From a virus, in the IMG/VR virus record IMGVR_UViG_3300005336_000038, positions 1 to 32,733 of that record: 32,733 nt of DNA. One strand, given 5' to 3'. The position numbers and the translations under genes are program-made. Each line of letters opens with the position of its first letter. Position 1 is the stretch's first letter. The notes beneath the pieces are model-generated. The model was not told the origin of the DNA. It saw only the letters and a program-made list of their open reading frames with translations, and did no database searches. This document shows positions 1 to 32,733 of this stretch, one piece after another.

Positions 1-19
1 AACTCCACAACTGTGCAAC

Positions 20-748
20 TTAGGGGGTGGTGACTTCCACGACGGCGTTACAACTAATCGTCCCATTGAGGGTGCCGAAGGTGCAGTTGACGCTCAAGGT
101 GTCGCCCACCACGACGGGGAACAACCCCTCGGCGTAGGTTACGACGGTATTGACCGCGCCACCGCCGGGTACGGAAACTGTATTAGTTAACGTACCTGAA
201 GCACCTCTATAGGTTGTAAAGGTTACAGTACCGGCACCGATAATTACGCCGCCAAAGATAGCGAAGGTGACCCCGGTGACCGACCCGTTGCGTGGTACGA
301 GGTAGCCTTGGCTACTACCCGGTGCGACCTGGCCGGTGGAGAATAGATTCTGGGTGGCGTTGAACCCAGAACGTCCAAAGGTGTAGGTTTGGCGGTCGTG
401 GCCCGCACCACCACCACCCCCACCTTCGGCGTCTAATGGGCGCACCACCCCAGCGTCGTTCTTGATCCACAACCGGCCGTCGAAGTCCAACCAAATGACA
501 GCCTCGTCGGTGGTGGGTAGACCCGGGGTGGGTGATGCGGTAATCGTAATGGGGGATTGGAGTTGGCCCGCCACGATATCCCCGGGGGTGGCCTCGTCGG
601 GCATCGCGCGTTCAGATAAGGTGCGCACAGCACGATAGAGTTCGTTAAGCCCCTCCCCCACGCGTTGAAATACGTGGTCAACCTCGTTGTCACGTACGCG
701 AGGCATGGGAGGCCCAATCGAGGGCAGGGTTGCTTCGGGGATGGCCAC
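20..748 (-). CDS. Putative virion appendage/tail-associated protein with Gly-rich hinge
   Basis: 242 aa from a GTG start at 748, with AAGG upstream. Residues 1-105 form a polar, partly helical region followed by a short segment typed like 'VIWLDFDGRLWIKNDAG', as seen in phage fibre or appendage N-terminal parts. A run of glycines near residues 109-114 acts as a hinge. The rest is Gly/Thr/Val-rich beta sequence, like the jelly-roll-type proteins at 4694-6167. It is the last visible gene of the late operon, 9 nt after its neighbour. The exact role is unknown; fibre, decoration or receptor-binding are all possible. Confidence 0.7.
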   Translation of the reverse strand: MAIPEATLPSIGPPMPRVRDNEVDHVFQRVGEGLNELYRAVRTLSERAMPDEATPGDIVAGQLQSPITITASPTPGLPTTDEAVIWLDFDGRLWIKNDAGVVRPLDAEGGGGGGAGHDRQTYTFGRSGFNATQNLFSTGQVAPGSSQGYLVPRNGSVTGVTFAIFGGVIIGAGTVTFTTYRGASGTLTNTVSVPGGGAVNTVVTYAEGLFPVVVGDTLSVNCTFGTLNGTISCNAVVEVTTP

Positions 749-757
749 AACACAACC

Positions 758-1561
758 TTAATGAACTAGCTCGTGAGCAACGATACATGCGGTGTCGAGA
801 TTTACGGTTGCCGCGTTACCACCATCGGCGGTCCAGGTCCAGCGGAACTTGAGGGAGTCGCTCGCGGCGATAGGTGATCCACCAGGGAAGGTGGTGCTCA
901 ACAGGGCTGACCCACTAAAAAACCCTTCGGTCTCAGCACCGTCAGAGTACATGGTAAACCGCAACGGTAGCGCACCCAACGCAAATCCAATGATGTTGAA
1001 CCACGCGCCGGAGGCGTTACGTTCAACCTGTACGGCTACGTTGTCGAGGTACTCGTCGTTGGCAGCGGCGTTGGAGCAGGTGAAGTATGCGCTGACAAGT
1101 ACCCGTGGTGATGCCTCAAGTGAGACGGTCAAGGCTTGGGGCGCACCGGGCCAGGTGGTAGTTGCCCCTGCCGCCACGGTTCCCGCAGCGGACGAGAACT
1201 CCTGGATCGCGCCTTTGTCAAATGACGTGACCGACGCACTCATACGGCGGGCAATCAACTCGTATGGGTTGGCGCCGTTCTTACCATCACCAATGAGGCA
1301 TTGCGAGGTGTTGTCATCAAACTCCAACATGACCGTGGTCTTGTTGGTCTCATACACGCGCCACTTGTTGGCCGCTTGCAACCCCGCGCACAGCTTCCCG
1401 GCGTCGGCGCTGGTCCCCGACGGGTCTTCAAGAAAGATCCCCGCGCCTTGGTTCAACCGTTCGCTCAACCCTTGTTTGAGTTGGCGAATCTCCGCGGCAC
1501 CATTACGGGGGTCCTCGCTGTTGGCAGGATCGTTCTTATCCCAAAGGATTGTGATAGCCAT
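758..1561 (-). CDS. Putative phage structural/appendage protein
   Basis: 267 aa, ATG at 1561. The N-terminal 60 residues are polar with a helical stretch (IRQLKQGLSERLNQGAG) that suggests an attachment or trimerisation region. The remainder is beta-rich with many Thr, Ser, Ala and Gly and a regular alternation of aromatic and small residues, typical of phage fibres or baseplate decoration. It lies between the adaptor gene and another appendage gene with almost no spacing, so it belongs to the virion operon. I recognise no catalytic motif. The function is inferred from context and composition only. Confidence 0.7.
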   Translation of the reverse strand: MAITILWDKNDPANSEDPRNGAAEIRQLKQGLSERLNQGAGIFLEDPSGTSADAGKLCAGLQAANKWRVYETNKTTVMLEFDDNTSQCLIGDGKNGANPYELIARRMSASVTSFDKGAIQEFSSAAGTVAAGATTTWPGAPQALTVSLEASPRVLVSAYFTCSNAAANDEYLDNVAVQVERNASGAWFNIIGFALGALPLRFTMYSDGAETEGFFSGSALLSTTFPGGSPIAASDSLKFRWTWTADGGNAATVNLDTACIVAHELVH

Positions 1562-1563
1562 GG

Positions 1564-2277
1564 TTAGGGTCTACCTATACTAAAGAACCGACGCCCGCCA
1601 CCTGCACCCGCCTCTTCCACGGGGGAGCGTCGTTCGGCGATGAACTTCATGAACCGACCTTCCATCTCAGCTTCCTTTTCGGGCCAGTCAATAAGCGCGG
1701 CAGCCTCGGCGGCGGCGGCGAGCCATATGGCGGTGTGCCACGGCGAGGGGATGGTAGGGGTCTCGGTGGCGGTCAACTCGTCGGGGTATTGATAGGTGGT
1801 TTCGCGTACGCTGATCTGCTCGTTGGCGTTACCAGGGATGGGGTAGATGTAGTAACCAGCCCCGTTGTCCCCCCCGGGTGCCCACTCACGTGGTCGCCCC
1901 GTCCCTTGTGGGTTACGGCGGTCCATGTAGCGGCGTGATTGGCGTCGCAAAGGTACGTCGTTGGTAAGGTCGTAAAGGTTGTCCACACAAACAACCTTGT
2001 CGGCGGTGGCGGTTGGCGTAATGAGGTTGTTGGACAACCCCGACACGATGGTACGATCATCGGTGGAGTACAGCTCAAAGAAGCGCAACACTCGCATTTG
2101 GGGTTGCGACATCCCAGGGGCTTGTACTGGCCCTTGGAACGTCGTTAACCGCGCATACCCCACGTTGACCCTATCGCCATACCAGGCGTCGGTCATCAAC
2201 CCGGTGTTGCGCCCGCCCAACGCCTGTTTGGTAAGCGCGATAAGTTCTTCGTACGTGTATGCCCCAGGGGTAGCCAT
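1564..2277 (-). CDS. Putative head-tail adaptor (phage adaptor/gp16-like)
   Basis: 237 aa, ATG at 2277 preceded by AAGGG. The N-terminal helical segment (YTYEELIALTKQALGG, then DAWYGDRVNVGYARL) matches the usual start of phage adaptor proteins that bind below the portal. It is followed by a beta region (GAGYYIYPIPGN, then ISVRETTYQYPDEL) and a C-terminal helix (PSPWHTAIWLAAAAEAAAL). This order of 'helices, strand with YYIYP, IP..WH' is a familiar adaptor layout. Its position downstream of the head genes agrees. Alternative: another tail connector component. Confidence 0.65.
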   Translation of the reverse strand: MATPGAYTYEELIALTKQALGGRNTGLMTDAWYGDRVNVGYARLTTFQGPVQAPGMSQPQMRVLRFFELYSTDDRTIVSGLSNNLITPTATADKVVCVDNLYDLTNDVPLRRQSRRYMDRRNPQGTGRPREWAPGGDNGAGYYIYPIPGNANEQISVRETTYQYPDELTATETPTIPSPWHTAIWLAAAAEAAALIDWPEKEAEMEGRFMKFIAERRSPVEEAGAGGGRRFFSIGRP

Positions 2278-2279
2278 GG

Positions 2280-2420
2280 TTATTTACCCTTACCTTTGTG
2301 TTTGCTTATCTGAATCGCGCGCTCTTGGGCTAGGGCGGCGTCGCGCGACGGGTGGGTGCCGAGGGTTTTACCGGTGGATTTACTCACCAAGACCCACTTG
2401 TTACCTCGTTTGCGTATCAT
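2280..2420 (-). CDS. Small basic conserved-type phage protein (46 aa)
   Basis: A 46-aa ORF with ATG at 2420, preceded by GAGGTG about 9 nt upstream, and a TAA stop 2 nt before the adaptor start. The sequence is Lys/Arg-rich: MIRKRGNKWVLVSKSTGK at the start and HKGKGK at the end. The segment WVLVSKSTGKTLGTHPSRD, with KALxQERAIQ-like helix after it, resembles a short family often found beside phage structural genes. No function is known to me. Its filling of the gap between two genes and its good ribosome site support it as real. Confidence 0.7.
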   Translation of the reverse strand: MIRKRGNKWVLVSKSTGKTLGTHPSRDAALAQERAIQISKHKGKGK

Positions 2421-2435
2421 AACACAGGCACCTCA

Positions 2436-4109
2436 TTATTCGGGATCGGGGTCGGTTTCTTCGACGCGCACCGTCCACCCCGCGCGTTGCTCATCCAGCG
2501 AGGGGGTGTCGAAGTTGGCGCGCGCACGAAGGCGACGTTCCCAAGGTTCGCGACCCATTGAACGGTCGGGGTGCATCGTGCCCTCAACCACGTCCAGCGA
2601 CCAGGTATCAAATAGTGGGGGGCTTACGTAGCCACCGTCGCCGGGGTATACCTGGTCTACAACGGCACTGTCGGCGTCGTAGGTGAGCCAGGTACCGTTG
2701 TCGAACCACCAGTCCCCGGTGCGTCCAAACTCGTCAACCAGTGGGGTGGCGTCAACACTCTCGGTAATGATCGCCCGGGCGGTGACGTAACGCCCCCCGG
2801 CGGTGGCGTCGATATCCCATACCATGAAGCTGTTGGCCGAGGGGTCAGCGAGCTGGGTATCATAAACGTTTCCACGACCGTAAATTGCAAACCCCAACGC
2901 CTCCTCCCCCGAGCGGGCGTTGGATTTGAACTCACGAAACGGTACAACAGGGCCGGGCGGGGGTGGGTGGGGAAACACGTTGGTACTGTCGTTGGCACGC
3001 CGGGGCATCGTGATTACCCCGTCGTGGACCCACGTACTATGATCATCCCCGGTGAGTAGTACGAGTTTACGCGTATGACTATACAACCCACTCTCACCAC
3101 ACGCACGAAACACATCCCATAGGTCCTGTTGGTGAAAAATTGACGCCCCGTCACGCGCAGCAGCCCCCGCTTGGCCACCAGTTGTGGATGTGACGTTGAC
3201 CACCGGGCACCTAAAGGTAGACCCGAACGCCACCATGACCAACGCACGGTCGGCATTGGTAACGAGCCAGTTGCGCATCCACGCGCGTAGATCGTCCTGC
3301 CACAACGTACGGGGCTCAGTGCCTTGCCAGATGGGCAATTCGTCGGACGCGCCTTGCTTCTTTTCACTACGTTCGTCAATGACAAGGAAAGGTACGCCTG
3401 CTACCTCGAACCCGAAGGTGTAGTTATCGTAGGGTAGACCGTTGATCGTGCGTCCAAGGAACGTACAAGGTCCACGGTCTTGCCAGTGGATGGCTTGGTG
3501 ATCGACGGCGACCTGACGCGTTGTACACGCCGTTACCCAGTCGTAGGTGCTGTTGTTCCCCGCCCAGTCCCAATCGTGGAACATGTACACGAAAGGTAGG
3601 CGGGCGGTGGTTTGGAAGAACCGGTGGAAGGGGTCGTCATATTGCGCAACGAACGCGTCGGCCATGGCGGTAGCAGATGCGTGTGGACCACCAGCGGCCC
3701 CCACCAGGTCCCCGGTGTGTAGAATGAACGCCGGTATCCCAAGGGGTTCAACGTGAGTCTCAAAGTGGACGCGGATGTTGTCGAATAGCGTGTCGGTGAC
3801 GTTATGCGAGTCACTCACGTGGTACATGAAGAAACGCCCACTAGCAGGCATGGTCCACGTGGTATTGGTTGCGACCTGGACGTCATTTTGTAGAACCCGG
3901 TAGTCGTATTTGGTGTTGGCGTCCAGGCCGGTGACGAACAACGCGGCGCTGTTCCACGTACCAGTTGCCTGGGTGGCTTTTAGTGTCCAGGCTGTAGTAC
4001 CGGTTTTGCGCGTTTCTACTTTGATAGTAGATGCGCCGTCGGCCTTGACCCACACGCTGAACCCTGTGGAACTTGGCCGACCCAACCGAGGACCGAAGGT
4101 CAAGGCCAC
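2436..4109 (-). CDS. PhoD-like metallophosphoesterase with N-terminal Fn3-type domain
   Basis: 557 aa from a GTG at 4109 with AGGAG 7 nt upstream. Residues 1-88 look like the fibronectin-III-like N-terminal domain of PhoD and purple acid phosphatases (LDANTKYDYRV). The calcineurin-like metal-binding core follows: D100-x-H102 (HVSDSH), G133-D134 (HTGDLVG), HDWDWAGNN at 178-186 in the place of GNHD, and GDDH at 354-357. No signal peptide is visible, so action inside the virion or after lysis is likely. Its place among tail genes suggests a virion-associated enzyme acting on cell-surface phosphodiesters, such as teichoic-type polymers. The substrate is inference; the fold assignment is strong. 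Confidence 0.8.
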   Translation of the reverse strand: MALTFGPRLGRPSSTGFSVWVKADGASTIKVETRKTGTTAWTLKATQATGTWNSAALFVTGLDANTKYDYRVLQNDVQVATNTTWTMPASGRFFMYHVSDSHNVTDTLFDNIRVHFETHVEPLGIPAFILHTGDLVGAAGGPHASATAMADAFVAQYDDPFHRFFQTTARLPFVYMFHDWDWAGNNSTYDWVTACTTRQVAVDHQAIHWQDRGPCTFLGRTINGLPYDNYTFGFEVAGVPFLVIDERSEKKQGASDELPIWQGTEPRTLWQDDLRAWMRNWLVTNADRALVMVAFGSTFRCPVVNVTSTTGGQAGAAARDGASIFHQQDLWDVFRACGESGLYSHTRKLVLLTGDDHSTWVHDGVITMPRRANDSTNVFPHPPPPGPVVPFREFKSNARSGEEALGFAIYGRGNVYDTQLADPSANSFMVWDIDATAGGRYVTARAIITESVDATPLVDEFGRTGDWWFDNGTWLTYDADSAVVDQVYPGDGGYVSPPLFDTWSLDVVEGTMHPDRSMGREPWERRLRARANFDTPSLDEQRAGWTVRVEETDPDPE

Positions 4110-4136
4110 GGGAGGGCTCCTACTGTGTGGGCAGCA

Positions 4137-4385
4137 TTACTTGCCCTTCTTCTTCTTACGGTCGCGAATCAAACCCGCGATGTCGTCAATTGCCTCGCCA
4201 ACGGTGCGGTCATCCTCGAAGTGGATGATGCGAAATCCAGGCTTGTCGCCCACATCTTCGCCACCACGCGTTACCGCCTTGTTGCGGTCAGCGCGTATAA
4301 CAGCGCGGGCGGCACGAGGTTTGCCTTCGCGCGCCAACTCGCGGGCGCGTTCTATATAACCAAGGCTGGGTCGCTTTTTAGGCAT
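4137..4385 (-). CDS. Small highly charged protein of unknown function
   Basis: 82 aa, ATG at 4385, with no strong ribosome site visible. Very rich in Arg, Lys, Asp and Glu: a basic N-terminus (MPKKRPSLGYIERARELAREGK), an acidic centre and a C-terminal KKKKGK. Predicted to be mostly helical. It sits in the late operon between a beta-rich small protein and the metallophosphoesterase. Could be a nucleic-acid-binding or assembly factor; nothing identifies it. Confidence 0.55.
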   Translation of the reverse strand: MPKKRPSLGYIERARELAREGKPRAARAVIRADRNKAVTRGGEDVGDKPGFRIIHFEDDRTVGEAIDDIAGLIRDRKKKKGK

Positions 4386-4400
4386 CGCAACACCATCACG

Positions 4401-4682
4401 TTAGATGATGAAAACCCACATGGTAATGTTGGCGCCACCGGCATCGAGTTCGAGCCCGTTGGTGCGCCACGCATGTGTCCCACCGCCGGATTGGAGTAGC
4501 GAGTACACCCCCGTGGGTAGTGCCGCTGGGATCTGGAAGATAATGTCACCCAGGCCATTCTTGATTACTGTCGCGGTGCCGGTTGTGTGGAAGATTACCA
4601 CCGCGGCAACCACAAGTTGGCCGGTGATAACGTCCCCGGCAGCGGTGAAGTACAGCACATTATCCTGTCGTGTGGCTGCCAT
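4401..4682 (-). CDS. Small beta-rich putative structural protein
   Basis: 93 aa, ATG at 4682 with GAGGTAG just upstream. The sequence is dominated by alternating Val/Ile/Thr strands (VITGQLVVAAVVIFHTTGT) with no charged helices, as in small decoration or fibre-head proteins. It directly follows (11 nt) the 158-aa beta-rich gene and probably shares a structural role. No motif allows a precise name. Confidence 0.6.
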   Translation of the reverse strand: MAATRQDNVLYFTAAGDVITGQLVVAAVVIFHTTGTATVIKNGLGDIIFQIPAALPTGVYSLLQSGGGTHAWRTNGLELDAGGANITMWVFII

Positions 4683-4693
4683 CGTCTACCTCG

Positions 4694-5170
4694 TTAATCC
4701 AACGTCGGGTCGCTGTGCATGTGGGAGGTGCGCCACAGGAGGATCCAGGCGGTAATGTTGGTGATAGGCCCGGCGGTCACCGTTGGTACCATCACAACAT
4801 AACCATCCGCCGAAACGACGACGCGCGAGCTGTTCAAGGTTGTGGGGGATGTGCCCGTGGGGCGTACCATACCCGATGGGTTGGCGTCGAGATCAACCGT
4901 TGCGGCAGCGAGAATGACGGTTGAACCTGCGGCGGTGCCGGGGGTGGGGTCCTTGGAAAAGGTAATCGCGGTATCTGCGCCCGGTGAACCGGTGTACCAC
5001 CCCGCAGCAACGACACGAGCGTCGCTACCAACGTCGAAGATGATGCGCTCACCGGAGGCGTCAATTGCCACCGACGCGGACATGATCTCGTAAAACCCCA
5101 CGTTTGGCCCCGACATCAAGGCGCGTGTCGGAGGCGTGCTAGGGCGAATATCGGTACCTGGAACTGCCAT
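4694..5170 (-). CDS. Beta-rich virion protein, member of a tandem paralogous set
   Basis: 158 aa, ATG at 5170 with a strong TAAGGAGG site. Almost all beta sequence, rich in Gly, Ala, Thr and Val. The stretch around VDLDANPSGMVRPTGTSPTT matches, position by position, VDVDATEVGRADPSGTTPT in the next gene upstream, pointing to gene duplication. Jelly-roll decoration or fibre proteins have this composition. Likely a head or tail surface protein; no enzyme motif is present. Confidence 0.65.
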   Translation of the reverse strand: MAVPGTDIRPSTPPTRALMSGPNVGFYEIMSASVAIDASGERIIFDVGSDARVVAAGWYTGSPGADTAITFSKDPTPGTAAGSTVILAAATVDLDANPSGMVRPTGTSPTTLNSSRVVVSADGYVVMVPTVTAGPITNITAWILLWRTSHMHSDPTLD

Positions 5171-5181
5171 CGCGTGCCTCC

Positions 5182-5667
5182 TTAGTCGTTGGCTTCGTTA
5201 AGGTTAACAACGCCGGTGATGAAGCCCATGAGTTGGACACACAATGGGCCTTGCGAGGCACCACTATTGGTCCCCGTAGCGTCGGTCGTAATGGCGACGA
5301 ACACGCGATCCCCACGGTTGAGTTCGCGCACAGCAATAGTAGGTGTGGTACCCGACGGGTCAGCGCGGCCAACCTCGGTAGCATCAACATCCACATCGGC
5401 GGACAGAACTTCGTCACTACCCGCCACTTGGAACGCCGACGTGTGACGGTTGATACTGAACGACCCGTTGGCGGTGAACGCCCCAAACATGGACCACGAC
5501 ACGCGTGACAGGCGCATCGAGAAGGGCATCACAATCCCACCGCGGATCAAGTCGGTACTGTTGATCGCCACGACGAACGGGCCAAGGTTGATACTCACCG
5601 GGTTGCCAGTCACCGGCCCAGGAAACGATGCCCGTCCACGCTGCAACTGTTCAGGAAGGATAGGCAT
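5182..5667 (-). CDS. Beta-rich virion protein, member of a tandem paralogous set
   Basis: 161 aa. The ATG overlaps the previous stop by one base (TAATG at 5667), so translation is coupled. The core contains FSMRLSRVSWSMFGAF and GSFSINRH, which parallel matching strands in the 166-aa neighbour and in the 242-aa appendage protein at 20-748. The DPSGTTPT region parallels the 158-aa gene. These shared patterns suggest a common jelly-roll-like fold. Probable virion surface component. Confidence 0.65.
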   Translation of the reverse strand: MPILPEQLQRGRASFPGPVTGNPVSINLGPFVVAINSTDLIRGGIVMPFSMRLSRVSWSMFGAFTANGSFSINRHTSAFQVAGSDEVLSADVDVDATEVGRADPSGTTPTIAVRELNRGDRVFVAITTDATGTNSGASQGPLCVQLMGFITGVVNLNEAND

Positions 5668-6167
5668 TAGTCATCCCCCGGTTGGTTACTGGCGTGGCCA
5701 CGTGCCACGGCAACGATCTGCATGGAAACGTCCAACGCCGACCCTGCGGCTTGATCAAGCGATACGATAAGCCACTGGCCACGGTCCACGTCGCGCGTTG
5801 AGCGGGTGAGCATAATGTTAGACGAGATGGTGTCTTCGGCGACGAGGGCAATTAGCTTGCCTGTAACGTTGGTTGTGTGCGCACCCACACCGGTAAGCAA
5901 CGAGGTAGCCCCGGTCAACGAAGCAGCGCTGTTCTTGTAAAGGTTGAACGACAACGTGGATGCGGCGACGTCACGTACGTAGTTACAGAATGCGTGGATA
6001 CGCACGGCGAGCGGGAGTTGCCACGCTGCGTAGATCGCCTCAGCACCGGTAACGGTCTCGGCGTGGGCACACAGTAGCAGTTGGCCACCAAGGACAGGCC
6101 CACCAAAGTTACCACGCCCGTAGGCAAGGTGCCCAGGCAACGGACCCCTGGAATTTCCACCAGCCAT
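5667..6167 (-). CDS. Beta-rich virion protein, member of a tandem paralogous set
   Basis: 166 aa, ATG at 6167 with AGGAGG 6 nt upstream. A Gly-rich start (MAGGNSRGPLPG) is followed by beta strands: LPLAVRIHAF, TLSFNLYKNSA, RGQWLIVSLDQAAGSAL. These line up with the equivalent strands of the downstream 161-aa gene. First in a run of at least three related genes. Probably decoration, fibre or tail-tip protein; the copy number suggests a heteromeric surface structure. Confidence 0.65.
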   Translation of the reverse strand: MAGGNSRGPLPGHLAYGRGNFGGPVLGGQLLLCAHAETVTGAEAIYAAWQLPLAVRIHAFCNYVRDVAASTLSFNLYKNSAASLTGATSLLTGVGAHTTNVTGKLIALVAEDTISSNIMLTRSTRDVDRGQWLIVSLDQAAGSALDVSMQIVAVARGHASNQPGDD

Positions 6168-6188
6168 AATAACCTCCTAGTGGAAGGT

Positions 6189-6216
6189 GGGGACGCCGCT
6201 GTTACACGGCGCCCCC
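6189..6216 (-). terminator. Intercistronic hairpin without U-tract
   Basis: On the minus strand GGGGGCGCCG pairs with CGGCGTCCCC (10 bp with one G-T pair) around an 8-nt loop. It lies between the 198-aa head gene and the 166-aa gene. There is no T-run after it, so it is more likely an mRNA-processing or stability hairpin, or a weak terminator, than a full stop. Confidence 0.35.
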
Positions 6217-6225
6217 ATCCAGGGT

Positions 6226-6822
6226 TTACGCGATTGCCGTACCAAACACGGTGGCGTTGTACAGGAACATGAAGATGACGCGGGGGTTGAGCATCCCCAC
6301 ACCAGCCTCACGCCCGTACTGCCAGTCCTGACCAGTGGTGTCGAACTGGGGCGTGACGTATTCAAGTGGGTAAACCACGTCCACACCCGTACTGGACTGT
6401 TCGATGGCGAAGTAGGTACCGCCACCAGCGTCCGTACGAATGAGCCCGAGCTTGACGCGGATGTTATCCACGTAGACACCGGTCTCGTCAGTAGCCGTAC
6501 CAGTTACGACGTTACCCGCGAACCGGGCATCGGCTACCGCCAGGGCGACGTTGATCAGGTCGTCGTTGACCTGACCGTTGCGATCAATCGTGGCAGCCGA
6601 GGTGAAGGACTTGCACATCGCCACGCCGAAGATCGTGCCCGCGGCAGCTACAGGGGTAGCGGCAACCGAGACGTCGCGCGTAGCGGCGTTGATAGCAAGA
6701 ATATCACCCGGGAGAAACGCGTCCGACGGGTCGCAGGGGATCGTTGCCATTGCAACGCTAGACGTCCCTCGCGCACCGGGCGCGGCAGCAATCGGCTGAA
6801 CGGTTCCAGCAGTGATAGCCAT
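6226..6822 (-). CDS. Putative head protein (decoration or capsid-associated)
   Basis: 198 aa, ATG at 6822 with AAAGGA 7 nt upstream. It directly follows the major capsid gene. The N-terminal 100 residues are Ala/Val/Thr-rich beta sequence with a phrase typical of capsid decoration proteins (FLPGDILAINAATRDV; then GTIFGVAMCKSF). The C-terminal part (GGGTYFAIEQSSTGVDV) is also beta. No enzyme motif. Position and composition favour a capsid-stabilising or fibre role. Confidence 0.65.
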   Translation of the reverse strand: MAITAGTVQPIAAAPGARGTSSVAMATIPCDPSDAFLPGDILAINAATRDVSVAATPVAAAGTIFGVAMCKSFTSAATIDRNGQVNDDLINVALAVADARFAGNVVTGTATDETGVYVDNIRVKLGLIRTDAGGGTYFAIEQSSTGVDVVYPLEYVTPQFDTTGQDWQYGREAGVGMLNPRVIFMFLYNATVFGTAIA

Positions 6823-6836
6823 TTAGGTATCCTTTA

Positions 6837-6870
6837 AGGCCCCCATAGCGCACAAGCCGTACAGGGGCCT
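6837..6870 (-). terminator. Hairpin between capsid gene and following head gene
   Basis: AGGCCCC and GGGGCCT form a 7-bp stem with a 20-nt loop in the 57-nt gap after the major capsid gene. No T-tract follows. Possibly limits read-through or stabilises the capsid mRNA 3' end. Confidence 0.3.
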
Positions 6871-6879
6871 CGTTAGTGC

Positions 6880-7824
6880 TTAGGCCCCCGGCGAACCGTA
6901 GGTCCCGAGCCAGTGGACGGCTGCCATCGAGAATCGCTGCCAGCCGAGCATGACCGCCGTACGCGTCCAACGGTCGTCAAACGAATCCATCATGGGCCGC
7001 TTGCGCCACAGGAACACAAGGTTGTGCTCCGGTGCAAGGAGGAACCATGCGTCGGTGTCCTCAAGGTAGGGGTCAACCACTACCTCAACAACGCCACGAG
7101 TGACGTTCTCAACACGGTTGGCGGTGTCCGGGCGGTTCTGCGAGTTGACAACCTCGCGGGCGTCGAACTCAACCTCCGGGGGGACCACCAGCCTGTTGGG
7201 GAACGACACGCCGGGGATTCGCAGGTTACGATCCGTACGATAGCGCTTGAACTGCGCCAGCGCCGTGCGGAATGACGTGACCGTGAAATCCACCGCGGCC
7301 GAGGGTCGATTGGACTGCGTACCCGACTCACCACCCGCAACCGGGCCGTGGGCGGTGTTGTACACGCCAATCGTCGAAACGTAGTCGGGCAGCGGGCGCA
7401 GGAAGTCAGGCACCGCCGCAGCGAGGAAAGCCTCGGCGTTGAAGAACCGGTGGGCCTGGATCTCCACAACCTCGGCAAGCGAATCAGCAAGACCGTTACC
7501 AGCCGCCGTGAGTGCAGACCCACTGGACTTGTAAAGATCGTCGTCGAACGCTTCCTCGGTAAACTGGCATCCAATGCCATAAACCGTGTGGTTGATCCGC
7601 TTCTTCAACCCCTCAAGCGGGTCGAAAACGGTAATCGGCTGACCCTCGGGCTTCTCGATGGCGACGGGCAGACCAGCAGCGGCCAGATAGTCTTCGTAAT
7701 TGCGCGAAGACGTCTCGACCTTGAGCAGTCGCGAGTAGTACGACTCACGCCCACCCAGCCGGGTACCCACGATCTCTCGAAGGCCGGGAGCCAGGTGCTC
7801 AGCAAACTGACCAGTGCTGGCCAT
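6880..7824 (-). CDS. Major capsid protein, HK97 fold
   Basis: 314 aa, ATG at 7824 with the strong site AAGGAGGA, as expected for the most abundant protein. An N-terminal helical arm (FAEHLAPGLREIVGTRL) leads into an extended loop region and the P/A domains. The C-terminal half has the phrases VVNSQNRPDTANRVENV, VVVDPYLEDTDAWFLL and VFLWRKRP, a familiar signature of HK97-type capsid proteins of the Mu/F-like group. Length is normal for a capsid protein without a large delta domain, which fits the separate scaffold gene just upstream. Strong assignment. Confidence 0.9.
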   Translation of the reverse strand: MASTGQFAEHLAPGLREIVGTRLGGRESYYSRLLKVETSSRNYEDYLAAAGLPVAIEKPEGQPITVFDPLEGLKKRINHTVYGIGCQFTEEAFDDDLYKSSGSALTAAGNGLADSLAEVVEIQAHRFFNAEAFLAAAVPDFLRPLPDYVSTIGVYNTAHGPVAGGESGTQSNRPSAAVDFTVTSFRTALAQFKRYRTDRNLRIPGVSFPNRLVVPPEVEFDAREVVNSQNRPDTANRVENVTRGVVEVVVDPYLEDTDAWFLLAPEHNLVFLWRKRPMMDSFDDRWTRTAVMLGWQRFSMAAVHWLGTYGSPGA

Positions 7825-7841
7825 CTAACTCTCCTCCTTGG

Positions 7842-8354
7842 TTAGCGACGGGCACGAGCGCGCATCAACGGACTTGCGCCCTGCCCAGCTTGACCCACAA
7901 AGGGTCGCTCACCCGGCCCTCGCCGAGCGAAGTTCTTGCGATCTACGAACTCCTCGGGGTCCTGTTCAAATGACTTGACCCCGTGGAGACCTTCAACCGA
8001 CGCGTGGAAAGCTTCGCGCGCGGCGTTAACCTTCTCAAGCTGTTCATCGACCTTTTCGCGAACACGACGCTCGTGTTCCTCGACAGGGATGTCAGCGAGG
8101 CAGTTGAAACCGTAGCTAATACGATTCGAGGCATCGACCATGGAGGCTGAGTAGCCTAGCTTCTCAGCAAGCGCGATGGTCTCGGCGACGGTGGAACCTT
8201 GGACTAGCGAGTAACCGGGGATATCGCCAAAGTTACGCAACCACATGGACATACGGCGCGGATCGGTGGAGATCCAACGGTAGTATCGTCCAGGCTGGGG
8301 GTTGGGGATGGCCCACGGGTCCTGTAGTCTATCGGTAGGTCCTGCGTATGGCAT
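7842..8354 (-). CDS. Head-module protein of unknown function
   Basis: 170 aa, ATG at 8354 with AAGGGG 7 nt upstream. The first 100 residues contain many aromatic residues (PGRYYRWISTDPRRMSMWLRN cut short here to its theme of Tyr/Trp/Arg) and a globular part. A long charged helix follows (EEHERRVREKVDEQLEKVN). The C-terminus is Arg/Gly-rich (RARARR). It sits between scaffold and capsid genes, where assembly helper proteins are often found. No domain recognised. Confidence 0.7.
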   Translation of the reverse strand: MPYAGPTDRLQDPWAIPNPQPGRYYRWISTDPRRMSMWLRNFGDIPGYSLVQGSTVAETIALAEKLGYSASMVDASNRISYGFNCLADIPVEEHERRVREKVDEQLEKVNAAREAFHASVEGLHGVKSFEQDPEEFVDRKNFARRGPGERPFVGQAGQGASPLMRARARR

Positions 8355-8365
8355 TCGCGTACCCC

Positions 8366-9169
8366 TTAAAACTTGCCAGGCGTTACAGGCGAGCCTTCGG
8401 CCTCGTCGAGGATGGCGACCGAGATCCCCTCGCGGGGGGCGGCCATCGCACGCTTTTTGGCGGCTGCGTAACGCTCCGGGGTGAAGTTGATGCGCGTCGC
8501 GAACTGGGCCTCTTCGGCGGTCAGTTCAACGTCGTCCTTGCCACGCGTTGACCGGCCACGCGAACCGCCCGCTACGATGGTAGACGGGCCGTCGTTCTCG
8601 TCGGCGGCGCGCTGGCGATTAACCCTCTCGGTCTCAAGGATCTCGTCGAAGTGATTGAGCTGGACTTCGCGTACAGCTTTGTCCCAGGCGTCGGGGTCGA
8701 TCTGCTGTTCTGCGGGGCGTACGGCCATAACCGCCTCAACCTCGCTGCCGTATTTGGCGAATACGTCGGCGTGGTCGGACTTGGCAGCGCGCTTGGCCTG
8801 GGTCTTGAGAGCCTTGAAAGCGGGGGTTTCGGTGACGTCCTGCTGGTTGGCAGACTGGATACCAGTCCAGGTTTCGTACATTACTTCAAGGGAACCAGCG
8901 TAGTCCCCTTCGGCGGCCATCTGGTTGGCCTTTTCGCGGGCTTCCTTGTACTTGGTCTTGAGTTCGTCGGCGCTGGGCTTGGCGGGCTTGGCCACGACCG
9001 GTGCAACCGGGGGCGCAGCTTTGCGCATAGCCTCAAGCGACTGGCGGAACTCGCTGACTAGGGAGGTTACCTGGTCCACGACCTGGGTCTGCTCCTGGGT
9101 GGAGGCAGACTGCGACCCCTCATCGCCACCCTCGTTGGGGTTGGCGTTGGGATCATTCGGCTTAGACAT
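8366..9169 (-). CDS. Putative capsid scaffolding protein
   Basis: 267 aa. I choose the ATG at 9169 because AAGGAG lies 7 nt upstream; a longer reading exists but has no such site. The N-terminus is Asn/Glu/Ser/Gln-rich and disordered. The rest is nearly all helix with a high content of Glu, Lys, Ala and Gln (SADELKTKYKEAREKANQMA), a typical scaffold composition, and it ends with a Pro/Gly tail. It lies immediately before the capsid gene, where phage scaffolds usually sit. Function from composition and position. Confidence 0.75.
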   Translation of the reverse strand: MSKPNDPNANPNEGGDEGSQSASTQEQTQVVDQVTSLVSEFRQSLEAMRKAAPPVAPVVAKPAKPSADELKTKYKEAREKANQMAAEGDYAGSLEVMYETWTGIQSANQQDVTETPAFKALKTQAKRAAKSDHADVFAKYGSEVEAVMAVRPAEQQIDPDAWDKAVREVQLNHFDEILETERVNRQRAADENDGPSTIVAGGSRGRSTRGKDDVELTAEEAQFATRINFTPERYAAAKKRAMAAPREGISVAILDEAEGSPVTPGKF

Positions 9170-9443
9170 CGCGATTCTCCTTGGATTTTCGCGCTTTTTC
9201 GGCAACCAGCTTGGCTTGCCGACACAACTCACCCAAAATCATTGTAGCACGCTTATAGGCTTTATATTCGCCCTGGGCGGCGTGCAGTTGTGGCGCGGGG
9301 GTTTGAGGGTTGAGGGCCAGCGCAAGTGCGGCGTCGGCCCATTGGTTGAACACGGTTTCAATAGCGTAGCCTAGTAGACTCTCGTTGGCGTCTTCGGCTT
9401 GGCGGCGAAGGTCACCCCATTGGGATGGTTCGAGGTTAAGCAT
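9162..9443 (-). CDS. Small helical protein upstream of scaffold
   Basis: 93 aa, ATG at 9443, overlapping the co-chaperonin end by 8 nt and the scaffold start by 8 nt. Predicted all-helical, rich in Ala, Glu, Gln and Leu; ends in a basic segment (KLVAEKARKSKENRDV). Tight coupling on both sides indicates a head-assembly role. No known domain seen. Confidence 0.65.
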   Translation of the reverse strand: MLNLEPSQWGDLRRQAEDANESLLGYAIETVFNQWADAALALALNPQTPAPQLHAAQGEYKAYKRATMILGELCRQAKLVAEKARKSKENRDV

Positions 9444-9846
9444 CGTTGGTGTTGTCGTCGTTGGTTAGTAGTGCGAGGATTTCGCCTTCACCAATGATCC
9501 AATAAGGGGTTTGGCGGTGGAGGTAGATAGGCTTACCACCATACTCGGGTATGATCGCTGCCATGCCGGGTTGGATGTCATCACTACACGCGGGTCCCAC
9601 ACTTAGGATCCACGACAATAGGCCGTATTCCTTTAGCGCGCGGATGGCAACGTCAGGTACCTCGATCCCACCAGCGGTGATGCGTGAGGAGTGGTAGGCG
9701 GCAATGGTAGGGCGGGTAACAAGTAAGCGCGCACCGGCGGGGCGCAGGTGGCTAAACACCTCAACCTCGGCGGCACGCACCTCGGCGTCGTCAATACCAG
9801 TAGCTTTGAGGATGTCGTCGAGGGCGGCTAGGGTGACGGCGCGCAT
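9436..9846 (-). CDS. GroES-like co-chaperonin (Cpn10 fold)
   Basis: 136 aa; ATG at 9846 overlaps the portal stop (TAATG). After a 35-residue extension come GroES features in order: RPAGARLLVTRP (first strand), a mobile-loop-like segment with SSRITAGGIEVP, then LLSWILSVGPA, IQPGMAAIIPEYGGKPI and a C-terminal WIIGEGEILALL matching the GroES 'E.dIla' end. Phage co-chaperonins such as T4 gp31 replace host GroES on GroEL to fold capsid protein. Sitting between portal and scaffold genes, this one probably assists capsid or portal folding. The mobile loop is longer than in bacterial GroES. Confidence 0.78.
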   Translation of the reverse strand: MRAVTLAALDDILKATGIDDAEVRAAEVEVFSHLRPAGARLLVTRPTIAAYHSSRITAGGIEVPDVAIRALKEYGLLSWILSVGPACSDDIQPGMAAIIPEYGGKPIYLHRQTPYWIIGEGEILALLTNDDNTNDA

Positions 9847-11756
9847 TACACAACCCCTGCGCCAAGGTCACCGATGGCGGATGTGGCGGCGTCGGGGGCG
9901 GGTTCCTCGGCACCGCTACCAGCCCCACCGGCGTCGATCATCTTGGACAACTCACCTACGCGGATCATCAACTCTTCGGGATTGGGGATGGATTCAACGG
10001 TGTTGAGCAGGGCCTCGATACCACGTTCCATGCGCTCGATAAGTACGAGCATGGGTTTGCGTGCGCCGGGAGGTAGCATGGGGTCGTTCAACTGGACAAT
10101 GTACTGTGCCATCCGGTCGTAGAAGGGGAACAGCGCTTGGTTGATGACCAACATCTCCTGTTTACGCGTCTGTTCACTAATCGCCGCGTCCTGGGCGTTG
10201 ATGCGAATTTGGTAGGCGTCACGCACATTATCACTAGATAGGGTGAACACAGCCTCCATAACGTCGTCAACCTCCTCGGGTGACAGGGCGGCGCGCATGG
10301 CGGCGAGAGGGATGCGTTGGCGATACAATTCAAGGGTCAAGTAGCAGCCTTCGTTGATGATGTTGGCGAGGCTGGTAAGGGCGGCCTTGATGATCATACG
10401 TCCTTCGCGCATCGAGGCCATACCTACAGCGGCGGTGACGCGCTTACCCGATTCCACATTCCCGACGCGTGATTCGTCCATACCCAATAGACGAGTAACG
10501 TACAGTCGTGTGTGTTCCTCGATCTGGATGGCGGCGAGGGCGGCATCGACCGCGCCCATGGGCACCGCCACAACGTCTTCCTTGGGGTTCTCGGTGACGA
10601 TTACCTCGCCAGGGAGGATGTCGGTTTCGCCACCAAACTCGTCCTCGGCGCGGGTCCCGGCCTTGAGGACGATAATGTGGGCGGTGCCTCGCTTACCAGC
10701 CTCGATGGCGATGTTGTGAATTGCGTCGGCCTCGTCCTGGGGGCCTTCCAGCTTGGCGCACACACCTTGGCCGTTAAGGTCGGTAAGGTCATCGCCAAAA
10801 TCGAACCGCCCTACAAGGATGGGTCGTCGCCCGTTGGGGATGGGATTCCAGTTGATACGCAAGCATTGCGCGGCCTTGGGGTGCCAATCGACAATCAGTG
10901 ACTCCATGATCCCATCGTTGTCAATGTCCCAGTCGAGGTAGATTTCGTCGATGTCATGTGGCCTCAACAACTCGGGTGAGTAGTCCATCGCGCCATTACC
11001 TGTGCGGTAGGCGTTCTTGACCTTTTTGACGGCCTCCTCGTTGTAATGACCCATGCGACCAAACGCCTCGATCTCGGCCCACATGCGTTCAATCTGGTGG
11101 CCCACAAAAGGCATGCGTTGGGTATCCGTGCCATACCCACGAACCCAAATAAGGTCCAATAGCGACACGAACTCCCACCGCACACCGCCGGGGATGATAG
11201 TTGGTGAGGGTGCGCCTTCGCCAACGGCAATCTTGCGCACGGTGTCGCGTACGGGGATGATCTTGTAGGCGGATGCGCCAAAGTCAGTTGCCTCGGCCGA
11301 CAATTGCTCAATAACCTCACGACCATTCAAAGCGCGTGGGTTGAGGATTTGCGCTGACAGGAAACGCGCGATGGAGTTGGCACGCGTTTGTGACGACCGG
11401 GCTTGCTCAGGTACGCTACGACCAGGCGTGGGTTGGACAGTGAGCATTGGAGAGCTTTCGAGGATGGACTCGGTAAGACGCGCACGCACAGCCGTACGAG
11501 CCCACGTGGTTAGTGGTACTGAAAGGTTGGAGGCGGTAGAGCGTATGATCCCCGACGCACGTTCGCCGCGGATGGTTTTGCGCCACTTCTCTACGCGGGG
11601 TAGGATGGCATCGCGGTGGCGTTTGGCGTCGGCGACGGCGGTGGTGAGGTAGGCAACGAGTTCACGTAAAGTGTCCTCAGCAACCTCAACCTGTGGGGCA
11701 ACGCGCAGCCCCGCCTTTAGTGCGCGATCAATGGGGGTTAGCTTTTTGCGGGGCAT
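9846..11756 (-). CDS. Portal protein
   Basis: 636 aa, ATG at 11756 with GAGGA 8 nt upstream. Size and order (after TerL, before scaffold and capsid) are those of a portal. Recognisable segments include the clip/stem region DEIYLDWDIDNDGIMESL, the wing segment PILVGRFDFGDDL with LEGPQDEADAIHN, and the long crown helices near TRLLGMDESRVGNVESG. The overall pattern is that of the P22-like/large portal family. The C-terminus is Gly/Ala-rich and acidic. It forms the 12-mer DNA entry channel and docks the terminase. Confidence 0.85.
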   Translation of the reverse strand: MPRKKLTPIDRALKAGLRVAPQVEVAEDTLRELVAYLTTAVADAKRHRDAILPRVEKWRKTIRGERASGIIRSTASNLSVPLTTWARTAVRARLTESILESSPMLTVQPTPGRSVPEQARSSQTRANSIARFLSAQILNPRALNGREVIEQLSAEATDFGASAYKIIPVRDTVRKIAVGEGAPSPTIIPGGVRWEFVSLLDLIWVRGYGTDTQRMPFVGHQIERMWAEIEAFGRMGHYNEEAVKKVKNAYRTGNGAMDYSPELLRPHDIDEIYLDWDIDNDGIMESLIVDWHPKAAQCLRINWNPIPNGRRPILVGRFDFGDDLTDLNGQGVCAKLEGPQDEADAIHNIAIEAGKRGTAHIIVLKAGTRAEDEFGGETDILPGEVIVTENPKEDVVAVPMGAVDAALAAIQIEEHTRLYVTRLLGMDESRVGNVESGKRVTAAVGMASMREGRMIIKAALTSLANIINEGCYLTLELYRQRIPLAAMRAALSPEEVDDVMEAVFTLSSDNVRDAYQIRINAQDAAISEQTRKQEMLVINQALFPFYDRMAQYIVQLNDPMLPPGARKPMLVLIERMERGIEALLNTVESIPNPEELMIRVGELSKMIDAGGAGSGAEEPAPDAATSAIGDLGAGVV

Positions 11757-11776
11757 GGCGAAGGTCCTCTAGGGGA

Positions 11777-13582
11777 TTAGAGCGGCACACCGGTGCGCGT
11801 CGATGCGGCGATGCGCCGTGCGCGTTTACGTGCGCGGGCGCGCGCAAGCCGGTCGGTGTTGGTGGTGGAGGCGATGTTGAGGAAAATCTCCTCGGCTTGA
11901 ACCTCGGTATCAAGACAGTCCATCGTACCGGTGGGGAAGTGGCGCACCTCCCACTTGGGCAGTTGTAGCCCCTCGCGGAGGTACAACTTACCTTGGCCCA
12001 ACCGGTTACCAAAGCGACGACGAATACGATCTTCCTTGGCAATGCCCATGGCGGGTACGATCATCTCGGGTTCAGGGATGCGGTCCTTGCGGGTTTGGGC
12101 GTAGTGCGCCAATGCCCGTCCAAAGTACGCCTGTAGCGCCACCTTCTCAATAAGGATGCGTGGTGTGCGCCCGGTCATTTGCTTGGTCTTTTTGTACAGC
12201 TCGTACGCCGCTACAATCGCTTCGTCGGGGCCGAAGTGGTCGGCCACGCAGTCGAGCCAAAACACCCGGTCGGTGGGGGCGTCAAACTCGAACCACGAGA
12301 TAGCGGTGCGGGCGTTTTTGACGTCCTTACTCGATGCGGGGTCGATGCTAATAATGGAGTTGCTCAGGTGGGCTAGTGCGATGGCCTCTTGGCGGTCAGG
12401 CAGTAGTGTGCCGTCGGGGCTATAATGAGGTACAACAATGGCCCATTGGCGTTTGGTTGTACTGTCGCCCAACGTGACAGGTACTACAGCGGTGTTGCAA
12501 TACCTAAACTTGGACGCGTCAAGCTCAGCTTCGGCGGTGGGGTCGTTACGGAACTGCGCCGCAAACAACTCGGGGCCGACGTCACGCTCGACACGTTCCA
12601 GGGCCTCGACGGTGGGGTAGCGTCCCACCCACAACGGTATGTCACTATCAGCACAAGCGCGCTCAGTTGAATCGTCCCAACGACCACAGTTACCAGGCCC
12701 GTGGACAACGCAACGGTAACATGAGCGATGCCAAATATCCCAATCGGGCATCTCGTTGTGGATCATCGAGTTTACGTCATCGAGCGCCCATCGGTTGCCC
12801 ACGACAATGATGAACCCACCGTTGGGGTTGCGGTAGTCGCGGTTCTCCAAAAGGAACCCCACGGTTTTGGCCCACGCTTTGCGACGCTCCAACTCGGCGG
12901 CGGACTTGTATGATGTCTCACCAACAAGGTCGTCGATGATCAAGCCTTCGGCGCGGCCGCCTTGGACCTTCGAGTCTAGCCCCACCGCCGTTAGAAATGG
13001 ATCGGCGAGGGAACGATTAACGCGACTATTGAGGGTATATCCCTCGCGCGACCACTCGCCATATGGCAGGCGGTTGTAGTTGTCCCACAACAGCTCAGGG
13101 AAGGCCCAGCGCATGACGATGTTGGTTTCCCAGTCGGTCTTGGTAGAGCCTACGAAGTCGGCGGCGCGCGCCTTTGAATCGCTCCCAATAACATAACGAC
13201 CATCAGCGCCTCGCATGTGAGGATGCTTCTCAAGAAACTGCAATGCGCGTCCAACTTCACTAGGATGATCGTACCTTTCGTCAGGACGTTGTATAGCACA
13301 CCACCCTGGAATAGACCGGGTGGACCGGGTAGACTTAATGCATCCACGGGACTCCTCGAACAACCCACGCTTGGTCACCACGACAACGTTTTGCAACCAG
13401 TCGCACGATGCCTTGAACGTCTCAACATCCATGAGGTTTTCAGGCTCGTTCCAACACACCGCTACCTTGGTCCACACATACAACGACCGCCTAAACGCCG
13501 CCCGCACCAACGCACGTACGTCATTATCGTCGCTTTCCATGGCCTGGCGAATGGCGGCGGGGGTTAAAAAGTCTAGGCTCAT
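11777..13582 (-). CDS. Terminase large subunit (ATPase and nuclease)
   Basis: 601 aa, ATG at 13582 within an ATGA overlap. ATPase: P-loop position at R79-G-C-I-K83-S-T, Walker B LIIDD at 214-218, and motif III VVGNRW near 260-265. The segment FAAQFRNDPTAE at 340-351 is typical of TerL. Nuclease (RNase H fold): ISIDPASS with D414 and later ILIEKVALQ. A Cys cluster (CYRC at 288-291, C299) may bind zinc. The P-loop lacks the usual Gly before Lys (Ile82 instead), which is unusual. It pumps DNA through the portal and cuts concatemers. Confidence 0.88.
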   Translation of the reverse strand: MSLDFLTPAAIRQAMESDDNDVRALVRAAFRRSLYVWTKVAVCWNEPENLMDVETFKASCDWLQNVVVVTKRGLFEESRGCIKSTRSTRSIPGWCAIQRPDERYDHPSEVGRALQFLEKHPHMRGADGRYVIGSDSKARAADFVGSTKTDWETNIVMRWAFPELLWDNYNRLPYGEWSREGYTLNSRVNRSLADPFLTAVGLDSKVQGGRAEGLIIDDLVGETSYKSAAELERRKAWAKTVGFLLENRDYRNPNGGFIIVVGNRWALDDVNSMIHNEMPDWDIWHRSCYRCVVHGPGNCGRWDDSTERACADSDIPLWVGRYPTVEALERVERDVGPELFAAQFRNDPTAEAELDASKFRYCNTAVVPVTLGDSTTKRQWAIVVPHYSPDGTLLPDRQEAIALAHLSNSIISIDPASSKDVKNARTAISWFEFDAPTDRVFWLDCVADHFGPDEAIVAAYELYKKTKQMTGRTPRILIEKVALQAYFGRALAHYAQTRKDRIPEPEMIVPAMGIAKEDRIRRRFGNRLGQGKLYLREGLQLPKWEVRHFPTGTMDCLDTEVQAEEIFLNIASTTNTDRLARARARKRARRIAASTRTGVPL

Positions 13583-13836
13583 GGGGCTACGTCACTATGG
13601 TATAGGTTTACCAGTTGGCGCACGCGCTCATGGAGTTGGTCCTCGCGGTCGCGGTCACGAAAGTACGCCTGTAGCATCTCAAGGGTGATCCCTTGAGCCA
13701 CACACGCCGCGTGGAGTTTACGGATGGCGGTGTCGTAGGTGGCCTTGACGTCCTTGATGGGCATGTCCATGCGACGCCCAATCTCGGCCCACGTCATTAG
13801 GTCGGTGTTGTCAGGCGTCTTGCGTGGGCGGGCCAT
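13579..13836 (-). CDS. Small HTH (sigma-region-4-like) protein
   Basis: 85 aa. ATG at 13836 has GAGGA 5 nt upstream; a GTG one codon earlier is too close to it. The segment MTWAEIGRRMDMPIKDV followed by TYDTAIRKLHAAC looks like a helix-turn-helix of the sigma-region-4 or small-terminase type. The gene overlaps TerS by 26 nt and TerL by 4 nt. It may be a packaging co-factor or late transcription regulator. Confidence 0.65.
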   Translation of the reverse strand: MARPRKTPDNTDLMTWAEIGRRMDMPIKDVKATYDTAIRKLHAACVAQGITLEMLQAYFRDRDREDQLHERVRQLVNLYHSDVAP

Positions 13837-14539
13837 CACGGTCCTCGTCGGTGTGGTCTACGTCAATGATGTCAGACAGGTCGAGCCCCGACTCGGCGAT
13901 GGTTTCGTGGAACAAACGCTTACCGTCACCGGTAAGGGTTAGAGATACGTTAACCGCGGTGGCCCCACCTTGGCTACCGGGCACATTGGATAGGTCGATC
14001 TTCGCACGGTCGATTAGACCAAAGGCCACATCGGCGGCAACCTTCATCTCGGTCGCACGGGCGCGGCCATCCTTGATACGTCCTTGTACTTCATCGACGA
14101 TCTCTTGCAACACCGTTTGCATACGTACAGCCTGGGCACGGGCACGCAAGAGTGGTGCCACCTTTTCGTCCTTGATCAACTTATCAAGGTCGGCCATCAT
14201 CTCGTCGTGGACCTGGCGGTAGATACGTAAAAACTCAGGACGTTTTAGCCACCGGCGAATCTGCCGGTCGGACATGCCGTAGTCGATGGCGATCTCGGCG
14301 GTCGATTGCTGTAGTATCAACCGGCGGGCGATGTCGTGAAACTTGGCATAGTCGATGGGTAGGAGCTGCCCGGCCTTGCCAAACCCCTCGCCCCCCGGGG
14401 TGGGCATGCTTTCCGACGTGGCCGGGACGGAAACGGGCGAGCCGTGCGTCGTCCCAGCCACTTCTGTGGGGGCGGGCGGGAGGAGAGAGGTAGACGAAAC
14501 GTCCTTGGCGGCATCCTTTATGTGGCGAATCTTGAGCAT
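13811..14539 (-). CDS. Putative terminase small subunit
   Basis: 242 aa using the ATG at 14539; longer readings extend through the promoter. The N-terminus is Pro/Thr/Ser-rich and disordered. An HTH follows (STAEIAIDYGMSDRQIRRWL), then long helices suited to ring assembly (LIKDEKVAPLLRARAQAVRM). The C-terminus (SGLDLSDIIDVDHTDEDRD) is acidic. HTH plus oligomerisation helices immediately upstream of TerL is the standard TerS layout. There is no clear Shine-Dalgarno site; the start lies about 11 nt after a perfect -10 box, so translation may be near-leaderless. Confidence 0.75.
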   Translation of the reverse strand: MLKIRHIKDAAKDVSSTSLLPPAPTEVAGTTHGSPVSVPATSESMPTPGGEGFGKAGQLLPIDYAKFHDIARRLILQQSTAEIAIDYGMSDRQIRRWLKRPEFLRIYRQVHDEMMADLDKLIKDEKVAPLLRARAQAVRMQTVLQEIVDEVQGRIKDGRARATEMKVAADVAFGLIDRAKIDLSNVPGSQGGATAVNVSLTLTGDGKRLFHETIAESGLDLSDIIDVDHTDEDRDGPPTQDA

Positions 14540-14549
14540 TACGATGATT

Positions 14550-14578
14550 ATTATAGCACATATAATGTCGTAACGCAA
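14550..14578 (-). promoter_or_regulatory. Candidate promoter of the late (head) operon
   Basis: Minus strand: TTGCGT (14578-14573), 17-nt spacer, perfect TATAAT (14555-14550). The TerS ATG follows 10 nt after the -10 box, giving a leader of only a few bases. The -35 match is weak (TTG only), which suits an activator-dependent late promoter; three repeat sites overlap and flank it. Confidence 0.6.
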
Positions 14579-14642
14579 CCCCCGGGTACCTAAAAGTTGT
14601 CGTAACGACCCTTCGTGGGTACCCCAAGTGGTCATAACGACC
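14567..14642 (-). repeat. Three operator-like repeats at 32-bp spacing upstream of TerS
   Basis: GTCGTAACG (14567-14575), GTCGTAACGACC (14599-14610) and GTCATAACGACC (14631-14642) start exactly 32 bp apart. The middle copy contains the perfect 11-bp palindrome GTCGT-A-ACGAC. The first copy overlaps the -35 box. Thirty-two bp is close to three helical turns, so bound proteins would line up on one DNA face. Likely sites for an activator or repressor of late transcription. Confidence 0.6.
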
Positions 14643-14842
14643 GTTGTGGGGGGCGAAAAGTCGCCGGTATGCGAATATTTTTACAACATCGGGGTTTATT
14701 ACGCATCCCTTAAGGGGGGTTTTACGCGCGCGCGTGGGGTCCCCCCGGGGGTCGATTGCCTATGTGGAACGTGCGACGTCGCATAGGTGGGCAGGCGCCT
14801 GGTGCGTAGGCGTAAGTGCGACGAAATTAGTTATTGACGGGC
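14643..14842. other. Non-coding gap with short GC palindromes
   Basis: Between the operator repeats and the terminator I see no credible gene. It holds short palindromes (CCTTAAGG, ACGCGCGCGCGT) and a CCCCCCGGGGG stretch near 14740-14751. These could be structural or protein-binding but nothing identifies them. Confidence 0.4.
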
Positions 14843-14876
14843 AAAAAAAGACCCTACGCGTGGGTAGCGTAGGGTC
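14843..14876 (-). terminator. Rho-independent terminator
   Basis: Perfect 10-bp stem GACCCTACGC/GCGTAGGGTC (14850-14859 with 14867-14876), 7-nt loop, followed on the minus strand by seven T (14849-14843). It ends the transcription unit of the 146-aa gene and isolates the late promoter from upstream minus-strand transcription. Confidence 0.88.
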
Positions 14877-14919
14877 GGGTTAGACAGTTGCGGACGCGCG
14901 TTGCGTCGCGTGGCTTGGC

Positions 14920-15360
14920 TTACTTGACGCTCTTGGCTTTGGCTTCGCGGATCGCGCTCTGGACCTTGGCAGTGATGCGACCGACTGCCTTGAGTACTTC
15001 GCTGTCGAGCATCGGAACGCGCTCGGACTGCATGTACTCGTCCTTGACAGCGCGCCGAGGATCGCCGGGGCCCTTGCGAATGCTAACCCCGATCCAAAGC
15101 GGGAGATCGCTTCCAGCGGCGCGCTCGAACGGTGCGACACCACCATTGGACGGCGCTTCCGCGTCAACGTGGCGGACATAAGGCGCGACTTCGACGAATC
15201 CAGCGCGACCGTGGAGCGAGATGGGTTCCCAGTAGAAACCGGGGATCGCTTCCTTTGGCGGACGGGCGTTTTTGCGTCCGGTCGTTGTCGAGCCCGTAGG
15301 CTCGGCGATGTTCATTCGGAACCCGTCGAGATCGGCTTTCGGGGTCGTCTGCTTTGCCAT
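14920..15360 (-). CDS. Hypothetical protein (146 aa) before terminator
   Basis: I use the ATG at 15360, which has AAGGG 8 nt upstream; a reading 50 codons longer begins in Arg-rich non-coding-like sequence. The N-terminus is basic and polar. A middle segment (PGFYWEPISLHGRAGFVEV) is beta-like and the last 40 residues form a charged helix (LKAVGRITAKVQSAIREAK). Last gene of its unit, 44 nt before a strong terminator, suggesting good expression. No family recognised. Confidence 0.7.
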   Translation of the reverse strand: MAKQTTPKADLDGFRMNIAEPTGSTTTGRKNARPPKEAIPGFYWEPISLHGRAGFVEVAPYVRHVDAEAPSNGGVAPFERAAGSDLPLWIGVSIRKGPGDPRRAVKDEYMQSERVPMLDSEVLKAVGRITAKVQSAIREAKAKSVK

Positions 15361-15464
15361 TTTCGTGCCCTTTCGTGCCCCATTGGGGCGTTGTGTTGCG
15401 ACGTTGTGCCGCACTACGAACGATACCTTGAAATCGACCATTCGGCCATGGTTGCAACGTGGTT

Positions 15465-15938
15465 TTACACGTCTTTTACATTGACGTTTTTGGCGATTCG
15501 ATGTGCCCACGTTCGACGGTGCGCAGTTGCATAGGTGCGCCGATTACGTGGTATTCCATAGTGGCCACGTAGACAGCGTCTATATGCGTAGTCTACTTCG
15601 TAGGCGTTGGGCGGGAGGTTGCGAGCGTAGTTCAAGGCTACCAAGCGCGCTTCGCTTTGTGTTGGCCCGCTGTGGGGTAGGCCACAATCATCGCACCACG
15701 GGATAGAACCAGGGTAGCGGGTAAATAGTTCCACCATCAAGGTCTCACGCGAAGCGAATGCGCGCCACCAACACGTAGGGTGGGTTATGTAGTTGATCAA
15801 ATGAATGGTTGCGGCGTTGGGAAGGTCCCATTCACGTAGCCAATCGAGGCGTTTGCGCGCCACGTGATCCACGATGGATAAGGCCACTAAAGCGAGGGTA
15901 AGGACGATGACAACGAGGATAACGAGGTCGGTTAGCAC
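15465..15938 (-). CDS. Membrane-anchored protein of unknown function
   Basis: 157 aa, GTG at 15938 with AGGGGA 7 nt upstream. Residues 2-25 form a transmembrane segment (TDLVILVVIVLTLALVALS). The rest is a soluble domain rich in Trp, Arg, Tyr and Cys, including CDDC-like WCDDCGLP, which may bind metal. The N-terminal anchor without a cleavage site suggests an inner-membrane protein. A role in superinfection exclusion or lysis control is possible but not shown. Confidence 0.65.
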   Translation of the reverse strand: MLTDLVILVVIVLTLALVALSIVDHVARKRLDWLREWDLPNAATIHLINYITHPTCWWRAFASRETLMVELFTRYPGSIPWCDDCGLPHSGPTQSEARLVALNYARNLPPNAYEVDYAYRRCLRGHYGIPRNRRTYATAHRRTWAHRIAKNVNVKDV

Positions 15939-15969
15939 GATGATTTCCCCTTGTTTAATGTGTTGCGTT

Positions 15970-15985
15970 ACGGTACGTTTACCGT
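15970..15985. repeat. 16-bp inverted repeat
   Basis: ACGGTA-CGTT-TACCGT, perfect 6-bp arms, in the gap between the 59-aa zinc protein and the membrane-anchored protein. Could be an operator or a small mRNA hairpin. Confidence 0.35.
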
Positions 15986-15989
15986 GTGG

Positions 15990-16169
15990 TTACTCGAACA
16001 ACCCCGAGTTGATTGCATCGGCAGCGCATAGGGCACACAACGCAACGTGAACGCCCATGTCAGGGCGCGTTAACACACATTCTTGCACGTTGGTGCATTC
16101 GTTACCGTGGGCGACGGGGCATTGTGGGTCGTGGCATTCACACGTGGGGTGAATGGTGATTAGTGGCAT
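15990..16169 (-). CDS. Small Cys/His-rich, probably zinc-binding protein (59 aa)
   Basis: Start chosen at ATG 16169, with AAGGAG 6 nt upstream and an ATGA overlap with the preceding gene. In 59 residues it has eight Cys and several His: HPTCECHDPQCPVAHGNEC, then C..., and CALCAAD near the end. This spacing suggests two metal sites. No named family. It may be an adaptor or anti-host protein. Confidence 0.7.
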   Translation of the reverse strand: MPLITIHPTCECHDPQCPVAHGNECTNVQECVLTRPDMGVHVALCALCAADAINSGLFE

Positions 16170-16567
16170 CACAACTCCTTCACCGCCCCAGTGGCGTTGT
16201 CGATGTACGTGGCGCGGACCGCCATACAGCGCGCCAATGATACGGCGGCGTTGACTACCGCGGGACCTTTGACAGGACGCAAACGCGCTTCCACAGCTTG
16301 GAATGCGAAGCCCAACAGGGCGTCTTGGTAGAATTGGCGAGCGCGGTCGATGGGCATGTAGCGCGGGGAGATGCGTTCCCAACGTCGTGACCCGCGTGCG
16401 CGAATGAAAAGGCTGTACATTTTAGCCTTGCGCACAACCGGTGTGGTGGTGGGGTTGGCGTTGCGAATCACGACGAATTCGCTTTCGCCACACATAGGGC
16501 ACACATCACCAGTGGTACGGTCGTGGTGGCATTGCGCACAACGCAACACTGTGGTGGTGGTGGTCAT
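16169..16567 (-). CDS. Zinc-ribbon protein of unknown function
   Basis: 132 aa, ATG at 16567, in ATGA overlap with the 78-aa gene. The N-terminus carries a zinc ribbon (CAQCHHDRTTGDVCPMCG), followed by a basic, globular region (FIRARGSRRWERISPRY) and a C-terminal Ala/Val-rich part. The ribbon suggests nucleic-acid or protein binding. Role unknown. Confidence 0.65.
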   Translation of the reverse strand: MTTTTTVLRCAQCHHDRTTGDVCPMCGESEFVVIRNANPTTTPVVRKAKMYSLFIRARGSRRWERISPRYMPIDRARQFYQDALLGFAFQAVEARLRPVKGPAVVNAAVSLARCMAVRATYIDNATGAVKEL

Positions 16568-16800
16568 GACGCCATCCCCGATACCGGGTTGTAATCGCGG
16601 TCACGACGAGGCCACAGCGCTTTGTTGCGGCCAGGATAGGGGTGGTTGTAGTAGTCGCGCGCTTTGCGTCGAGCGCGGTTGGTGAGGTTGCGCACGGTGG
16701 CGAAGCCTCGGTTTTCGTGGTACTGGCGAATATCCAACAGCGTTGGATTTGCCGATAGCGACGTCAACAGTCGTGGACCCTTTTTCGTCTTTCCGCCCAT
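16564..16800 (-). CDS. Small basic protein, first gene of its unit
   Basis: 78 aa from the ATG at 16800, which has AAGGGG 8 nt upstream; an in-frame ATG at 16806 is too close to that site. Rich in Arg, Lys, Asn and Tyr (LTNRARRKARDYYNHPYPG). Probably nucleic-acid-binding. It follows a candidate promoter by about 60 nt, so it leads the unit running to the terminator at 14843. Confidence 0.6.
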   Translation of the reverse strand: MGGKTKKGPRLLTSLSANPTLLDIRQYHENRGFATVRNLTNRARRKARDYYNHPYPGRNKALWPRRDRDYNPVSGMAS

Positions 16801-16865
16801 TGCCATTTCCCCTTGGTGCCGCTAAGGCCACGCCGAGCATCGGCGCGGCTGTCGGCGCCGTCGAA

Positions 16866-16894
16866 AACATACCCCGACCGGCGAGCGGCGTCAA
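16866..16894 (-). promoter_or_regulatory. Candidate promoter, TTGACG-17-TATGTT
   Basis: On the minus strand TTGACG (16894-16889), a 17-nt GC-rich spacer, and TATGTT (16871-16866). It lies about 65 nt upstream of the 78-aa gene in a gap otherwise free of genes. Upstream of it three GTTAG copies (16929, 16937, 16947) may be incidental. Confidence 0.5.
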
Positions 16895-16947
16895 GGCCCG
16901 CGAGCCTACGCGCACGATACGCTAATACGTTAGTGGGTTAGCATATG

Positions 16948-17049
16948 TTAGTATGCCACGAAATGCCACCCCGTACCAATGTTGTACAACAACCGCCCTT
17001 TGGTGTCACGTGCGTACCAACAGTCGCCTTGTTTGCCAAGGATGACCAT
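16948..17049 (-). CDS. Micro-protein (33 aa)
   Basis: ATG at 17049 preceded by GAGGTAA, TAA stop at 16948. The 33 residues (start MVILGKQGDCWYARDTKG, end GTGWHFVAY) have the look of a compact beta hairpin with three aromatics. It fills a gap between two units and has its own good ribosome site, so I consider it a real small gene. Function unknown. Confidence 0.5.
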   Translation of the reverse strand: MVILGKQGDCWYARDTKGRLLYNIGTGWHFVAY

Positions 17050-17070
17050 GGGTTACCTCGTTGAGCTAGC

Positions 17071-17119
17071 TTAGCTAGCTAATGTATTTACCTTGGCTAA
17101 GGTATCTTAGCTAAGGTAT
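17071..17119. repeat. Cluster of three TTAGCTAA-type palindromes
   Basis: TTAGCTAGCTAA (17071-17082, perfect), ACCTTGGCTAAGGT (17090-17103, imperfect) and CTTAGCTAAG (17106-17115, perfect). GCTAAGGTAT also occurs twice (17096-17105, 17110-17119). The cluster sits in the leader of the 33-aa gene, where a repressor or autoregulator could bind. Confidence 0.45.
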
Positions 17120-17128
17120 AGGTATGGT

Positions 17129-17320
17129 TTACCGGGGTGTACAATCTCCAATTGGGCGGACTACGGTAGGTGCAACGGGAGTGGTTGGCGCAACGGTGGT
17201 GTTGGGCGTTGTGGCCTTTACCCACTTTTTACGTAGTAGGTAGCCATTGTCACCTTCACATACCAACACGGCAACGAGGGCGGTCAACAGGGCGAGAGAG
17301 ATTGCAATTAGATAACGCAT
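17129..17320 (-). CDS. Small exported or membrane-anchored protein
   Basis: 63 aa, ATG at 17320 with AGGAGA 6 nt upstream. Basic start then a hydrophobic stretch (YLIAISLALLTALVAVLVC), a basic patch (LLRKKWVKA) and a Thr/Pro/Val-rich tail (TTPVAPTVVRP). This is the shape of a small outer-spanin-like or exported peptide, but the lipobox (VLVC) lacks a small residue before Cys. Assignment to lysis is only a possibility. Confidence 0.55.
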   Translation of the reverse strand: MRYLIAISLALLTALVAVLVCEGDNGYLLRKKWVKATTPNTTVAPTTPVAPTVVRPIGDCTPR

Positions 17321-17371
17321 GACGGGTCTCCTATTTTGGGTTGGGTGGTGTTCTGCCGATGTAACACGTAC

Positions 17372-17587
17372 TTACAACTCTTCCAGCTCAAGCAGCTTTT
17401 GTGTCACCGCCATTAGCGACACGTAGTAGATACCGCCGATGTACTCGGCGTTGTCAGCCGCCCACCGAAGCGCTTCGATCATGCCTGCGCGGGCGATTGC
17501 CGTGTCAACGCTGTTGGGCACCAGTGGAGCACCAGGGCGCGCTATGGCGTCCATGATCGTTTGTGCAACCTGCTCCGGCGTCCTCAC
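17372..17587 (-). CDS. Small helical protein (71 aa)
   Basis: GTG start at 17587 chosen because AAGGAGG lies just upstream and GTGA overlaps the previous stop. Helical, Ala/Glu/Leu-rich (TPEQVAQTIMDAIARPGA, then MIEALRWAADNAEYIGG). Belongs to the run of small overlapping genes 17372-18744. No domain identified. Confidence 0.6.
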   Translation of the reverse strand: MRTPEQVAQTIMDAIARPGAPLVPNSVDTAIARAGMIEALRWAADNAEYIGGIYYVSLMAVTQKLLELEEL

Positions 17588-18000
17588 AGCCCCTCCTTTG
17601 CCAGCGCGGCGGCGGCGATGCAAGCATCGCACAATGTACATGGGCCTACACGAGTAGGGCCTGTTGTAGGCGTCTCTCGTAGGTCCTCGCAACCATCGTG
17701 GGCAATTTGGCGCAGCGCCTCGGCCAGCCGGTCGCAGCGAATCGACAAGTCGTGTACAGCTTCAACACCTTCGTTGAGCTGCTCACGCATCTTTGCTAGC
17801 AACTGGTCCCGCTCCGCTTCGAGCTCGGCGACGCGGGCGCGGAGGGCGGCGAGTTGGCCGTCGATGTGGTCGCACAGCTCACAGTTGCCATGATCGTGAC
17901 ACGAGTTCTCGCCCGTGATGGCGGGTTCGATAGGGAAGCAACACTCGGATGGGTCTCCGCCCCCGTTGTGGTAGCCACAGCACGTTTTGCGTTTGCCCAT
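17584..18000 (-). CDS. Cys-rich protein with central coiled coil
   Basis: 138 aa, ATG at 18000 with GAGGGGAAG upstream and ATGA overlap. Cys clusters at both ends (KTCCGYHNGGGDPSECC; CTLCDACIAA) flank a heptad coiled coil (LAALRARVAELEAERDQLL). Probably a metal-binding dimer. Function unknown. Confidence 0.65.
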   Translation of the reverse strand: MGKRKTCCGYHNGGGDPSECCFPIEPAITGENSCHDHGNCELCDHIDGQLAALRARVAELEAERDQLLAKMREQLNEGVEAVHDLSIRCDRLAEALRQIAHDGCEDLRETPTTGPTRVGPCTLCDACIAAAALAKEGL

Positions 18001-18287
18001 CACTTCCCCTCGCGCTGGCGGATCGCGGCGGCGCGACACTGCCTCAACCGATACTGCGGCCCCTCGGCGTGAACCACGCCCGCGTAGGGATCGTCCATCA
18101 CCAGCACGTCAGCAGCACAATCCGGGCATACCGCGCGGCAGTCCGCCTCCCGCTCCTCCCGCACAGCCTCGTCCACGAGGCGGCGCAGGACTGTGACTAC
18201 CGCTTTATGATCCTCGGGGCCAAGGCGGCCGTAGCACGCGCCCACAGCCTCCGTCGCCGCCGCCTCGATTCGCTCGTCGGTGGTCAT
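18000..18287 (-). CDS. Hypothetical protein with CxxC/C motif (95 aa)
   Basis: ATG at 18287, ATGA overlap with the previous gene. Helical N-terminal half (VVTVLRRLVDEAVREEREAD) and a C-terminal CPDC with nearby Cys residues, perhaps a zinc site (CRAVCPDCAADVLV). Part of the overlapping small-gene run; no family recognised. Confidence 0.6.
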   Translation of the reverse strand: MTTDERIEAAATEAVGACYGRLGPEDHKAVVTVLRRLVDEAVREEREADCRAVCPDCAADVLVMDDPYAGVVHAEGPQYRLRQCRAAAIRQREGK

Positions 18288-18472
18288 GTTGCCCTTTCGT
18301 ACGCATCCAACGCGTCGGCAAGACGTTCAATTGCGTGGCCAATCTGCACGATGCGGTGCTCGTCGGTACGCGTATTCTCGCGTACGCGCACTACTTCGCG
18401 TGCCGCATCCACTACCGCGAAAAGGCGTCTGAAATAAACGGTGGTGGGGTCACACTCTTTATGCCGGGACAT
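18284..18472 (-). CDS. Small helical protein (62 aa)
   Basis: ATG at 18472 in TAATG overlap with the gene upstream and ATGA overlap with the one downstream. Charged helices only (VVDAAREVVRVRENTRTDEH). Unknown function. Confidence 0.55.
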   Translation of the reverse strand: MSRHKECDPTTVYFRRLFAVVDAAREVVRVRENTRTDEHRIVQIGHAIERLADALDAYERAT

Positions 18473-18744
18473 TAGGCATCCCCACCCGGGAACAGCGGGT
18501 TGTCGTCAACCGTTGTAGGTGGAACGTCGGCGAGCGCGTCGTAAAGCTCTTGAGCAGCGAGGGCTTTGCGATAGGCGTCGGTGTTGTCACGCAATAACCG
18601 CGCTAGAATAACGTCGCCGGGGCCGGTGGTGTTGTTCACCTTACGCTCGACCAACTTGGATATGATGCTTTCATAGGTATCGACGTTGATGTGGATGGTA
18701 GACGTTAGCGCCAGTTGGAATACAACTTGTGTGGTGTCACGCAT
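18472..18744 (-). CDS. Hypothetical protein (90 aa)
   Basis: ATG at 18744 (a GTG one codon earlier is possible); AAAGG lies 8 nt upstream. First strand-like segment (TTQVVFQLALTSTIHINVD) then helices (ESIISKLVERKVNN; AYRKALAAQELYDAL) and an acidic Pro-rich tail. It starts the cluster of overlapping small genes after a strong intercistronic hairpin. No domain recognised. Confidence 0.6.
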   Translation of the reverse strand: MRDTTQVVFQLALTSTIHINVDTYESIISKLVERKVNNTTGPGDVILARLLRDNTDAYRKALAAQELYDALADVPPTTVDDNPLFPGGDA

Positions 18745-18764
18745 CACATGGGCCTTTCGTGCGT

Positions 18765-18797
18765 TGCCCCACCTATAACTAGGGGTTAGGTGGGGCA
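18765..18797 (-). terminator. Strong intercistronic hairpin
   Basis: Perfect 10-bp stem TGCCCCACCT/AGGTGGGGCA with a 13-nt loop, between the secreted 253-aa gene and the 90-aa gene. No U-run follows on either strand, so it is probably an mRNA-processing/stability element or an inefficient terminator. Confidence 0.45.
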
Positions 18798-18835
18798 GGT
18801 TGAGGTTCCCTAGTAACCTATACACTCTTACATCC

Positions 18836-19597
18836 TTACATCGTGTCCCAGGTATCAATCTCTACAATGCAAAGCGTACGATAGCGCGCAGCGATCCCGC
18901 ACACGATCGACTGGTACCAAAGCCACGTGGAAGGCATACTACACATATACGGCACAGCCGAACACGCGCAGTCGTTACCGCTCGTAGGCTCCCCAGGAAC
19001 ATGAATGCATCCACCTGTGATTTCGATGCACTTTCCGTCGCAGACAGTAGCGCTGCTACACGAGCCATCCCCCGAACCACATTGGTGTTCCGTTGGGTCC
19101 GGGTCGTAAGGCTCCGGGTCGCCGTCGCCACATTGGCCATCGTTACCAACACATGGGCCTTGATTGGTTGACGCCATCACAAGGTTTTCCCACGAAGACG
19201 ACTGCTCCCACACCCACGGGTCGTTGGGGCCGTTCTCTTGCGTGTAGTATCGTACCCGTGTCATGATCGCCTTGTCCACAAGCTCGTCGGGGTCGGTGAT
19301 ATCCACGGTGAACTGCGCATACGTCGCGTCTTCACCCTCCAACTCACCCACAATGGTCTTGTCGTAGGTGATTGTTACCCCATCCCCATCAAGCTCAACC
19401 CCTTCGCCAAGGTCATGCTTGTTGCCCTTCGCGAACAGTTCCCCCGCCCAATGGTCGCCGTCGTGATCCCCTGGACACGTCGCAATCTCACATGGCGTGT
19501 GAATACACGGACACGCCGCGAAGACGTTGTTGGGCACCATGACCAGCACCGTCAACGCGATAATCAGCCCTAACACAAAGCGCTTACCGTATCGCAT
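18836..19597 (-). CDS. Secreted Cys-rich protein
   Basis: 253 aa, ATG at 19597 with GGGAG 6 nt upstream. A signal peptide is clear: basic MRYGKR, hydrophobic VLGLIIALTVLVMV, likely cleavage after NNVFA. The mature part has about 20 Cys, including ACPCIHTPC, CGDGDPEPYDPDP and CSSATVCDGKC, implying disulfides or metal binding. Asp/Gly-rich segments (DGDHDGDHW-like) could bind calcium. It has its own promoter and operator upstream. Phage genes encoding large exported proteins may change the cell envelope; function unknown. Confidence 0.7.
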   Translation of the reverse strand: MRYGKRFVLGLIIALTVLVMVPNNVFAACPCIHTPCEIATCPGDHDGDHWAGELFAKGNKHDLGEGVELDGDGVTITYDKTIVGELEGEDATYAQFTVDITDPDELVDKAIMTRVRYYTQENGPNDPWVWEQSSSWENLVMASTNQGPCVGNDGQCGDGDPEPYDPDPTEHQCGSGDGSCSSATVCDGKCIEITGGCIHVPGEPTSGNDCACSAVPYMCSMPSTWLWYQSIVCGIAARYRTLCIVEIDTWDTM

Positions 19598-19609
19598 GTC
19601 TACTCCCTT

Positions 19610-19628
19610 GCACGTCATGTTGACGTGC
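19610..19628 (-). promoter_or_regulatory. Operator-like palindrome at the transcription start
   Basis: GCACGTCA-TGT-TGACGTGC, perfect 8-bp arms with a 3-nt centre, located between the -10 box and the ribosome site of the secreted protein gene. It starts about where transcription should begin, so a bound repressor would block it; as RNA it would form a leader hairpin. Confidence 0.55.
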
Positions 19629-19635
19629 TATTTCC

Positions 19636-19665
19636 AGTATAGCATACTAAGTGTGACAAGGACAA
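19636..19665 (-). promoter_or_regulatory. Candidate promoter, TTGTCC-18-TATACT
   Basis: Minus strand: TTGTCC (19665-19660), 18-nt spacer, TATACT (19641-19636). It overlaps the 3' end of the 139-aa gene and would drive the 253-aa secreted protein gene, with the palindrome directly downstream. Confidence 0.55.
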
Positions 19666-20066
19666 GTGTTGCGCGTACCGTGGTCTTGGGTTTCCTCGAC
19701 ACAAAACCAGGAGCCTCCAATGTCCTGGTAGTCACGCTCGGCTACGATGTCAAAATAGAGAATCGTTGCCGTGGGTTCGACGTAAAATGGATATTCGCAC
19801 GCACCACCAGGACAACTAGCCACGGGTGCGCGTTCGCTACACAACCATGGTTGGGCCAGGTTGTCAGTAACGTAAGCGATGTAATAGGTGGCGTCTCCAC
19901 CGAGTTCCGCCTCAGGCGTGAGTGTCCACGTGAACACGACGGGAACATCGGGGTACGTGGTGTTGGGATCGGGGGAGACGTGTAGATCGACCACCTCGGC
20001 GTTGGTATGCACATTGCACATCAACATCAACACGACAAGACCCACGATGCGTACGAAACGGTTCAT
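19647..20066 (-). CDS. Secreted beta-rich protein
   Basis: 139 aa, ATG at 20066 with AAGGA 6 nt upstream and ATGA overlap with the small membrane protein. Signal peptide MNRFVRIVGLVVLMLMC... ending in TNA. The mature region begins with an Ig-like strand pattern (VDLHVSPDPNTTYPDV then VVFTWTLTPEAEL) and holds several Cys (CSERAPVASCPGGACEYP). Could be an extracytoplasmic binding or exclusion factor. Function unknown. Confidence 0.7.
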   Translation of the reverse strand: MNRFVRIVGLVVLMLMCNVHTNAEVVDLHVSPDPNTTYPDVPVVFTWTLTPEAELGGDATYYIAYVTDNLAQPWLCSERAPVASCPGGACEYPFYVEPTATILYFDIVAERDYQDIGGSWFCVEETQDHGTRNTCPCHT

Positions 20067-20233
20067 AGCGCGTCCTTCCATGCTAGCACGTTGACTAGCG
20101 TTACGATGGTATTTGTAAGTACCAACGTTGTTACCACGTCAAAAATCACCGTCACCACCTGCACTATAGTGTATACCATTGCAATGCCTAGTGCCACGGC
20201 GAGCGCAATGTTTCGTTGTGTTGACACCCGCAT
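20063..20233 (-). CDS. Small membrane protein (56 aa)
   Basis: ATG at 20233 with GGAG about 10 nt upstream; the stop overlaps the next start (ATGA). After a short basic N-terminus almost the whole protein is hydrophobic (NIALAVALGIAMVYTIVQ; then more Val/Ile/Thr/Leu), giving one long or two short transmembrane segments. It links the Ubl cassette to the two secreted-protein genes in the same direction. Another frame here is open but lacks these features. Confidence 0.6.
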   Translation of the reverse strand: MRVSTQRNIALAVALGIAMVYTIVQVVTVIFDVVTTLVLTNTIVTLVNVLAWKDAL

Positions 20234-20289
20234 GGGGGTAGGACTCCATGAGGTAGCCCTCCTGTACAGGTTGTAATTGTACCAACGTA

Positions 20290-21120
20290 CTACCTCTTTC
20301 GAGCGTTACTTGACGGGGCAGTTACCACGCTTTTGGCAAGCTGTTGCGCCGCGATTAGCGCATCGGCCTCGGCTTTACGAGCCGCGTTGATGATTGCCAT
20401 TTCGTCGTTCTCGGGTTCGTCGTTGCGCCAGTAGGACTTGACTTCCCCGCTGGCGAAGTTGCCAATCAAGAGTTTGGGGAAGGTTGCACCGTTGAGCCAC
20501 CGACGAATGACGGGTGCAACGAAACCCGCCACGCCCATCCCGGTAGCACCCACCGATGACGCGCCACACGTACCGGCATCGTAGGTTTGTTTGGTGTCTT
20601 GGAGTATCTTGAGGTATTCGTCGCGGGCGCTATCGTCGCCCGACGCGCGAACGGCCCAAATCGTGAAATCCTCGAACGCCATGCGTGGGTCGATGACAAG
20701 TACGTTGGTGGGTGTGCGATTGCGCGATACTGCCAACTGTATCGCGCTAAAAGCGGCGCGTCGAGACTCGATATTGTCAGTACCGAGTATGAAGGTTGAC
20801 AGGTTGGTAACATTGAAAGCGTCGGATGAGGAGGCAGCGAAGTTGTGTGCCCGGACGTCTACGTATGTACTATAGCGTTGGAGGATGTCGCGTAGCGCCA
20901 CTACTTTAGGCTCTCCAATTTGCCCGGGTTCGTACTGTTGCGTGGCGATGTTAGCAGCCTCTACCACATCGCCATCCCATAGGGTGAAATTCCGCACCCC
21001 CGCACGGGTGAGGGCGATTGCACACGCGCTGCCAAGGTTGCCACACCCCACGAGGGTGACTAACAACTCGGACAACGTTGTGGGGACGAGCGCGCGTTGA
21101 CGTGAAAGGTCGATAGTCAT
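20290..21120 (-). CDS. E1-like ThiF-family activating enzyme of the Ubl cassette
   Basis: 276 aa, ATG at 21120 with GAGGAGG 7 nt upstream, ATGA overlap with the acidic gene. Rossmann core: LVGCGNLGS with G25-x-G27-x-x-G30, acidic D49/D51 (LWDGDVVEAANI), Q-rich ATQQYEPGQIGEPK with K72, then ILGTDNIESR with D115 and R120. DPRMAFE (144-150) is a phrase typical of prokaryotic E1s. Candidate catalytic Cys185 lies in AGTCGASSVGATGMGVAGF. No zinc CxxC pair is seen, unlike ThiF/MoeB. It should adenylate the Ubl C-terminus and pass it to the E2-like protein via a thioester. Confidence 0.85.
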   Translation of the reverse strand: MTIDLSRQRALVPTTLSELLVTLVGCGNLGSACAIALTRAGVRNFTLWDGDVVEAANIATQQYEPGQIGEPKVVALRDILQRYSTYVDVRAHNFAASSSDAFNVTNLSTFILGTDNIESRRAAFSAIQLAVSRNRTPTNVLVIDPRMAFEDFTIWAVRASGDDSARDEYLKILQDTKQTYDAGTCGASSVGATGMGVAGFVAPVIRRWLNGATFPKLLIGNFASGEVKSYWRNDEPENDEMAIINAARKAEADALIAAQQLAKSVVTAPSSNARKR

Positions 21121-21422
21121 ACTCGATCCTCCTCGCGAGGCACCTCGGAGACAAGCGCGTCAACTAGCGCGTCCTCGGATTCGTCATTCGCAAATGGGTC
21201 ATCGTCGTCGTCGTCCACGTCTTCGAGAAAACAGTCAATTTCCTCGTTGTCGTCGTCGTCGAAGTTGAAAACCTCCATCACGTTTTCCATGATGGAATCG
21301 TAGAGCGCGCTTTCTTCGATGGGCACACTTGAACCGCCCGCTTGCTCTTTCGCGTCCTCGTAAACGGCGGCGATGCCTTCCCCAATAGCGCGTGAGAGAA
21401 CCGCGTACGTGTTGACTCGCAT
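21117..21422 (-). CDS. Very acidic small protein inside the Ubl cassette
   Basis: 101 aa; ATG at 21422 chosen because AGGTGG lies 4 nt upstream (an ATG one codon before is too close). It overlaps both neighbours (ATGATG with the JAB stop; ATGA with the E1 start), so it is translationally coupled to the cassette. Residues 52-80 are almost all Asp and Glu (FDDDDNEEIDCFLEDV, then a run of six Asp). It has one Cys. Could be an inhibitor, substrate, acidic adaptor or DNA mimic. No family recognised. Confidence 0.75.
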   Translation of the reverse strand: MRVNTYAVLSRAIGEGIAAVYEDAKEQAGGSSVPIEESALYDSIMENVMEVFNFDDDDNEEIDCFLEDVDDDDDDPFANDESEDALVDALVSEVPREEDRV

Positions 21423-22378
21423 CATTCCACCTGCTTTTCGACCGTCGCGGGTGCGTCGGTTTTGATGCTAACCTTCAACCCATTACCGATCCACGAATCG
21501 AACTGCTTCATGGAAAGGCCGGTGTATTGGGCGAGGATGCTCTTGGCGGCGGTGGTAGGCGACACACGGAAGTTCTGCTTGCCCACGACCACCTCGATGG
21601 GGCCTGTTTGCGTGAAGGTGATGTCGTACTCGTCGGGGTCTTCGCGAAGGGCGTTTTTGAGTGCCTTGAGGCGGCGTTTTTCGCCCTCCAACGTCACCCC
21701 ACTGGGGAGTTTTGTAGGTTCGGCGCGCTCTTGCGACGACGCGGGAAGGAGGATTGCGCCATTACGGTCGCGTGGCGTGCCCCAACTGCTATAGAATCCA
21801 CTCCCGTACGTTGACTTGCTCTCGCGCTCCTTCACGTTGGCGTCGAATTCTTTGTCCAACGTGGCTTTACGCTCCTCGGCGAGCCCATCGTGAATCCACG
21901 CGTCCGAGGGCAGGGTGACGTGGGTGCCGTTGTCCTCAATGCGCTCTTGCTTGTCGAGAAACAACAGCGTGTCAACGCGGTGGGCGAAATCACCCTTGTC
22001 GTTGACGCAAATCGACACCAACAGCCCCTCGTTGACGAAATTCTCGATCCACCTGTCGTCAACCGCCGAGAATCCCACGCTAAAGGTGGGGTGGGAGTGC
22101 CAGAAACACCACGTCAAGCGCGGCATCGCACAGTTGACCGCTTCGCTGGTGAAGCGCTTTTCCAACCACCGGTGTACGGGTTCGGTTTGGAAATCGACTT
22201 CGCCGTGGCTCACGGTTTGGGGTAGGAGTGTGGCGGTGTGGACGAGTAGGATGTCCAACGACTGGGACACCAGCGCCACCCCTCCAACTTCGCGCGGGGA
22301 TGATTTCTTGCACCAGTAGTGCATTGCCTTGAATGTTTCACGTTCGATCAAGACGCGCAAGCGCTTTGCTAGAGACAT
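21422..22378 (-). CDS. JAB/MPN (JAMM) metalloprotease of the Ubl cassette
   Basis: 318 aa, ATG at 22378 with AAGGAGGA upstream. Complete JAMM motif: catalytic E30 (PREVGGVALV) and HSHPTFSVGFSAVD, giving H94-x-H96, seven residues, then S104-x-x-D107. All zinc ligands and the serine are present, so it should be active. The JAB domain covers about residues 5-150; the rest (185-318) is a separate region with helices and beta strands (EVVVGKQNFRV). Expected jobs are trimming the Ubl C-terminus (GGTR to GG) and removing Ubl from targets. Resembles Prok-JAB/PRTRC protein A and BilC. Confidence 0.9.
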   Translation of the reverse strand: MSLAKRLRVLIERETFKAMHYWCKKSSPREVGGVALVSQSLDILLVHTATLLPQTVSHGEVDFQTEPVHRWLEKRFTSEAVNCAMPRLTWCFWHSHPTFSVGFSAVDDRWIENFVNEGLLVSICVNDKGDFAHRVDTLLFLDKQERIEDNGTHVTLPSDAWIHDGLAEERKATLDKEFDANVKERESKSTYGSGFYSSWGTPRDRNGAILLPASSQERAEPTKLPSGVTLEGEKRRLKALKNALREDPDEYDITFTQTGPIEVVVGKQNFRVSPTTAAKSILAQYTGLSMKQFDSWIGNGLKVSIKTDAPATVEKQVE

Positions 22379-22414
22379 TGCTTTCCTCCTTAACCACGTG
22401 GGTTAGGAAATGGG

Positions 22415-24004
22415 TTATTCGTCAGGGCCGTCGCTTCCGTCACCGTTGTATTCGTCGTATTCGCCGTCGTCGTCGAGTTCGTCGTCATCCCCCTCCTCGT
22501 TATCGGGGTCTACCACATCATCAATTTGGGCATTGCCTATCACCGCAGGTTCAACAAGGGGTACATCCGTGTTGAGCATTGTTGCCGCGCTTGTTATGTG
22601 AATGGGTGGTTCGTCGCTTTTGTTCTCCTCAACGAGCGTACCAAAGAAGTGCATGGGCAAGTACCCGGTTTGCCATTGCAACAGGTACGCCTGTAGTGTA
22701 CGAACGAACGTCGCGGGACCGGCATACTGTGACACACGCAACGCCGTGCCGTTGAGAATACGGTCTTGAACGGTGTCGCCTAGGCAAAATGTACCATCGG
22801 CGCTTACGTGAGGGTGCGGGTAGCCCCTGCGTTCGGTGTTGTCGTGTAGGCGTACCGCGCGGGCGGATTGTATGTCCGATGTTGGTGGCCAGGGCATGAT
22901 TGCCCACCCGGGTGGGAACTCGTACACACCAGCTTTGTAAGGTGCGTGAAAACCGAGTGTGGCGCGAAAACCCGGGAAGTGAAGGTGCAATTCGTTGCGC
23001 GAGAAGTACGAACGGTCGGTGATTATGCCATTTGCAATAGCCGCGGCCAACGCCTCGTCGAAGTACATGGATTCGGGGACATATCCACTTGAGATTTCGT
23101 GAATTGACGTGGCGGTGTTGGTCTCGGCGCGTAGAACGTCCATGCGTTCGTTGAGCACGCGTACTTGGGTGTGTACCTGGGACAAGTAGGCACAAAATTC
23201 CATGTTCACCGCTGTGCGGCGTAGGGTGTCACCAAAGGGGGGTATAGTGCGTTCGTTGGCACTTGTGGTAAAGTATACGCGCGAATTACTTGGCACGGGT
23301 CCAGCTTTGCGCGCATCGTTGACCACCGCTTCAAGGAAGTTGACGAACCACGCTAGGCGTGTGGTGATTCCACGGCCTCCTACGCGAATCCAGCGGTGCC
23401 ACGCATGGAGGGGCACAAGACACGCGAATGCCCAGTCACGACGGTGGAACAATGGCATGTCGTAATAGGTACCGTAGTTACCGTGACGTTGGTAGCTTTG
23501 TGCAAAGTCGTTGTTCACGTGGGTACGTGCTCCAAACAGCGACCGCCCCACGAATTCGCGGAAATGCGTGTTTTGGTAATTTGCGATAGCAATTTCGGCA
23601 AGCCCGAGGTATCTCCCGTTGGGAAGTAGTTCAATACCTTGCATACTGGCGAAGCGGTAGGCGAAACGGGTTTTTGCGGGGATAACGGCGTTAACCCCCG
23701 GGCATGCTGTTTCGTCAACGGGGTTGCGAATGAAGTGAACATACCCCCCTTCGGTTTTGATCCACCAGCGTTCACCCGCGTCGGGGGCTATAAAGTCGGT
23801 ATTGTGTGCAAGTCCACGCGGGACAGCGGAGCGTTGCGTTGCGGTAGGTATGAGCCAATGGAGTGGGTGGTAGTTCAAATCTCCTACACGAAACCCGCCC
23901 AAGTCAGCCAACGAGGCGTGTACAAGTTCCTCAAACGCCTCCGCGCTGTTGGCCGAGGCGCGCATGAGCCGGTATTTGCTCATGAAGTTCAGCGCTTTTG
24001 CCAT
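22415..24004 (-). CDS. E2-like Ubl-conjugating protein with N-terminal extension and acidic tail
   Basis: 529 aa from the ATG at 24004, which has AGGAGG 7 nt upstream. Residues 1-320 form a large region of unknown fold, rich in aromatics (GERWWIKTEGGYVHFI). The E2-like domain is about 330-460: HFPGFRATLGFHAPY, PPGWAIMPWPP and the signature YPHPHVSADGTFCLG, with His397/His399 and catalytic-type Cys407, as in prokaryotic E2 (Prok-E2_D type, PRTRC protein B, BilB). Residues 493-529 are Asp/Glu-rich. It is much longer than a lone E2, so it may be an E2 fused to a target-binding module. Confidence 0.85.
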   Translation of the reverse strand: MAKALNFMSKYRLMRASANSAEAFEELVHASLADLGGFRVGDLNYHPLHWLIPTATQRSAVPRGLAHNTDFIAPDAGERWWIKTEGGYVHFIRNPVDETACPGVNAVIPAKTRFAYRFASMQGIELLPNGRYLGLAEIAIANYQNTHFREFVGRSLFGARTHVNNDFAQSYQRHGNYGTYYDMPLFHRRDWAFACLVPLHAWHRWIRVGGRGITTRLAWFVNFLEAVVNDARKAGPVPSNSRVYFTTSANERTIPPFGDTLRRTAVNMEFCAYLSQVHTQVRVLNERMDVLRAETNTATSIHEISSGYVPESMYFDEALAAAIANGIITDRSYFSRNELHLHFPGFRATLGFHAPYKAGVYEFPPGWAIMPWPPTSDIQSARAVRLHDNTERRGYPHPHVSADGTFCLGDTVQDRILNGTALRVSQYAGPATFVRTLQAYLLQWQTGYLPMHFFGTLVEENKSDEPPIHITSAATMLNTDVPLVEPAVIGNAQIDDVVDPDNEEGDDDELDDDGEYDEYNGDGSDGPDE

Positions 24005-24022
24005 AGGACAGCCTCCTAGGTT

Positions 24023-24095
24023 AAAAAAATGGGGGGCTCTACCGTAAATGACCGCCGTAAATGGCAAAATAGGCGGCGAAGTGGTAGAACCCCCC
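24023..24095 (-). terminator. Terminator/attenuator between Ubl and E2 genes
   Basis: Minus strand: GGGGGGTTCTACC (24095-24083) pairs with GGTAGAGCCCCCC (24043-24031), 13 bp with one mismatch. An inner 5-bp stem (24052-24056 with 24072-24076) lies in the loop. Directly after the stem comes A then seven T (24029-24023). It lies 19 nt before the E2 start. It should stop most transcripts after the Ubl gene and let a fraction read through. Confidence 0.8.
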
Positions 24096-24138
24096 GTTTA
24101 GGTAGTGGCTACCCGATCCTCCTGGTTGGTTCCCCCGA

Positions 24139-24369
24139 TTACCGCGTACCGCCCTTCGCGGCACGCGCCACTTCCAGCTTGTCGTTGTCCTTGACTACCG
24201 TCTTACCGGCATCCGACGCGCCGAGGGCGGTTCCATTGAGCAGGAACACGATACCCTCGTTGGGGAGGTTGTACCGCTGACGGATCTCGTCGATCGTCAT
24301 GGACGCCTGTCCAGGGGGAAGCTGGAACGAATCGCCCTGAAACTTGAAACCGGACACGTGAATCGCCAT
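24139..24369 (-). CDS. Ubiquitin-like modifier (beta-grasp) with C-terminal GG-TR
   Basis: 76 aa. ATG at 24369 is chosen because AAGGAG lies 7 nt upstream; a TTG six bases earlier is too close. Beta-grasp layout: strands near residues 2-17 (IHVSGFKFQGDSFQL), a helix (MTIDEIRQRYNLP, 24-36), strand (GIVFLLNGT), and a last strand (KDNDKLEVARA). The tail is AAKGGTR: G73-G74 followed by Thr-Arg, so processing by the JAB is needed to expose the diglycine. Length and tail agree with Prok_Ub/PRTRC protein C and BilA-type modifiers. First gene of the cassette. Confidence 0.85.
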   Translation of the reverse strand: MAIHVSGFKFQGDSFQLPPGQASMTIDEIRQRYNLPNEGIVFLLNGTALGASDAGKTVVKDNDKLEVARAAKGGTR

Positions 24370-24611
24370 TGCCAAGCTCCTTTCCCACGTACGTGTGAGT
24401 GCCCCTTACGGCGTCATTGCCACCGGGGCGGTTTTGGCCCGGCCAGTGTCGCACATCGGCCGCCGCGCCGCAAGCCGGGCGGGCCTACGCACGGGCGCGA
24501 GGGGCAAAATCTGTAAAGGGCATTTTATCGAGGGCCTGCCACCTTAAGCACCGGTTAGAACCACCGCAAAAAGCGTGCCACGCCCTTTGTTTTGTTGGGG
24601 TTGTAGCGACG

Positions 24612-24653
24612 GGCAGTTTTTTATCGGTTTTTTTATTGGGGTCGGGAGTACGT
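24612..24653. repeat. Left arm of a ~42-bp inverted repeat
   Basis: Arm carries T6, TCGG, T7, then a GGGG and GGGAGTACGT end. Its reverse complement matches 24803-24843 at roughly 36 of 42 positions with two small indels. The arms flank a 149-bp AT-rich core. Confidence 0.75.
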
Positions 24654-24802
24654 GTGAGGGTTCATATAAGAATTATAAGAGGGGTATGGGGATTGAAAAT
24701 ACCCCTAATATTAGCTAGTATATAAGAAATTAAAGAATAAATACCTATATACTATAAGAAAAAGCATATCCTATGAATAGGACATCGACCATCGACTTTC
24801 TT
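24654..24802. other. AT-rich core with four TATAAGA repeats: putative origin and/or divergent promoter region
   Basis: The only strongly AT-rich stretch of the window. TATAAGA(A/G) occurs in the same orientation at 24665, 24674, 24721 and 24753 (iteron-like). There is also an 8-bp hairpin (AGGGGTAT/ATACCCCT, 24680-24687 with 24699-24706), a TCCTAT-GA-ATAGGA palindrome (24769-24782) and a tandem CATCGAC repeat (24783-24796). No gene is seen. It separates the two divergent modules. Confidence 0.6.
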
Positions 24803-24843
24803 ACGTACTCCCAGTCCCCATAAAAAAAGCGATAAAAAATGGC
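24803..24843. repeat. Right arm of the ~42-bp inverted repeat
   Basis: ACGTACTCCC, CCCC, then A7 and A6 runs separated by GCGAT; partner of the left arm at 24612-24653. Read outward, both arms show the same order of elements, so they could also be paired divergent regulatory sites. Confidence 0.75.
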
Positions 24844-25001
24844 GTACATTCGACAACCTGTGGTAGGTCAATGGGTTACCCTTGGTTTTCGAGTGGCTCT
24901 AAGTGGCGTTAAAAGTGGTAGGGGGGTGATTAAAAGCCCGTTTACTGTGTGCCCCCTTGCGCGGGCACGTCACACGTCTGTTTAATGGTAATTAACAGGC
25001 A

Positions 25002-25017
25002 GGAGGCGTTGGCCGGT
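25002..25017 (+). repeat. 16-bp direct repeat, copy 1
   Basis: GGAGGCGTTGGCCGGT, repeated exactly 200 bp downstream at 25202-25217. Both are in the non-coding leader region of the early operon and flank the candidate promoter. Confidence 0.55.
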
Positions 25018-25044
25018 TGCATAGGTTCTATAAGACTGGGAAAT

Positions 25045-25074
25045 TTGACAGCGCAGGCACTTTTGTGCTAGTTT
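25045..25074 (+). promoter_or_regulatory. Candidate early promoter, TTGACA-18-TAGTTT
   Basis: Perfect -35 TTGACA (25045-25050), 18-nt spacer, TAGTTT (25069-25074). It would transcribe a GC-rich leader of about 150 nt into the zinc-finger/RHH gene. I see no credible gene in 24386-25233 apart from this control region. Confidence 0.55.
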
Positions 25075-25201
25075 ATCGGGGCGGTAGGTCGGGCCGGGGT
25101 GGCCAGGGCGGGGCATCAAGAGGACCGCGCGCGCGTACATGTGCGGGCGGGCAGGGGTTGGGCGGTCGAAAGGGCGTTGTGGTGGTCGTAAAAGGCGCCA
25201 T

Positions 25202-25217
25202 GGAGGCGTTGGCCGGT
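25202..25217 (+). repeat. 16-bp direct repeat, copy 2
   Basis: Second GGAGGCGTTGGCCGGT, 17 nt before the first early gene and close to its ribosome site (AGGAGG). May affect translation or be a binding site. Confidence 0.5.
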
Positions 25218-25233
25218 CGTAGGAGGCACAACG

Positions 25234-25626
25234 GTGGATAAGATGGAGTTGGGGTATGACTACGGGGAGATCGTGTCACAGCGGTGCCACGGGCCTTGTG
25301 GGGCGATGTTAGCGTTGGAGATGTACGCCAGGGATATCAACAACAAAACCACGGGTAGGCAACGTAGGTGTCGAGAGTGCTTCAAGGTGTACTATAATAG
25401 TAACAGGGACACGATTAAGGCAAAAGTTAGGCGGCGGCAGGAAGCACAACATCCAAGGACGTTACGCGTGGTAATTGCGCCGAACGTTTACCAACGGTTG
25501 GAGGCAACGGCGGGTGTACGAGGGATGGGGCGCAACCAATTTGCGGCATATATTGTCACATCGTACGTGGAGAATGTGTTGGATATGGAGTTTGAGGCGC
25601 GGTTGAATGGTGGCGAAAAGGAATAG
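25234..25626 (+). CDS. Zinc-finger plus RHH-like DNA-binding protein
   Basis: 130 aa, GTG at 25234 with AGGAGG 7 nt upstream. Zinc site C18-HGP-C22 and C46-RE-C49, followed by a basic helix (IKAKVRRRQE). The C-terminal part (LRVVIAPNVYQRLEATAG and NQFAAYIVTSYVENVLD) has the strand-helix-helix look of a ribbon-helix-helix or CopG-type DNA-binding domain. First gene of the early operon beside the control region, so it is a good candidate for a regulator or origin-binding protein. Confidence 0.7.
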   Translation: MDKMELGYDYGEIVSQRCHGPCGAMLALEMYARDINNKTTGRQRRCRECFKVYYNSNRDTIKAKVRRRQEAQHPRTLRVVIAPNVYQRLEATAGVRGMGRNQFAAYIVTSYVENVLDMEFEARLNGGEKE

Positions 25627-25658
25627 GTGGTACGCGCGGGCGGGTAGGGCGGCGGGGC

Positions 25659-25687
25659 TTGACGGCGGGGCGGGGGTGTGGTAGGGT
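25659..25687 (+). promoter_or_regulatory. Candidate promoter, TTGACG-17-TAGGGT
   Basis: TTGACG (25659-25664), 17-nt G-rich spacer, TAGGGT (25682-25687), in the 116-nt gap before the 89-aa gene. TAnnnT -10 and GC-rich spacer are similar to the other candidates in this genome. Confidence 0.5.
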
Positions 25688-25742
25688 TGTGGGGCTGGCC
25701 CGGGGCGGGACCAGTAACAATTTACACTTCGTAGGTGAAAGT

Positions 25743-26012
25743 ATGGCGAAAATGTACGGGGTATTGTCGGCTGGACGTGGACGGGGTGAGGCACGAAGGT
25801 CGCTTACGAGTGACGATTACATCACCGTTGACGTGGCATTCAAGCGGCGTAATGGGGACAATGTTACCTTGCGGTTGTTCGTACAAGATGGCGAGGTGGC
25901 GTTGGCGCAGTTCAACGGGCGGTGGGCGGAAGCGTTGAAGGCCCACGGGCGGGATTGGAAAGTGTTGGTCAACATTAGGGAAAGCGAGGCCAGTCGTGAA
26001 ACAGGCAGATAA
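25743..26012 (+). CDS. Small hypothetical protein (89 aa)
   Basis: ATG at 25743, with AGGTGAAAG upstream. A beta-rich compact protein (DDYITVDVAFKRRNGDNVTL) with a C-terminal charged helix. It overlaps the amidase start by 17 nt. No motif recognised. Confidence 0.6.
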   Translation: MAKMYGVLSAGRGRGEARRSLTSDDYITVDVAFKRRNGDNVTLRLFVQDGEVALAQFNGRWAEALKAHGRDWKVLVNIRESEASRETGR

Positions 26013-26724
26013 CCAACGCATGCAGCGCTTGTGGGAATCGCGGGAGAGGAAGTGGTTGCGCGAGGCCGCGTCGCGTATGGGTGGAGATAGGATGATCAAG
26101 GAACCCATTTTACTGTTGTCGGCAGGGCATGGGTTTGAGGACCCGGGGGCGTTGGGCAACGACCACGCGCAAGAGAAGGATATCAATGTGGCGCTGGCGT
26201 GGGCCACGATTGCAGCGTGGAATACCATATGGGATGATCCCGTGGGGCGGGTTGTGCCTGTTGAAGGGCTCACGCTTGGCCGGGTGATCAAGTTGGTCAA
26301 TTCGTACCATGCACATTTCAAGAATATGGGTATCCCGGTGTGGGCGTTGGAGATTCATTGCAACTCGTCGGTCAATTCGACCGTGCGTGGGGCAGAGGCG
26401 TTGCACTATCCTAACAATAGCTTGAGTAAGGCTGTAGGTAATATACTACTCAAGCACGTGTGTGGCCCCTCGTGGCCCAATCGTGGGGCCAAGACGCCTA
26501 CCGATGTGGGGCGCGGGAAGTTGGGATTCATCGACGACACGACGATGCCCGCACTCATTCTTGAGGTGGGGTTTATCACCAACCCTGAGGATTTTGCGGT
26601 GTTGACGGGGCCGGGGATGTTGACCAAGGCTACACAGATTGCAGCCGCCATCCAAGAGGCGCAACTGTATGTCCAGGCGTGGGCTGAGGGGAACCTTAGC
26701 GACGCCGCGCAACGTAGGCCGTAA
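25996..26724 (+). CDS. N-acetylmuramoyl-L-alanine amidase (Amidase_3), endolysin
   Basis: 242 aa, GTG at 25996 with GAGG 6 nt upstream (later ATGs at 26020 and 26080 are possible). Amidase_3 zinc site: H45 (LSAGHGFEDPGA), E60 (AQEKDIN), H121 (ALEIHCNSS) and catalytic E190 (ALILEVGFITNP). There is no signal peptide, so it needs a holin or another exit route. It cuts the bond between MurNAc and L-Ala. Unusually it is placed early in the plus-strand operon and not with the late genes. Confidence 0.88.
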   Translation: MKQADNQRMQRLWESRERKWLREAASRMGGDRMIKEPILLLSAGHGFEDPGALGNDHAQEKDINVALAWATIAAWNTIWDDPVGRVVPVEGLTLGRVIKLVNSYHAHFKNMGIPVWALEIHCNSSVNSTVRGAEALHYPNNSLSKAVGNILLKHVCGPSWPNRGAKTPTDVGRGKLGFIDDTTMPALILEVGFITNPEDFAVLTGPGMLTKATQIAAAIQEAQLYVQAWAEGNLSDAAQRRP

Positions 26725-26725
26725 C

Positions 26726-26953
26726 ATGCCTATATATACATACCAATGTGAGGCGTGTGAGCACATTGTAGAGTTTGAGGCTACGGCAAGTGAGTATACA
26801 AGGTTGTACTACGGCAAGGATGCCACGTGTACGGAGTGTGGCAAGAAGGCCAAAAGGGTGATCAACGCTGCGGGGTTTGTGTTGGATGGGATAGGGTGGC
26901 CCGGGAAGGCGGGTAAACGGTTGGCTGAACAACGTAAAAAGGAAGGTGTGTGA
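26726..26953 (+). CDS. FmdB-type zinc-ribbon protein
   Basis: 75 aa, ATG at 26726 with TAGG 9 nt upstream. Starts MPIYTYQCEACEHIVEF, the standard FmdB/CxxC regulatory-type N-terminus, with the second knuckle CTECGKK. C-terminus is basic. FmdB-like ribbons occur in many phages; their targets are not well defined. It is coupled to the next gene by TGATG. Confidence 0.75.
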   Translation: MPIYTYQCEACEHIVEFEATASEYTRLYYGKDATCTECGKKAKRVINAAGFVLDGIGWPGKAGKRLAEQRKKEGV

Positions 26954-27150
26954 TGCGGTGCGAGGTTTGCGACGAACGCGAGGCGGATGTTTGTAACATG
27001 TGTGTACATGAGATTACAACGGGTGTGATGGGGCCTCGGGAGGAGAGTAGTGACAACCTGTTACGAATTATCGAAGGCGCAATCGAGCGTTTGGAGGCGG
27101 GTAATATTGCAGGCGCGCTTGAAATCCTACAGGGGGTTGAAAATGAATAA
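26953..27150 (+). CDS. Small CxxC zinc-binding protein (65 aa)
   Basis: ATG at 26953 (TGATG coupling), AAGG 6 nt upstream. N-terminal MRCEVCDEREADVCNMC gives two CxxC pairs for zinc, followed by an acidic helical part. Unknown role; probably an adaptor or regulator in the early operon. Confidence 0.65.
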   Translation: MRCEVCDEREADVCNMCVHEITTGVMGPREESSDNLLRIIEGAIERLEAGNIAGALEILQGVENE

Positions 27151-27514
27151 CTTCAACAAGGCTGTGTTGCGCACACTTGGGAAGGATCTTGCACAGGAGA
27201 TTCACGAGAACGCACTGGCCAAAGGGTTTTGGAAGGATAGTGACAACCGTGAACGGGATGAAGAACTGTTGGCGATCAAGTTGGCGTCGGTCCATAGTGA
27301 GGTAAGCGAGGCACTTGAGGTTTTGCGGGAGCGTGTTGATAACTATGGCAGGGAAGATAACGTTAACACCAACGACTTTGGCGACGAGTTGGCAGACATT
27401 GTGATTAGGGTATTAGATATTGGTGCGTGGACGGGGATCAACGTCATGGAAAGGGTCATCAACAAACACGCACGTAATGTTGGTAGGCCCGTATTGCATG
27501 GTAAGAGGTTCTAA
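27143..27514 (+). CDS. MazG-like NTP pyrophosphohydrolase
   Basis: 123 aa, ATG at 27143 after AGGGGGTTGAAA; the longer upstream reading is out of frame with the preceding gene's coding sense. All-alpha MazG motif: HSEVSEALEVLRE (Glu pair), then DELADIVIRVLDIGAWTGI (E-x-x-D). Such proteins remove non-canonical or excess dNTPs, or lower (p)ppGpp-type alarm signals, aiding phage DNA synthesis. Length is normal for stand-alone phage members. Confidence 0.8.
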   Translation: MNNFNKAVLRTLGKDLAQEIHENALAKGFWKDSDNRERDEELLAIKLASVHSEVSEALEVLRERVDNYGREDNVNTNDFGDELADIVIRVLDIGAWTGINVMERVINKHARNVGRPVLHGKRF

Positions 27515-27516
27515 TC

Positions 27517-27936
27517 GTGGGGGCGTTGTCGAGGGCAATCTTTGCGTGTGGGGCGTTTTCGGCGAGAGGGCAGGCACGGTTGCGGGTCAGGGATGACAGG
27601 GCGTATGCGGCGGTTATTCAAATGCCATGTGAACAGCAGCTTGGTATAGCAATGACACAAGGGTTGGGTGGGAAGTGGCAACGGGGGATGTGGCACATAC
27701 CCGCGGATGACCAGTTGAAGGCGTGCAATGTGATGTTGAACTTTTGTCGTGGACATGTGGTGCGTGGGCTCAAGCAGGTGGCGTTGTTTCGCATTGGGCA
27801 ACCGAGGGTTAGGCCCGGGGTCGCCGTTTCCAAAGAGGTTAACGAGTTGCGCACGCTACTGGCGGTGGGGTTGACAGCGACGGATGGGTGTGGTAACGTG
27901 CTACGTAGCGACCCCGAAAGTTCCAGCACCACGTAG
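27517..27936 (+). CDS. Hypothetical protein with a weak helicase-accessory (HARP-like) pattern
   Basis: 139 aa, GTG at 27517 with AGAGG 8 nt upstream. The central segment LGGKWQRGMWHIPADDQL has the 'W..k.W.iP' pattern found before phage SNF2 helicases, but no helicase follows here, so this is only a hint. Basic overall, with a polar tail. Function uncertain. Confidence 0.55.
   Translation: MGALSRAIFACGAFSARGQARLRVRDDRAYAAVIQMPCEQQLGIAMTQGLGGKWQRGMWHIPADDQLKACNVMLNFCRGHVVRGLKQVALFRIGQPRVRPGVAVSKEVNELRTLLAVGLTATDGCGNVLRSDPESSSTT
27871..27899 (+). promoter_or_regulatory. Possible internal promoter, TTGACA-17-TAACGT
   Basis: Perfect TTGACA (27871-27876), 17-nt spacer, TAACGT (27894-27899), within the end of the 139-aa gene and 55 nt before the 49-aa zinc protein. 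Could boost the genes that follow, including the holin-like one. Confidence 0.35.
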
Positions 27937-27953
27937 ATTTTTAGGGGGCTATT

Positions 27954-28103
27954 TTGAGCGAAACGCTACCTAATAGGACAACGACACTTGCTTTGGTCTC
28001 GACGATGGCGTGTCCCGTGTGTGGGGCGTTGACAATTGAGATCAAGACCAAGATAGTGTGCTCCCGATGTCACACATTGGTGGAGAATTGTTGTGGCGAC
28101 TAG
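27954..28103 (+). CDS. Small zinc-ribbon protein (49 aa)
   Basis: TTG start at 27954 with AGGGGG upstream, TAG stop at 28103, overlapping the next gene. Contains CPVCG and CSRCH pairs 21 residues apart plus a terminal CC, typical of a zinc ribbon. Compact; likely protein- or nucleic-acid-binding. Confidence 0.6.
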   Translation: MSETLPNRTTTLALVSTMACPVCGALTIEIKTKIVCSRCHTLVENCCGD

Positions 28104-28314
28104 CTTTGTTAGATGGTTGTTCCCTCATGGGGTGGGGACAAGAGCATTACTTTCGTTCGTCCTTATTGGGGCGTGTGTACCTACGTTGCTAAAAGATCCA
28201 CAGTTGGCAGCAAACACTGTGATTACTATTAGCGGTTGGTACTTTTTGGATAGGAGTAGGCAGAATGGCAACGGACAAAATGGTGGAGCTGGATTACCTC
28301 AAGGTAAGGGTTAG
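28093..28314 (+). CDS. Two-TM membrane protein, possible holin
   Basis: 73 aa, GTG at 28093 with GGAG 7 nt upstream. Two hydrophobic segments (RALLSFVLIGACVPTLL and ANTVITISGWYFLD) with a short turn, and a Gly/Asn/Gln-rich hydrophilic tail. This is the shape of a small holin, and the operon already carries the signal-less amidase. No named holin family is recognised, so the role is inferred. Confidence 0.6.
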   Translation: MATSFVRWLFPHGVGTRALLSFVLIGACVPTLLKDPQLAANTVITISGWYFLDRSRQNGNGQNGGAGLPQGKG

Positions 28315-28468
28315 AGAGTTGGAGCACGCGGCGGCAGAGTTGTATATGCGGGCGTTGGATAAGATGCCACAGTACATCATTGATAAGATGGCAGGGTTGC
28401 AATATGCGCTCGCTGATATCCAAACAGCATTGATCCAAGAGACGCGTAACGTTGAAGGGAAGGGTTGA
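28265..28468 (+). CDS. Small coiled-coil protein (67 aa)
   Basis: ATG at 28265 with GGAG 8 nt upstream; overlaps the preceding tail by 50 nt. Heptad-like helix (LKVRVRELEHAAAELYMR). Directly precedes the Sak4 gene with a near-overlap. Function unknown. Confidence 0.55.
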   Translation: MATDKMVELDYLKVRVRELEHAAAELYMRALDKMPQYIIDKMAGLQYALADIQTALIQETRNVEGKG

Positions 28469-28469
28469 T

Positions 28470-29396
28470 ATGGTGTTCAAGGTTAAGCCACGCGTGGGTG
28501 GGGCCGCGATGGTGGGGCAGGTTACGAAGGCACCACCTGTTGAGTTGCCTGAGATCCAAGAGGTGAGTGATACGGATGTGCGGGCGTCGGTCTTGCTACA
28601 AGGTGACTCAGGTACGGGTAAGACGTTTGCGATTGGACAACTGCTTAAGGCGGGGTATAATGGATTGATCGTGGCGGTGGAGCCTAAGGTTCAGGCCATT
28701 ATGCGGTACAAGCCTAAGGTGTTGTTCCTTACGGCGCCGGTTAAGACAGATGGTGGGGTGAGGCAGCCTACGCCTAAGGAGGTTTACGATAGGCTACAGA
28801 GGTTTAGGGATCTGCTTGGCGAGGGGGCGTATAGGGAGCATGGCGGGAAGCCATTGGACTTCATCGCCATTGATGGGTTCCTTGAACTTGGGGAGGTGAT
28901 CTATAAGTATTGGAAGGCCAACAAACCTACGGCGTCATCGACGGGGGCCGACAACTCGTATGCGATGTGGGATAACATCGCGGAGAAGTCGGTGGACTTT
29001 TTCAAGTCGTTGCGTGACGCGGCGGGGGTGGCGGCGGGGATGTATGGGCTGCCACCTATTGGTGTGGTGGCGACAATTGGCGAGCAGGAGACGAGTGACA
29101 AGATGGGGTGTGTGCGGTATGTGCCGCTATTCCCCGGGAAGAAAGGCGGTACGCTGTTGCCATATGCGTTCGAGGCCGTGATTAGATTGTCGGTGCGCAA
29201 CGTGGACGGCGAGGCACAGTATATTGCACACACCGTTGGGCAGAATGATCCCAACGCACTAGAAAAGTTCTACGCCAAGTGTCCTAGTGGGGTGTTCGAG
29301 AGCGAGGTTGTGAACCCCGACTTTGGGGAGATGTATGGTAAGCTGTTGGCTAGCTACAAGGCTGACAACAACAATAACGATAGCGATAAGGAGTAA
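28470..29396 (+). CDS. Sak4-like RecA-fold ATPase (recombination)
   Basis: 308 aa, ATG at 28470 with AAGGG 5 nt upstream. Walker A LLQGDSGTGKTF (G45 to T52) and Walker B FIAIDG with D135, in a RecA/AAA_24 fold. The motif order and length match phage Sak4-type single-strand annealing/recombinase ATPases. The C-terminus is Asn/Asp-rich. The next gene encodes a probable ssDNA-binding partner, the usual Sak4 arrangement. Supports recombination-dependent replication or repair. Confidence 0.82.
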   Translation: MVFKVKPRVGGAAMVGQVTKAPPVELPEIQEVSDTDVRASVLLQGDSGTGKTFAIGQLLKAGYNGLIVAVEPKVQAIMRYKPKVLFLTAPVKTDGGVRQPTPKEVYDRLQRFRDLLGEGAYREHGGKPLDFIAIDGFLELGEVIYKYWKANKPTASSTGADNSYAMWDNIAEKSVDFFKSLRDAAGVAAGMYGLPPIGVVATIGEQETSDKMGCVRYVPLFPGKKGGTLLPYAFEAVIRLSVRNVDGEAQYIAHTVGQNDPNALEKFYAKCPSGVFESEVVNPDFGEMYGKLLASYKADNNNNDSDKE

Positions 29397-29399
29397 GTC

Positions 29400-30116
29400 G
29401 TGAGTACCGATATTCTTTCGCAGCTTGGGGAGTTCGAGGAGTTTGGGGATCGGGCACCGCGCGTTATCCTGCCTGAGAGTCACTACCCGGTTGAGATTAC
29501 GCTCAACGAGGTGGGGCTGACAAAGGTTAGGGATACGGCGCTTGTCCCGGCGCTGGTGGACGAGAATGGAAACCAGCTTGAGGACGTTGTGGGTGGTGGG
29601 GTGCCTTATCTTGACCTGGCGGTGAAGGTGGTCGATGGGCCGTTTGGTGAGGTGGAAGGCGCGGGGTTCTCGTTCAGACAGTCGTGTACGCCTGGTAAGG
29701 GTGGGTACATTGGGTTCGTTGCTGGGGCTACCCGGGCGGTCACCGGACAGGCACCCGACGCGGCGGCGATTACCAAGTACAAGTTCCAGTTTCCTAATGG
29801 GGCCGATGACAAGCAGGCGCAGCAGCTTTTTCGTACGCAGTTTTTCCTGCTCGACCCTGAGGAACGCAAGGACTTCATGACCATCTTCACGAGGGCGCGA
29901 CTGTGGAATGGTCGCAAGGCCATCGTGCGGGTGTCGCATGACCTGGTGGAGCGGACGAACGACATCACCGGGGAGACGTACACGGCGACGTATCACCGGG
30001 TTGAGGGGTACTTTGCCCTTAACCATCCCAAGAAGGGGCTGGCGTGGGTCAAGAGCGCGTGTTACCCCGAGCAGGCGGCAGCGCTTGAGGAGATCCTGGC
30101 CGGGCAGGTGGTCTAA
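29400..30116 (+). CDS. Putative ssDNA-binding/recombination accessory protein
   Basis: 238 aa, GTG at 29400 with AAGGAG 6 nt upstream. Mixed beta protein (HYPVEITLNEVGLTKV; VPYLDLAVKVVDGPF) with OB-like strand density. Phages with Sak4 commonly encode an SSB-type partner next to it, often DUF669-like. The sequence does not by itself prove ssDNA binding. A terminator follows 27 nt after the stop. Confidence 0.6.
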   Translation: MSTDILSQLGEFEEFGDRAPRVILPESHYPVEITLNEVGLTKVRDTALVPALVDENGNQLEDVVGGGVPYLDLAVKVVDGPFGEVEGAGFSFRQSCTPGKGGYIGFVAGATRAVTGQAPDAAAITKYKFQFPNGADDKQAQQLFRTQFFLLDPEERKDFMTIFTRARLWNGRKAIVRVSHDLVERTNDITGETYTATYHRVEGYFALNHPKKGLAWVKSACYPEQAAALEEILAGQVV

Positions 30117-30142
30117 AGGCCGTTAGCTAGACGATGGACGTG

Positions 30143-30172
30143 GTGGGGGGTCGCAAGGCCCCCCACATTTTT
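30143..30172 (+). terminator. Rho-independent terminator/attenuator
   Basis: GTGGGGGG/CCCCCCAC (30143-30150 with 30159-30166), 8-nt loop, then ATTTTT (30167-30172). Just before the 112-aa gene's ribosome site. It likely lowers expression of the genes downstream relative to Sak4 and its partner. Confidence 0.8.
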
Positions 30173-30187
30173 CAACGAGGTAATGTA

Positions 30188-30526
30188 ATGAAGCTCGTGA
30201 AGGTTACGTTGGAACCGCGTAGGTGGACAAGGTTCAAGTTGGCCAAGCGTGTGCGGGGTACGAAGCGGGTTGCGTATAGGTATTGTGCAACCGGGGCGGC
30301 GTTGCGTGCGCTTGGTGTGCAGCCGAGGGATATTGTGAATCGTGGGAGTGTGTGTACGTTACCTGATAGGGTCAGGGCGAAGTTGCCTAATGTGTGTATC
30401 TACTGGTCTGCATTCACGGCGATCAACGATGCGGCGCACAAACTTACGCCCAAGGTTGTTGAGGATCTCAACGAGATGGCACGTAGTACCGAGGCGCCGT
30501 TTAGGTTTGTGTGGGGAGGGAAGTAA
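30188..30526 (+). CDS. Hypothetical basic protein (112 aa)
   Basis: ATG at 30188 with GAGGTAATGTA upstream. Basic beginning (KVTLEPRRWTRFKLAKRV) and several Cys/Tyr/Trp residues. It lies between a terminator and a nuclease gene. No family recognised; could be nucleic-acid binding. Confidence 0.6.
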   Translation: MKLVKVTLEPRRWTRFKLAKRVRGTKRVAYRYCATGAALRALGVQPRDIVNRGSVCTLPDRVRAKLPNVCIYWSAFTAINDAAHKLTPKVVEDLNEMARSTEAPFRFVWGGK

Positions 30527-30528
30527 CG

Positions 30529-31479
30529 ATGCCACTCCGCGGTTGGATACATCCGCTTAGGCGGACGAAGGTACCGTTTGGGTATTTTGACAAGGATTGT
30601 ACGTTGCATGGGCGGCCTGCGGCGAGCCCGTGGATGTGTCGGGCCGCGGAGCTACAAGTAGAAAGTGATGTACGCCACGCGGGGTTGGACATTACGGCAA
30701 CGCGCATGTTGGGGTGTCCAAGGCAGACGTACATTGAGGTGATGTTTGATTACTGGCTTGACCCCAAAAAGTTGGAGCTTAGGGTGAGGGGTACGGCGGG
30801 GCATGCGGGGGCTGAGGCTGCGCTCAATCCTGACGTGTGGTATACGGAGGTAAGTGAGCCGGTTAGGTTGACTATTGTAGGCAACGTGGGTGGGTATGGG
30901 TATAGTATGAAGTGTGACGCGTTGCGCAAGGATCTTAGTGAGATTGTGGACTTCAAGTTCCCGATGGACTTTTCGCTGTCGCGACGTGGGAAGGTGGCCA
31001 AAGGTGATCATACTGCCCAGTTGAACCTGGCGCGCATTGGGTTGGCACAACAACAGTGGGCATTGGATGCGGGGTACAACCCTGACAAGGTACTGTTGAC
31101 GTTGTGGGATCATGCTATTGGTAAGAACGAAGGTGCGGTGGGGTTACCGGCGGACCATTGGGACGAGGAACAACTGTTGGCATATAGGCCGGGTGGGGCT
31201 GAGTATACAGTTGAGCAGATTTTGGCGATGCACAGTTGGGCACAACAGGAACATGCCAACACACCGGCGAATGAAACGGTGGAGGTGCGCGAAAGGATTG
31301 CGTCGCAAATTCCACTGGTGGGGTTGCCGATGTTTGGTGGACAGAAGTGTGGACAGTATTGTGATGTCGAGCCGGTGTGTTCAGGGTTGAGACGTAAGTA
31401 TGGGGAGCCAAGTGTGACGTTTGAAGAGGTGGATGAAGGCGAGGTAAGTGATGTCAGCGAATGTGGATCTAATGATTGA
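30529..31479 (+). CDS. PD-(D/E)XK nuclease, Cas4/RecB-like with putative Fe-S cluster
   Basis: 316 aa, ATG at 30529 with GGAGG 9 nt upstream. Nuclease motifs: H92 (AGHAGAEAAL), D130 (MKCDAL), D141-F-K143 (EIVDFKF), Q164 (HTAQLNLARIGL). Cysteines fit a Fe-S cluster as in Cas4 and AddB: C63 (LGCPRQTY) with C274, C278 and C284 (KCGQYCDVEPVC). Acidic tail. Likely resects DNA for recombination with the Sak4-like protein. It overlaps the exonuclease gene by 29 nt. Confidence 0.78.
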   Translation: MPLRGWIHPLRRTKVPFGYFDKDCTLHGRPAASPWMCRAAELQVESDVRHAGLDITATRMLGCPRQTYIEVMFDYWLDPKKLELRVRGTAGHAGAEAALNPDVWYTEVSEPVRLTIVGNVGGYGYSMKCDALRKDLSEIVDFKFPMDFSLSRRGKVAKGDHTAQLNLARIGLAQQQWALDAGYNPDKVLLTLWDHAIGKNEGAVGLPADHWDEEQLLAYRPGGAEYTVEQILAMHSWAQQEHANTPANETVEVRERIASQIPLVGLPMFGGQKCGQYCDVEPVCSGLRRKYGEPSVTFEEVDEGEVSDVSECGSND

Positions 31480-32002
31480 CCTGGAAGCGCTGGGCCAGGA
31501 TAGGGATGCAACGATTCTGTCCATTGGGGCGGTCAAGTTTGACGATAAGGACATACTGACGACCTTCAAAACTAATGTGACCATCAAATCGCAGGTTAAG
31601 GATAGAGCGATTGACCCCTCGACGGTGGAGTGGTGGCTAAAACAGGAGAAGGCGGCACAGGAAGCGTTGTTCACGCCAACGCCCGTCGCCCTTAAGGAAG
31701 CGCTGGTGGAGTTCACACGGTACTACAACGCGACGCCTGAGGTGGATTGCGTTTGGGCCAATGGGGCGTCGTTCGACCTTGGGATACTGCGCCATGCATA
31801 CAAGGGGTACCCCCCGTGGGGGTTCAGGCAGGAGATGTGCATGAGGCCGGTGAGGCTGCTGGCAAGGGAAGCGTGGGGGTTGGAGTGGTACACCTTTGGC
31901 GACGCACGGCGCAAGGGGGTGTGGCACGATGCGTTGGGCGATGCGACGGTGCAGGCGTGGTACATCCAAGAGGTGCGACGGAGGCTGCGCGATGCAAAAT
32001 GA
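31451..32002 (+). CDS. DEDD-type 3'-5' exonuclease (Rv2179c-like)
   Basis: 183 aa, ATG at 31451 with GAGG 6 nt upstream. Motif I D10-x-E12 (LMIDLEALGQ), motif II WANGASFDLGIL, and motif III HDALGDATV (HxxxxD). This is the DnaQ/exoribonuclease (PF16473-type) pattern. It could be an RNA- or DNA-degrading enzyme in the replication block. Assignment to family is good; the substrate is not known. Confidence 0.8.
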   Translation: MSANVDLMIDLEALGQDRDATILSIGAVKFDDKDILTTFKTNVTIKSQVKDRAIDPSTVEWWLKQEKAAQEALFTPTPVALKEALVEFTRYYNATPEVDCVWANGASFDLGILRHAYKGYPPWGFRQEMCMRPVRLLAREAWGLEWYTFGDARRKGVWHDALGDATVQAWYIQEVRRRLRDAK

Positions 32003-32144
32003 TCTGTATGAGGATTACGCGTTGGTCAAAAGTGAGCGTGACGCCGCACTGGTACGGGTAAGGGAGTTGACGGCGTTGGTGGATAGGTTGCAACACAAGG
32101 TTGAGGTACTAATTCACGCGTTGCAAAGTGACAACGAGTGTTGA
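31992..32144 (+). CDS. Small coiled-coil protein (50 aa)
   Basis: ATG at 31992 with GGAGG 7 nt upstream, overlapping the exonuclease end by 11 nt. Leucine heptads (RVRELTALVDRLQHKVEVL). May oligomerise or serve as an adaptor. Function unknown. Confidence 0.6.
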   Translation: MQNDLYEDYALVKSERDAALVRVRELTALVDRLQHKVEVLIHALQSDNEC

Positions 32145-32154
32145 GGAGACGACG

Positions 32155-32460
32155 ATGATGTTGGATCACGTGTTGACCCGTATGTTGATGTGTACGTTCA
32201 CGACGTTGGCAGGTGCGATTGATGCGCTGTTGGCGGGGCAGGAGATTAGCAAGGACGAACGACAACTCATTGTTGACTTTACGACGTCGATCAGGCAGTC
32301 GATGATCCCACTACAGTCGCCGTTCAACATCGCGGCGCAGCAGCAGACGGCGGTGGACCCGTTTGAGATGATGTTTGGCAACGCGCCGGAGGAGGGTGCT
32401 GCGCCTCCGGACGTGGCAGCGACGTTGGTAGCTAATGACAAAGAGGTTGTTGAGGAGTAA
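32155..32460 (+). CDS. Hypothetical protein (101 aa)
   Basis: ATG at 32155 with GAGGAG 6 nt upstream. Helical first half (MCTFTTLAGAIDALLAGQEI; KDERQLIVDF) and an acidic Pro/Ala-rich tail. No named family. Followed by the UDG gene with 3 nt between. Confidence 0.55.
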   Translation: MMLDHVLTRMLMCTFTTLAGAIDALLAGQEISKDERQLIVDFTTSIRQSMIPLQSPFNIAAQQQTAVDPFEMMFGNAPEEGAAPPDVAATLVANDKEVVEE

Positions 32461-32463
32461 GGT

Positions 32464-32733
32464 GTGAAATACGTAGGCGGCGCGGGTCCTTACGGTCCGT
32501 TGTGGATTATTGGGGAGGGGCCAGGGAAGACTGAGGAGGCCCAGGGTGAGCCTTTTGTGGGTAAAACGGGCGGGGACCTGCGCCGCATCGTAACGCGGGC
32601 GGGGATGGCGTGGCAGGATGTTAGGCGGGATAATGCAATACCCTACCGCGTAACAATCCCCAAGGATGGGGCGTCCCGCGGGACGCCCCATCCTTGGGGA
32701 TTGTTACGCGGTAGGGTATTGCATTATCCCGCC
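32464..32733 (+). CDS. Uracil-DNA glycosylase, family 4-like (partial)
   Basis: GTG at 32464 with GAGGAG upstream; the frame stays open to the window end. Family-4 UDG motif 1 GEGPGKTEEAQGEPFVG and then KTGGDLRRIVTRAG. The following NAIPYRVTIP replaces the usual Asn-rich motif segment. The last 55 bases are the reverse complement of the preceding 55, so the true protein sequence ends near 32678. It removes uracil from DNA. Confidence 0.75.
   Translation, partial: MKYVGGAGPYGPLWIIGEGPGKTEEAQGEPFVGKTGGDLRRIVTRAGMAWQDVRRDNAIPYRVTIPKDGASRGTPHPWGLLRGRVLHYPA
32624..32733. repeat. Perfect 110-bp palindrome at the window end
   Basis: 32679-32733 is the exact reverse complement of 32624-32678 (55-bp arms, no loop, centre GCGTCCCG|CGGGACGC), reaching the last base. 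Because it breaks the UDG gene and the arm is 55 bp, a typical assembler k-mer size, a contig-end fold-back artefact is the simplest explanation. Confidence 0.9.

Follow-up and report, generated by a model that had tools for sequence, protein, structure and literature searches.

Ubiquitin-like (Ubl) systems of prokaryotes have been studied chiefly as bacterial anti-phage defences. Among the described gene sets, PRTRC is a ParB-related and ThiF-related cassette in which Ubl, E2, JAB, and ThiF genes have a content and order similar to those of the locus analyzed here, and SAMPylation in archaea has, to our knowledge, no E2. The Bil system consists of a two-domain Ubl, an E2 with a CEHH motif, and a two-domain E1 made of an inactive and an active adenylation domain (PMC11354881). 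In the consulted sections of Iyer et al. (2006), the type 6d operon is a bacterial arrangement with an extra helical gene and a JAB-N domain, its E2 has a conserved His downstream of the Cys, and the only phage Ubls are those of the lambda-type tail proteins TAPI/TAPK, which come without E1 or E2 (PMC1779556). No phage set of E1, E2, JAMM, and Ubl was reported in the literature covered; key work of the Corbett laboratory and post-2006 work of the Aravind laboratory lay outside this scope, and priority is uncertain.

The DNA analyzed (the window) is an IMG/VR virus record of 32,733 bases. On its minus strand, from 20290 to 24369, a preliminary description made from the sequence had placed five genes in the operon order Ubl, E2-like protein, JAMM metalloprotease, small acidic protein, and ThiF/E1, and all five ORFs were found at these coordinates. 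The refined starts were ATG 24369 for the Ubl (76 aa) and ATG 24004 for the E2 (529 aa). A Shine-Dalgarno-like sequence precedes the ATG of the Ubl, E2, and JAMM genes, and the packing is tight, with 4-nt overlaps at the JAMM/acidic and acidic/E1 junctions. The catalytic residues had also been read correctly: H397-P-H399 and C407 in the E2, E30/H94/H96/S104/D107 in the JAMM, and C185 in the E1.

The phage context had been called secure, and matches to TerL (2e-41), a major head protein (6e-8), an endolysin (1e-27), and a Sak4-like annealing protein (4e-12) agree with this; the portal assignment is a weak match (0.003). The terminase large subunit gene (11777..13582, minus strand; phrog_38, 2.3e-41) lies on the cassette's strand and downstream of it. 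The leftward arm of the window carries terminase, portal, capsid, and tail genes and the rightward arm DNA-metabolism genes. The cassette, which is transcribed leftward between this late arm and the replication arm, is co-directional with the terminase, portal, and capsid genes, and the nearest functional module on the opposite strand is DNA metabolism. The intergenic region that separates the leftward cassette and late arm from the rightward replication arm spans 24370..25233 and contains a sigma70-like site (24672-24699, minus strand), a consensus match only, that points at the cassette. One relative recognized by its TerL match (L008) does not extend to the cassette region.

PRTRC and BilABCD had been named as the known relatives of the cassette. 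The likeness in gene roles held, and in the case of Bil covers all four biochemical functions (Ubl, E2, JAMM, and E1), but membership did not. The NCBIfam model PRTRC_ThiF scored 23.4 bits against a cut-off of 144.75, and the other PRTRC models were unmatched. PRTRC of plasmids and integrative elements has a ParB-like gene, as does a marine phage group of the present family upstream of its cassette, whereas no ParB-like ORF was seen in the window cassette on reading the translations. The Bil models gave no match to the window cassette either. In contrast to Bil, its Ubl is single-domain (one beta-grasp), its E2 reads LGDTVQDRILNG after C407, with no C-E-H-H and with the HPH upstream of the Cys, its E1 is a protein of 276 aa with one ThiF domain, and the cassette is phage-borne. 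By the tests available, the cassette thus appears to lie outside both PRTRC and Bil.

The comparison was extended to other systems. As far as the consulted sections of Iyer et al. (2006) describe it, the type 6d operon shares with the window cassette a stand-alone, Gly-ending Ubl and an operon in which E2, JAB, and E1 are separate genes; it differs in that in the phage E2 the HPH precedes the Cys, like the eukaryotic HPN (PMC1779556). The lambda-type TAPI/TAPK pair, as presented there, combines a tail-assembly Ubl with JAB and NlpC, whereas the window cassette has an E1 and an E2 and gave no NlpC match. CBASS Cap2/Cap3 and Bub resemble it in their Ubl-type conjugation chemistry, and the window E1 showed local similarity to PADLOC E1-E2 models. 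Cap2, however, unites E1 and E2 in one fusion protein that acts on CD-NTases, while in the window E1 and E2 are separate genes; no CD-NTase was recognized in the window translations. The likeness to archaeal SAMP2/UbaA/JAMM1 consists of a single-domain E1 and of family Ubl and JAMM profiles that both match chains of the same JAMM1-SAMP2 entry, PDB 5LDA, although the archaeal system is cellular and that of the window viral.

The Ubl gene (24139..24369, minus strand) encodes a 76-aa beta-grasp protein ending in ...AAKGG-TR (GGTR codons at 24142-24153). As a single sequence it matched ThiS below the cut-off in both Pfam (0.0012) and NCBIfam (7.6e-6), and a profile of 29 family Ubls searched against the PDB retrieved SAMP2 (9.7e-10), followed by ThiS, MoaD, and TtuB. 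The AlphaFold2 (AF2) model has the order bbabb of one beta-grasp with a mean pLDDT of 72, and Foldseek assigned it to ThiS/MoaD/ubiquitin/SUMO folds with a probability of about 1. In the family, Ubl tails extend zero to four residues beyond the Gly, and one locus (L097) has three Ubls in tandem, features that would need a processing protease. A Gly-tailed Ubl candidate was detected upstream in 61 of 97 listed loci by a crude rule that admitted a few false ORFs and overlooked others.

The E2-like protein (22415..24004, minus strand; 529 aa) has a variable N-terminus, a long helix, a UBC-like core, and an acidic C-terminal tail. Its putative active-site motif HPHVSADGTFCLG (H397..C407..G409; 22778..22816, minus strand) follows the pattern HPHVxxxGxxC, with the HPH upstream of C407. 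The protein alone matched no Pfam, NCBIfam, or PHROG model, no relatives were found by tblastn in phages and plasmids, and neither the window E1 nor the window E2, when used singly to scan viral contigs, recovered any relatives. The profile of the family was more informative. An earlier version that included the coiled coil had drawn coiled-coil matches, and the profile was trimmed to the core for the PDB search. Built from 67 E2 cores over 158 positions and searched against 177,635 PDB sequences, it retrieved solely ubiquitin E2s among the 60 matches listed (best 9.5e-5). The profile-PDB alignment places the HPH on HPN and the Cys of the family on the catalytic one, and the motif spacing of the window E2 equals that of UBE2L3 HPNIDEKGQVCL. 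Pfam UQ_con, the top Pfam family among the family E2s, was matched by 4 of 49 of them (best 0.0005).

A phage-E2 HMM from which the window E2 had been left out gave this protein 34.4 bits (E 6.6e-10); 500 shuffled controls reached at most 3.3 bits, a margin of 31 bits. The alignment was confined to the surroundings of the active-site motif, and a motif-masked copy was not found. The AF2 model of the full-length protein was poor (pLDDT 56), residues 260-430 being mostly at 60-89; the order of elements predicted for the core was that of UBC, namely helix, four strands, motif loop, and helices. No E2 was found by Foldseek with the full-length model. Since the family E2s were collected by the motif pattern, the conservation of the motif among them is circular; no such circularity affects the PDB matches or the association of these E2s with Ubl, JAMM, and E1 genes. 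The window protein is likely an E2; what links it to the phage family is mainly its active-site motif, its gene position, and its predicted secondary structure. The assignment is rated no higher than likely because the HMM fit is at the motif only, the model is poor, and Foldseek was negative.

The JAMM/MPN+ metalloprotease (21422..22378, minus strand; 318 aa) contains HSHPTFSVGFSAVDD at 22058-22099. It matched Prok-JAB with 1.9e-4 and 21.7 bits, below the Pfam cut-off of 25 bits, and the PADLOC JAB model with 1.6e-8. A profile of seven JAMMs retrieved CSN5 (8.8e-7), RPN11, and archaeal JAMM1 from the PDB. E30/H94/H96/S104/D107 are invariant in 102 of 102 listed relatives, as counted in a MAFFT alignment, the HMM alignment misplacing the Glu. 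Neither these residues nor the catalytic residues of the E1 played any part in selecting the relatives. The small acidic protein that follows (21117..21425, minus strand; 102 aa), an ORF with a 4-nt overlap with each neighbor, is lineage-specific; it was considered as a conserved part of the cassette and rejected, being absent from the relatives examined.

The E1-like enzyme (20290..21120, minus strand; 276 aa) has the ThiF fold with a single adenylation domain and the Cys185 codon at 20566-20568. It matched Pfam ThiF with 4e-20, above the cut-off, and its nearest solved structures are MoeB (1.7e-8) and UBA5 (2e-7). Of 101 listed relatives, 100 retain Cys185, and D51/N57/K72/D115/R120 are invariant or nearly so. 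Paired CxxC (zinc) motifs were present in none of the 101 E1s examined, that of the window included. ThiF enzymes of thiamine synthesis likewise bear a reactive Cys, so C185 alone is no proof of conjugation. In the E1 tree the branch of the window protein is very long, so that its position is only loosely fixed.

The HMM and structural matches that the preliminary description had called for were obtained in part. ThiF was above its Pfam cut-off, Prok-JAB below, and the E2 alone unmatched; structure prediction gave the expected fold for the Ubl and no E2 for the full-length E2 model. For both the Ubl and the E2, the two proteins on which that description had made its reading depend, the single sequences gave a weak match (Ubl) or none (E2), and the family profiles rescued both. 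Its central claim, that a tailed phage encodes the full ubiquitin-type set of Ubl, E2, JAMM, and E1, is supported.

The gene set occurs in dozens of other phage contigs and is largely unlabelled there. At least 119 stretches with the E2 motif spacing of the window were detected in viral contigs, most of them in frame in long ORFs. With near-duplicates removed, the E2 set, in which a few bacterial loci are included, held at least about 90 cores at a 70% identity cut-off and at least 57 at 60%. The order E2-JAMM-E1 was found in 83 of the 88 listed loci with all three enzymes, and a terminase was present on 18 of 32 sampled contigs. A stricter PCLG pattern occurred at least 69 times in the viral set. 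When 84,980 genomes of bacteria and archaea (257 Gb) were scanned in full, this pattern turned up 20 times, about 17 of them credible, the credible loci being in Patescibacteria, Myxococcales, and planctomycete and other MAGs. In the E1 tree, the sequences from these loci are mixed in with the viral ones. The family is mostly viral, which is claimed as an enrichment rather than a rate because the viral count is a lower bound and the two collections are of unequal size. The window cassette is one member of this large family and not an isolated curiosity.

Among deposited phages, tblastn with the window E1 picked out crAss-like phages, a scaffold of a human faecal phage, and a huge phage; three other family E2s found nothing in deposited phages by the same method. 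In crAss001, gp79 is annotated as hypothetical, gp78 as hypothetical with an H-x-H...C motif, gp77 as a metalloprotease domain, and gp76 as ThiF. The hhalign values against the family were 83% for the crAss E2s and 92% for the faecal group, and tblastn with the crAss-type E2 retrieved 74 deposited records, of which 29 belong to Flavobacterium phages. Cultured crAss-like phages (crAss001 gp76-gp79) and Flavobacterium phages carry a diverged version of the cassette. For gp79, hhalign gave just 3% and no PDB match was obtained; its position and a conserved K-x-S-G suggest that it may be the Ubl. The main text of two crAss genome papers mentions neither ThiF nor ubiquitin.

The cassette probably encodes a reversible, ubiquitin-like protein conjugation system of the phage's own, a reading drawn from sequence and models and held with fairly good confidence. 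A cycle of trimming, activation, transfer, and reversal is consistent with the order of the genes and with their catalytic residues. The JAMM would trim the two residues beyond Gly-Gly from the Ubl; the ThiF-type E1, with ATP, would adenylate the exposed Gly and then load the Ubl on Cys185; from there it would be transferred to Cys407 of the E2, which would join it to amino groups of target proteins. No E3 was recognized near the cassette. The JAMM could also take the Ubl off its targets again.

As to its role, the cassette may modify phage or host proteins of DNA replication, recombination, or transcription during infection and so give the phage control over them, a proposal made tentatively and at less than even confidence. 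It is favored over counter-defence, virion tagging, and sulfur transfer because in relatives the cassette sits among replication and recombination genes: primases, a DnaB-type helicase, HNH, endonuclease VII, YqaJ recombinase, and Gp157, with a primase, a UDG, and an exonuclease as neighbors in crAss001. In crAss phages the cassette lies in the replication arm. The co-directionality of the window cassette with late genes, unlike this position, counts against the proposal.

The phage system might instead jam or reverse CBASS Cap2/Cap3 or Bil, through competition of modifiers or through deconjugation. Ubl-based host defences exist (PMC10097602, PMC11153139), decoys are frequent in phages, and a JAMM by itself could deconjugate. 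This reading is nevertheless unlikely, as a full activating set exceeds the needs of a decoy, the catalytic residues of E1 and E2 are retained, and the broad distribution of the cassette would require a broadly present target. Tagging of the phage's own or of rival virion parts, as in superinfection exclusion, is considered quite unlikely. Bil stops phages in a comparable manner, by tagging virion proteins, and the shared direction with terminase, portal, and capsid genes in the window would suit such a function. The Bil models, however, were unmatched, and in relatives it is mostly genes for primases, helicases, endonucleases, and recombinases, not virion genes, that flank the cassette; these surroundings speak mildly against virion tagging as its general function.

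A sulfur-carrier system, in which a ThiS-like carrier would be activated by ThiF, trimmed by the JAMM, and feed a phage or host sulfur reaction, as with CysO/Mec+ or TtuB, is improbable. ThiS and ThiF are the closest single-sequence matches, and trimming of a sulfur carrier by a JAMM is exemplified by CysO/Mec+. ThiS/JAB/ThiF sulfur operons are also described in the consulted sections of Iyer et al. (2006; PMC1779556). Against this, all through the family the Ubl and JAMM genes are separated by that of an E2-like protein with a catalytic-type Cys, the window ORFs read included no recognizable gene for a rhodanese, a thiazole synthase, or a sulfur acceptor, and the E1s lack the paired CxxC. A further reading, in which the E2-like protein is no enzyme of the UBC fold but an unrelated partner of a true unit made up of Ubl, JAMM, and ThiF, is also improbable: the missing database match of the protein alone and its poor full-length model would agree with it, but the PDB matches of the family profile, the margin over the shuffled sequences, and the UBC-like order of elements do not.

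In this family, phages themselves own a full Ubl set that is widespread and in which the catalytic residues of JAMM and E1 are invariant or nearly so. The known evolutionary history of E2 enzymes thereby gains a large viral branch. Carriers include cultured phages on tractable hosts, among them crAss001, DAC15/DAC17 (Bacteroides thetaiotaomicron), and the Fpv phages, and what the virus tags and why is therefore directly testable. It is conceivable, if on balance doubtful, that the tailed phages as a whole, among them the dominant crAss-like phages of the human gut, run their own Ubl signaling in infection, with an E2 active site nearer to eukaryotic ubiquitin E2s than to those known from bacterial defence and with control of the replication or recombination machinery, not immunity, as the main role.

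Introns of phages are usually located in conserved and needed genes, and one such intron speaks for the conjugation reading. In phage Fpv1, a group I intron interrupts the JAMM gene at the HSH active site; it matched Rfam RF00028 with an E value of 2.6e-9, under the gathering score, and comes with a LAGLIDADG-like ORF on the opposite strand.

Gene repeats were observed among the relatives of the cassette. In the phage contig L097, a 210-aa gene located approximately 435 nt upstream of E2 consists of three Ubl repeats in tandem, each ending in KQIKGN, and is a putative polyubiquitin-like precursor. The E2-like genes were also found doubled in tandem in two loci, L071 (3921-6055) and L079 (1-1249).

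The JAMM gene was interrupted in the Flavobacterium phage Fpv1 (L153, 5995-8287), where a group I intron splits it at the HSH active-site motif. The intron was matched by RF00028 at 6312-6557 (E 2.6e-9, with a score below the gathering score), and a LAGLIDADG-like ORF lies at 6511-7260 on the opposite strand. No JAMM was detected with the family HMM in the loci L133, L135, L136, L141, and L152, from Uhrbacteria and unnamed MAGs, and in these E1 directly follows E2.

Additional genes were found inside or next to the cassette of the relatives. Between JAMM and E1, the loci L098, L018, L037, L042, L064, L092, and others encode a conserved protein, approximately 145 aa long and containing EATRIKDVAMFGSEEAAHAMLKEF, in the slot of the acidic protein of the window. 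A reverse-transcriptase-like gene (YTRYADD), absent from the window, was located directly after E1 in all five gut-group loci (L002, 6954-8291; L010, 8987-10219; L011, 9765-10952; L012, 9251-10432; L013, 8943-10058). In the marine group (L098, L120, L062, L064, and L092), a ParB-like gene precedes the cassette upstream of Ubl, an arrangement reminiscent of the plasmid PRTRC cassettes.

Within the window, two proteins whose N-termini resemble signal peptides, one of them rich in Cys, are encoded directly downstream of E1 (18836-20233), together with a small hydrophobic protein. Among the tail-region genes, a 557-aa protein (2436-4109) had no PHROG match; on visual inspection, it looks like a PhoD-type phosphodiesterase preceded by a fibronectin-like N-terminal part. 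The ORF at the right edge (32464-32733) was also judged by eye to be uracil-DNA glycosylase-like, and annotated uracil-DNA glycosylases are found near the cassette in crAss-like phages (gp74 of the cultured phage crAss001) and in Fpv1 (L153, 3148-3897).
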